Source: Bacteriovoracaceae bacterium (lineage in GTDB: Bacteria > Bdellovibrionota > Bacteriovoracia > Bacteriovoracales > Bacteriovoracaceae). Taken from it: a stretch of DNA of 40,016 nt. The notes beneath the pieces were generated by a model. That model made no database searches and was not told the origin of the DNA. It saw nothing but the letters and a program-made list of their open reading frames with translations. The position numbers were made by a program, and so were the translations under genes. Positions 1 through 40,016 of the stretch are shown one piece after another. Numbering within the stretch: position 1 is the stretch's first letter; every line of letters starts with the position of its first letter. The stretch is taken from positions 1 to 40,016 of the forward strand of contig JAGLPP010000039.1 in the NCBI GenBank assembly GCA_023137315.1, given 5' to 3'.

Positions 1-506
1 TTGCTGACGGGGCAAAAGAAACCGGCAAGAAATATCTTGAATCATTCCTCAAAAAGGAAGACGGTAAAAAAACCGGTTCCGGCCTCGCCTATAAAATAGT
101 CACCGATGGAAAAGGCGAACTTCCGAAGTCTGAAGACACAGTGGAAGTCCACTATCATGGTACTTTGATTGACGGTACCGTTTTTGATTCATCCAAGGAT
201 CGTGGAAAAACCGTCTCCTTTCCTCTCAATAGAGTTATCAAAGGATGGAAGGAAGGTTTGCAACTTATTCGTGAAGGTGGAAAAATCAAACTTGTAATCC
301 CTTCAGACCTCGGTTACGGAGACCAGGGTGCTCCTCCAAAAATTCCAGGTGGTTCAACATTATTATTTGACGTTGAATTAATTAAAATTAAATCAAAGAC
401 CGAGATTGAAAAAGAAAGAAAAATGCAATTTAGCAAATTTAAGGACAAATCAAAAATTGAGGCCCTGACAAAAAAAATAAAGGCAAAACAACTTAAAAAG
501 AAATAA
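1..506 (+). CDS. FKBP-type peptidyl-prolyl cis-trans isomerase, 3' part (5' end outside window)
   Basis: The reading frame is open from base 3 and ends at TAA 504-506, so the gene starts before the window. FKBPs isomerise Xaa-Pro bonds and often act as periplasmic or surface foldases. The visible protein has a Lys-rich helical stretch followed by an FKBP core with the expected signatures: VEVHYHGTLIDGTVFDSS, VIKGWKEGL, IPSDLGYGDQG and IPGGSTLLFDVELI. The last 35 residues are very basic (Lys-rich), an extension beyond the usual end of the FKBP fold. The helical stretch before the core resembles the FkpA/Mip subfamily, but the dimerisation domain and any signal peptide lie outside the window. 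The gene converges on truB and ends just before a bidirectional terminator. The FKBP family is firm; the subfamily is inference. Confidence 0.9.
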   Translation, partial: ADGAKETGKKYLESFLKKEDGKKTGSGLAYKIVTDGKGELPKSEDTVEVHYHGTLIDGTVFDSSKDRGKTVSFPLNRVIKGWKEGLQLIREGGKIKLVIPSDLGYGDQGAPPKIPGGSTLLFDVELIKIKSKTEIEKERKMQFSKFKDKSKIEALTKKIKAKQLKKK

Positions 507-518
507 TTAATACGTTAA

Positions 519-556
519 AGAAAAAAAAAGGGATCATTATGATCCCTTTTTTTTTA
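519..556. terminator. Bidirectional intrinsic terminator between the FKBP gene and truB
   Basis: An A-run, a GGGATCAT/ATGATCCC stem (530-546) and a T-run form a near-perfect palindrome. It reads as a Rho-independent terminator on both strands. It lies between two convergent genes, so it probably ends both the FKBP transcript and the rimP-nusA-infB-rbfA-truB transcript. Confidence 0.9.
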
Positions 557-574
557 GTTAAGCTCAACCAGACA

Positions 575-1543
575 TTATGAAGAGACTATGTTAAATACTG
601 CCTTGAATTCATCATTAACCAGTCTGGATAATCCAACAAGTTTATCATCGTCATCATAAATCCAAAAATAATCACTTCCTGAAAGCACAGTCCCATTGGC
701 ATCATCCAACTGAACATGGCCATCCTGATTAAAACGAAATGGATTTCCATTTTTATATCTTCTTGCCAGCTCACCGGAAATCCCAATCTTCCCAAATGGT
801 AAAATATCCGTGAGCTTCATACCATTGGCCTTAACATCAAATATTTCATCTTTTTCAGGCCATGAATATCTTTTTAGCGAATCGGACATGCTTATATGCC
901 CAATTGATTCCCTGACAAGAGAAATAAGTGTTCCACATGTTCCAAGATATTTAGCAACATCCTGAAAAAGGGTTCTGATATATGTTCCAGAGCTGACACA
1001 AAAACGCATTGACAGGTAAGGAAAGGAATATTTAACCACTTCAATTGCATAAATCTCTCTTCTTACTTCATCCTTTTTTATCTTCACACCTTCTCTTGCC
1101 CATTCATGAAGAGGTCTCCCTTGAAATTTTGAGGCCGAATATTGATGCGGAGACTGCTCATAAGGACCAAGAAATTTTTCCAGAACTGTCTTTTCTATAA
1201 AATCAGCGCTGAATGAAGCAATTGTTTTTTTCAGATATTCCCCGTCATCAATCTTGCGTTCTGGAACAGTAAGATCCCCTGTCTCCGTATAAACCCCCAA
1301 TTTTCCCACTGCCAGGTATGTTTTTGGAAAAAGATCATGAACAAGATTATTTATTCGCGTTGCCCCTGCAATCCCAACCAGCAAAACCCCACATGCAAAC
1401 GGATCAAGAGTACCAAAATGTCCAATTTTTCCAAATCCTGTGTTGAGATTTCTTTTAAAATGTCTTATTACATCATAGGAACTCATACCAACAGGCTTGA
1501 ATACATTAAACACCGCAGGTGGATATAGAATCGGTTTTTTCAT
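575..1543 (-). CDS. truB: tRNA pseudouridine(55) synthase TruB
   Basis: TruB converts U55 to pseudouridine in the T-arm of tRNAs. At 322 residues it has the family's usual length. The N-terminal KPVGMSS motif (17-22) and the catalytic GHFGTLDPFACGVL segment (41-54, nucleophile Asp47) are both present. A C-terminal portion of about 80 residues would correspond to the PUA-like domain. It is the last gene of the rimP-nusA-infB-rbfA-truB cluster. Its ATG overlaps the rbfA stop (TGATG, 1541-1545) and I see no Shine-Dalgarno of its own, so it is probably translated by coupling to rbfA. It ends just before the bidirectional terminator at 519-556. Confidence 0.97.
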   Translation of the reverse strand: MKKPILYPPAVFNVFKPVGMSSYDVIRHFKRNLNTGFGKIGHFGTLDPFACGVLLVGIAGATRINNLVHDLFPKTYLAVGKLGVYTETGDLTVPERKIDDGEYLKKTIASFSADFIEKTVLEKFLGPYEQSPHQYSASKFQGRPLHEWAREGVKIKKDEVRREIYAIEVVKYSFPYLSMRFCVSSGTYIRTLFQDVAKYLGTCGTLISLVRESIGHISMSDSLKRYSWPEKDEIFDVKANGMKLTDILPFGKIGISGELARRYKNGNPFRFNQDGHVQLDDANGTVLSGSDYFWIYDDDDKLVGLSRLVNDEFKAVFNIVSS

Positions 1544-1920
1544 CAGGAGGTTTGACTACCGGTATGTTTTCCTCTTCCGGCCTCTTCATCGAGGATTTCA
1601 GAAATTGCCTTTTCAGATTCAAACTGTGAATCATAAACAAAATTAAGTTCTGGTGTATGACGAATTTTCAAGGTCTTTGCAAGCATGGAACGAATTTTTC
1701 CACGAACTTTTGAAAACGCTATTTCTGCTTCAACCTTGATATCTGAATCAAATGTATCCCAATAAACTTTAGCATGGGAATAATCAGACGAAATCTCCAC
1801 TTTTGTAACTGAAACAAATTTCAAGCGCGAATCACGCATATGCGTCCTTAGAAACACATTTACGTCATGCAAGATACGTTCTTCGATTTTTTCCTTTTTG
1901 AATGGTCTCTTTCCGCTCAT
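1543..1920 (-). CDS. rbfA: 30S ribosome-binding factor RbfA
   Basis: RbfA is a small KH-fold protein that binds the immature 30S subunit and helps 16S rRNA maturation and cold adaptation. The 125-residue length fits. Family features visible are the basic N-terminus, the LKFVSVTKVEISSDYSHAKVY strand region, and the IRSMLAKTLKIRHTPELNFVYD region in the second half. The stop overlaps the truB start. The ATG at 1920 is preceded by GAGGA, and the infB stop lies 8 bases upstream. The order infB-rbfA-truB is the widespread bacterial arrangement and supports the call. Confidence 0.96.
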   Translation of the reverse strand: MSGKRPFKKEKIEERILHDVNVFLRTHMRDSRLKFVSVTKVEISSDYSHAKVYWDTFDSDIKVEAEIAFSKVRGKIRSMLAKTLKIRHTPELNFVYDSQFESEKAISEILDEEAGRGKHTGSQTS

Positions 1921-1928
1921 TACATCCT

Positions 1929-4670
1929 CTACGAGGTCATCGAAATTCCAACTTCATCCAACGATCTCTTTCTTTCCTCTTTAACATAGGCTTCAAACAC
2001 ATCGTTCAGTTTTATATCATTAAAATTCTCAAGACCAATACCGCATTCGTATCCATTGTTAACTTCCTTCACATCATCCTTAAATCGTTTCAGCGAAGAC
2101 ATCAATCCATCAAAAACAATCTTGCCTTGTCGAAGCAGTCTTATTTTACATCCACGTTTTATTTTTCCATCAATGACAAGCGATCCTGCAATCGTTCCAA
2201 TTTTTGGCACTGCAAACGTATCACGTACCTCTGCACGACCGATATAAACCTCTTTGAATTCAGGTTCAAGTATACCCTCAAGTGCAAATTTCACATCATT
2301 AATCAGCTCATAAATAATGGAGTAGGTTTTTATATCAACACCTTTTTCCACAGCAAGCCTTCTTGCGGAGGTAATCGGCCTCATGTTGAATCCTATAATA
2401 AATCCTTTTGCTTCACCTGCAAGCATTACATCACTGTCACTTATGGCACCTACACCACCTCCAATCACTTGTACGCCAACCTCATTATTATCCAATGCTT
2501 CCAAAGAACCCTTGATTGCCTCATAGGAACCCTGAACATCGGAACGAACAATAAGCTTGAGTATCTTTTTCTCCTCTCCTTCTCCAGAATAGGTTGCAAA
2601 AAAATCCTCCAGGGAAACTGTCTTTTTGCTGGCCTGAATTTCGTTGTCTTTACGTTCCTGAATACGGTTGGCAACGACCTTTTTAGCCTCCCTTTCATTT
2701 TTTACAGCATGAAGATCATCTCCAGGTTGCGGTGCCTGATTAAGTCCGAGGATCTGCACAGGTTGAGACGTAACTGCTTTATTTATCTGTTCTCCCAGAT
2801 GATCCATCAGATTTCTGGCACGCCCAGAGGACTCACCAACAACAATGCTGTCACCTTTTTTAAGTGTTCCCTTTTGAATAAGAATTGTGGCCACAGGTCC
2901 ACGTCCCTGCTCGACTCTGGCCTCTATGACAACTCCTTCCGCTCTGCCATCGGTTTCAGCTCGAAGGTCCATAATCTCAGCTTGAAGCATTATGGATTCC
3001 AACAACTCATCAACTCCATCACCTTTAAGGGCCGAAATTGGAACACACTGTGTTTGACCACCCCACTCTTCTGGAGCAAGATCGTAGTCTGCAAGCTGGG
3101 TTTTTATTCTATCAAGGTTCACACCCTCTTTATCAATCTTGTTGATGGCAACAATGACTGGAACTTCAGACTCGCGACAAAATTTTATTGATTCAATCGT
3201 CTGAGGCATAATTCCGTCATCCGCAGACACAATCAAAACCACAATGTCCGTAACCTGCGCACCTCGCTGCCTGATAGTACTAAAGGCGGCGTGTCCCGGA
3301 GTATCAAGAAAAGTGATACTCCTTCCTTTTACTTCGACTTGATAAGCACCGACATGTTGAGTTATTCCACCGGCTTCCCCTTGGACGACCTTGGTGTCTC
3401 TTATATAATCAAGAAGTGTTGTTTTACCATGATCGACATGTCCCATAATAGTAACAATTGGATCACGTAAGGGAAGTTTGTTTATTTCTTCCTCGGAAAT
3501 TTCCTCATTACCCAAAATCTCATTCTCGTCAAAGGCTTTATCCTCCACCCTATAATTATATAAATCTACAATCTCGGTTGCGAGAATAAGTCCTACATAA
3601 TCATCAGGCTTGATCAAAAGATTAATATCAAGTACCTGATCTGCCAGATCCTTAAACTTAACACCCAATTTGTGTGCCAGTTCGTTAGTAAGACATCCCT
3701 TATGAACATAAATAACCCGCTTGGATTCCTTAATCTCCGACGATTGTGCATCCCTTGTCGGTCCAACATAAAACTTCTTTCTCTTAACCTGTGTATAAAG
3801 TGGTTTTCCAGTACCCGACAGTGCCGCATATGACTTTAATTCCGCTTCCGCCCTTTGCTGCACAATTTGCTGGGATTTGGTAACTCCTCCTGCCTGAACT
3901 TTTCCGGACATTATTGAGGCCAGTCCACCCATTCTCTTGCGCGTCGCTTTCTGCTCAGTTGATGATTCGTCTGTACCATCGCCCGTCTTCTTCTGCGCCT
4001 TCACTCCCGCCTCTTCACCTTCTTTCTTCTCCACCTTTTCTTTTTTCGGTGGGATATAGACTGGGGTAAATTTATGAACCTTTTCACGATAAACACTTTT
4101 CTGCTCTTGTTCTTGTTTCTTCTCTGGCTCGTCGCTTATCGCCGTTTCCTCTTTATTTTCCGGTCTAGCAACAACCCTTAGACCATGACTTTTATCCCCT
4201 GCTTCAATTTCAGGTGATATTTCCTGTTCAGTCTGAGAAACCTCATCCTGCCGCTCTTCGGCCATAACAACCTGATCCTGATCAATCGCTGTCGTTACAT
4301 TTTCATCATCAACCTGTTCCTCTGAAGGCTTTCTTCTGATAACAGTCTTCTTTCTAATTGTCGTTTTCTTGGATGCATCATCCTCATCCTTTTTCGGTGT
4401 CTTCGCACCACCTTTGGTGGCGACAACCTTGCTCTCGACAGTCTTCTTTTTTGTAACTGCTTTCCTCTTTTTAACCGTTTTTTTCTTTACTGGCACTTCG
4501 TCCTTGCCCTCTTTTCCAGACTTGAACAATTCCATCACTTTCTCTAACTGCTCATCAGAAAGTTCGGTCATATGATTTCTTACAGTAAATCCATTGGACT
4601 TTAAATTCTCCACTAGCTCCAGAGGTTTCATATTAAAATCTTTAGCCAGCTCGAAAATCTTTTTTGGCAT
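1929..4670 (-). CDS. infB: Translation initiation factor IF-2
   Basis: IF-2 is the GTPase that brings fMet-tRNA to the 30S subunit and promotes subunit joining. The 913-residue protein has an N-terminal IF2_N helical domain (about 1-50) and a long, highly charged Lys/Glu/Thr-rich linker (about 60-300). A second IF2_N-like module (about 320-375) comes next. The G domain starts near residue 405 with GHVDHGKTT (G1), DTPGHAAF (G3) and NKID (G4), followed by the beta-barrel and C-terminal initiator-tRNA binding domains. The ATG is preceded by GGGAG. It lies between nusA and rbfA. The linker is low-complexity and is likely to be the most variable part between strains. Confidence 0.98.
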
Positions 4671-4709
4671 TATATACTCCCAAAATTATTTTTACTCTAC
4701 TTAATTTCG

Positions 4710-6122
4710 TCACTTCAACTTGAATGCTGCAAGTTCTTCTCTTAATCTTCTTTCAGCTTCAGAAAACTTGTCCTTCTGATCAACATCACCAAATGCACCT
4801 TGCTGATGAACCATACCACTATATGCCGGTACGGCTGAAGCCGATACAAGTTCCTCCTCCTCTTCCGGAGCGAGAATAACTTCACCCTTATCAATCAAAT
4901 CCTTTGTGGCATCAATAATTGTCCCGGCCACTGTCTCATCAATTTCCAAGACCCTGACAAGGTCAACAACTTCCATCGCAACCAGATCTCCAATATTCAT
5001 AATACCTTCCTGAACCAGAACCTGTGCTGCCGTATCTGTCACATTGGGAATCTGCACAAGGTTTTCAACGGCCTTTTTTATTTTTTCCTGAAGTTTGGTC
5101 TTGGAGATAATGTTTACTCTGTGACTACTAAGCATGGAAGCAAGCCGTACATTTTGTCCTTTTCTTCCAATGGCCAATGCAAGCTGATCCTCTTCCACGA
5201 TAACATCCATCGAATTTTCCTCTGAATTAAGCATAATATTGGAAATTTCAGCAGGTGCCAAGGCCGCACGGGCAAATGTCACCAGATCCTCTGACCATCT
5301 GACAATATCAATTTTTTCACCTTGAAGTTCATTAACTATATTTTGAACCCTGGAGCCCTTCATTCCAACACAGGCACCAACTGGATCAATATCCTTGTCT
5401 GTGGAGACGACAGCAATCTTCGCCCTGTACCCCGGCTCCCTTGCAGCAGACATTATTTCAATAGTACCATCCTGTATTTCCGGTACCTCAACTTCAAACA
5501 ACTTAACCAGAAACATCGGACAGGTTCTTGAAAGCCTTATTTCCGGGCCTTTATTGGTCATAACAACCTCTGAAAGATACGCTTGAATCCGATCACCTGT
5601 TTTAAAATTTTCACCGGGAATGATTTCTCTTCTGGGAATAATTGCATCTGCCTTACCCAAATCAACTACAATGTGACCCCTCTCATAACGTCTTGCAATT
5701 CCTGTAATGAGTTCACCTTCACGATGTTTGAATTCTGCAAAAAGGATTTCCCTTTCAGCATCACGAACTTTTTGGAAAATAATCTGTCTTGCTGTCTGAA
5801 CATCAACTCTTGTGAAGTTAGGATTTTCAATTCTAATACCCAATTGATCTCCGATCTGAGCGTCCTCATTAAGTCCTTTGGCAGCCTCAAGATCTATTTC
5901 AATAATCGGGTCCTTAACATGATCCACCACATTCTTGTATTGATATATCTCAACATCGTCATCTTCCGAATTGTATCTGGTTTCATATTCTCCCTGAATT
6001 CCGTATTTCTTTCTTGCGGTAACAAGGAATGCCTGCTCGATAGCGTTGATTACAACATCCTTTTCCACTCCTCTTTCCCTGCCTAAAGCTTCGATTACTC
6101 TTCCAAGTTCAGAAAAATTCAT
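4710..6122 (-). CDS. nusA: Transcription termination/antitermination factor NusA
   Basis: NusA binds RNA polymerase and nascent RNA, modulating pausing, intrinsic termination and antitermination. The 470-residue protein has the N-terminal polymerase-binding domain (1-~125), an S1 domain (about 135-200), KH1 with GMKGSRVQNIVNEL, and KH2 with AIGRKGQNVRLASML. A C-terminal helix-hairpin-helix/acidic-repeat-like region follows (about 350-410), then a charged tail. The start has AAGAGGA six bases upstream. It follows rimP with a 10-base gap. In E. coli NusA autoregulates its own operon, which is relevant because a terminator abuts rimP here (6667-6700). Confidence 0.97.
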   Translation of the reverse strand: MNFSELGRVIEALGRERGVEKDVVINAIEQAFLVTARKKYGIQGEYETRYNSEDDDVEIYQYKNVVDHVKDPIIEIDLEAAKGLNEDAQIGDQLGIRIENPNFTRVDVQTARQIIFQKVRDAEREILFAEFKHREGELITGIARRYERGHIVVDLGKADAIIPRREIIPGENFKTGDRIQAYLSEVVMTNKGPEIRLSRTCPMFLVKLFEVEVPEIQDGTIEIMSAAREPGYRAKIAVVSTDKDIDPVGACVGMKGSRVQNIVNELQGEKIDIVRWSEDLVTFARAALAPAEISNIMLNSEENSMDVIVEEDQLALAIGRKGQNVRLASMLSSHRVNIISKTKLQEKIKKAVENLVQIPNVTDTAAQVLVQEGIMNIGDLVAMEVVDLVRVLEIDETVAGTIIDATKDLIDKGEVILAPEEEEELVSASAVPAYSGMVHQQGAFGDVDQKDKFSEAERRLREELAAFKLK

Positions 6123-6132
6123 AATAATCCTC

Positions 6133-6657
6133 TTATTTGAAATTTATATTTGGTGATAAATTAGCCTTCTTAATATTTTCAAAATCCAGCCCAAAACTAA
6201 AATTTTCATATGTAAGTTTTATTCCTTCATCTGTGACATCACCCAGTATGCCTTTTATTTTTCTACCGGATAATTCTTTTGGCAAATTTTCACTCCCCGA
6301 AATATCCATTTTAGATAAATCACTTCTTAAAACAAGGGCGATCTCCCTACCCTTTGCCCTCTGGAAATGCTCAACCGTTCTTAGTTTTCTGAATATTCCA
6401 GGCGAAGAAACTTCCAACCTTAACTCGGGTGGCATCCAGTCCTCAGACTCAATATACGTTGTTAATCCCTTGTCCACACGAACACATTCATCCAACTGCG
6501 CCGTATCCGTCTCATCATTAATGATGTATAACCGAAGCAGATGACTTGAGGGCACGTATTCAATATCATACAATGCAAGACCCTGCTCCATAACTATTCC
6601 ACGACACAATTCGAAAAAACGCCTCTCCAATCCGGTCGCTTCCCTACCAATATCCAT
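6133..6657 (-). CDS. rimP: Ribosome maturation factor RimP
   Basis: RimP assists 30S maturation, notably of the pseudoknot/S12 region. The 174-residue length is typical. Family signatures include the early YDIEYVPSSHLLRLYI segment, CVRVDKGLTTYIE, and LRLEVSSPGIFRKLRTVEHFQRAKGREI with its conserved SSPG...R.L motif. It is the first gene of the nusA operon, 10 bases before nusA. The Shine-Dalgarno (AGGAAG, 6661-6666) directly follows the U-tract of an intrinsic terminator (6667-6700). I therefore find no room for a promoter between that terminator and the start codon. Confidence 0.95.
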   Translation of the reverse strand: MDIGREATGLERRFFELCRGIVMEQGLALYDIEYVPSSHLLRLYIINDETDTAQLDECVRVDKGLTTYIESEDWMPPELRLEVSSPGIFRKLRTVEHFQRAKGREIALVLRSDLSKMDISGSENLPKELSGRKIKGILGDVTDEGIKLTYENFSFGLDFENIKKANLSPNINFK

Positions 6658-6666
6658 ACTCTTCCT

Positions 6667-6700
6667 AAAAAAAAAGGCGGAGTTTAAAGAAAATTCCGCC
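6667..6700 (-). terminator. Intrinsic terminator/attenuator immediately upstream of rimP
   Basis: On the minus strand a GGCGGA/TCCGCC stem, extended by three A-T pairs after one mismatch, is followed by nine T residues. The T-run ends right at the rimP Shine-Dalgarno. It would end the transcript of the upstream gene (6858-7421). Because it lies only about 9 bases from the rimP ATG, it also controls entry of polymerase into the whole rimP-nusA-infB-rbfA-truB operon. The hairpin and T-run are seen; the attenuation role is inference. Confidence 0.85.
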
Positions 6701-6857
6701 CATAAAAAATCAACTGTTTAAGGACTATGTATCTCTATCAGTATTCAAACAAAATTGCAATAATATATGGCAAAAGAAGAAAATCATGATCTGAGCATTT
6801 TTCCCAAGCCACAGGTCATAAAAGCCCTTTTTCTAAATATATTTTATCTGGCCCGAA

Positions 6858-7421
6858 TCATTTTTTGACTTTAATGTAGACATGGTGATCCAACTTCCTG
6901 TCCAGCGTAAGAATATAGAGTTTGACAGACTCCTTGATTATCTCTTTTTTGTTACCTTGGTCGCTTCCAGTACTACCTTCCCATCTGCCGGAAAATCTAT
7001 CCAAAAAAAACGTTTCCATCGCAACAAGTATTTTTATTCGACTCAATTTTTTTTCATCGGAAATTAAACATTTTTTGAGTTTTTCCTTTTCCATGCCATT
7101 GTTATTCAAAAGTACTTTCCGTTTTTCAACAGTCAATTGGACTTTTTTAAGTCTGATCATTTTTTCAAGTCTGTCATCTTTGATTTTTGTCCACGTCCTA
7201 TTGAAGAAATTTCCATCAATCTCCAGGGAATGGAGCAGGATTGAATCAGGAATCAAACAACTGAAATTTTTCAAATCAACAAGGGAAACCTCAATATCTG
7301 ATTGAAAAAAAACACGATCTTCAATCCGAAAAACAGCATGATCCGAAATAGTGGCTTCCTGACAAAAGACATGTACGTTCATCGAAAAAAGAAAAACACA
7401 TGTTATCGTAAAAATACGCAT
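6858..7421 (-). CDS. Exported hypothetical protein, weakly SurA-N-terminus-like
   Basis: The 187-residue protein starts with a clear signal peptide (about 1-20, ending VHVFCQEA). The first mature segment, HAVFRIEDRVFFQSDIEVSLVD, resembles the opening strand-helix of SurA/PpiC-type periplasmic chaperones (usually an 'initAVVNdevItqsDv' pattern), but no rotamase domain follows. The middle is rich in Lys and Leu and probably helical. It follows the TPR/winged-helix regulator with a 15-base gap and is likely co-transcribed with it, ending at the terminator before rimP. I do not recognise a definite family; a chaperone-like periplasmic role is only a guess. Confidence 0.6.
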   Translation of the reverse strand: MRIFTITCVFLFSMNVHVFCQEATISDHAVFRIEDRVFFQSDIEVSLVDLKNFSCLIPDSILLHSLEIDGNFFNRTWTKIKDDRLEKMIRLKKVQLTVEKRKVLLNNNGMEKEKLKKCLISDEKKLSRIKILVAMETFFLDRFSGRWEGSTGSDQGNKKEIIKESVKLYILTLDRKLDHHVYIKVKK

Positions 7422-7436
7422 CCATCCACCAACCTG

Positions 7437-8702
7437 TTAAACTGGAGAACTTAAATCAACATTGGCAATGGTATTTGAGAAGTTTGCCTTACTTTCCATA
7501 TGAAAACGGATCTTAACCACAGAATTGAATGTATAACCATCCTTGCTTCTAAGAATATATTTGCGCCTGTCATCCTTGTTGTTTTTTGGCTCAATAAGCT
7601 TTCGAAGCCGACTGACACTTGTATAAATAAGCTTATCATGGATAAGCGGATTATATTCATCCTTCCACACGGCTTTTGCCAATTGCTCCTTGTCAAAAGA
7701 AGTTCCAGGATTTCTCGCAAGCAAAAAAAGTATCTCAAGAAGAATAAAACGATGCTTGAAATCAATAATTCCAAGAAATTTTTCCCTGATCTTGCGATTC
7801 GTTTTATCGAGATAAAGATCAACACTGCTGTCATTAACCTCTTCAATTTCGCTTCTAAGGATGTTGTACAGACGTTTAAACGTTTGCGGATCAGCTATAT
7901 TACGGGCCAGTTCGAAAAACAAAAGAGCATTATCGTATTCTCCCATATTCTTATATGCGGTCCCCTTTCCAAGTAGAACGTATCCATACAGATTCCAACA
8001 TTTCTTGGCCTGAAGAATATTGTTTGCATTTCCGAAAGACACCAACGCTTTTTGATACTCACCAAGTTCAACATATATCTTACCAAGAAGGAGGTACATG
8101 GAACCCTGAAGATAGGATTTATCAATAATCTTAAGAAGTTCATTGAGCTGGGAAACATAATCCATCGCCAACTTATAATCCCCTTCAAGATACTTGTTTG
8201 TAGCCAGTGATAACAAACACTTTGAAAGAAGCTCAGGATTATTTTCCTCTTTTGATTTTTTATATGCCAGCAGAAAATTCTTCTCCGCGTCAAGAAAATT
8301 CCCCATGTAATTGCCAAGCACTCCCAAATGATAAAAATACTCCGAATTAAGATTATCCATCACTCCGGTCAAACCTTCAGCAACCTCTCTGGCCAATTCT
8401 ATGTATTTCTTGGCCTTCTCATCTTCCAACCCTTCAGAAGCGATCCTGATCAAAAAACCAAGTGTTTTTAAAATTACAAAATGATCCTCTGACTTGTTGG
8501 AACACTTTAATGCTTTGACGAAATTTTCCTCAGCCTTATCCAAGTCAGACTTATCGTAATAAATTTTGGCAAGATTATAGAAGGCCCTTCCAACCTCGGA
8601 CTTGTTTGGGACTGGTCCATCCGGAACAGCAAATCCCTCATAATATCCTAAAAATGCAAACGAAGGATCATCAATTTCCAGGTCTTTCAGAATTTCTTTC
8701 AT
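7437..8702 (-). CDS. TPR-repeat protein with C-terminal OmpR-type winged-helix domain
   Basis: The 421-residue protein begins with a string of tetratricopeptide-like repeats (about 35-300). Examples are the GRAFYNLAKIYYDKSDLDKAEENF and GSMYLLLGKIYVELGEYQKALVSF units. The C-terminal part (about 310-405) looks like a winged-helix Trans_reg_C domain: LLEILFLLARNPGTSFDKEQLAKAVW, then LIYTSVSRLRKLIEP and a final YILRSKDGYTF hairpin. This domain order (TPR then DNA-binding, without a receiver domain) suggests a transcription regulator controlled by protein contacts. It has no signal peptide, so it is cytoplasmic. It is divergent from thrS and probably co-transcribed with the exported protein downstream. 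Its targets are unknown. Confidence 0.8.
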   Translation of the reverse strand: MKEILKDLEIDDPSFAFLGYYEGFAVPDGPVPNKSEVGRAFYNLAKIYYDKSDLDKAEENFVKALKCSNKSEDHFVILKTLGFLIRIASEGLEDEKAKKYIELAREVAEGLTGVMDNLNSEYFYHLGVLGNYMGNFLDAEKNFLLAYKKSKEENNPELLSKCLLSLATNKYLEGDYKLAMDYVSQLNELLKIIDKSYLQGSMYLLLGKIYVELGEYQKALVSFGNANNILQAKKCWNLYGYVLLGKGTAYKNMGEYDNALLFFELARNIADPQTFKRLYNILRSEIEEVNDSSVDLYLDKTNRKIREKFLGIIDFKHRFILLEILFLLARNPGTSFDKEQLAKAVWKDEYNPLIHDKLIYTSVSRLRKLIEPKNNKDDRRKYILRSKDGYTFNSVVKIRFHMESKANFSNTIANVDLSSPV

Positions 8703-8805
8703 AAGTTCTTACTCCAAAAACTCAATTCACAAATCATCGCGACAGTGCCTACACCGCAATCACTCGTACCACGGTTACGCGCTATAAGTCAAAAAATCTT
8801 ACATC

Positions 8806-8819
8806 TCCAAATATTTGGA
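8806..8819. promoter_or_regulatory. 14-bp perfect palindrome between the TPR regulator gene and thrS
   Basis: TCCAAATATTTGGA is a perfect palindrome. It lies about 13 bases upstream (in the regulator's direction) of a TTGACT at 8787-8792 that could serve as the -35 of the regulator gene, though no good -10 follows. Its position and symmetry are operator-like. Which protein binds it, if any, is unknown. Confidence 0.4.
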
Positions 8820-8854
8820 AAAATGTCCTAAACTGGCAAGTATGATTTAACTTA

Positions 8855-8884
8855 TTGATTTCCAAAGAGAAAATTGGTAACAAT
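8855..8884 (+). promoter_or_regulatory. Candidate thrS promoter
   Basis: TTGATT (8855-8860) is followed after 17 bases by TAACAAT (8878-8884). The -35 is fair and the -10 weak. It would give a leader of roughly 45 bases before the thrS ATG, whose GGAG Shine-Dalgarno lies at 8924-8927. The rest of 8703-8934 shows no other convincing element apart from the palindrome at 8806-8819. Confidence 0.35.
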
Positions 8885-8934
8885 GTTAGTTTAGATCATT
8901 ATATATTATTGTAATTTTTTTATGGAGAATACTC

Positions 8935-10686
8935 ATGGCCAAATATGATCTTGATACCATCCGCCACTCTTCCGCCCACGTAATGGCACAAGCAATCTTT
9001 AGACTCTTTCCAAAACAGAATGTACAGCTTGGAGTTGGCCCCACGATTGATGACGGTTTTTACTATGATGTCGATATGGAACATAAAATCACGGAAGAAG
9101 ACCTGAAAATGATTGAAAAAGAAATGAAAAAAATCATCAAGGAAAAACTTCCAATCAAAAGAAATGTCCTCTCCAGGGAGGAGGCCATTGAATATTTTCA
9201 AAAAACAGGTCAAACCCTCAAAGTGGAACTCATTAAGGAGCTTCCCGAAGAAGAGGAGATTAGCTGTTATGAACAGGGTGAATTCACTGATCTCTGTCGA
9301 GGACCGCATGTTGACAACACCAGCGATATCCCCCCTTTTTTCAAACTTCTGCATACAGCGGGCGCATACTGGCGAGGTGATTCATCACGCAAAATGCTCC
9401 AAAGAGTTTATGCCACGGGACTTCTTACAAAAGACGAACTGAAAAAACACTTGAATTTTCTTCAGGAGGCCAAAAAGCGGGATCACAGAAAACTGGGAAC
9501 GGAATTGGGACTTTTTATCTTCGATAAAAGTGCCCCGGCAATGCCATTTTTCACTCCTAGGGGGTCTCTCATCTACCACGAACTTATCGATTTTATGCGA
9601 AGAATCTACCCACATTATGGTTATCAGGAAGTCATCACGCCACAGATACTCGACAGCGAGCTATGGCACCAATCCGGCCATTATGAAAACTACAAGGAAA
9701 ATATGTATTTCACGGATATTGATAAAAGGGAATTTGCAGTAAAACCAATGAACTGCCCCACCGCAATGGTGATATACAAACATTCAAAATTCTCCTACAG
9801 GGATTTTCCTTTGCGATACGCTGATTTTGGAAGGATCCACCGATATGAAAAATCCGGAACACTTGCCGGCTTGACGAGGGTTCGAACCTTTATTCAGGAT
9901 GATGCACACATTTTTCTCGACATTGATGATATTCAGGATGAGATTGCAAAGTTGATTGAGATGTTCACCACTGTCTACGATCACTTCAATTTTGACGATG
10001 TAAAAATAGCACTGTCCACCCGTCCGGAAAAAAAAGTCGGCGACGATTCTTCGTGGGACAAGGCGGAAATGGCACTCAAGGAGGCATTGGACAAATCAGG
10101 AAAATCTTATGAAATCAATGAGGGAGATGGTGCATTCTATGGCCCAAAAATTGACTTTGTCGTATCGGACGCAATCAGGCGCCGTCATCAACTTGGAACA
10201 ATCCAGCTTGATTTTCAGCTTCCAGAACGTTTCGATTTGAATTTCACAAATAAAAACGGTGAACTTGAACGACCGGTTGTAATCCACCGTGCACTTTTGG
10301 GATCAATTGAGCGATTCTTCGGACTCTACCTTGAGCATGTGGCCGGTGCATATCCATTCTGGCTCTCTCCGATCCAGGCCGTTCTCATTCCGGTAAATAA
10401 TGAAAACCATCTCGAATTTTGCAAGAAGCTCACGGAAAAACTCAAAAAAATGAACTTCCGTATTCATCTTGATGATCGCAACGAATCCATGGGATACAAG
10501 ACAAGACAGACACAAAAAGGAAAAACACCATTCATGCTGGTTGTTGGCGACCGTGAAATTGAATCAAATTCCGTCAGCATTAGGAAGTACGGTGAACGCC
10601 AATCAGAAAGCATTACCGTTTCCGAACTTGAAAAAATGTTTTTAAAACTAAACGAGGAAAAATTACCGGAAAAACTCAGAGGTTGA
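8935..10686 (+). CDS. thrS: Threonine--tRNA ligase, form lacking the N-terminal TGS domain
   Basis: ThrRS charges tRNA-Thr and clears mis-charged Ser. The 583-residue protein starts directly with the editing domain: HSSAHVMAQA gives the HxxxH metal/editing motif at His11/His15, and CRGPHV follows later. The class II catalytic core comes next: MNCPTAM (zinc-ligand Cys), motif 2 around FGRIHRYEKSGTLAGL and TFIQDDAHIF, and motif 3 around HRALLGSIERF. The anticodon-binding domain closes the protein. Compared with the roughly 640-residue E. coli enzyme, the first ~62 residues (TGS domain) are missing. The upstream frame meets a TAG at 8887-8889, so the domain was not overlooked. Some other bacteria also have the short form. 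ddl follows after 4 bases. Confidence 0.97.
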   Translation: MAKYDLDTIRHSSAHVMAQAIFRLFPKQNVQLGVGPTIDDGFYYDVDMEHKITEEDLKMIEKEMKKIIKEKLPIKRNVLSREEAIEYFQKTGQTLKVELIKELPEEEEISCYEQGEFTDLCRGPHVDNTSDIPPFFKLLHTAGAYWRGDSSRKMLQRVYATGLLTKDELKKHLNFLQEAKKRDHRKLGTELGLFIFDKSAPAMPFFTPRGSLIYHELIDFMRRIYPHYGYQEVITPQILDSELWHQSGHYENYKENMYFTDIDKREFAVKPMNCPTAMVIYKHSKFSYRDFPLRYADFGRIHRYEKSGTLAGLTRVRTFIQDDAHIFLDIDDIQDEIAKLIEMFTTVYDHFNFDDVKIALSTRPEKKVGDDSSWDKAEMALKEALDKSGKSYEINEGDGAFYGPKIDFVVSDAIRRRHQLGTIQLDFQLPERFDLNFTNKNGELERPVVIHRALLGSIERFFGLYLEHVAGAYPFWLSPIQAVLIPVNNENHLEFCKKLTEKLKKMNFRIHLDDRNESMGYKTRQTQKGKTPFMLVVGDREIESNSVSIRKYGERQSESITVSELEKMFLKLNEEKLPEKLRG

Positions 10687-10690
10687 ACCA

Positions 10691-11665
10691 ATGAACGGAA
10701 GAAACATTCTGTTGCTTTGTGGTGGCACGAGTAGTGAGTACGAGGTCTCTTTAAAATCTTCAGAATATATTGAGGACTCGTTGGCGGAATATGATGATCT
10801 CAATGTAATAAAAATCATCATCGGAAAGGACAATATCTGGCGTGACAAAAGCGGGAACGAAGTTGAGCTGACAAAGGATAAAAAAATTGGAAACAATGAA
10901 ATTCACTTTGCCATCCCGTGCATTCACGGCCACCCGGGGGAAACAGGTGATATACAGATTCTTTTTGAAATGATCGGACTCCCGTACATGGGATCAGGGC
11001 CTGAAGCAAGCAAAAACTGCTTTAACAAGGTCACAACGAAACTTTGGCTTTCCGCACTCAGAATTCCCAATACGCCATACACATTCTTAAGCTCCATGGA
11101 TGAAATCAACATCGCCATGGAGGCTCTTCACTCCTGGAAAACTGTTTTTGTAAAGGCATCTTCCCAGGGTTCCTTGGTTGGAAGCTATTGGACACGTAAC
11201 GAAAAAGAACTCGAAGAAAATTTGCAAAAGGCATTTCAATATTCTCCATGGGTCCTTGTTGAAAAAACGATGGAAGGGCGTGAAGTTGAAGTCTCGACAT
11301 ACGATATAAACGGAACACTCCACGTCACCAAACCAGGGGAAATTGTCTGCCCGTCCAAATTTTATACCTACGAGGAAAAATACAACTCACAAAGCGAAAC
11401 AAAAACACATACAGTCGCCCCTGACATCCCATTGGATAAAATAAACGAAATGAAAAAATATGCCATGATGGCCTGGCGTGGAATGAAGATTCGCCATCTA
11501 TCCAGAATTGATTTTTTCTACACTGATGAAGGTGACGTTTATCTTAACGAAATCAACACCTTTCCCGGTATGACTCCGATCTCCATGTTTCCAAAAATGA
11601 TGATTAACAACGGACATTCTTTTCCCGAGTTTCTTTATCAAGTTATCATGAAAGAATCATTTTAA
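10691..11665 (+). CDS. ddl: D-alanine--D-alanine ligase
   Basis: Ddl joins two D-Ala residues to make the terminal dipeptide of the peptidoglycan stem, in the cytoplasm. The 324-residue length fits. The family's ATP-grasp features are present: GGTSSEYEVSLKSS at the N-terminus, the CIHGHPGETGDIQ loop (Gly-rich, usually HGxxGEDG), the LPYMGSG segment, and the metal-binding end EINTFPGMTPISMFPKM. It starts 4 bases after thrS and is probably co-transcribed with it. The variant HGHPGETGDIQ loop is slightly unusual but keeps the Gly-Glu core. Confidence 0.93.
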   Translation: MNGRNILLLCGGTSSEYEVSLKSSEYIEDSLAEYDDLNVIKIIIGKDNIWRDKSGNEVELTKDKKIGNNEIHFAIPCIHGHPGETGDIQILFEMIGLPYMGSGPEASKNCFNKVTTKLWLSALRIPNTPYTFLSSMDEINIAMEALHSWKTVFVKASSQGSLVGSYWTRNEKELEENLQKAFQYSPWVLVEKTMEGREVEVSTYDINGTLHVTKPGEIVCPSKFYTYEEKYNSQSETKTHTVAPDIPLDKINEMKKYAMMAWRGMKIRHLSRIDFFYTDEGDVYLNEINTFPGMTPISMFPKMMINNGHSFPEFLYQVIMKESF

Positions 11666-11735
11666 TTTTCCTACCTTTTTACACGGTAACCTTTCAAATT
11701 AACCGCAAACATACCGATAAAGGAATGTAGGGGGA

Positions 11736-12767
11736 ATGTTGAATGTTCGTCTTATAATACACAAGTCTGTCATCAGAACAATAGTCCTGTTGATAATCAC
11801 AATGCCTGTTATTCTTACCAGTTTTGCCATCGACAATGAACTTCCGGAAGATTTAAAGGAACAGCTGGCAAAAAGATACAAAGACGGCCAGTACGGTCTG
11901 GAAGTGGGAATTTCATATGAAATCGAAATGGCCGATTCCGTTATTGGCGCATACGTTGAAAACTTCAACAATGAGACCTATCAAAAAAAACTTACGGAAT
12001 TCCTAACCAGATTATTGGACACAGATACCTCCTTCAGAAGTGAAATGAAAAAATCCATCATCAAGAACTATCCCACCCGTGAAAATTTGCGCGTTATAAG
12101 AGAGAAACACCACGATGCCTTCAAAGATTTAACAAAGGGACTGAACCAGGAAGAAGTAAGTTCCTGGCTTGATGGACACAGTACTCAAATCCATACTTCT
12201 GATATGGATATGAACAGGGTGTTCAAGGATCTCGGACTTGACATGGGAGACGATCCACATAATGCAGACAAATTCGTTCTTGGACGAGGAGAAAAAACTG
12301 CACTGGAAGCCGCTCCCAAACCAAAACTCTTTGACGCCAACGGCATGCCAATTGGAACCAAGAATATAAAAGCTGACAGATTCATCACCACAGATTCGGG
12401 GTTATTTGTCCCGGGACATGAATTCGTTGATGCCACTGGAGAAAAGGCCATAAAAACACCATCAACGGACATCTCCTCTGAAATAAAAAGATTGTGGATG
12501 GATTACCCGACAAAAAAACGAAATCACTTAATCGAATTCGACCAGCTTCGAAGAGAATCCAGGGGATACATCGTCAAATTATATAAAAGAGAACCACTGT
12601 TTTTAGATCTCAAAAAAGATGCCCCGGAATGGACAAGAAATACAAACAGCGCCCACTTGATGACTTGTTTTCCCAGCACGGACTTCATCTCAACATCTCC
12701 GCAAAAAACTATCCTGCTGACAAGCTTGAGAAATTTTTACTGCGCTATCAGGATCTTATTCTGGTAA
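11736..12767 (+). pseudogene. Segment 1 of the broken exported-protein gene (N-terminal)
   Basis: The segment has a hydrophobic N-terminal helix (about residues 10-30: a basic start, then VIRTIVLLIITMPVILTSFA), followed by a hydrophilic, mostly helical region. The open frame ends at 12767, but the last 35-40 residues (from about TRNTNS onward) look like out-of-frame text. The plausible protein continues in the next frame from about 12630. A GGGG lies just before the ATG and AAGGA lies 11 bases upstream, so the translation start is not certain. Confidence 0.6.
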
Positions 12768-13819
12768 GACTTATGGAAAGTGAAAAAAAACTTATCAATC
12801 CATTTGGAAGCAGCGCTGTCAATTACCAGCCAAATGACATTCGTTCTCGCGGTCTACTGCGTTTTAGCGACCCAACAAAAAGACATTTTGAAATCAGAGC
12901 ACAGGCACTGTCACCAAAAAAGACACTGGATGAAATTTTCTTTCATATGAGTGAAATCATAAAAGATGAGGAAAAAGCCTTTTCCGAACTCGACAAAAAA
13001 ATCGTCGACAAGATTGACGCAAAATTTTTTAAAAAAATACTCAACCCGATGGGACTGGAATCAGAACTTAAAGCAGCCGGAAACAACACAGAACTTATTA
13101 GAGATATCAAAAACAAATTTAAACTTCAGGTGACGGCCCAGCAAAATGCCCTGGACTCAATTCTTAAAAGATATTATCCGGACAAAATGAAACTCATTAA
13201 ATTACATGAGAAACTCCTGGCGGATACCCTGTCACCGGAAACCAGAAGAAAAAAATGGATTGAACTCGCCGACATGGACAATTTTTCCATGGAAAAATTC
13301 CTTCAAAAATATGACGACTTTCTTGACACTTATATTGATAAGTTTTTCAGTGATATACCGACAGTTAGAAAATACCACGAAGGCCCAATTGAGGACGGAT
13401 TAAATAGTTTAAGCAAAGATGAACAGATAAAACTTCTTGAGGAATTACGATCCACCAACACGGATTTTCGCCGGCTAATCATGTATCGTATGCGCGAACA
13501 TAACAAATTTCATCCGGACTTTGTGAACAAGATCATCGAAATTGCAAAACATGACATCAAGAACGGCACTGAATATGTGAAAATTCTCATAAACGCAAAT
13601 CTATCTCCTGCGGAACAGCTTTCACTGAGCAAGCTTCTTTTAAACGATATTATCACAGAATATGACAAGCCAATAGTGGAGAATATCCTGGAGATTCTCA
13701 AAAAAAAAACCAACCAATCCAAAGGTTCTCGACAATGTTATGACCAGTTGGAAAAAACGTTTAATTCAATCGACATCGATAACCACAAACGAGCTATGGG
13801 ACATCATATCAATTCTTGA
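12629..13819 (+). pseudogene. Segment 2 of the broken exported-protein gene
   Basis: This frame is open from 12587 and carries convincing helical protein text from about DKKYKQRPLDDLF onward. No Shine-Dalgarno precedes the ATG at 12629, which argues against an independent gene. After the A10 run at 13700-13709 the frame turns into unlikely text and stops at 13819, while the next frame continues the protein. Function unknown. Confidence 0.55.
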
Positions 13820-14705
13820 CGACATGGTCTTCGATGAAAACTATATGAAAAACTTTCGTGCCACTATCAAGACAAAAAACAATCATGAAATATATTGGCT
13901 TTATAACCTCATAAAGAACAAGAACTTTAAAACACCTGAACTGAAAAAAGAATTTGCAAAAATAACCTTCGAAAAACTTTTATCAAACATAAATCCCAAT
14001 CATGTTATTGAGGCCACCACAAGCTTTCATCGGCAACGTGCCGGTTTTAAAAACCAGATTGATGAAATTGATCAGGTTTTTAATAAAATGAGTTCCATTC
14101 TGCAGGAAACACATCCAGAGGAATACAAAAATATCGAAAAAATCAAAAATAAACTTGTACTTTTTGAAAACTACCATAACGATACACTCCTCCCAAAAAT
14201 GGAAACCATAAAAAAACTTTACAGTGTAAAAAACCACGATCTCGATAGCTGGATGAACGAACTTTCCAACTCTCTTGAAAGCAGACTAAAACGGAAAAAA
14301 TCCAGTGCTGTCGGAAAATTTATCATTGATGGCCTTGATATGAATAAAATAAGTATAGAAGAACAGCTCAAAATTATTAATGAATATAAGAATATTGAAA
14401 ACTGGCGTATCAGGGAAGCATTCAGCACCATGGACAACATTTCCGACGAGGTACTGCAGAGAATGCTATTTCTCGCTGAAATAACCAAAAACACCGATTA
14501 CATTGATGTGATTCCCACCAAAAACTCAAATGCCAAAATCACCAGAACCCTTGCCAAATTTCTACTAAAACAACAAAGCTCGGGGGACAACACCTACATA
14601 ATTTCCAGCACCGCAAGAAAACTTCAACAGTTCGAACCCAATGATCCAGAAACCATCACACTCATAATGAAGTTTATAAAAAAGGGATATCTGCCGGAGA
14701 CATAA
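13740..14705 (+). pseudogene. Segment 3 of the broken exported-protein gene
   Basis: The natural text begins upstream of the nominal ATG, right after the A10 run (13710 onward, PTNPKVLDNV), again pointing to a frameshift and not to a new gene. The segment is helical and charged (for example IWNLI-like Leu/Ile heptad stretches and LEKLLSNI). It loses the frame at the A6 run 14678-14683 and reaches a stop at 14703-14705. Confidence 0.55.
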
Positions 14706-14770
14706 GAAACTCCGTAAATGTCATTTACGCCCTTCAAGAGACACCGATAACTCCTGCGCTTACTGATTTT

Positions 14771-15421
14771 TTGGTGGAGCTGGTGGAAAAATGCAGTCCT
14801 CTGGAAATATGTACAAATAGCATGGAACTGATCGAATATCTTGAAGTAAAGGATCCCCGTCTGGCAAAAATACTCTCTCAAAAATTTCACGTCCCTAAAG
14901 AAATTCATAAGGCCGACAGGGTCTTCGAATACAGGGAAATTCAGAAACTTGCTGCAAAAATCATGATCAAGCAAAATATTGATGATCCCGAGACCATGAA
15001 AATCATTCTACGCGAAACCGCACTGGCCACGGATGCCGGCGACATTTTTCGTCAAAAATCCAAATTCACCAAAATGATTGATAACAACCCAAAATTGGTG
15101 AACCATGCCCTCAAAATGCTGGATGAGGGCGATTATGGCAGTGATACCAAATATCACGCAAGAAGATTCCTGGAACACATTCATGACATTCATCCAAATC
15201 ATAAACACATGCCGGCAATTTCCAAAATCATCAGCAAAAAGAAGAACTCTTTTACTGAAAATCTTGCCGTTAAAAAAGCACGACAGGGAATGAATGATAT
15301 TCCACGCGGAAGATGCATGAAGGCAATTTTATTCAAACTTGTACTTCCAGCAGCGGTGATTGGTGGAACACCATTTCTTATTCAGTCAGACACAAAAATT
15401 GTCCCAACCCCTGCACCATAA
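14771..15421 (+). pseudogene. Segment 4 of the broken exported-protein gene (C-terminal)
   Basis: The real text of this segment starts at about 14681 with KKGISAGDIRNSV, upstream of the first usable start codon. It ends with a hydrophobic helix (LFKLVLPAAVIGGTPFLI) and a short Pro/Thr tail, which could anchor the protein in a membrane. The stop at 15421 lies 12 bases from the end of the convergent hpf gene, and I see no terminator between them. Confidence 0.55.
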
Positions 15422-15433
15422 GTTGAGATTGCC

Positions 15434-15739
15434 CTATTTAGCATTCTTGTGGATGGTATTGCGGGTTTGTTCCTTTTTTCTGACAAGCTGCTTTTCAAGC
15501 TTTGGAATAACTTCATCAAAAGTCTTATACAGGTCATCTGATTCAGCCGTTGCGTGATATGAAAAATGATCTCCGGTTACGGTAACTTCCGAGGAATGGA
15601 TCGTGTTTTCGACTGAACATATCCAATCCACGTTCATTTTTCCCTGAAAAAATTTTTTCAGCTTGAATGCTTTTTGATGAATTTTATCTTCAATTGAAGG
15701 ACTTGATTCCAAATGTCTGTAAGAAATATTAAGTTCCAC
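15434..15739 (-). CDS. hpf: Ribosome hibernation promoting factor (short HPF / sigma-54 modulation family)
   Basis: HPF/YfiA-family proteins bind the 30S decoding region and silence ribosomes in starvation. I place the start at GTG 15739-15737 because GAGGAG (15747-15752) lies 7 bases upstream. This gives 101 residues beginning VELNISYRHLE. A longer frame from GTG 15769 would have no Shine-Dalgarno. The pattern of the family is clear: ISYRHLESSPSIEDKIHQKAFKL, then EVTVTGDHFSYHATAESDDLYKTFDEVIPKLEKQL. Only the short N-terminal domain is present, without the long-form dimerisation tail. A 15-bp inverted repeat lies directly upstream (15765-15810). It is divergent from thyX. Confidence 0.9.
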   Translation of the reverse strand: MELNISYRHLESSPSIEDKIHQKAFKLKKFFQGKMNVDWICSVENTIHSSEVTVTGDHFSYHATAESDDLYKTFDEVIPKLEKQLVRKKEQTRNTIHKNAK

Positions 15740-15764
15740 TTTGTATCTCCTCGTATGTTTTTTA

Positions 15765-15810
15765 GGCACTATGCTCCAACAATATCCATTCTACATTGAA
15801 GCATAGTGCC
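15765..15810. repeat. 15-bp inverted repeat between hpf and thyX
   Basis: The left arm at 15765-15779 (GGCACTATGCTCCAA) and the right arm at 15796-15810 match as inverted repeats in 14 of 15 positions and enclose a 16-base loop. It is not followed by a T-run on either strand, so it is not a normal terminator. It could be an operator for the divergent hpf/thyX pair or an RNA hairpin in the hpf leader, just upstream of the hpf Shine-Dalgarno. Confidence 0.8.
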
Positions 15811-15868
15811 TATTCAAGACAGAACTTGTTGGCAATAATGAAACAGCACACACAACAAGGTTTATCCA

Positions 15869-16678
15869 ATGAACAAAATAAAATGTCTTGACCATGGATT
15901 TGTAAAATTGATTGACCATATGGGCGACGATCAAGCCGTTGTTCAGGCCGCCCGCGTCAGTTACGGGGATGGAACCAAAACAGCAACCAAGGATCGTGGT
16001 TTGATACGCTATCTAATGCGACACCGGCACACAAGTCCATTTGAAATGGTATCATTCAAGTTTCATTGCAAAATGCCCATCTTTATTGCACGCCAGTGGG
16101 TCAGACATCGAACGGCAAGTATTAACGAAATCTCAGGCCGATACAGCATTCTACCGGAAGAACAGTATGTTCCGGAAAAGAATCACCTCGCATATCAAAG
16201 TACGGACAATAAACAAGGCAGAAGCGATGAGAATATTCCACAAGACGTGCTAAACAAAACAATTGACTCCATCAATGATGGATTCAAGGCCGCAAACAGG
16301 GCATATCACTCAATGCTCGATGACAATATTGCCAGGGAGATTGCCAGAATTTCCCTGCCGCTATCCCAATATACTGAATGGTACTGGAAAATGGATCTTC
16401 ATAACCTTTTACACTTCCTCCAGCTAAGATTGCATGCACACGCCCAATATGAAATCAGGGTCTTTGCCGAGGCAATAATGGAATTGATAAAACCGATCGT
16501 TCCAATTAGTTATGAGGCGTTTGATGACTACATCCTTAATTCACATACCTTTTCAGGTGCTGAAATGTCCATTTTAAGAGGATTTCTAAAAGAAAGATTG
16601 CATGAACTCCCGACAGAACATCCATCTATCAGTAAACGCGAATTGCAATCATTTAAAAGAATTCTAGAAGACGGCTAA
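15869..16678 (+). CDS. thyX: Flavin-dependent thymidylate synthase ThyX
   Basis: ThyX makes dTMP from dUMP using FAD, NADPH and methylene-tetrahydrofolate, in the cytoplasm. The 269-residue protein has the diagnostic ThyX motif RHRTASINEIS at residues 79-89, with the following SGRYSILPEEQY segment. It also has the C-terminal DLHNLLHFLQLRLHAHAQYEIR region that contributes to dUMP and FAD binding. An unrelated ThyA is not visible in the window. Its use of folate chemistry links it loosely to folC further along. The start ATG follows a TTTATCCA leader with no strong Shine-Dalgarno. The transcript probably ends at the terminator at 16839-16871. Confidence 0.97.
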   Translation: MNKIKCLDHGFVKLIDHMGDDQAVVQAARVSYGDGTKTATKDRGLIRYLMRHRHTSPFEMVSFKFHCKMPIFIARQWVRHRTASINEISGRYSILPEEQYVPEKNHLAYQSTDNKQGRSDENIPQDVLNKTIDSINDGFKAANRAYHSMLDDNIAREIARISLPLSQYTEWYWKMDLHNLLHFLQLRLHAHAQYEIRVFAEAIMELIKPIVPISYEAFDDYILNSHTFSGAEMSILRGFLKERLHELPTEHPSISKRELQSFKRILEDG

Positions 16679-16776
16679 AATGTCGTACACATAATAAATA
16701 CCAGTAGATTTACGCCCATTAAAACCATGGCATTAATTATCATCACATATAGAAAACCAAGTACATCACGCCTCAT
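16675..16776 (-). CDS. Possible 33-residue membrane miniprotein
   Basis: On the minus strand an ATG at 16776 opens a 33-residue frame ending at TAG 16677-16675, four bases inside the end of thyX. The product is a basic head (MRRD) followed by one long hydrophobic helix (VLGFLYVMIINAMVLMGVNLLVF), the architecture of small single-pass membrane proteins or type I toxins. I see no convincing Shine-Dalgarno and no clear promoter. It may be a chance ORF; it is listed because the hydrophobic pattern is strikingly uniform in an otherwise gene-free stretch. Confidence 0.25.
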   Translation of the reverse strand: MRRDVLGFLYVMIINAMVLMGVNLLVFIMCTTF

Positions 16777-16838
16777 ACCGTCTTATCGGCGTATTGCCAG
16801 ATAACTTGAGTTTTTTTGTCGGATATTTTTTTAACGGC

Positions 16839-16871
16839 AAAAAAGGGGCCTCTGCAAAGACCCCCTTTTTT
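16839..16871. terminator. Intrinsic terminator downstream of thyX
   Basis: AAAAAAGGGG (16839-16848) pairs with CCCCTTTTTT (16862-16871) around a 13-base interior containing a few further possible pairs. The structure is symmetrical, so it can act on both strands. It lies about 160 bases after the thyX stop. Confidence 0.85.
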
Positions 16872-17007
16872 CGGCTTCCTGCCTCTCTCGATAGGAAACT
16901 TCCTGTCTCCTACTTATCAGTATAACCAATAATTCAATTTGAAACATTAAAAAAATTTTTAGGTAAAGTTTTCCCCGATATTATTCAATTTTATATTTGG
17001 ACAATAT

Positions 17008-17037
17008 TTGACTAAAAAAGATCACAAAAGATAAGAT
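17008..17037 (+). promoter_or_regulatory. Promoter for the 17059-18748 gene pair
   Basis: TTGACT (17008-17013) and TAAGAT (17032-17037) are separated by 18 bases, a good sigma-70 type match. The predicted transcript would start near 17044, just before the AAGGAA Shine-Dalgarno (17049-17054) of the gene at 17059. Confidence 0.6.
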
Positions 17038-17058
17038 ATTGAAAAAACAAGGAACATT

Positions 17059-17436
17059 ATGTTTTTAAAAATATTAAACATTTTACAAAAGCTCCTGGCC
17101 TTCCACCGAAAAACCGAAAAATATCCCATCCAGACATTCACCTATTTTATTCCGGCCCCGCCGGAAAGAAAATCAGGATATCGGGAAAAACAATTTGATA
17201 AAATTTTTTGTCAGTTCCTCAATCGCGGTTATGACATTTTATCAATTAATACAGAAGCAATGAACGGAAAAAATCATAATGGAATGTGGATAATATTTAC
17301 GTTAAGAGCAAAAAATGCCAAAGCGGCGAAATTGGATATTAATTTCGAGGATCAAAATAATAATTCGAACAACAATGATAATAACGACCATGACAATAAC
17401 GACATAGAAGGATTGTATTACGTTGATTCCCAATAA
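17059..17436 (+). CDS. Hypothetical protein with Asn/Asp-rich tail
   Basis: The 125-residue protein has no signal peptide. The first ~95 residues form a compact domain with FDKIFCQFLNRGYDILSINTEAM and WIIFTLRAKN segments, a helix-strand-strand pattern that faintly recalls small DUF4177-like folds (residues 'lnxxGwelvsvt'). The last 30 residues are an Asn/Asp low-complexity tail ending in GLYYVDSQ. The gene has its own promoter and an AAGGAA Shine-Dalgarno, and the following lipoprotein gene overlaps its end by 14 bases, so the two are translationally coupled. I cannot assign a function. Confidence 0.65.
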   Translation: MFLKILNILQKLLAFHRKTEKYPIQTFTYFIPAPPERKSGYREKQFDKIFCQFLNRGYDILSINTEAMNGKNHNGMWIIFTLRAKNAKAAKLDINFEDQNNNSNNNDNNDHDNNDIEGLYYVDSQ

Positions 17437-18748
17437 CAGCAAAAAAATTCAAATATGTTTTCTTCTTGCAGCACAACTGTTGGTTTTATTTTCATGTGCA
17501 CTGTACATTGATATTGACAGGGATAAACAACTAGACAATATATCCCACAAAAAAGATGCTAAAAAAACCGGCAACAATAAATCATACTATGAATTCGTAC
17601 TTGCGGGCCATGACCATCAGGATTCAGTCAGCAGGCCAATAGAAAAAATAAAAAAATTAAAATTGGGATTTATCGAAAAAGCGGTCTTGTTCTCGCTGCT
17701 GAATATGAATCTAAATCCTCATCTTGTAACACCTTCTTCCAACCTGTACATACTTATCAATTACAAGGAACAGAAATACTTCTCCTTTTCCATGGACTCT
17801 TCCCACGACAATTCAAAACATGAACACTGGCCATTTCTTTACGGACTTGAAAGCATACTCAAACAATATTCCAGTCGATATAGTTTGGAGAACCTGGCAT
17901 CCATGCTGGATAAGCACCTTCCTATGAATATTCCAATCGGCTCCTCCCTTGCAACATATATCGATTCACATGCCGAACAATTAAATAAATATCCAATTTT
18001 CAAAAAAAACTTTTTCAAGGCAGAACATCCAATACGCAAGGGAGAAAGTATCCACAAATTGAATTTCACAAACATCATCAGACAATACCGTAAAATCAAA
18101 AAAACAGTGAAAAACAATACTCCAACTATTAACAGTCGTATGTTTCCATATTCTCCAGCAAACATTTCCTCAAAAAATATTTCCATCAAATGCAATCATG
18201 ATTTCAATCCATATCAAAAATCAATCTATCTTATATCACAGAAAGAAAGACAGAATCTTCCTTTTGGCCATCAGGATAAAAATGGAAATAGCTTCCTTGC
18301 CATTACCACCCATAATATTGATACACCAAAACCTCTGAAAAACAGCTTCCTCATTCAAGGCACGTCCGAAAGTAATAAAGATTCATTGGCACTTTGTTTC
18401 GTCAACAACAATTCAAGAAAAAGTCAAATTTCAATTATTTCAACCAAGGGAAGGGACCCCGGCCAGTATCTACACCATTTGATTCTCTACGGTATTCAGG
18501 ATACGCGTACTCTTTTGGAACTTGATGAATTTATCCGTTTCCCAAGACACCTGTTCCTGTTAAATCCAGTACGAATGATTTATGAATCCTCACGTGGAAC
18601 AAAAAAACAACTTGATAAATTTCTGGCAATGAATTTCCCCATTTACCACGGACACTCCTTGGGAAATATATGGGCCCATGCCAGCTTCCATGACAAAAAT
18701 ATTTCAGGATTCGTTGTGGACGAAAGAACACCTGCATGCCTTGAATAG
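17423..18748 (+). CDS. Putative lipoprotein of unknown function
   Basis: The start is TTG at 17423, with AGAAGGA about 10 bases upstream and inside the previous gene. The 441-residue product opens with a basic start, a hydrophobic core and the lipobox LFSC (Cys at about residue 25), so it is probably lipid-anchored to the outer membrane. The rest is a mixed Ser/Asn/Lys-rich protein. It has a highly charged stretch (IRQYRKIKKTVKNN) near residue 215 and a C-terminal third of about 130 residues from LALCFVNNNSRK to the end that looks like a folded domain. I recognise no family or catalytic motif. It is coupled to the Asn-rich protein before it. Confidence 0.7.
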   Translation: MIPNNSKKIQICFLLAAQLLVLFSCALYIDIDRDKQLDNISHKKDAKKTGNNKSYYEFVLAGHDHQDSVSRPIEKIKKLKLGFIEKAVLFSLLNMNLNPHLVTPSSNLYILINYKEQKYFSFSMDSSHDNSKHEHWPFLYGLESILKQYSSRYSLENLASMLDKHLPMNIPIGSSLATYIDSHAEQLNKYPIFKKNFFKAEHPIRKGESIHKLNFTNIIRQYRKIKKTVKNNTPTINSRMFPYSPANISSKNISIKCNHDFNPYQKSIYLISQKERQNLPFGHQDKNGNSFLAITTHNIDTPKPLKNSFLIQGTSESNKDSLALCFVNNNSRKSQISIISTKGRDPGQYLHHLILYGIQDTRTLLELDEFIRFPRHLFLLNPVRMIYESSRGTKKQLDKFLAMNFPIYHGHSLGNIWAHASFHDKNISGFVVDERTPACLE

Positions 18749-18842
18749 ATGACGCGCTTCAATTCAAATTCATATCTCCCCAAATTCACATGACGGACTA
18801 AACAAATTAAACATCGCTCCATATTTTTTATCAAGTCAAACA

Positions 18843-18872
18843 TTGCTTTATTGATCTCAAACAACCTATAAT
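18843..18872 (+). promoter_or_regulatory. Promoter for the EEP-family gene
   Basis: TTGCTT (18843-18848) and a perfect TATAAT (18867-18872) are separated by 18 bases. The transcript would start near 18879 and carry a ~43-base leader to the GTG at 18922. Confidence 0.55.
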
Positions 18873-18921
18873 TTTGCAAAAATCAGGCAACAGAATCAAC
18901 TATATCATTTCAGGAGATCTT

Positions 18922-19818
18922 GTGAATTCGAAATTATTGTTTTCCATCTGCATCCTTCTTATAGTTACAAATTCTTACGCAAAATCATTCAGAATAACCA
19001 CATACAATATTAGAAACTACGACAAGGATCCACGCTTATCCATCGAAACCAATAAGGCTGAACTCATAAAACTTATCAAGAATACCAAATCTGATCTCAT
19101 TGCCGTCCAAGAAATTGTCAATACTGACGATTTAAAAAAACTGATTACAAAAAAACTTCCATACTATCAGATAAAATTGTCCGAATGCGGAGGCTCTGCA
19201 CGACAAAAGCTCGGTTTCATATACAACAAGACAAGATTAAAACTGGTAAAGTTCAACGAAGACCTGCGACTCTCCATTTCCGGAAGATGTAGCAGCGGAG
19301 GCAGACCTGCAGCAATCGGCAGCTTTAAAATAAAAGATAGCGGCATCAACTTTACAGCAATTTCCGTACATTTAAAGGCCGGTGGAACGCAATCAAGTGC
19401 AGATGTCCGCGCAAAACAATACAATATTCTCTCTAAAATCACCGCAGAATTAACAGGCACAGGAAGAAAAAATGTTGTCATCCTTGGTGATTTTAATACA
19501 ACTGATTATATTTCCGAAAATCAGAACTACAAACGTTTTATAAAATTTTTGGAAAAAAATGACTTTTATGATTTTTCTAAAAATCTTGACTGCACCGCCT
19601 ACTGGTGGGGCGGTATTGAAGACGATCTATGGTATGGCTCCATCCTTGATCACATTCTTGCAACAAGGACCTTCCTCGAAAACTTCAACAGGGAGACGGG
19701 AAAAACAGGCGCCCATTGCCACAAGGTAAATTGTAATATTTCAACCAGTGAAGAACTCGGTATTACGTTCAAGGAAGTAAGCGATCATTGTCCAGTCACC
19801 GCGCAGATGGATTATTAG
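18922..19818 (+). CDS. Exported endonuclease/exonuclease/phosphatase-family protein
   Basis: I start the gene at GTG 18922, which has AGGAG 5 bases upstream and opens directly into a signal peptide (NSKLLFSICILLIVTNSYA). A longer frame from TTG 18874 would bury that signal. The 298-residue protein shows the EEP (DNase I/exonuclease III) motifs in order: ITTYNIRNYD, LIAVQEI (metal-binding Glu), ISVHLKAGG (catalytic His), VILGDFNTT (Asp/Asn), SILDHILA (Asp-His) and a final VSDHCPVTAQ (Asp-His). So it is a likely metal-dependent secreted or periplasmic nuclease, although phosphodiesterase or lipid phosphatase activity is also possible in this superfamily. Two Cys pairs (CGGSAR, CSSGGR) might form disulfides. 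Confidence 0.85.
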   Translation: MNSKLLFSICILLIVTNSYAKSFRITTYNIRNYDKDPRLSIETNKAELIKLIKNTKSDLIAVQEIVNTDDLKKLITKKLPYYQIKLSECGGSARQKLGFIYNKTRLKLVKFNEDLRLSISGRCSSGGRPAAIGSFKIKDSGINFTAISVHLKAGGTQSSADVRAKQYNILSKITAELTGTGRKNVVILGDFNTTDYISENQNYKRFIKFLEKNDFYDFSKNLDCTAYWWGGIEDDLWYGSILDHILATRTFLENFNRETGKTGAHCHKVNCNISTSEELGITFKEVSDHCPVTAQMDY

Positions 19819-19830
19819 CAGGAGCAAAAA

Positions 19831-20412
19831 ATGAAATACCTCTCCATTGATATTGAGGCTACCGGCCTTGGCGAGCATGACTTGATAATTGAATTTGCAA
19901 TGATTCCATTCTGCACCGAAACCGGAAATTTGGAAAAAGATCTGGAAAGGCATTTTTACGTTGAATGTCCCCCCTTCGAAGAACTAAAACACAAATTGGA
20001 TCCATGGGTGATCACACACAATAAATCCCTGATAGAGACTGCCCATAAATCGGGACTTTCAAAAGAAAAGTTTGTCGGGGAATTGACGAAATATTTTGAG
20101 TCAAAAAAAGTCATGGATTATTTCGAAACCGGCCAATCAAAAAAAATCACAATTTTCGGTAAATCACTCAACGCAATTGATCTTCCTTTTCTAAACAGGG
20201 ATCTTGGGTGGAGCTATATGAGAAATTATTTCAACCACCAGGTTCACGATCTCTCTTCAGTTGTTTTCTCCATGGTGGATAAAAAAATAATTCCACCCGA
20301 ATGTTGTTCCGGCTCGGAATTAATGAAACACCTTGGCATGGGGGATGTTTCACATACTGCACTCGAAGACGCAAAAAATACCGCTATCATGTATCTCAAA
20401 CTACTAAAGTAA
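19831..20412 (+). CDS. DEDDh-type 3'-5' exonuclease (RNase T/oligoribonuclease-like)
   Basis: The 193-residue protein carries the DEDDh exonuclease signatures. Exo I is DIEATG (Asp7, Glu9), Exo II is around [13 protein letters not shown], and Exo III is [12 protein letters not shown] with the catalytic His and final Asp. Such enzymes remove nucleotides from the 3' end of RNA or DNA; a length near 180-200 is typical of oligoribonuclease or RNase T. The middle ([18 protein letters not shown]) resembles oligoribonuclease, but sequence alone does not separate the subfamilies. It has AGGAG before the ATG and follows the EEP nuclease gene with a 12-base gap, so the two nucleases are probably co-transcribed. 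Confidence 0.88.
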
Positions 20413-20476
20413 TTTTCATCCTTACAAAATACTGTTATTATATGTAGATTCCCGAAGGAAATATACAGGATTTGCC

Positions 20477-22888
20477 GTGAATTCAAGATTTTATTTTCTG
20501 ATAATTGATAATGACAAGATTGCCAGACAGGCATTAAAAAGTGCCCTCGAAAATACTTACCCTGAAGCCGTCTTTACGGAATGTGAAAATGGATCGACAG
20601 GTATTGAAACTGCGTCAGTAAACCATTTCGATTGCATTTTTCTTGATTTTCAATTACCTGATTACAATGGAGTTGAGGTAACAGGGAAACTAAGAAAAAA
20701 ATGCATTAATTGTCCCATCATCGTCCTGACAGATAATGAGAGCGGACCCATGGTCGTGGAAGTTCTTCGTTCTGGAGCTTCCGATTACATACACAAGGAA
20801 AAACTCTCAGCAAACCTGATTGACCGCAATATATGCAATACCATCCAATTGTATGTAGCGGAACAGCAGGTGATAAAGGCAAAAAAACACATTGATGAAC
20901 TGAATAAAAAACTTAAAATCGCCGACCGTGCCAAATCGGAATTTCTGGCAAACATGAGCCATGAAGTCCGTACTCCACTCAACGGCGTTATCGGCATGAC
21001 CGGTCTTCTTTTAGATACAAATCTAAATACTGAACAAAGGGACTTCGCCTGTACTATCCGGGATGCCGGAGAAATGCTTCTAACGGTGATTAGTGATGTT
21101 CTTGATTTCTCAAAAATGGAGGGGAAAAAAATAGAACTCGAAATAGTCGATTTCGATATCAAGGAAGTTGTCGAAGGAACAACGAAAATGCTTTCCTACA
21201 ATGCAAATGAAAAGGGTCTGAAACTTGTCACTTCCTACCCACATGACCTGAAAGGCACTTTTCGTGGAGACTCTGGAAGAATACGGCAAATAATCACCAA
21301 TATGGTTGGAAACGCAATCAAATTCACTGCCAGCGGTGAAATACTTCTGAATATGGCAATGGACAGAGAGGATGAGAATGTGGTCTGGCTCAGATTCGAA
21401 ATAAAAGACTCTGGAATCGGAATCCCAAAAGAGAGAAGTGACAAAATTTTTCAACCTTTTTTTCAGACAGATGGCTCCACAACCAGAAGATACGGTGGGA
21501 CAGGTCTCGGACTTGCAATTTCAAAAAATCTTACAGAACTCATGGGTGGGGAAATAGGAGTCAACTCCGTTGTCGGAAAAGGATCAACATTCTGGTTCAC
21601 AATACCTTTAACCAGGGAAAAAATCAGTCCAAAGACAGTAAATCATGATCTCAAGGAATTCCGTGCATTAATTGTTGACGATAACGAAATAAACCGCAAA
21701 ATACTTTCCAAATACTGTGAAACATGGGGCATCCATGCCAATACTGCGGATAACAGCAACAGGGCCCTGAAAAAACTAAAACAGGCCGTCAAAGACAAAA
21801 AACCTTACCAATTGGCACTCATTGATTTACAGATGCCCGATATGGATGGTTTTGAACTTGGTCGACTAATTAAGGCCGACCCATCTCTTGATTCCATTAA
21901 AATGATCATGCTCACCTCGGTCGCAGCCTCTGGTCATTTTGAACGTGCAAAAAAGGCCAGCTTCAGCGGATACATCTCAAAACCGATTCGTCCTTTCTCA
22001 CTTTATAACTGCCTGCTTCGTGCCACAAACAAGGCCACCCTTGAAGACACCTCAAAAAAAATCAAAAAAACAAAAAAGGAAGTCGGTCATCGTATTCTGG
22101 TTGCAGAAGACAGTCTGTTCGGCCAAAAAGTAATTTTAAAGATGCTTGATAAACTTGGTTACAATGCAAAGGCCGTATGCAATGGCAAGGAAGTATTGCA
22201 AATACTGCCACAAACCCCCTTTGATGCAATCTTAATGGATTGCCAAATGCCGGAACTTGACGGCCATGAGGCCACAAAGGAAATCAGAAAACTTCCAAAT
22301 GCACACCTTAACAAAATGACTATCATTGCAATGACCGCCCATGCTCTCGAAGGAGACAGGGAAAAATGTCTTGATTCGGGAATGGATGATTATCTTTCAA
22401 AACCCGTTAATCTGAATAAACTCAAAGAAACACTTCTCAAATGGCTGGCAAATAAAAAAGTACTCGGACAGGCTGACTCCGACGTAAAGATTCAAAATAT
22501 CGAACAACCACCATCAATTGACTCATCCATTCCATCCGTTGATTTCTCTGTTCTTGAAGAATTGACACAGCTACAATCGGATGACGATCCAGACTTTCTT
22601 TCAGAACTCGTAAACATGTTCATCAATGCCACTCCGACCAGAATTGCGGCCATGAATGAGGCCATAAAAACCGGTAACCCCGATATCCTGAAAAAGGTTG
22701 CTCACGATCTCAAATCAAACAGTTCAAATCTTGGTGCCTATGGTATGTCGACAATTTGTATTCGACTGGAAGAAATTGAAAAGAACTGTACAACGGAAGA
22801 TGCCAAATCGTTGATAACCGATTTGGAAAATGAATTTGCAAAAGTAAAAAAAATTATATCCGACAAAACCGATTATCTTGATAAGTAA
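20477..22888 (+). CDS. Hybrid histidine kinase: REC-HisKA-HATPase-REC-REC-HPt, no sensor domain
   Basis: GTG start at 20477 with AGGA upstream. The 803-residue protein begins with a receiver domain (about 5-120, phospho-acceptor Asp57), then a short coiled-coil (about 130-155). HisKA has [11 protein letters not shown] (His162) and the HATPase has N-box Asn279, DSGIGIP (from 311) and [11 protein letters not shown] second receiver follows (395-515, Asp450, Lys502), then a third (538-660, Asp588, Lys642) and a C-terminal HPt domain (690-790, [14 protein letters not shown], His743). There is no transmembrane segment or PAS domain, so the input is presumably a phosphoryl group or a protein contact at the N-terminal receiver. 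The acidic pair of REC1 is Asp-Asn-Asp. It ends convergently, overlapping the M23 gene by 16 bases. Confidence 0.95.
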
Positions 22889-23523
22889 GCCAATGGATTC
22901 AATGCCTTTGAATTTCTTCTTACCTCAAAATGCAGATGTGGCCCGGTTGATCTCCCGGTTGACCCAACCTGCGCAATCACCTGCCCCCTGTGAACCCGGT
23001 CTCCGGCCTTTGTAAAATTTCTTTGTGCATGAGCATACACAGTAAAAAAACCGTTCTTGTGTGAAATAACGGTAATCTTGCCGTAACCACCCAGTTGATC
23101 TCCTGAATAGACAATCACTCCTGATTGCGCTGCAAGAATGTGACTCCCCTTTCTAGCGGAAATATCAATTCCTTCATGTGGCCGCCCCCACCTTCTGCCA
23201 AATCCTGAAGAAATCTTCTTACTTGAAGGAACAGGCCATAACAACGCATCTGCCTCCAAATAGATTTCTGGATTTTCAGCATTTCCCCATCTTGTACTTT
23301 GTCCCATAATTCCACGCTTAAGCGGAATAAATACCCATTTTCCATGGCCGAAAGATTTACCCTGATTGGCGTTTTGAATGTCAGACTTTTTCACCTTGAA
23401 TTCACTGGCAAGTTTTTCAAGAGTATCATTCTTGCGAAATTTCACATACTGTCCACTGCGCATATGGGAACACGAGGTAACAATAACCACAAATGAAAAT
23501 AAAAAAAACACAAAAAACTTCAT
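22873..23523 (-). CDS. NlpD-like LysM/M23 metallopeptidase lipoprotein
   Basis: The 216-residue protein has a signal peptide with lipobox VTSC (Cys18), then a LysM peptidoglycan-binding domain (about 26-67), a linker, and an M23/LytM endopeptidase domain (about 95-215). The zinc ligands appear intact: PHEGID (His116, Asp120), YAHAQRN and GPHLHFEV (His198). The gene follows surE with a 46-base gap, which parallels the surE-pcm-nlpD order of E. coli. E. coli NlpD is a catalytically dead amidase activator; this one looks able to cleave peptidoglycan cross-links itself. It is the last gene of the nine-gene operon and overlaps the convergent kinase gene by 16 bases. Confidence 0.9.
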
Positions 23524-23569
23524 AAGTCATTCCATGACAAATTTCAAAGAAGCAATCTGTATTATTCAA

Positions 23570-24358
23570 TCAATAATCAAAATCTTCCTTGAAAAAACAT
23601 GCCCACTTGGAATCCGTATCGGGTGCATGCATGGAGAGCTTAAGATTGGAGACAGAGACACACTTATCAATAATTGACTGGCAATCGCTGCCGGGTATTT
23701 CCCTATAAATACCCTTTGTACCGCCAACCCAGAAATAATCCCGGTTTCTGACATCAAGTCGCCTCTCAACATCCTTTGGGTAATCAATAATGCCTGGAAA
23801 AGTGGTCTTGATTCCACTAATTTCAGAGGAAGGCAAATTAGGAACATTAATATTGCATATATGATGTGGTTCAATTAAATGATTAATCTTTTTTTCCATC
23901 AGCTTTGCCACAAACCTGGCAGCAGTCTCAAAATGTGGTTTATAGTTTGGGTCATTGCTAAAAAAATCGGAATAATTCATTGCCAGGGAGACTGCGATGG
24001 ATGGTATCCCGCATATGGCACCTTCCCTTGCACCTGCCACAGTACCTGAATAATAAATATCCTGCGCAAGATTTGCACCACGGTTAATACCGGAAATAAC
24101 AAAGTCAACTTCCTTTCCCTTTAATACATGGTTCAATCCAAGTATTACACAATCTGCTGGAAAACCATTGCACCCATATACATTTTCAGAAATCTGAACA
24201 AGTCTTAACGGATCATGAAGTGTTATTGTATGACCGGATGCCGACCTCTCCTCCAACGGTGCAACGACAAAAACATCAGCAATTTCACCCAGAACATCTT
24301 TTAAAACCTGTATTCCAGTAGCATGCACACCATCGTCATTGACGAGAAGAACCCTCAT
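23570..24358 (-). CDS. surE: 5'/3'-nucleotidase SurE
   Basis: SurE dephosphorylates nucleoside monophosphates using a divalent metal, in the cytoplasm. The 262-residue protein has the N-terminal MRVLLVNDDG motif (metal-binding Asp8/Asp9), SASGHTITLHDPLR, NCV-type nucleotide-binding segments and the conserved SGINRGANLAQDIYYSGTVAGA sequence. It is followed by an NlpD-like gene. The upstream gene is the TrpF-like barrel, 48 bases away. The family call is firm. Confidence 0.95.
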   Translation of the reverse strand: MRVLLVNDDGVHATGIQVLKDVLGEIADVFVVAPLEERSASGHTITLHDPLRLVQISENVYGCNGFPADCVILGLNHVLKGKEVDFVISGINRGANLAQDIYYSGTVAGAREGAICGIPSIAVSLAMNYSDFFSNDPNYKPHFETAARFVAKLMEKKINHLIEPHHICNINVPNLPSSEISGIKTTFPGIIDYPKDVERRLDVRNRDYFWVGGTKGIYREIPGSDCQSIIDKCVSVSNLKLSMHAPDTDSKWACFFKEDFDY

Positions 24359-24406
24359 TGTAAACCCCTGTCATGTATTTTGAGAATTAGACAAGCTACC
24401 AGAAAA

Positions 24407-25099
24407 TCATCTTTGTGACAAACTCTGAAGATGACGTAATCCCGTTTCAACTCCGCCAAGATCAACATTGCGATAGCAAACCTCAACCTTGTTGTTAATC
24501 GGAAGGGACACAAGTGAAAAATCAAGAAAATCATAAATCGACGGAAATACGTTACTATCCCAATCAAGGGCAAGAACAAGCTCCATTTTTCCGGATTCCA
24601 AGGCCCCAAATGACACTTGAAGAAGATTTTTTACGAAATTGTGAAACATCCCCTGTTCATGAAGTCCTTCGAGATGGGAATATGGTACAACAAGTCCACT
24701 GAAATAAGGCGAGGCCAGAAAACTCCCCAGCTTCATCAGTGGATGATAATGACAAAAATACGGTGTCCCAAAGCTGTCATAAAAATCCACTTCCTTTGCG
24801 TCTGAAAATTCCAATATTATCGCATCATTTTGCTTAATAACTTTTTTTACATCAGAGGCCAGCTTTGTGATAACGTAATCCTGCTCACCTGCAAAATGAA
24901 GAAAATATCTAAACGATGGCCGCCCAAGCAACAGATTATCGACATTCCTGATAATATCAAGCAACTTGTGTTCCTGAATGAAATTGAAACTTCTCGGTCT
25001 TAGATCAAACTGGTAATCAATAACCTGATGATTAAAAATGGACGCAAGTGTTCTTTTATCATAAATACCGTCAATCCTGATTCTTGCACTCTTCATCAT
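24407..25099 (-). CDS. TrpF-like beta/alpha-barrel protein lacking the catalytic Cys
   Basis: The 230-residue protein opens SARIRIDGIYDKRTLASIFN, followed by VIDYQFDLRPRSFNFI. This matches the N-terminus of phosphoribosylanthranilate isomerase (VKICGxT..eDA.... ADaxGFxFyPxSpRyv). But the catalytic Cys of the 'KICG' motif is replaced by Asp10, so ordinary TrpF chemistry seems unlikely. A possible second catalytic Asp lies in the VLALDWDSN segment. It starts inside the end of the PabA/TrpG-like gene (29-base overlap, probable coupling). TrpG and TrpF would both be tryptophan-pathway proteins, yet no other trp gene is nearby. A barrel recruited to another reaction is a reasonable inference. The fold call is moderate, because similarity is seen mainly in the first 40 residues. 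Confidence 0.55.
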   Translation of the reverse strand: MMKSARIRIDGIYDKRTLASIFNHQVIDYQFDLRPRSFNFIQEHKLLDIIRNVDNLLLGRPSFRYFLHFAGEQDYVITKLASDVKKVIKQNDAIILEFSDAKEVDFYDSFGTPYFCHYHPLMKLGSFLASPYFSGLVVPYSHLEGLHEQGMFHNFVKNLLQVSFGALESGKMELVLALDWDSNVFPSIYDFLDFSLVSLPINNKVEVCYRNVDLGGVETGLRHLQSLSQR

Positions 25100-25763
25100 C
25101 CTTAATATTGTACAGGAAATTAAAAAGTGGAGAGAAAAAAATTGAAGGGCATGATGTTCCTATCGATTCAGGATGAAATTGATACATCAGACAATTCATA
25201 CAGGACCCGGCAAAAAATTCCCCGTTCTCCAGATAGATTTTATCCATTTTCACATCCAGATTTTTCACATCCATACTCAACGAATTATACCGCTGAACCT
25301 TGAGCACCTTCTTCCAATCACTCCGGTTAAAAACCCCCTCCCATTTGGGCACACGAAAATTCACGCTTCTCCCGTGCATTGGCATAATGCTTTTTTTAAC
25401 CTTTCCACCCAATCCCTGAACAATCAACTGGAATCCCAGGCAAATTCCCATAAGATAGATATCATCTGAAACCAAAAACCATTTTATTATTTTTTGAAAT
25501 TCGGGATATCCGTCCGGTTCGCCAGGTCCTGGGCCTAAAATAACCGCCACCTTGCGGTTTTTATTAATCTCATCCAGGCAAATTTTCCGAAGATCCATCA
25601 CGGCTTTTTTCCATGGCAGCACAAGCATCTCAAGTGGTAGACCGCGTCTTTCAGCATAATCCGTACATTCAGAAGCAATATTGTAAGTATAGCTATCATT
25701 AAAATCCACGATGATAATCGTGGGGCAATTTTCAGTTATCAACTGACTTAAAACTTTTCTCAT
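25071..25763 (-). CDS. Class I glutamine amidotransferase of the PabA/TrpG type
   Basis: I use ATG 25763; a longer frame from TTG 25778 exists. The 230-residue protein has the type-1 amidotransferase signatures: TIIIVDFNDSYTYNI at the start, ILGPGPGEPDGYPEF, the nucleophile elbow GICLGFQ (Cys108), PMHGRS, and FHPES (His197, Glu199). PabA and TrpG supply ammonia to PabB or TrpE for p-aminobenzoate or anthranilate; no PabB or TrpE is visible in this window. It overlaps lptD by about 30 bases upstream and the TrpF-like gene downstream. folC two genes away favours a folate role, while the TrpF-like partner would favour tryptophan. Neither is proven. Confidence 0.85.
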   Translation of the reverse strand: MRKVLSQLITENCPTIIIVDFNDSYTYNIASECTDYAERRGLPLEMLVLPWKKAVMDLRKICLDEINKNRKVAVILGPGPGEPDGYPEFQKIIKWFLVSDDIYLMGICLGFQLIVQGLGGKVKKSIMPMHGRSVNFRVPKWEGVFNRSDWKKVLKVQRYNSLSMDVKNLDVKMDKIYLENGEFFAGSCMNCLMYQFHPESIGTSCPSIFFSPLFNFLYNIKDDEECKNQD

Positions 25764-28119
25764 TGTAGTTAACCACAAATTTCAATGAATAGGTCGTATC
25801 GACAAGTGTTTTTTTGTATTCCAATCGAACCTTCCAACAATTATTTCTTGGTCTGTATAAAATCCCGTACATGCTACCCGATAATTCCCTGGAAACAAGA
25901 TCAAAATCATTTTTGAACGTAAGACTTATAATATCCAATGGATCAATTTGTCCCAAAAGATAAAACTTTTTATTAACTGGAAGTGAAAATGAGTAATAAT
26001 TAAATCCGGCCCCAATCCTGCCGTAACCGAACCCCTGACTCATTGTCATGTTAAACAGATGCCCGTTTGTAAGATAGTAGTAGTGCTCACTTACAGAAAT
26101 CGAGGTTCTCAAAATATTAAATCCTGTAGTAACAAGCAATCTGGTAAGATGATCATCAAACTCATCAGAGTTAATATTAAAATCATACCCCTGGGAAAGA
26201 TTAAACCAGGCCACTTTACTATAGGAAAAATTCTGCCTCAGATATCTGCCATCAACAAACGAATTAAATTTCCTGGGGCTTTTTTTCATAAATGTATTAT
26301 TCCATTGCAATTCGATAGTATTTCCAACGGGTAATGATGCCCTGGAAGAAATATATGCAAATTCATGTTCCTTTTCCCTGATGGCATCCAACGAATCAAA
26401 TAATCCTTCATCCTCTGTGATCTGATTTTTAAATCTTGAATTACCGGAAATCTCCTGATCGACAAGGTAAAAATGTTTTAATTTGAATTCCTGCGAATGC
26501 CTGTAACTATGCCTATCAATCTTTACGTGGTCATCGGCAAATTGATTTTGAAAAGTCGGCATTTCACCTATCAGATTACCCTTACCCGGTTTTATATCAG
26601 TCTTTTTATCACGATCAAAATTTTTAAGATCAAGTCTGGATTGTGGCAGCATCTCTGAATATGCAAGTCCCCAAATCCTCTCAATTTCTGCTCCGAGTTC
26701 TGTTTCTACAACATATCCCTTTTTAGTGAATGTCTTCTCCCTTTCGTATGGAAACCTGTAATGTTGGTAGTCCATATCCAGTCTTGTCGACAGGGCGACC
26801 GGTCCGAAATTATACAATCTCCAATCCACGAACGGATTCACATTCAATCTATGTGCATTTCTTATAAACTCACCTTCAATACGACGATTTTGTCTGAAAA
26901 CAGTGTAATCACCCAGGCCGGAAACGGAAATATTTTGAAGACCTGGTATGGACGTGTGAAGTAATGTCACTGGACTTGTAGAAAACGAGAGCTTTGGAAG
27001 TATCTGCACGTATGAAGCATCCCTTTTTATCGGATCATCAACAAGCATGTTTTTATTGGAATAACCTTCCACCTCAAAATTCATCATCGAACTTCGAAGC
27101 TCAATAAAACCTTCGGCCCCCAGTTCACTTCCATGCACCCTTTCTCCGATATAATCATTGTAGTCCCTGACAACATCGAGCTCCTTGGCATCATTGAAAT
27201 AGAAATGGTGATTTGCGTAATGGCCAAATGAAAAGTGATGTTCATATTCCGAAAAATGTCTGAAATATTTTTTACCGGAAGGATTATCATCCAACTTATA
27301 CGGCATATAAACCCTGTCATTTACATGTAGCGAATTAATCTCAAACCATTTGCTTTCACCAAATATATGCCTGTACTCCAACTCGTTTCCAATCCCCTTG
27401 TCACCAAAAACGGAAGGCACAAGAGTCATGTCGGCGTATGGATTAATCGCCCAAAACCACGGCTGTTGATAAGTAACACCATCTCCAATACGATAATTTA
27501 TCCTTGGAAACAATAGTCCCGTCTCCCTCTCCTTTTTTATAGGTAGAACCATATATGGGACATACATGGAAACAACTCCATTGATTTTGATAAAGGCATG
27601 CCAGATACGAATGTACCGGCCTATTGTGATACGAACCTTTTTTCCAAAAACACTCCAGGATTCCGGACAATCAAGACATGTCGTGTATTCCGCGTCTTCC
27701 GCCGTAATAACATCCTTGCTGATTCTCGTCATTTTCCTGCCAAGAACGACATAATTTCCAGCGTTCACCTTCGCATTCTTTATGGAAATAAATGACGTCT
27801 TGAAATTATAATATAGCTCGGACCCATAAAGAGTGATCTGTGGATCAACATATCTGACATTTCCAACAACTTCCATATCACCATTTTTCAGTGATATTGT
27901 TGCCTTTTCACCGTAGAGAGAACTCCTTTCATGTGTGATAACCACGTTTCCGATTGCTTCAAAGAAATTTTCCCTGGTTTTACGATAGGCCTTGTCAGAA
28001 AGAACGTAAATTTCATTACCAATTTTAAATTGAAATGATTCCCTTGAAAAAGAGTATTCCGACAATACAAGTGTAATTAATAAAAATACCGTCCTAAGAC
28101 ACGGATTTGTCTTTTTCAA
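25732..28119 (-). CDS. lptD: LPS-assembly outer-membrane protein LptD
   Basis: LptD is the beta-barrel that inserts LPS into the outer leaflet, with LptE. The frame is open from 28230, but the first 37 codons overlap folC and are poor protein. I place the start at TTG 28119, which leads directly into a signal peptide (KK...LRTVFLLITLVLSEYSFS). No clear Shine-Dalgarno is visible, so the start is approximate. An OstA-like periplasmic domain follows (roughly residues 20-130: the VLSDKAYRK, GNVVITHE and GNVRYVDPQITLYG repeats), then a Tyr/Phe-rich beta-barrel of about 600 residues. A CLDCPESW segment (Cys pair) lies just before the barrel. It ends overlapping the PabA/TrpG-like gene by about 30 bases. 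Confidence 0.9.
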   Translation of the reverse strand: MKKTNPCLRTVFLLITLVLSEYSFSRESFQFKIGNEIYVLSDKAYRKTRENFFEAIGNVVITHERSSLYGEKATISLKNGDMEVVGNVRYVDPQITLYGSELYYNFKTSFISIKNAKVNAGNYVVLGRKMTRISKDVITAEDAEYTTCLDCPESWSVFGKKVRITIGRYIRIWHAFIKINGVVSMYVPYMVLPIKKERETGLLFPRINYRIGDGVTYQQPWFWAINPYADMTLVPSVFGDKGIGNELEYRHIFGESKWFEINSLHVNDRVYMPYKLDDNPSGKKYFRHFSEYEHHFSFGHYANHHFYFNDAKELDVVRDYNDYIGERVHGSELGAEGFIELRSSMMNFEVEGYSNKNMLVDDPIKRDASYVQILPKLSFSTSPVTLLHTSIPGLQNISVSGLGDYTVFRQNRRIEGEFIRNAHRLNVNPFVDWRLYNFGPVALSTRLDMDYQHYRFPYEREKTFTKKGYVVETELGAEIERIWGLAYSEMLPQSRLDLKNFDRDKKTDIKPGKGNLIGEMPTFQNQFADDHVKIDRHSYRHSQEFKLKHFYLVDQEISGNSRFKNQITEDEGLFDSLDAIREKEHEFAYISSRASLPVGNTIELQWNNTFMKKSPRKFNSFVDGRYLRQNFSYSKVAWFNLSQGYDFNINSDEFDDHLTRLLVTTGFNILRTSISVSEHYYYLTNGHLFNMTMSQGFGYGRIGAGFNYYSFSLPVNKKFYLLGQIDPLDIISLTFKNDFDLVSRELSGSMYGILYRPRNNCWKVRLEYKKTLVDTTYSLKFVVNYNEKSFKSVDN

Positions 28120-29374
28120 GAACGTATTTCTGGACCTCGCCAATAAAATAATACGATCCGGTAACCAGGATTGTTCTTCCCTGTATGTCAAGATGCGCCA
28201 AAAAGGCTTTCCATTTCCTTTCAAATTCAATTACTCCAAATTCATCCATAATCCTACCAAAATTGTCATCAAAAGACAGCTTGATTTGTGCCTCTTGAAC
28301 AATATGAGCGATATCGCAGGCCTTGGGATGATCAAAATCACAAAGTCGTATTTTTCCCCATGAATTCCCGTTTCTAAAAACAATCTTCAAAATAGCCATT
28401 ATTTCAGGTACGGGCCTGTTGGAAAATCCGATAAGTGTTCTGTCAATTTTATTAGAAAAATCCCTGCCGGACATCAAAAGCTCATGTAATTTGCGAAATC
28501 CATCAAGATTGTGGGCCCCGACAAAAACCAATTCACCGCCATTCCATTTTAAGATCCGGTGTCTGGAAAAGTGAGTTGCATCCACGCTGGGGACAAGACC
28601 GCAAAACAGGTTGGTTAATGCTGCAAATGCCAGTTTTCTGTTTCTTTCAACATATGACATCTGTCGTGTCACATCGCCAACACTAAAAAGATCCAAATAT
28701 TGAATCCTGTTTTCATGACAATAATCTTCGGAAATTTTTCTCAGATATGACAACTCCAGTGTACTGATGAGCATTTTACCGGCCCTTGCCACCTGAATCT
28801 TCTCCATAAGAATTTTTCTGTATCCGTTACCAAGAATTTTCTCATGATCACGCGATATTGATGTCAAAAGGGCAATATCGGAATCAAGAACATTGACAGC
28901 ATCAAGCCTCCCTCCCAATCCAACCTCCAAAATCAATACCTGAGGCCTCCTTTCATTCACCAGCTCAAGAAAAACCTGAAACAGGAATTCATAGTATGTA
29001 CAAATTGCCCTGTTACCATTTTTTTTATAAGTGGATTCAAAAAGTTCACCAAGCTTTTCCCCGGAAATATCCTCTCCGTCAAACCTGAATCTCTCCGTTA
29101 AACTCAATATGTGGGGGGAGCTCCATAAAGCTGTTGTGATTCCTGATGACTCGAGAATTCTCTCAAGTAACATCGCTGTCTCTCCCTTGCCATTGGTACC
29201 TGCAACAGTAACAATCTTCGGTGAAAAACCACTTATCATCTCTTTATGACGTTTATACAGTAATTCAATCCTTTTACGGCCTGGCGTAAAGTTCTCGTGT
29301 CCAAAACGATCCCACATCCAATTATCAAGTATGGATTCAGTTACAAAATTACAAATTGATTTATTTCCTGTCAC
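28094..29374 (-). CDS. folC: Folylpolyglutamate synthase / dihydrofolate synthase FolC
   Basis: FolC ligates glutamate to dihydropteroate and folates using ATP, in the cytoplasm. I place the start at GTG 29374, which overlaps the stop of the upstream GGDEF gene as GTGA, a classical coupling overlap. A longer frame from ATG 29419 exists but lies inside the GGDEF gene. The 426-residue protein has the Mur-ligase-like N-terminal half with AGTNGKGETA (P-loop), ENFTPGRKRIELL and LEVGLGGRLDAVNVLD, and a Mur-type C-terminal domain. It is followed by lptD, whose true start lies just inside its end. It is fourth in the nine-gene operon. Confidence 0.93.
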   Translation of the reverse strand: MTGNKSICNFVTESILDNWMWDRFGHENFTPGRKRIELLYKRHKEMISGFSPKIVTVAGTNGKGETAMLLERILESSGITTALWSSPHILSLTERFRFDGEDISGEKLGELFESTYKKNGNRAICTYYEFLFQVFLELVNERRPQVLILEVGLGGRLDAVNVLDSDIALLTSISRDHEKILGNGYRKILMEKIQVARAGKMLISTLELSYLRKISEDYCHENRIQYLDLFSVGDVTRQMSYVERNRKLAFAALTNLFCGLVPSVDATHFSRHRILKWNGGELVFVGAHNLDGFRKLHELLMSGRDFSNKIDRTLIGFSNRPVPEIMAILKIVFRNGNSWGKIRLCDFDHPKACDIAHIVQEAQIKLSFDDNFGRIMDEFGVIEFERKWKAFLAHLDIQGRTILVTGSYYFIGEVQKYVLEKDKSVS

Positions 29375-30459
29375 TTGGAATCCAGACAATGACGCTTGAT
29401 GATCTCTCCGGTAAAACATTCGGGATTTTTTTCCTGATCCACTCCCTTTATACGGTTGCGACCGGCATTTTTGGCCGCGTACAACGCTTCATCTGCGGCC
29501 CTGACCAAATTGGCAGCAGTTACATTATTGGTTCCAGACACGGTCAAGGCGAAACCAATACTCACAGTTCTATACATTTCATCATGATCATGCTTGAAAC
29601 AAGTCGTTTCAATTTCCTTTCTGATTCTTTCACAAAAGATTTCAAGTCCACTTTTATTCGCCTGGGTGACAACAATCAGAAACTCATCCCCTCCGAAGCG
29701 TGCACCAAAATCAATACTACGCATGTTTTTTTTAAGAATCTTTCCAACTTCGGCCAGAACAAAACTTCCAAAAAGATGGTCATGCATGTCATTGACATCC
29801 TTGAAGTGATCCATGTCCATCATGATAACGCCGGTTGAATGGTCGAAACGGTTACCACGTGCCAATTCTGATTCAATACGGCGATAGACAGAACGCATAT
29901 TATAAAGACCGGTAAGATCGTCTATTTCAACAAGCTTCTCCGTATCCTCGAGCTTTTTCTGTGTTGTCTTGAGTTTGGTGGTATCCATACCGATGATAAC
30001 ACCTTCCTTTCCATTATTATATTTCCCGCCAACAACCGTATAATATTTTTTTGTATCATCAATAATGGAGAAAAGTTCCTTGTAAAGAACTGAATCACCT
30101 GCCAAAAAAAGCTCATTGGCAAAATCATAAAACTGATTATCCTTGCTTTTAAACCCGATTTTTTGCCCCTCGTACTCCTTGCAAATTTCACGCAAACTGC
30201 GATTGACTCCCTGATATTCAAGCTTGTCAGTAACCCAGGATATTGTGCACGGAATAATGTCAACCACCAGTTGAAGCTTCTCAAGAACACACCTCATTTT
30301 CTCCACTTCAAGATCTTGTTGGCCGATTTTATTCTCCAACAATTCCACAAAACGATTAAAATCCTTTCGTGAAATATCGTTATCCGAGGTGTCAATCTTA
30401 TCAAGACCAGCTTGCTCTAATGCCAGGGCAATCAATTTGTTTTTTATGTTCTCTTTCAT
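29371..30459 (-). CDS. PAS-GGDEF diguanylate cyclase
   Basis: The 362-residue protein makes c-di-GMP from two GTP. A helical N-terminus (1-65) is followed by a PAS-like sensor region (about 66-165; VVDIIPCTISWVTDKLEYQGVNRSL, YYTVVGGKYNNGKEGVIIGMDTT). A short linker coiled-coil (165-180) leads to the GGDEF domain (about 178-345). The active-site signature RFGGDEF is intact (256-260) and RSID at 247-250 is the RxxD inhibitory I-site five residues before it, so product inhibition is expected. It has no membrane segment. It lies between the GT4 gene (7-base gap) and folC (coupled). Confidence 0.95.
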   Translation of the reverse strand: MKENIKNKLIALALEQAGLDKIDTSDNDISRKDFNRFVELLENKIGQQDLEVEKMRCVLEKLQLVVDIIPCTISWVTDKLEYQGVNRSLREICKEYEGQKIGFKSKDNQFYDFANELFLAGDSVLYKELFSIIDDTKKYYTVVGGKYNNGKEGVIIGMDTTKLKTTQKKLEDTEKLVEIDDLTGLYNMRSVYRRIESELARGNRFDHSTGVIMMDMDHFKDVNDMHDHLFGSFVLAEVGKILKKNMRSIDFGARFGGDEFLIVVTQANKSGLEIFCERIRKEIETTCFKHDHDEMYRTVSIGFALTVSGTNNVTAANLVRAADEALYAAKNAGRNRIKGVDQEKNPECFTGEIIKRHCLDSK

Positions 30460-30466
30460 TGGCCCT

Positions 30467-31600
30467 TTACGTAAGTGTTTTATAGAACTCCATCATATTT
30501 TTGGCGGTATTACTGGAATGAAATTTATTAACCCAGTCTCGCCCCTTCTCTATCAGGTTTTGCTGCAAACTCTCATTTTCAACAACCCTGACCATGGCCT
30601 CCCCGATTTGTTCGGGCTGATTTGGATCAACATAGATGGCCGCCGGGCCACCAGTTTCCTTAAAACATGAACCAGTTGATGTAATAACAGGAACACCGCT
30701 GAAAAATGCCTCTATAATTGGAATACCAAAGCCTTCAAAAAGTGATGGATAGATAAAAACAGTTGCATTTTGATAAATGGCCGGCAATTCATTCAAAGGT
30801 ACGTTTTCAAGAAAAATCAACTTTGTATGAACACCAAGTTTTTTTGCCAGATCATAAATCCGGTTTCGATAGTCTTTTCCACGACCAACCAAAACCAGTG
30901 GGACATCATTCGTGCGTTGTGAATGAAACAGTCCTCTGACAAGATTTAAAAGATTTTTTCTTTCGGTAAAAGAACCAACAAACAGAATATACTTCGTTGG
31001 CAAAAAATATTTTTTTCGAATTCTATCCCTTTCCTCCCGGGTTTTCATCTCATAAAAAATCGGGTCACAGCTTTGATAAATCACATCTATCTTATCTTCA
31101 CGGATATTTAAAAATTCCATCAGATCATTTTTTGTCTGCTCACAGATTGCAACAATTTTTTGACTTACACTGCAACTGTAGTTGATCTTTCTCTTGTAGA
31201 TGGAACGATCTATCCTGCTGAACTGCTCTGGATAACGCAGGAAAATCAAATCGTGAATTGTAACCACTGTTTTTATCGGGGTCCTGTGAATACCGGCCGG
31301 TAATTCATGACTCAATCCATGATAAATATCCGGTGGATCCTTTTCCAATACATTTGTAAGAAAAAAACTTCTCCATGCTGATGGAAACATCCTGCCCAAT
31401 ATACATTCAGGCATTTCCACCCGCATCTTCTTCACACTGTCAAGCCACTGCTCCCCTCTTGGATCATCGTAAGCCGGCGTATACAAAACATATTCATGTT
31501 CGGGATAATGGGTAGTGAGACTTTCTATAAGTGTACGCCCATAATTTCCAAGCCCTGTGAAATTATGGAATACTCTTTTTGCATCAAACGCTATCTTCAT
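30467..31600 (-). CDS. GT4-family glycosyltransferase
   Basis: The 377-residue protein is a GT-B fold retaining glycosyltransferase. The N-terminal half starts MKIAFDAKRVFHNFTGLGNYGR, with the Gly-rich loop typical of GT4 enzymes. The C-terminal half has FVGSFTERKNLLNLVRGL (the usual G...xxKN motif), ATVFIYPSLFEGFGIPIIEAF (the EX7E-type nucleotide-sugar site) and VPVITSTGSCFKETGG. It probably builds surface polysaccharide or LPS from a nucleotide-sugar donor; the donor cannot be read from sequence. It starts one base before the transglycosylase gene ends, so the two are co-transcribed. Confidence 0.92.
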   Translation of the reverse strand: MKIAFDAKRVFHNFTGLGNYGRTLIESLTTHYPEHEYVLYTPAYDDPRGEQWLDSVKKMRVEMPECILGRMFPSAWRSFFLTNVLEKDPPDIYHGLSHELPAGIHRTPIKTVVTIHDLIFLRYPEQFSRIDRSIYKRKINYSCSVSQKIVAICEQTKNDLMEFLNIREDKIDVIYQSCDPIFYEMKTREERDRIRKKYFLPTKYILFVGSFTERKNLLNLVRGLFHSQRTNDVPLVLVGRGKDYRNRIYDLAKKLGVHTKLIFLENVPLNELPAIYQNATVFIYPSLFEGFGIPIIEAFFSGVPVITSTGSCFKETGGPAAIYVDPNQPEQIGEAMVRVVENESLQQNLIEKGRDWVNKFHSSNTAKNMMEFYKTLT

Positions 31601-31601
31601 T

Positions 31602-33014
31602 TCAAATATTTGCCGGTATTTTCAATTTCTGTTTAGGATAAATCCTCTTCGATCGCAACGAATTGTATACCACTATCCTGTTAACTGACAATCCATATTT
31701 TCTGGCCACTTTTCCAAGATAATCGCCCTTTCTAACCGTGTACAAAATATACCCGCTGCCTGGAATTCTGAGTTTTTTCCCACTTAATATCCTTGCGGAT
31801 CGAAGCTTGTTCATTTTCTTGAGTCTGGAGACCGTACAACCAAACCTTACAGCAATTCCGGACAGAGTATCGCCACCTCTCACCCTGTAGTAAAAAGGCC
31901 TGTATTTTTTTCTGCCTTCCGCCGGTTTTCTCTTCCTGGCCGTCGATCCTTTTGAAAAATAATTTTTGGCCAGTCTTTTAATCCTTTTATCGGATATCTT
32001 TGGCAAATAAAGATCATATGGCCTTCTGGAAACCACTTTTACATGTCTGCGTTTAATATCACGATTCAATCTGGATAAGCTTCCAACAGAAACACCTACC
32101 TCTTTTGCGACCTTTCGTATATCAAATCCACTTCTCAGTTTAACAGCGCGATATGATGAATTAATTGAACCTTTCCGGCCACTCTTCTTTAAACCGTACT
32201 TGACAGGGTTTTGTGCAATATCCCTGGCCGCCACTATTTTAGGAATATAATAAACAGTCTCACGTGGAAGGAGTTTCATTTTCACAAGTTTTCTGTAATT
32301 TCGTGAATTACCTTTCCGAATGGCCCGAATAACACCATATTCGCCCTTGTTGTAGGCTAAAAGGGCAAGTTCCCAGTTACCAAAAATATTATAAAGATCC
32401 TTTAAGTACATTGCAGCCGCGTTAGTTGATTTATAGATACTGCGACGTTCATCAACGCTTCTATCCACACGCAACCCATAGGCCTTTGCCGTTCCCCGCA
32501 TAAACTGCCAGTATCCCACGGCACTTGCACTACTTTTTGCTCTTGAAGAATAACCGCTTTCAATTATTCCCAAATAAAAAATATCCTCAGGCACTCCGTT
32601 TTTCTTCAGAATTTTTCTGACGACACCTTCATATTTTGCTGCATTATTCAAATGTCTCTGGAAACCCTTTGCGGCCTTTTTGGAAAAATGTCTGATCCAG
32701 AAATCGTAAAGCCTCGAATCGTAATCCAACTTCAAACCATCTTTAACATCACTCGTAATATCTGTCATTTTTGCGGATGGCTTTTTCACCTGGATCGTTT
32801 TCCTGACTGATGATTTTTTCTCGACCACCTGTTGGATTAAATTTGGATCAATAACGATGTCACTTTCCTGGACAGCTTCGTGAGTCGCTTCACGAGACTC
32901 CTCAAGATGATTCATGGAAATCGAGATATTCTGATCCGGCACTTTTACAGGATTTAAAATCGTTGAACATCCAAAAAGCGACCATAAACAAACAAGACCA
33001 ACAAGATTTCTCAA
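31602..33014 (-). CDS. MltD-like lytic transglycosylase lipoprotein with two LysM domains
   Basis: The start is TTG 33014 with AAAGGGG six bases upstream. The 470-residue protein has a lipobox (LFGC, Cys16), then a spacer and a lytic transglycosylase SLT domain (about 130-270). The catalytic Glu152 is in GIIESGYSS, followed by AVGYWQFMRGTAKAYGL. Two LysM repeats (about 381-424 and 425-468) bind peptidoglycan. The middle portion (YRAVKLRSGFDIRKVAKEVGVSVGSL) looks like a degenerate third LysM. It cleaves peptidoglycan strands in the periplasm. It is the first gene of the nine-gene operon, with its own promoter upstream. Confidence 0.95.
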   Translation of the reverse strand: MRNLVGLVCLWSLFGCSTILNPVKVPDQNISISMNHLEESREATHEAVQESDIVIDPNLIQQVVEKKSSVRKTIQVKKPSAKMTDITSDVKDGLKLDYDSRLYDFWIRHFSKKAAKGFQRHLNNAAKYEGVVRKILKKNGVPEDIFYLGIIESGYSSRAKSSASAVGYWQFMRGTAKAYGLRVDRSVDERRSIYKSTNAAAMYLKDLYNIFGNWELALLAYNKGEYGVIRAIRKGNSRNYRKLVKMKLLPRETVYYIPKIVAARDIAQNPVKYGLKKSGRKGSINSSYRAVKLRSGFDIRKVAKEVGVSVGSLSRLNRDIKRRHVKVVSRRPYDLYLPKISDKRIKRLAKNYFSKGSTARKRKPAEGRKKYRPFYYRVRGGDTLSGIAVRFGCTVSRLKKMNKLRSARILSGKKLRIPGSGYILYTVRKGDYLGKVARKYGLSVNRIVVYNSLRSKRIYPKQKLKIPANI

Positions 33015-33060
33015 GATAAACCCCTTTCTGGATTAACCAGTTACCTATACCTATAGATTA

Positions 33061-33089
33061 ATTATAAGAGAAACAGGCGGATGAATTAA
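33061..33089 (-). promoter_or_regulatory. Promoter of the nine-gene mltD-to-nlpD-like operon
   Basis: On the minus strand TATAAT (33066-33061) is preceded by 17 bases and TTAATT (33089-33084). The -10 is perfect and the -35 is weak. A short tandem TATAGG duplication (GTATAGG) lies just downstream, and the predicted start is near 33054, giving a ~40-base leader before the TTG. Confidence 0.55.
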
Positions 33090-33147
33090 CGCGGCAAAGT
33101 TTAGCTACAATAATAGAGCAAAACTGTCGGTTTTTTTTCTGAAGGCA

Positions 33148-34146
33148 TTAATGCAGATGAGTCAGAAACAGCTTGCCATGCTCCTCAAGAATCAGATTGT
33201 ACGGATCACTTTCAAGAAAAAGGACGCTATCCAAATCGATATAGTCAACACCATGTGCCAGGTTGAATGCCGAGGAAATTCCAAGTGATGTTTCAATCAT
33301 ACATCCAAGCATGGTTTTAAGTCCAAGCCCACTGGCCGTCCGAAGCTGCTGCATGGCCTTCAAATAGCCCCCTGCCTTCATAAGTTTTATATTCACGCCA
33401 TGAAATCTTTTTGAGAAATATGTTGTCACATTTTCTGTCGTAATGGACTCATCCGCAATAAGATCAAAAGGTGACTTTTTCTTCAGATACAAATACTCAT
33501 CATGAAACCCTGCAGGCATCGGCTGCTCTAAAAATTCCACAGGAAGATCGGCAATCCTTTCTGAAAATCTCAACACCTCGTCAGGATCATTGAATGCCTC
33601 ATTGGCATCAATCCTGATCATGCCATTAAATGACTTGCTTGCTTCCCTGACAAGATCATCACCACCATCCCCGTCAATTTTCACCTTGATTGCATTAAAC
33701 CTGCAAAGGTCGTACTTTTGAATAAAACCGGAAACTTTCCCCGGAGACATAATCGGTATTGAAATCGAAGTCTGTACAACATTAACGGATGGAACCCCCA
33801 AAAGTTCAAAGACCGTTTTCTCTGAAAGTGCTGACAGGTAGTGAACAAAAGCTGACTCTATTCCAAACCGAAGAGCGTTTGGCAATTCAAGATCATCCAG
33901 AAAGACTATCATCTCCTCCACACTTCTCACCAAACCCGGTATGGAATCGACGAACCTGGCAAAACCGGCCTCTACAAGCTCTTTTGTCTCATTATTACGC
34001 CCTGTAAAGGCAACCTCTCCAAGACCAGTCAGTCCTGCATTTTTAATTTCCACAACAAAATTTTTTTTTGTTTTAAAACTTCCCCTGGAAATCCTCCATG
34101 TAAATTTCAATGGTAGTTCAATCTCTTTAAGGGACCACGAAAGCAT
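33148..34146 (-). CDS. L-Ala-D/L-Glu epimerase-like enolase-superfamily enzyme
   Basis: The 332-residue protein has the enolase-superfamily barrel with an N-terminal capping domain. The AIKVKIDGD segment gives the KxK catalytic pair (Lys154/Lys156). Metal ligands are Asp180 (RIDANEA), Glu207 (EFLEQPM) and Asp232 (DLIADES), and Lys257 lies in the KAGG segment. The C-terminal IDLDS motif matches dipeptide epimerases (AEE, YcjG/YkfB). These recycle murein peptides by epimerising L-Ala-D-Glu to L-Ala-L-Glu. That fits nearby peptidoglycan enzymes, but the precise substrate is inference. The ATG lies 87 bases from the divergent deaminase-like gene. Confidence 0.88.
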   Translation of the reverse strand: MLSWSLKEIELPLKFTWRISRGSFKTKKNFVVEIKNAGLTGLGEVAFTGRNNETKELVEAGFARFVDSIPGLVRSVEEMIVFLDDLELPNALRFGIESAFVHYLSALSEKTVFELLGVPSVNVVQTSISIPIMSPGKVSGFIQKYDLCRFNAIKVKIDGDGGDDLVREASKSFNGMIRIDANEAFNDPDEVLRFSERIADLPVEFLEQPMPAGFHDEYLYLKKKSPFDLIADESITTENVTTYFSKRFHGVNIKLMKAGGYLKAMQQLRTASGLGLKTMLGCMIETSLGISSAFNLAHGVDYIDLDSVLFLESDPYNLILEEHGKLFLTHLH

Positions 34147-34217
34147 ATCCTCTCCTTAATAACGGAAACTGGACATCCGGACACATTCGGTTATACCCTA
34201 TCATACAACAAACATAT

Positions 34218-34226
34218 TGCTATAAT
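34218..34226 (+). promoter_or_regulatory. Extended -10 promoter directly before the deaminase-like gene
   Basis: TGCTATAAT (34218-34226) is a perfect extended -10 (TGnTATAAT). Its end lies 7 bases before the ATG at 34234, and I see no acceptable -35 at normal spacing. Transcription would start at or next to the ATG. Confidence 0.6.
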
Positions 34227-34233
34227 TTTAATA

Positions 34234-35865
34234 ATGATAAACACCAAAGAACACTTAAAACCACTTACTGACCTTCTTATAAGAACCATCAGCGAAACCA
34301 ATGGAATCTCCCTTGCCAATACGCTTGAACTCATGATGAGTTCCACCGAGGCAAGACAAGATCAAAGGATATCAAATATACTGGATTCATTCATTGAACT
34401 TATTTTCAACCACAGATTAAAAAAGATAACAATCAATGAACTTCTCTCACACCCTTTTTCAAAATCGCTGTTCAGTTTCTTCAAGCTTTTTCCAATAAAA
34501 TATCACGAGGAACATGTTCATCTTACAGGCTCACTGTCTCCTGAATTTATCCATCCTCGCCTGATGAAACTTCTGGATGGCGCAAATGGCGGCAAAATTA
34601 AAAAAAATCTTGTGGAAATCTACGGGCCTGCTGCCGAAAATATAAATTCACCTGAAGACATCGAAAAACTTATCTGTCTTGCAAAAAATCAGCAATTTCA
34701 TGACTACCTCAAGATTCTTTATCTTCCAAAATTGATTTTAACCGACCGTAAAACACATTTTGAGGCCGCACACCATATGGCACAAAATCTTTACGAAAAC
34801 TTCAACATCGGACGAATAAGATTGAAGTTCACCCTCTCCCGGGCCACAAATCTCAAGACAGAGAAAATCGACGGACTCGAAAATCTCTCGGAAGAGGATG
34901 TGATCATGGGATTATATGAGGGATTCATGAGTTTTAAAAAAGAACATCCCGACTTTGATTTTGTTCTTTCACCATGCTTCAGAAAAGAAAGTAATTTTTT
35001 CGACTCCGAAAGATTCAGCTCCAAAAAAGATCATTTCGAACACCAGATTGATGAAATTTCAGCAATACTTGAAAAACATCCCGAACTTGTAGATTATCTC
35101 AGAAATATCGACACCGTTGGGGACGAAAAGAGCTTTTTTAAAAAAGAGCATTTCATGGAGATGAAACATGGACTTCGCAGGCTCCAATACAAGGGATTCC
35201 AAATCAGGGGCCATCACGGTGAATCTTGGAGGACGCTAAGCAAAGGGGTGCAATCGGTTGACAATGCCGTAAACATCTGGAGGATTGACGCTCTTGAACA
35301 CGGAATAAGCCTCGGTATCAATCCAAACTACTACTTCCATGGAATTACCAACGAGATTCTCAGATTAAACAAAAACAAATCGGCAATAAGGGACAATACC
35401 CTGGAATATAATGAGTTAATGGATTTGGAGTGGCATGATCCACTTGTTCGTCAAAAACTTCTGGGCGGGACACCACTAAATGAAAAAGAAACGACGAATT
35501 TCATAAAGTCAAAGTTTCACACTGCCATGGAGACGGAACAATACCAGCATGACGTTCTCAATCACATGATTAACAAGGATGTCGCACTCATAGCCCTTCC
35601 AACATCCAATCTGAAACTGACCGGACGCTTTCATTATTACAAGGATCATCCTTTTTCATGGTGGGAAAAAAAAGGTGTACGTCTTGGTATCGGAACAGAT
35701 AATTACGTCACACTTGGCACCAATTATATCAAGGAACTTCTTACGCTGCTTTATTCCGATCCCGAGGATCTTAAAATAACCAAACTCCTTATTGTTGGTA
35801 CACGTGAAAAAAGACGGCCCTATATCAGCAATCTGCTTTGGAAGATGAGGAAAAATCTCGCATAA
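34234..35865 (+). CDS. Adenosine-deaminase-family metallohydrolase (divergent, possibly leaderless)
   Basis: The 543-residue protein shows the deaminase motifs in order: EEHVHLTGSL (His94, His96), GHHGESW (His328, Glu330), DALEHG (His356) and IGTDN (Asp489). The second Asp of the usual TDD motif is Asn490, and the normal RIGHG is DALEHG, so the substrate may differ from adenosine. At 543 residues it is about 200 longer than typical bacterial deaminases; the extra length is mainly an N-terminal ~90-residue helical part and insertions in the middle. There is no signal peptide. No Shine-Dalgarno precedes the ATG. It overlaps the convergent GT9 gene by 41 bases. Confidence 0.82.
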   Translation: MINTKEHLKPLTDLLIRTISETNGISLANTLELMMSSTEARQDQRISNILDSFIELIFNHRLKKITINELLSHPFSKSLFSFFKLFPIKYHEEHVHLTGSLSPEFIHPRLMKLLDGANGGKIKKNLVEIYGPAAENINSPEDIEKLICLAKNQQFHDYLKILYLPKLILTDRKTHFEAAHHMAQNLYENFNIGRIRLKFTLSRATNLKTEKIDGLENLSEEDVIMGLYEGFMSFKKEHPDFDFVLSPCFRKESNFFDSERFSSKKDHFEHQIDEISAILEKHPELVDYLRNIDTVGDEKSFFKKEHFMEMKHGLRRLQYKGFQIRGHHGESWRTLSKGVQSVDNAVNIWRIDALEHGISLGINPNYYFHGITNEILRLNKNKSAIRDNTLEYNELMDLEWHDPLVRQKLLGGTPLNEKETTNFIKSKFHTAMETEQYQHDVLNHMINKDVALIALPTSNLKLTGRFHYYKDHPFSWWEKKGVRLGIGTDNYVTLGTNYIKELLTLLYSDPEDLKITKLLIVGTREKRRPYISNLLWKMRKNLA

Positions 35866-36883
35866 CTTTTTCTGCAACATGTTCCGGGGAAATATCAACC
35901 ATACATTTCTGGTAAACGCTTTGTGAGCATGACCCACTACCGTCCTTTGTACATGGTTTACACGGAAGTTCGATTTCAATGGTGCTTATTGTTTCCCCTG
36001 AAGTATAACCAAACGCAGTCGGCCCGATCAATGCCAGTCCTGAAATTTTTAAAAAATCCGCCACATGCAAAAGACCGGTATCCCCGGATATAAGGAAAGA
36101 GGAACGGGAAATAACGGCACAGCTTTCAGAAAGCGTGAGTTTTCCAGCAAGATTCTTCACGCGCCCCTCATCCACAGCTTCAATTTCACCAAGATCAAGA
36201 TCATTCGGGCCTCCGAGAACCAGAAAATTAAATTCAGGCAAAAGACTCACAAGACGTTTCCAATATGGAAGAGGCCATTTCTTCATATCCCATGCTGCCG
36301 AAGGAACCAGTGTAATTATATTTTCCCGACCAAAACACTCGGGAATTTGTTCTTCTATTTTCCGCATTGTTTCCCCGGCAAACCTCCACTCGCTGAATGA
36401 TTTGTTGGGAACGGGTCGTCCTCCCCATTTTTCAAGTGGAGACATGTATGAGTGCATCCCCCTAAATGGCCTGGGAAAAAAATTCCTATGAAGATAAAAT
36501 AATAAAAGCCGTTTTAATCTGTTTTTATGACGGATTATTACGTTATCACAGTCTGAAAATATTCGCTTCCAGAACGGACAAAGAACATTCATTATAATCC
36601 CCGAACGGATCGATGCGTGGGCATCATAGACGTAATCAAAACCAATTCCCTTCAATATAAAAGCAAGCTTGATGACACCTTTTATCCCATCCATACGATC
36701 AAAGCTCCAAATTCTGTCAATAAGAGGATGCAAGTTTACGATAGAAGCAAGGTCACTTCTGACCACCCAATGAATCTCACTTTCAGGAAATTTTCTTTTA
36801 AGAACCTCCAGAGCGGACATACTCTGGACAATATCGCCAAAACTTGAAAAACGGATAATTAATATTTTTTTTTTAATTTTCAT
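35825..36883 (-). CDS. GT9-family (heptosyltransferase-like) glycosyltransferase
   Basis: The 352-residue protein begins ILIIRFSSFGDIVQSMSALEVLKRKFP, the signature of ADP-heptose:LPS heptosyltransferases (WaaC/WaaF/WaaQ family). The C-terminal half has VPSAAWDMKKWP and ISGDTGLLHVADFL, a GT9 donor-binding region. A final Cys-rich segment follows (CKPC...C......KCM), a common tail in this family. It probably adds heptose or a similar sugar to the LPS core on the inner face of the inner membrane. Its 3' end lies 41 bases inside the convergent deaminase-like gene. It is divergent from the porin gene. Confidence 0.88.
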   Translation of the reverse strand: MKIKKKILIIRFSSFGDIVQSMSALEVLKRKFPESEIHWVVRSDLASIVNLHPLIDRIWSFDRMDGIKGVIKLAFILKGIGFDYVYDAHASIRSGIIMNVLCPFWKRIFSDCDNVIIRHKNRLKRLLLFYLHRNFFPRPFRGMHSYMSPLEKWGGRPVPNKSFSEWRFAGETMRKIEEQIPECFGRENIITLVPSAAWDMKKWPLPYWKRLVSLLPEFNFLVLGGPNDLDLGEIEAVDEGRVKNLAGKLTLSESCAVISRSSFLISGDTGLLHVADFLKISGLALIGPTAFGYTSGETISTIEIELPCKPCTKDGSGSCSQSVYQKCMVDISPEHVAEKVMRDFSSSSKADC

Positions 36884-36910
36884 TTGAGTAAAATTATAGC
36901 ATAAAAAAAC

Positions 36911-36939
36911 TTGCCAACAAAAATCCCATTACATATAAT
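36911..36939 (+). promoter_or_regulatory. Near-consensus promoter of the porin gene
   Basis: TTGCCA (36911-36916), exactly 17 bases, then a perfect TATAAT (36934-36939). Transcription should start near 36946, giving a ~45-base AU-rich leader before the porin ATG. This is the strongest promoter I see in the window, consistent with an abundant outer-membrane protein. Confidence 0.85.
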
Positions 36940-36990
36940 TTTTAAGTATAATTTATTTTAATTTCATTAACAGAAACATTGGAGATTTCT

Positions 36991-38076
36991 ATGAAAAAAA
37001 TTTTACTCGCTGGTTTATGTTTGGTTCTTGCTTCTGCAGCACTTGCAGAACTAAAAATGCCAACACTCTATGGAAAAATTAACAAAGAGTATCGCTACGT
37101 TAAAAACGAAACCAAATTCAAGTACGCCACAAACACCAACGTCGTTGATGTTGAAAATTCTGAATCAAGACTGGGCGTAAAGGGAGCCTATGATTATGAT
37201 GGCCTGAAAAGCACCTACAAATTTGAACTTGGTCTTAACTCCACTAATGCCAGTGCTGAACGTATCCGTATAAGGATTGCAGAAGGTACAGTCGGAAACG
37301 AATTTGGTGCAATAGTTTTTGGTCAAACATGGATGGCTGGTGAAGTTGAAGCTGTTTTACACGATCCTCTAGCCGGAACAGGTGTTAGCCTTGTAGGTGT
37401 TGACCAAAGGTCAATGGTAGAAGGAATTGAAGATTTTATAGGAGTAGAGTATCGCGGACGTAATGACCTGATCGGATACAAAAGTCCAAAATTCTACAAC
37501 TTCCAGTTTTCAACAACAGTTGATAAAAACGGAAGTGCATCACTTGATGACACACAAACTACAGGAAAAGCCCCTACAAACTGGCAAAATTGCCTGACCT
37601 ACAACAACAAGTTTGGTGATCTTAGCCTCGGTCTTACCGGTGTCTACAAGAAAAGATCAGGTGCAGCAACAGACAAGAATGTTAGCACCGTCGGTGGTCT
37701 AAAGCTTGGTTATATGGATTTTGCATTCACAGCACTGTACACCAAGTATTCATTTGAAACACCAAATGGTACTGCCACCAAACAAAAGACTGAAAACAAG
37801 CACATGATGGCTTCATTAAAGTACGTTCTTTTGAAGAACAACACCTTTGCCCTTACCTATGGAAAAGTGGAAGTTGACACTGGACTAACTAAAGCTCTTA
37901 CTGACAAGGACTCCACGAGCCAGATCGCGTTTGGTTACATCAGAAAGCTTGGCGATCATCTAAGTGCAAGAGTTACTTATGCAAACCTCAAAAAAGAGTA
38001 TGACGATGCTACATTGGAAACTGCAGGCGGTAACAAGGGACAGATTTTCGCTCTTGGCGCCCAGATTACTTTCTAA
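36991..38076 (+). CDS. Outer-membrane porin-like beta-barrel protein
   Basis: I start at ATG 36991, with GGAG (36981-36984) 6 bases upstream; a TTG at 36979 is open but has no Shine-Dalgarno. The 361-residue protein has a signal peptide (MKKILLAGLCLVLASAALA) and then repeated amphipathic strands with alternating Tyr/Phe/Leu, such as GLKSTYKFELGLN, IVFGQTWMAG and NYQFSTT-like segments. It ends QIFALGAQITF with the C-terminal Phe expected for BAM-dependent barrels. It resembles the 16-strand general porins (Porin_4 type). Promoter and terminator are both strong, which suggests high expression. Confidence 0.88.
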   Translation: MKKILLAGLCLVLASAALAELKMPTLYGKINKEYRYVKNETKFKYATNTNVVDVENSESRLGVKGAYDYDGLKSTYKFELGLNSTNASAERIRIRIAEGTVGNEFGAIVFGQTWMAGEVEAVLHDPLAGTGVSLVGVDQRSMVEGIEDFIGVEYRGRNDLIGYKSPKFYNFQFSTTVDKNGSASLDDTQTTGKAPTNWQNCLTYNNKFGDLSLGLTGVYKKRSGAATDKNVSTVGGLKLGYMDFAFTALYTKYSFETPNGTATKQKTENKHMMASLKYVLLKNNTFALTYGKVEVDTGLTKALTDKDSTSQIAFGYIRKLGDHLSARVTYANLKKEYDDATLETAGGNKGQIFALGAQITF

Positions 38077-38104
38077 TTGATATAAAATTTTTCTTTATCA
38101 ATAT

Positions 38105-38135
38105 GGCCCCCCACTTCGTGAGGGGCTTTTTTTTT
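38105..38135 (+). terminator. Intrinsic terminator of the porin gene
   Basis: A GCCCC(C)CAC stem pairs with GTGAGGGGC around a TTC loop, with one mismatch, followed by nine T residues. It lies about 30 bases after the porin stop and isolates the porin as a single-gene transcript. Confidence 0.9.
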
Positions 38136-38208
38136 ATTCTATTTTATCTCTTTTCCAAGACCAGCTCATGGGTTAGAATTTTTCTGTATAAATCAAGGGG
38201 GAAAACAA

Positions 38209-39579
38209 GTGAAGACATTATTCATCACAATTATAATATCCATTATCGCCAATCCCGTGTTTGGAAAAACCATTACGGCAACAGGAAAAATAACTGAATT
38301 TTCGGACACCGGAAAACTTGTCATGCAACATCTTTTTCAGGATATGGGAATTGCCCACAAACTGATCCCCACAAAAGAAGAGGAGATAAAACCCGACAAG
38401 AAAAAAGTTGCCAAGAAGGAAAAACCGGCCCCGGAGGAAAAAATAACTCCAGAACCAAAACCCGTCCCTACTCCCACTCCAAGAAAAAAAACAGTCAAAA
38501 AAGAAAAATCAAAGGGCGAAAGCATCATCGAGAGAATTAAAAGAAAAAACCGTGAGATCATGCAAAAAAAACAGGAGAAGAAAAAAAGAGACAGGTTTTA
38601 CAGCTTGATCAACAAAAACAAGAAAAAAAATGCATTCTATGACGATCTTCACAAGGAAAAAAAGGCCACTTTAAAAAAATGGAAAAATCTTATTAATGAA
38701 ACAAGAAAAAGATGGAAGGAAAGACAGAAGGAATTTGCAAAAAATGTGGACACCTACAAGGAAAATCTGTTTGAACTTGACGAGATGGCATCGGATTTTT
38801 CCACATCAGGAAAAAATATCATCAAGGCAGACAAGGGAAAATACAAATTCAAAACAGATAACGATTATTTTGTCATCCCAGGCGCACTTGATGTTCCAAT
38901 CAGGGATCAGGGAAAAAGACCCACGTGCGCGGCATTTTCAGGTGCCAGGGCACTTGAAACAGTTCTTCAGGCGAACAATATCAGCAGCGATCTTTCGGAA
39001 CAATTCATCTACTGGGCCAGCAAGCCAAAATGTCAGAAGGCCCCGTGTTCAAAAAAAGGATCCTGGGTCGGACATGCTTTCAGGCGCAGCCAGAATTCAA
39101 GTAATGCCGATATCCCACTGGAGCAAAACTGCCCTTACATCAAAAATCCACTTAGCGGTAACGAAACACAAATCCCGCTCCAGTCAAACTGCGAACTTGG
39201 ACATATCAAGGTTACAGGCTTCAAAAGACTTTCCAATCTCCATGATGTCATGAATTCCATAAAGGCCGGAGAACCTGTAGTGGCAGGCTTCAGACTGTCT
39301 CCAAACTTCTATTTTTCGCGCTCTCTTATCTCCATGAAACTTGCCAAAATCAAGGGGGCCACCGATTCACATGCCGCCGGCCATGCGCTTTTGCTCATTG
39401 GTCATATAAAACTTCCTGAAAAATATAGAAAAACTGAAGGCGAATTCTGCCTTCTCACGGCCAATAGCTGGGGAGAAGGCTGGGGAACCGGAGGTTACGG
39501 ATGTCTTTCGGAACGCTGGGTGAAACACCACTTGATAAAAAACGCTTTGCTGGCCGTAAACCGTATATTAATATTATAA
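38209..39579 (+). CDS. Exported papain-like (C1 family) cysteine protease
   Basis: GTG start at 38209, with AAGGGGG about 7 bases upstream. The 456-residue protein has a signal peptide (KTLFITIIISIIANPVFG), then a Lys/Pro/Glu-rich linker and a strongly basic, probably coiled-coil region (about 60-200). The catalytic domain follows (about 215-450). The catalytic triad is visible: QGKRPTCAAFS (Cys240), GHALLLIG (His392) and LTANSWGEGWG (Asn419). Such bacterial C1 peptidases digest proteins outside the cytoplasm; the basic linker may bind surface polymers or act as an inhibitory pro-region. A protease of this kind fits a scavenging or predatory lifestyle, but that is inference. The PilT-like gene starts 24 bases downstream. 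Confidence 0.9.
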   Translation: MKTLFITIIISIIANPVFGKTITATGKITEFSDTGKLVMQHLFQDMGIAHKLIPTKEEEIKPDKKKVAKKEKPAPEEKITPEPKPVPTPTPRKKTVKKEKSKGESIIERIKRKNREIMQKKQEKKKRDRFYSLINKNKKKNAFYDDLHKEKKATLKKWKNLINETRKRWKERQKEFAKNVDTYKENLFELDEMASDFSTSGKNIIKADKGKYKFKTDNDYFVIPGALDVPIRDQGKRPTCAAFSGARALETVLQANNISSDLSEQFIYWASKPKCQKAPCSKKGSWVGHAFRRSQNSSNADIPLEQNCPYIKNPLSGNETQIPLQSNCELGHIKVTGFKRLSNLHDVMNSIKAGEPVVAGFRLSPNFYFSRSLISMKLAKIKGATDSHAAGHALLLIGHIKLPEKYRKTEGEFCLLTANSWGEGWGTGGYGCLSERWVKHHLIKNALLAVNRILIL

Positions 39580-39603
39580 GGAACGCAGAAAAAAGGAAAT
39601 CTG

Positions 39604-40016
39604 ATGCCATTTACTGAAAAACATCTAAAGTCTCTTGTCAAAGCGGCAATGGATCATAATGCCTCGGATCTCCACCTGAGAGAGGGGGAAACACCGTGTT
39701 TCCGTGTAAGAGGTGATTTAATCCCTGTTCAAACAAAGATTTTCACCCATCAAAACATGCTGGATATCTCTAAAATCCTTTTGCAGAACGATCATTTATT
39801 CAACAATCTGGATGAACATTTTGAAATAGACGGAGGCCATACCATTGAGGGACTCGCAAGAATGCGTTTTAATTTTTTCCGTTTTCAAAATAAAATCGGC
39901 ATTATCCTCCGTACCATCAAGGAAACCATACCCTCCATTGACAGTCTTGGACTACCAAAGGTTTTAAAGTCAATTTCAGAAAGACCGAGGGGACTTGTTC
40001 TTGTCACAGGAGCAAC
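39604..40016 (+). CDS. PilT/PilU-like type IV pilus retraction ATPase, 5' part (cut by window edge)
   Basis: The ATG at 39604 follows AAGGAAA and opens a frame that stays open to the window end (about 137 codons). The start MPFTEKHLKSLVKAAMDHN is followed by the diagnostic ASDLHLREGETPCFRVRGDLIPV. Then comes ARMRFNFFRFQNKIGIILRTI, and the beginning of the Walker A loop (RGLVLVTGAT) lies right at the edge. This is the N-terminal PAS-like domain of PilT-family motor ATPases, which retract type IV pili for twitching and host-surface contact. Whether it is PilT or the accessory PilU cannot be decided from this part. It is probably co-transcribed with the C1 protease. Confidence 0.88.
   Translation, partial: MPFTEKHLKSLVKAAMDHNASDLHLREGETPCFRVRGDLIPVQTKIFTHQNMLDISKILLQNDHLFNNLDEHFEIDGGHTIEGLARMRFNFFRFQNKIGIILRTIKETIPSIDSLGLPKVLKSISERPRGLVLVTGA

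Follow-up and report, generated by a model that had tools for sequence, protein, structure and literature searches.

A candidate rimP-leader attenuator, probably under NusA feedback, in Bacteriovoracaceae

We found a candidate transcription attenuator in the leader of the rimP-nusA-infB-rbfA-truB operon of a Bacteriovoracaceae bacterium. The operon occupies the minus strand of the window, i.e., the whole stretch of DNA that was analyzed, which is 40,016 nucleotides long. We consider it likely that a hairpin in this leader acts as the premature terminator in an attenuator of the rimP-leader type, with feedback by NusA as the most likely form of control. Sequence and conservation support the hairpin, its U-tract, the operon and an upstream promoter pattern. 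An initial annotation of this DNA had interpreted the hairpin as a terminator coupled to the level of NusA, and this interpretation is partly supported by the results below. In particular, its appeal to rimP leader RNAs as a recognized regulatory class agrees with our comparison, in which the element matches the rimP-leader class (PMC2965389).

The leader hairpin and its operon

Five genes follow the leader on the minus strand, and Pfam matches confirm their identities. They are rimP (6133..6657; 174 aa; RimP_N, 1.9e-11, and RimP C-terminal SH3 domain, 6e-8), nusA, which encodes the presumed regulator (4710..6122; 470 aa; NusA_N, 4.8e-31, S1, 1.7e-6, and KH_5, 4.8e-31), infB, encoding IF2 (1929..4670; 913 aa; GTP_EFTU, 3.2e-38, and IF-2, 6e-36), rbfA (1543..1920; 125 aa; RBFA, 1.4e-26) and truB (575..1543; 322 aa; TruB_N, 4.2e-32). 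The relatives of the NusA protein at 66-81% identity are all from Bacteriovoracaceae or Bdellovibrionales records. The window is C157, one of the contigs of a draft genome of 3.1 Mb, and this genome has many relatives within Bacteriovoracaceae.

Read along the minus strand, the end of the leader has the order TTTTTTAT GGGCGGA ATTTTCTTTAAAC TCCGCC TTTTTTTTT AGGAAG AGT ATG. The terminator hairpin (6675..6701), which is of the rimP-leader type, has the arms GGGCGGA (6701-6695) and UCCGCCU (6681-6675), with 13 nt between them and G6701-U6675 as the outermost pair. The U-tract is a run of nine T (T9; 6667..6675) whose first U is able to pair with G6701, leaving eight U unpaired; in most relatives this run is T6-T11. 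Next comes the rimP Shine-Dalgarno sequence AGGAAG (6661..6666), which is unpaired in the predicted fold, and the rimP ATG is at 6657. The hairpin and T9 had been annotated as adjoining AGGAAG, 9 nt before this ATG, and this placement is correct to the base.

A 45-nt RNA containing the hairpin folds at -12 kcal/mol (z = -2.1), and 7 of 200 dinucleotide shuffles are equally stable. Taken alone, the stability of the fold is thus only moderately unusual. A generic terminator scan of the window did not list the rimP leader hairpin because the scan permits loops of up to 8, and the loop of this hairpin is longer. Conservation at the same site in relatives indicates that the hairpin is beyond chance.

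Conservation and covariation

Allowing one mismatch, a hairpin with a U-tract lies just upstream of rimP in 95 of 100 distinct loci of the family. This count comes without a chance rate, and its weight rests on the shared stem core, GGGYRG/CYRCCC, which occurs in most family loci having the hairpin. Aligning the leader over related genomes for covariation had been suggested in the initial annotation, and the stem indeed covaries. A regular expression, GGGYRR...YYRYCY with T5 or more before rimP, identified 35 loci in our first set, 30 of them distinct. Among these 30 sequences, the seven base pairs are formed in 96.6% of cells. Pair 4 occurs as UG (14), CG (8) or UA (8), and pair 5 as GC (24), AU (4) or GU (2). 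Five cells are changed on both sides, compared to 1.3 in column shuffles. The covariation score was matched by 1 of 500 shuffles, and slid structures are much less paired.

A set of new loci, from which duplicates of the first set were left out, exhibits the same element. The stem and U-tract are perfect in 52 of 61 such loci, of which 44 have GGGY; among the remaining nine, the majority have the same hairpin with a mismatch. Moreover, GGGC...GCCC with a U-tract is also found before rimP in more distant Bdellovibrionota and in Chromobacterium loci. No hairpin with a U-tract was found upstream of rimP in four family members (L018, L022, L111 and L117), which suggests that they have lost the attenuator. 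A different stem, AGGGAAGAT/ATCTTCCCT with T6, is used in one genus (L002, L073, L074, L078 and L079), where the promoter pattern described below is located roughly 72-75 nt upstream of the leader hairpin.

The distance from the U-tract to the start codon ranges from 0 to 82 nt in the family, with a median of 17. The initial annotation had emphasized the leader as very compact, but the 9 nt in the window lie inside both this range and the 4-130 nt of the known class, and in 16 of 92 loci the hairpin is as close to the start or closer. It had also raised the idea that the hairpin masks translation. This idea is unsupported, as the Shine-Dalgarno sequence is unpaired and outside the stem, and the distance from hairpin to start varies widely in relatives.

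Resemblance to ordinary terminators

We built a covariance model from the rimP leader hairpin and searched it across 115 genomes. Nearly all of the top matches are rimP leaders, and the weaker ones are mostly ordinary terminators located 9-38 nt past a stop codon. Within the genome of the window, the rimP leader is the second match (E = 3.8e-5). The best (E = 3.8e-6) is on the minus strand at C75:116-148 (L056), where a 3' terminator with the same arms, GGGCGGA...TCCGCC, lies 29 nt after a 310-aa ORF. We therefore rejected the idea that the hairpin is private to rimP, as similar hairpins, including that at C75:116-148, are ordinary 3' terminators. The rimP leader element thus has the build of a functional terminator. 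This favors termination, but the stem alone is no private regulatory signal.

A conserved promoter pattern

The predicted promoter of the rimP operon conforms to the pattern TTG-N17-TGnTA. In the window it comprises a -35 element, TTGCAA (6755..6760, minus strand), and an extended -10 element, TGA-TAGAGA (TGATAGAGA; 6732..6740, minus strand), which ends 30 nt before the hairpin. The pattern was picked by eye on the loci of the first set and then run unchanged on the new loci; the two sets overlap in some genera, so they are not fully independent. With the end of the -10 element required to be 26-45 nt before the hairpin, it occurs in 17 of 36 loci of the first set (0.14 expected from dinucleotide shuffles) and in 34 of 52 new loci (0.25 expected from shuffles). 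If it may lie at any place in 120 nt, 42 of the 52 new loci have it, and 1.05 are expected. The exact pattern is missing in one clade (L035-L050 and kin) and in a few other loci. By generic consensus alone, the promoter in the window is not above chance (p = 0.46), and its -10 element, TAGAGA, is weak. Since the generic consensus is not significant per locus, the argument for the promoter rests on its conserved position.

Transcription is predicted to start near 6725, which is 6-7 nt after the -10 element and within a minus-strand region (6720..6726) bearing the A-poor pyrimidine stretch AGTCCTT. From the predicted start, it is 23 nt to the hairpin and about 58 nt to the end of the U-tract. 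Across the family, the predicted start and the hairpin are separated by a median of 26 nt (range 18-38). When rimP promoters were reduced to less than 70% mutual identity, 33 were left, and in these the positions 7, 8, 10 and 11 after the -10 element are nearly A-free and pyrimidine-rich (Y-T-N-Y-T-T). The A-poor stretch may be a part of the promoter. Similar tracts are seen in rrn promoters of the family.

The initial annotation had stated that there is no room for a promoter after the hairpin. None fits there, and the conserved pattern is found upstream instead. Because of this arrangement, with the terminator inside the leader, full-length operon transcripts would have to read through the terminator, as had been claimed. 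Transcription starting inside the hairpin, which had been offered as an alternative, is unnecessary given the upstream promoter pattern.

Proposed mechanism and alternatives

In the mechanism that we propose, RNA polymerase would start at the extended -10 promoter near 6760-6732 and transcribe roughly the first 23 nt of the leader before reaching the hairpin. The GGGCGGA/UCCGCCU hairpin and the U-tract would then stop part of the transcripts as RNAs of roughly 55-60 nt, and the remaining transcripts would read through into rimP-nusA-infB-rbfA-truB. No alternative, antiterminating fold is visible in the leader. In the window, the leader RNA that precedes synthesis of the 3' arm folds at only -1.4 kcal/mol, and the median of 26 nt between start and hairpin leaves little room for an antiterminator. 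Given the lack of such a structure, a protein acting on the elongation complex most likely determines the share of read-through, and the upstream promoter, the terminator in the leader and the missing alternative fold together imply that expression of the operon must depend on read-through. NusA, encoded by the second gene, is the best candidate for this protein. An increase in NusA would raise pausing and termination and lower the amount of operon mRNA, resulting in negative feedback. For Bacteriovoracaceae, we infer the start site, partial termination and dependence on NusA, and homology with B. subtilis, S. agalactiae and E. coli makes coupling to NusA the best inference.

Counting against an attenuator controlled by NusA are the unbroken U9, the weak promoter in the window, a stem like those of 3' terminators and the lack of a match to the Rfam model RF01770. 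The leader might simply contain a fixed, unregulated terminator, which would only set a constant low read-through and give the mRNA a stable hairpin at its 5' end, without feedback by NusA. The stem does resemble ordinary 3' terminators of these genomes, and an unbroken U-tract could provide a strong partial stop. However, many genera of the family keep the stem core and U-tract at rimP, and a related leader from a different phylum responds to NusA according to a review (PMC12288461), so we regard a fixed terminator as rather unlikely. Control by another regulator, namely RimP, IF2, an r-protein or a Nus complex acting via a boxA-like element at the 5' end of the leader, is distinctly unlikely. 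We made a boxA matrix from rrn leaders of the family (GCTCTTTAAAA, GTTCTTTAAAA and GATCTTTGACA, picked by eye), with which AGTCCTTAAACA in the window scores 8.1 bits (p = 0.01), and relatives have a pyrimidine-rich element after the -10 element. Yet this element is at the predicted start site and is similar in rrn promoters, and the matrix is not enriched in 54 relatives (mean shuffle p of 0.39; 7 with p<0.1). A leader with boxA-mediated (NusB/NusE) antitermination is thus unsupported overall by the family rrn boxA matrix over these 54 loci, and was rejected.

It is highly improbable that the hairpin is instead the terminator of the upstream gene, with a rimP promoter that overlaps or follows the hairpin. 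The upstream gene is a 187-aa ORF (6858-7421, minus strand) that is co-oriented with rimP. About 157 nt separate its end from the hairpin, with no other obvious terminator in this interval. However, the hairpin tracks rimP and not the upstream gene. The upstream neighbor in most relatives is a rimI-like acetyltransferase gene (TIGR01575; two were tested, and one was over the curated cut-off), in the window it is the unrelated 187-aa ORF and in L008 it is a divergent gene, and the hairpin remains with rimP beside all three. The conserved promoter pattern between the upstream gene and the hairpin, and the mere 9 nt that separate the U-tract from the ATG, also argue against this explanation. Stopping read-through from upstream could nonetheless be a second role of the hairpin. 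The 187-aa ORF has a signal-peptide-like start, and no family match to it was found in Pfam or NCBIfam.

Relation to known rimP leaders

Judging by its sequence, the element in the window belongs to the rimP-leader class already described by Naville and Gautheret (2010). Their motif is a premature terminator in the 5' UTR of rimP-nusA-infB, with a GGGc(...)gCCC stem and a U-tract (PMC2965389). It has no visible antiterminator, and its terminator is 4-130 nt from the start codon (PMC2965389). Given the lack of an antiterminator, these authors proposed a protein regulator, most likely NusA (PMC2965389). The element reported here has the same site in the rimP 5' UTR, the same rimP-nusA-infB genes and a U-stretch directly after the stem, and its distance of 9 nt (0-82 in the family) is within the 4-130 nt range. 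By contrast, the last C of the published stem is a U in the window, giving the outermost G-U pair (most relatives have GGGY..RCCC), the stem continues with GGA/UCC (GGGYRGA/UCYRCCC in relatives), and the family adds a conserved extended -10 promoter in a narrow range of distances.

RF01770 (rimP) models a leader of 102 nt. At its threshold of 47 bits it has no match in 6600-6900, nor is the leader among its sub-threshold matches in the same genome. No Rfam model matches the window's leader at its gathering score. An L20_leader match of 21 bits (gathering score 58.7) was rejected as a generic GGGCGG..CCGCC-U resemblance. The rimP-leader class is therefore widened by a covarying, family-wide set from Bdellovibrionota that the Rfam rimP model misses, along with a precise prediction of promoter and start. 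As an extension of this class, the conserved, short promoter-terminator module is a useful addition, and the shortness of the leader provides a clean system for asking if NusA alone sets read-through of its own operon.

In B. subtilis, NusA is autoregulated through intrinsic termination that it stimulates in its own leader, according to a review's account of work from 2016 (PMC12288461). Both operons encode NusA and have an intrinsic terminator in the leader, but the B. subtilis leader is ~180 nt (PMC2965389), compared to ~65 nt predicted here, and the response to NusA belongs to that system, whereas here it is suggested by homology. NusA-dependent terminators in B. subtilis frequently have distal interruptions of the U-tract, which is a tendency and not an absolute criterion (PMC8060035). 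The U9 in the window, which follows a hairpin of -12 kcal/mol, is unbroken and so lacks this feature. The rimP operon leader of S. agalactiae yields a short and a long transcript from a common start site (PMC4448216) and, like the leader here, it is very short, with an intrinsic terminator near the start. In that leader, termination was mapped by RNA-seq to 31 nt from the start (PMC4448216), whereas the ~58 nt in the window are a prediction. Terminators also occur upstream of rimP in E. coli (PMC6511841), and NusA represses the operon there, according to work cited in PMC2965389. The E. coli metY-rimP-nusA-infB operon differs in being preceded by several promoters and a tRNA gene.

U-tracts adjacent to the start codon

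The rimP ATG follows the U-tract directly, or with ATTTT/ATTTTT in between, in eight loci (L011, L086, L144, L085, L088, L091, L093 and L113). In three of these (L011, L086 and L144), which are from one genus, it comes directly after T9 without a Shine-Dalgarno sequence. Since all eight loci lack a Shine-Dalgarno sequence, the U-tract is the only candidate for a ribosome landing site. It seems unlikely, though conceivable, that one U-tract serves both termination and ribosome landing in some genera, in which case the hairpin would control transcription and translation together.
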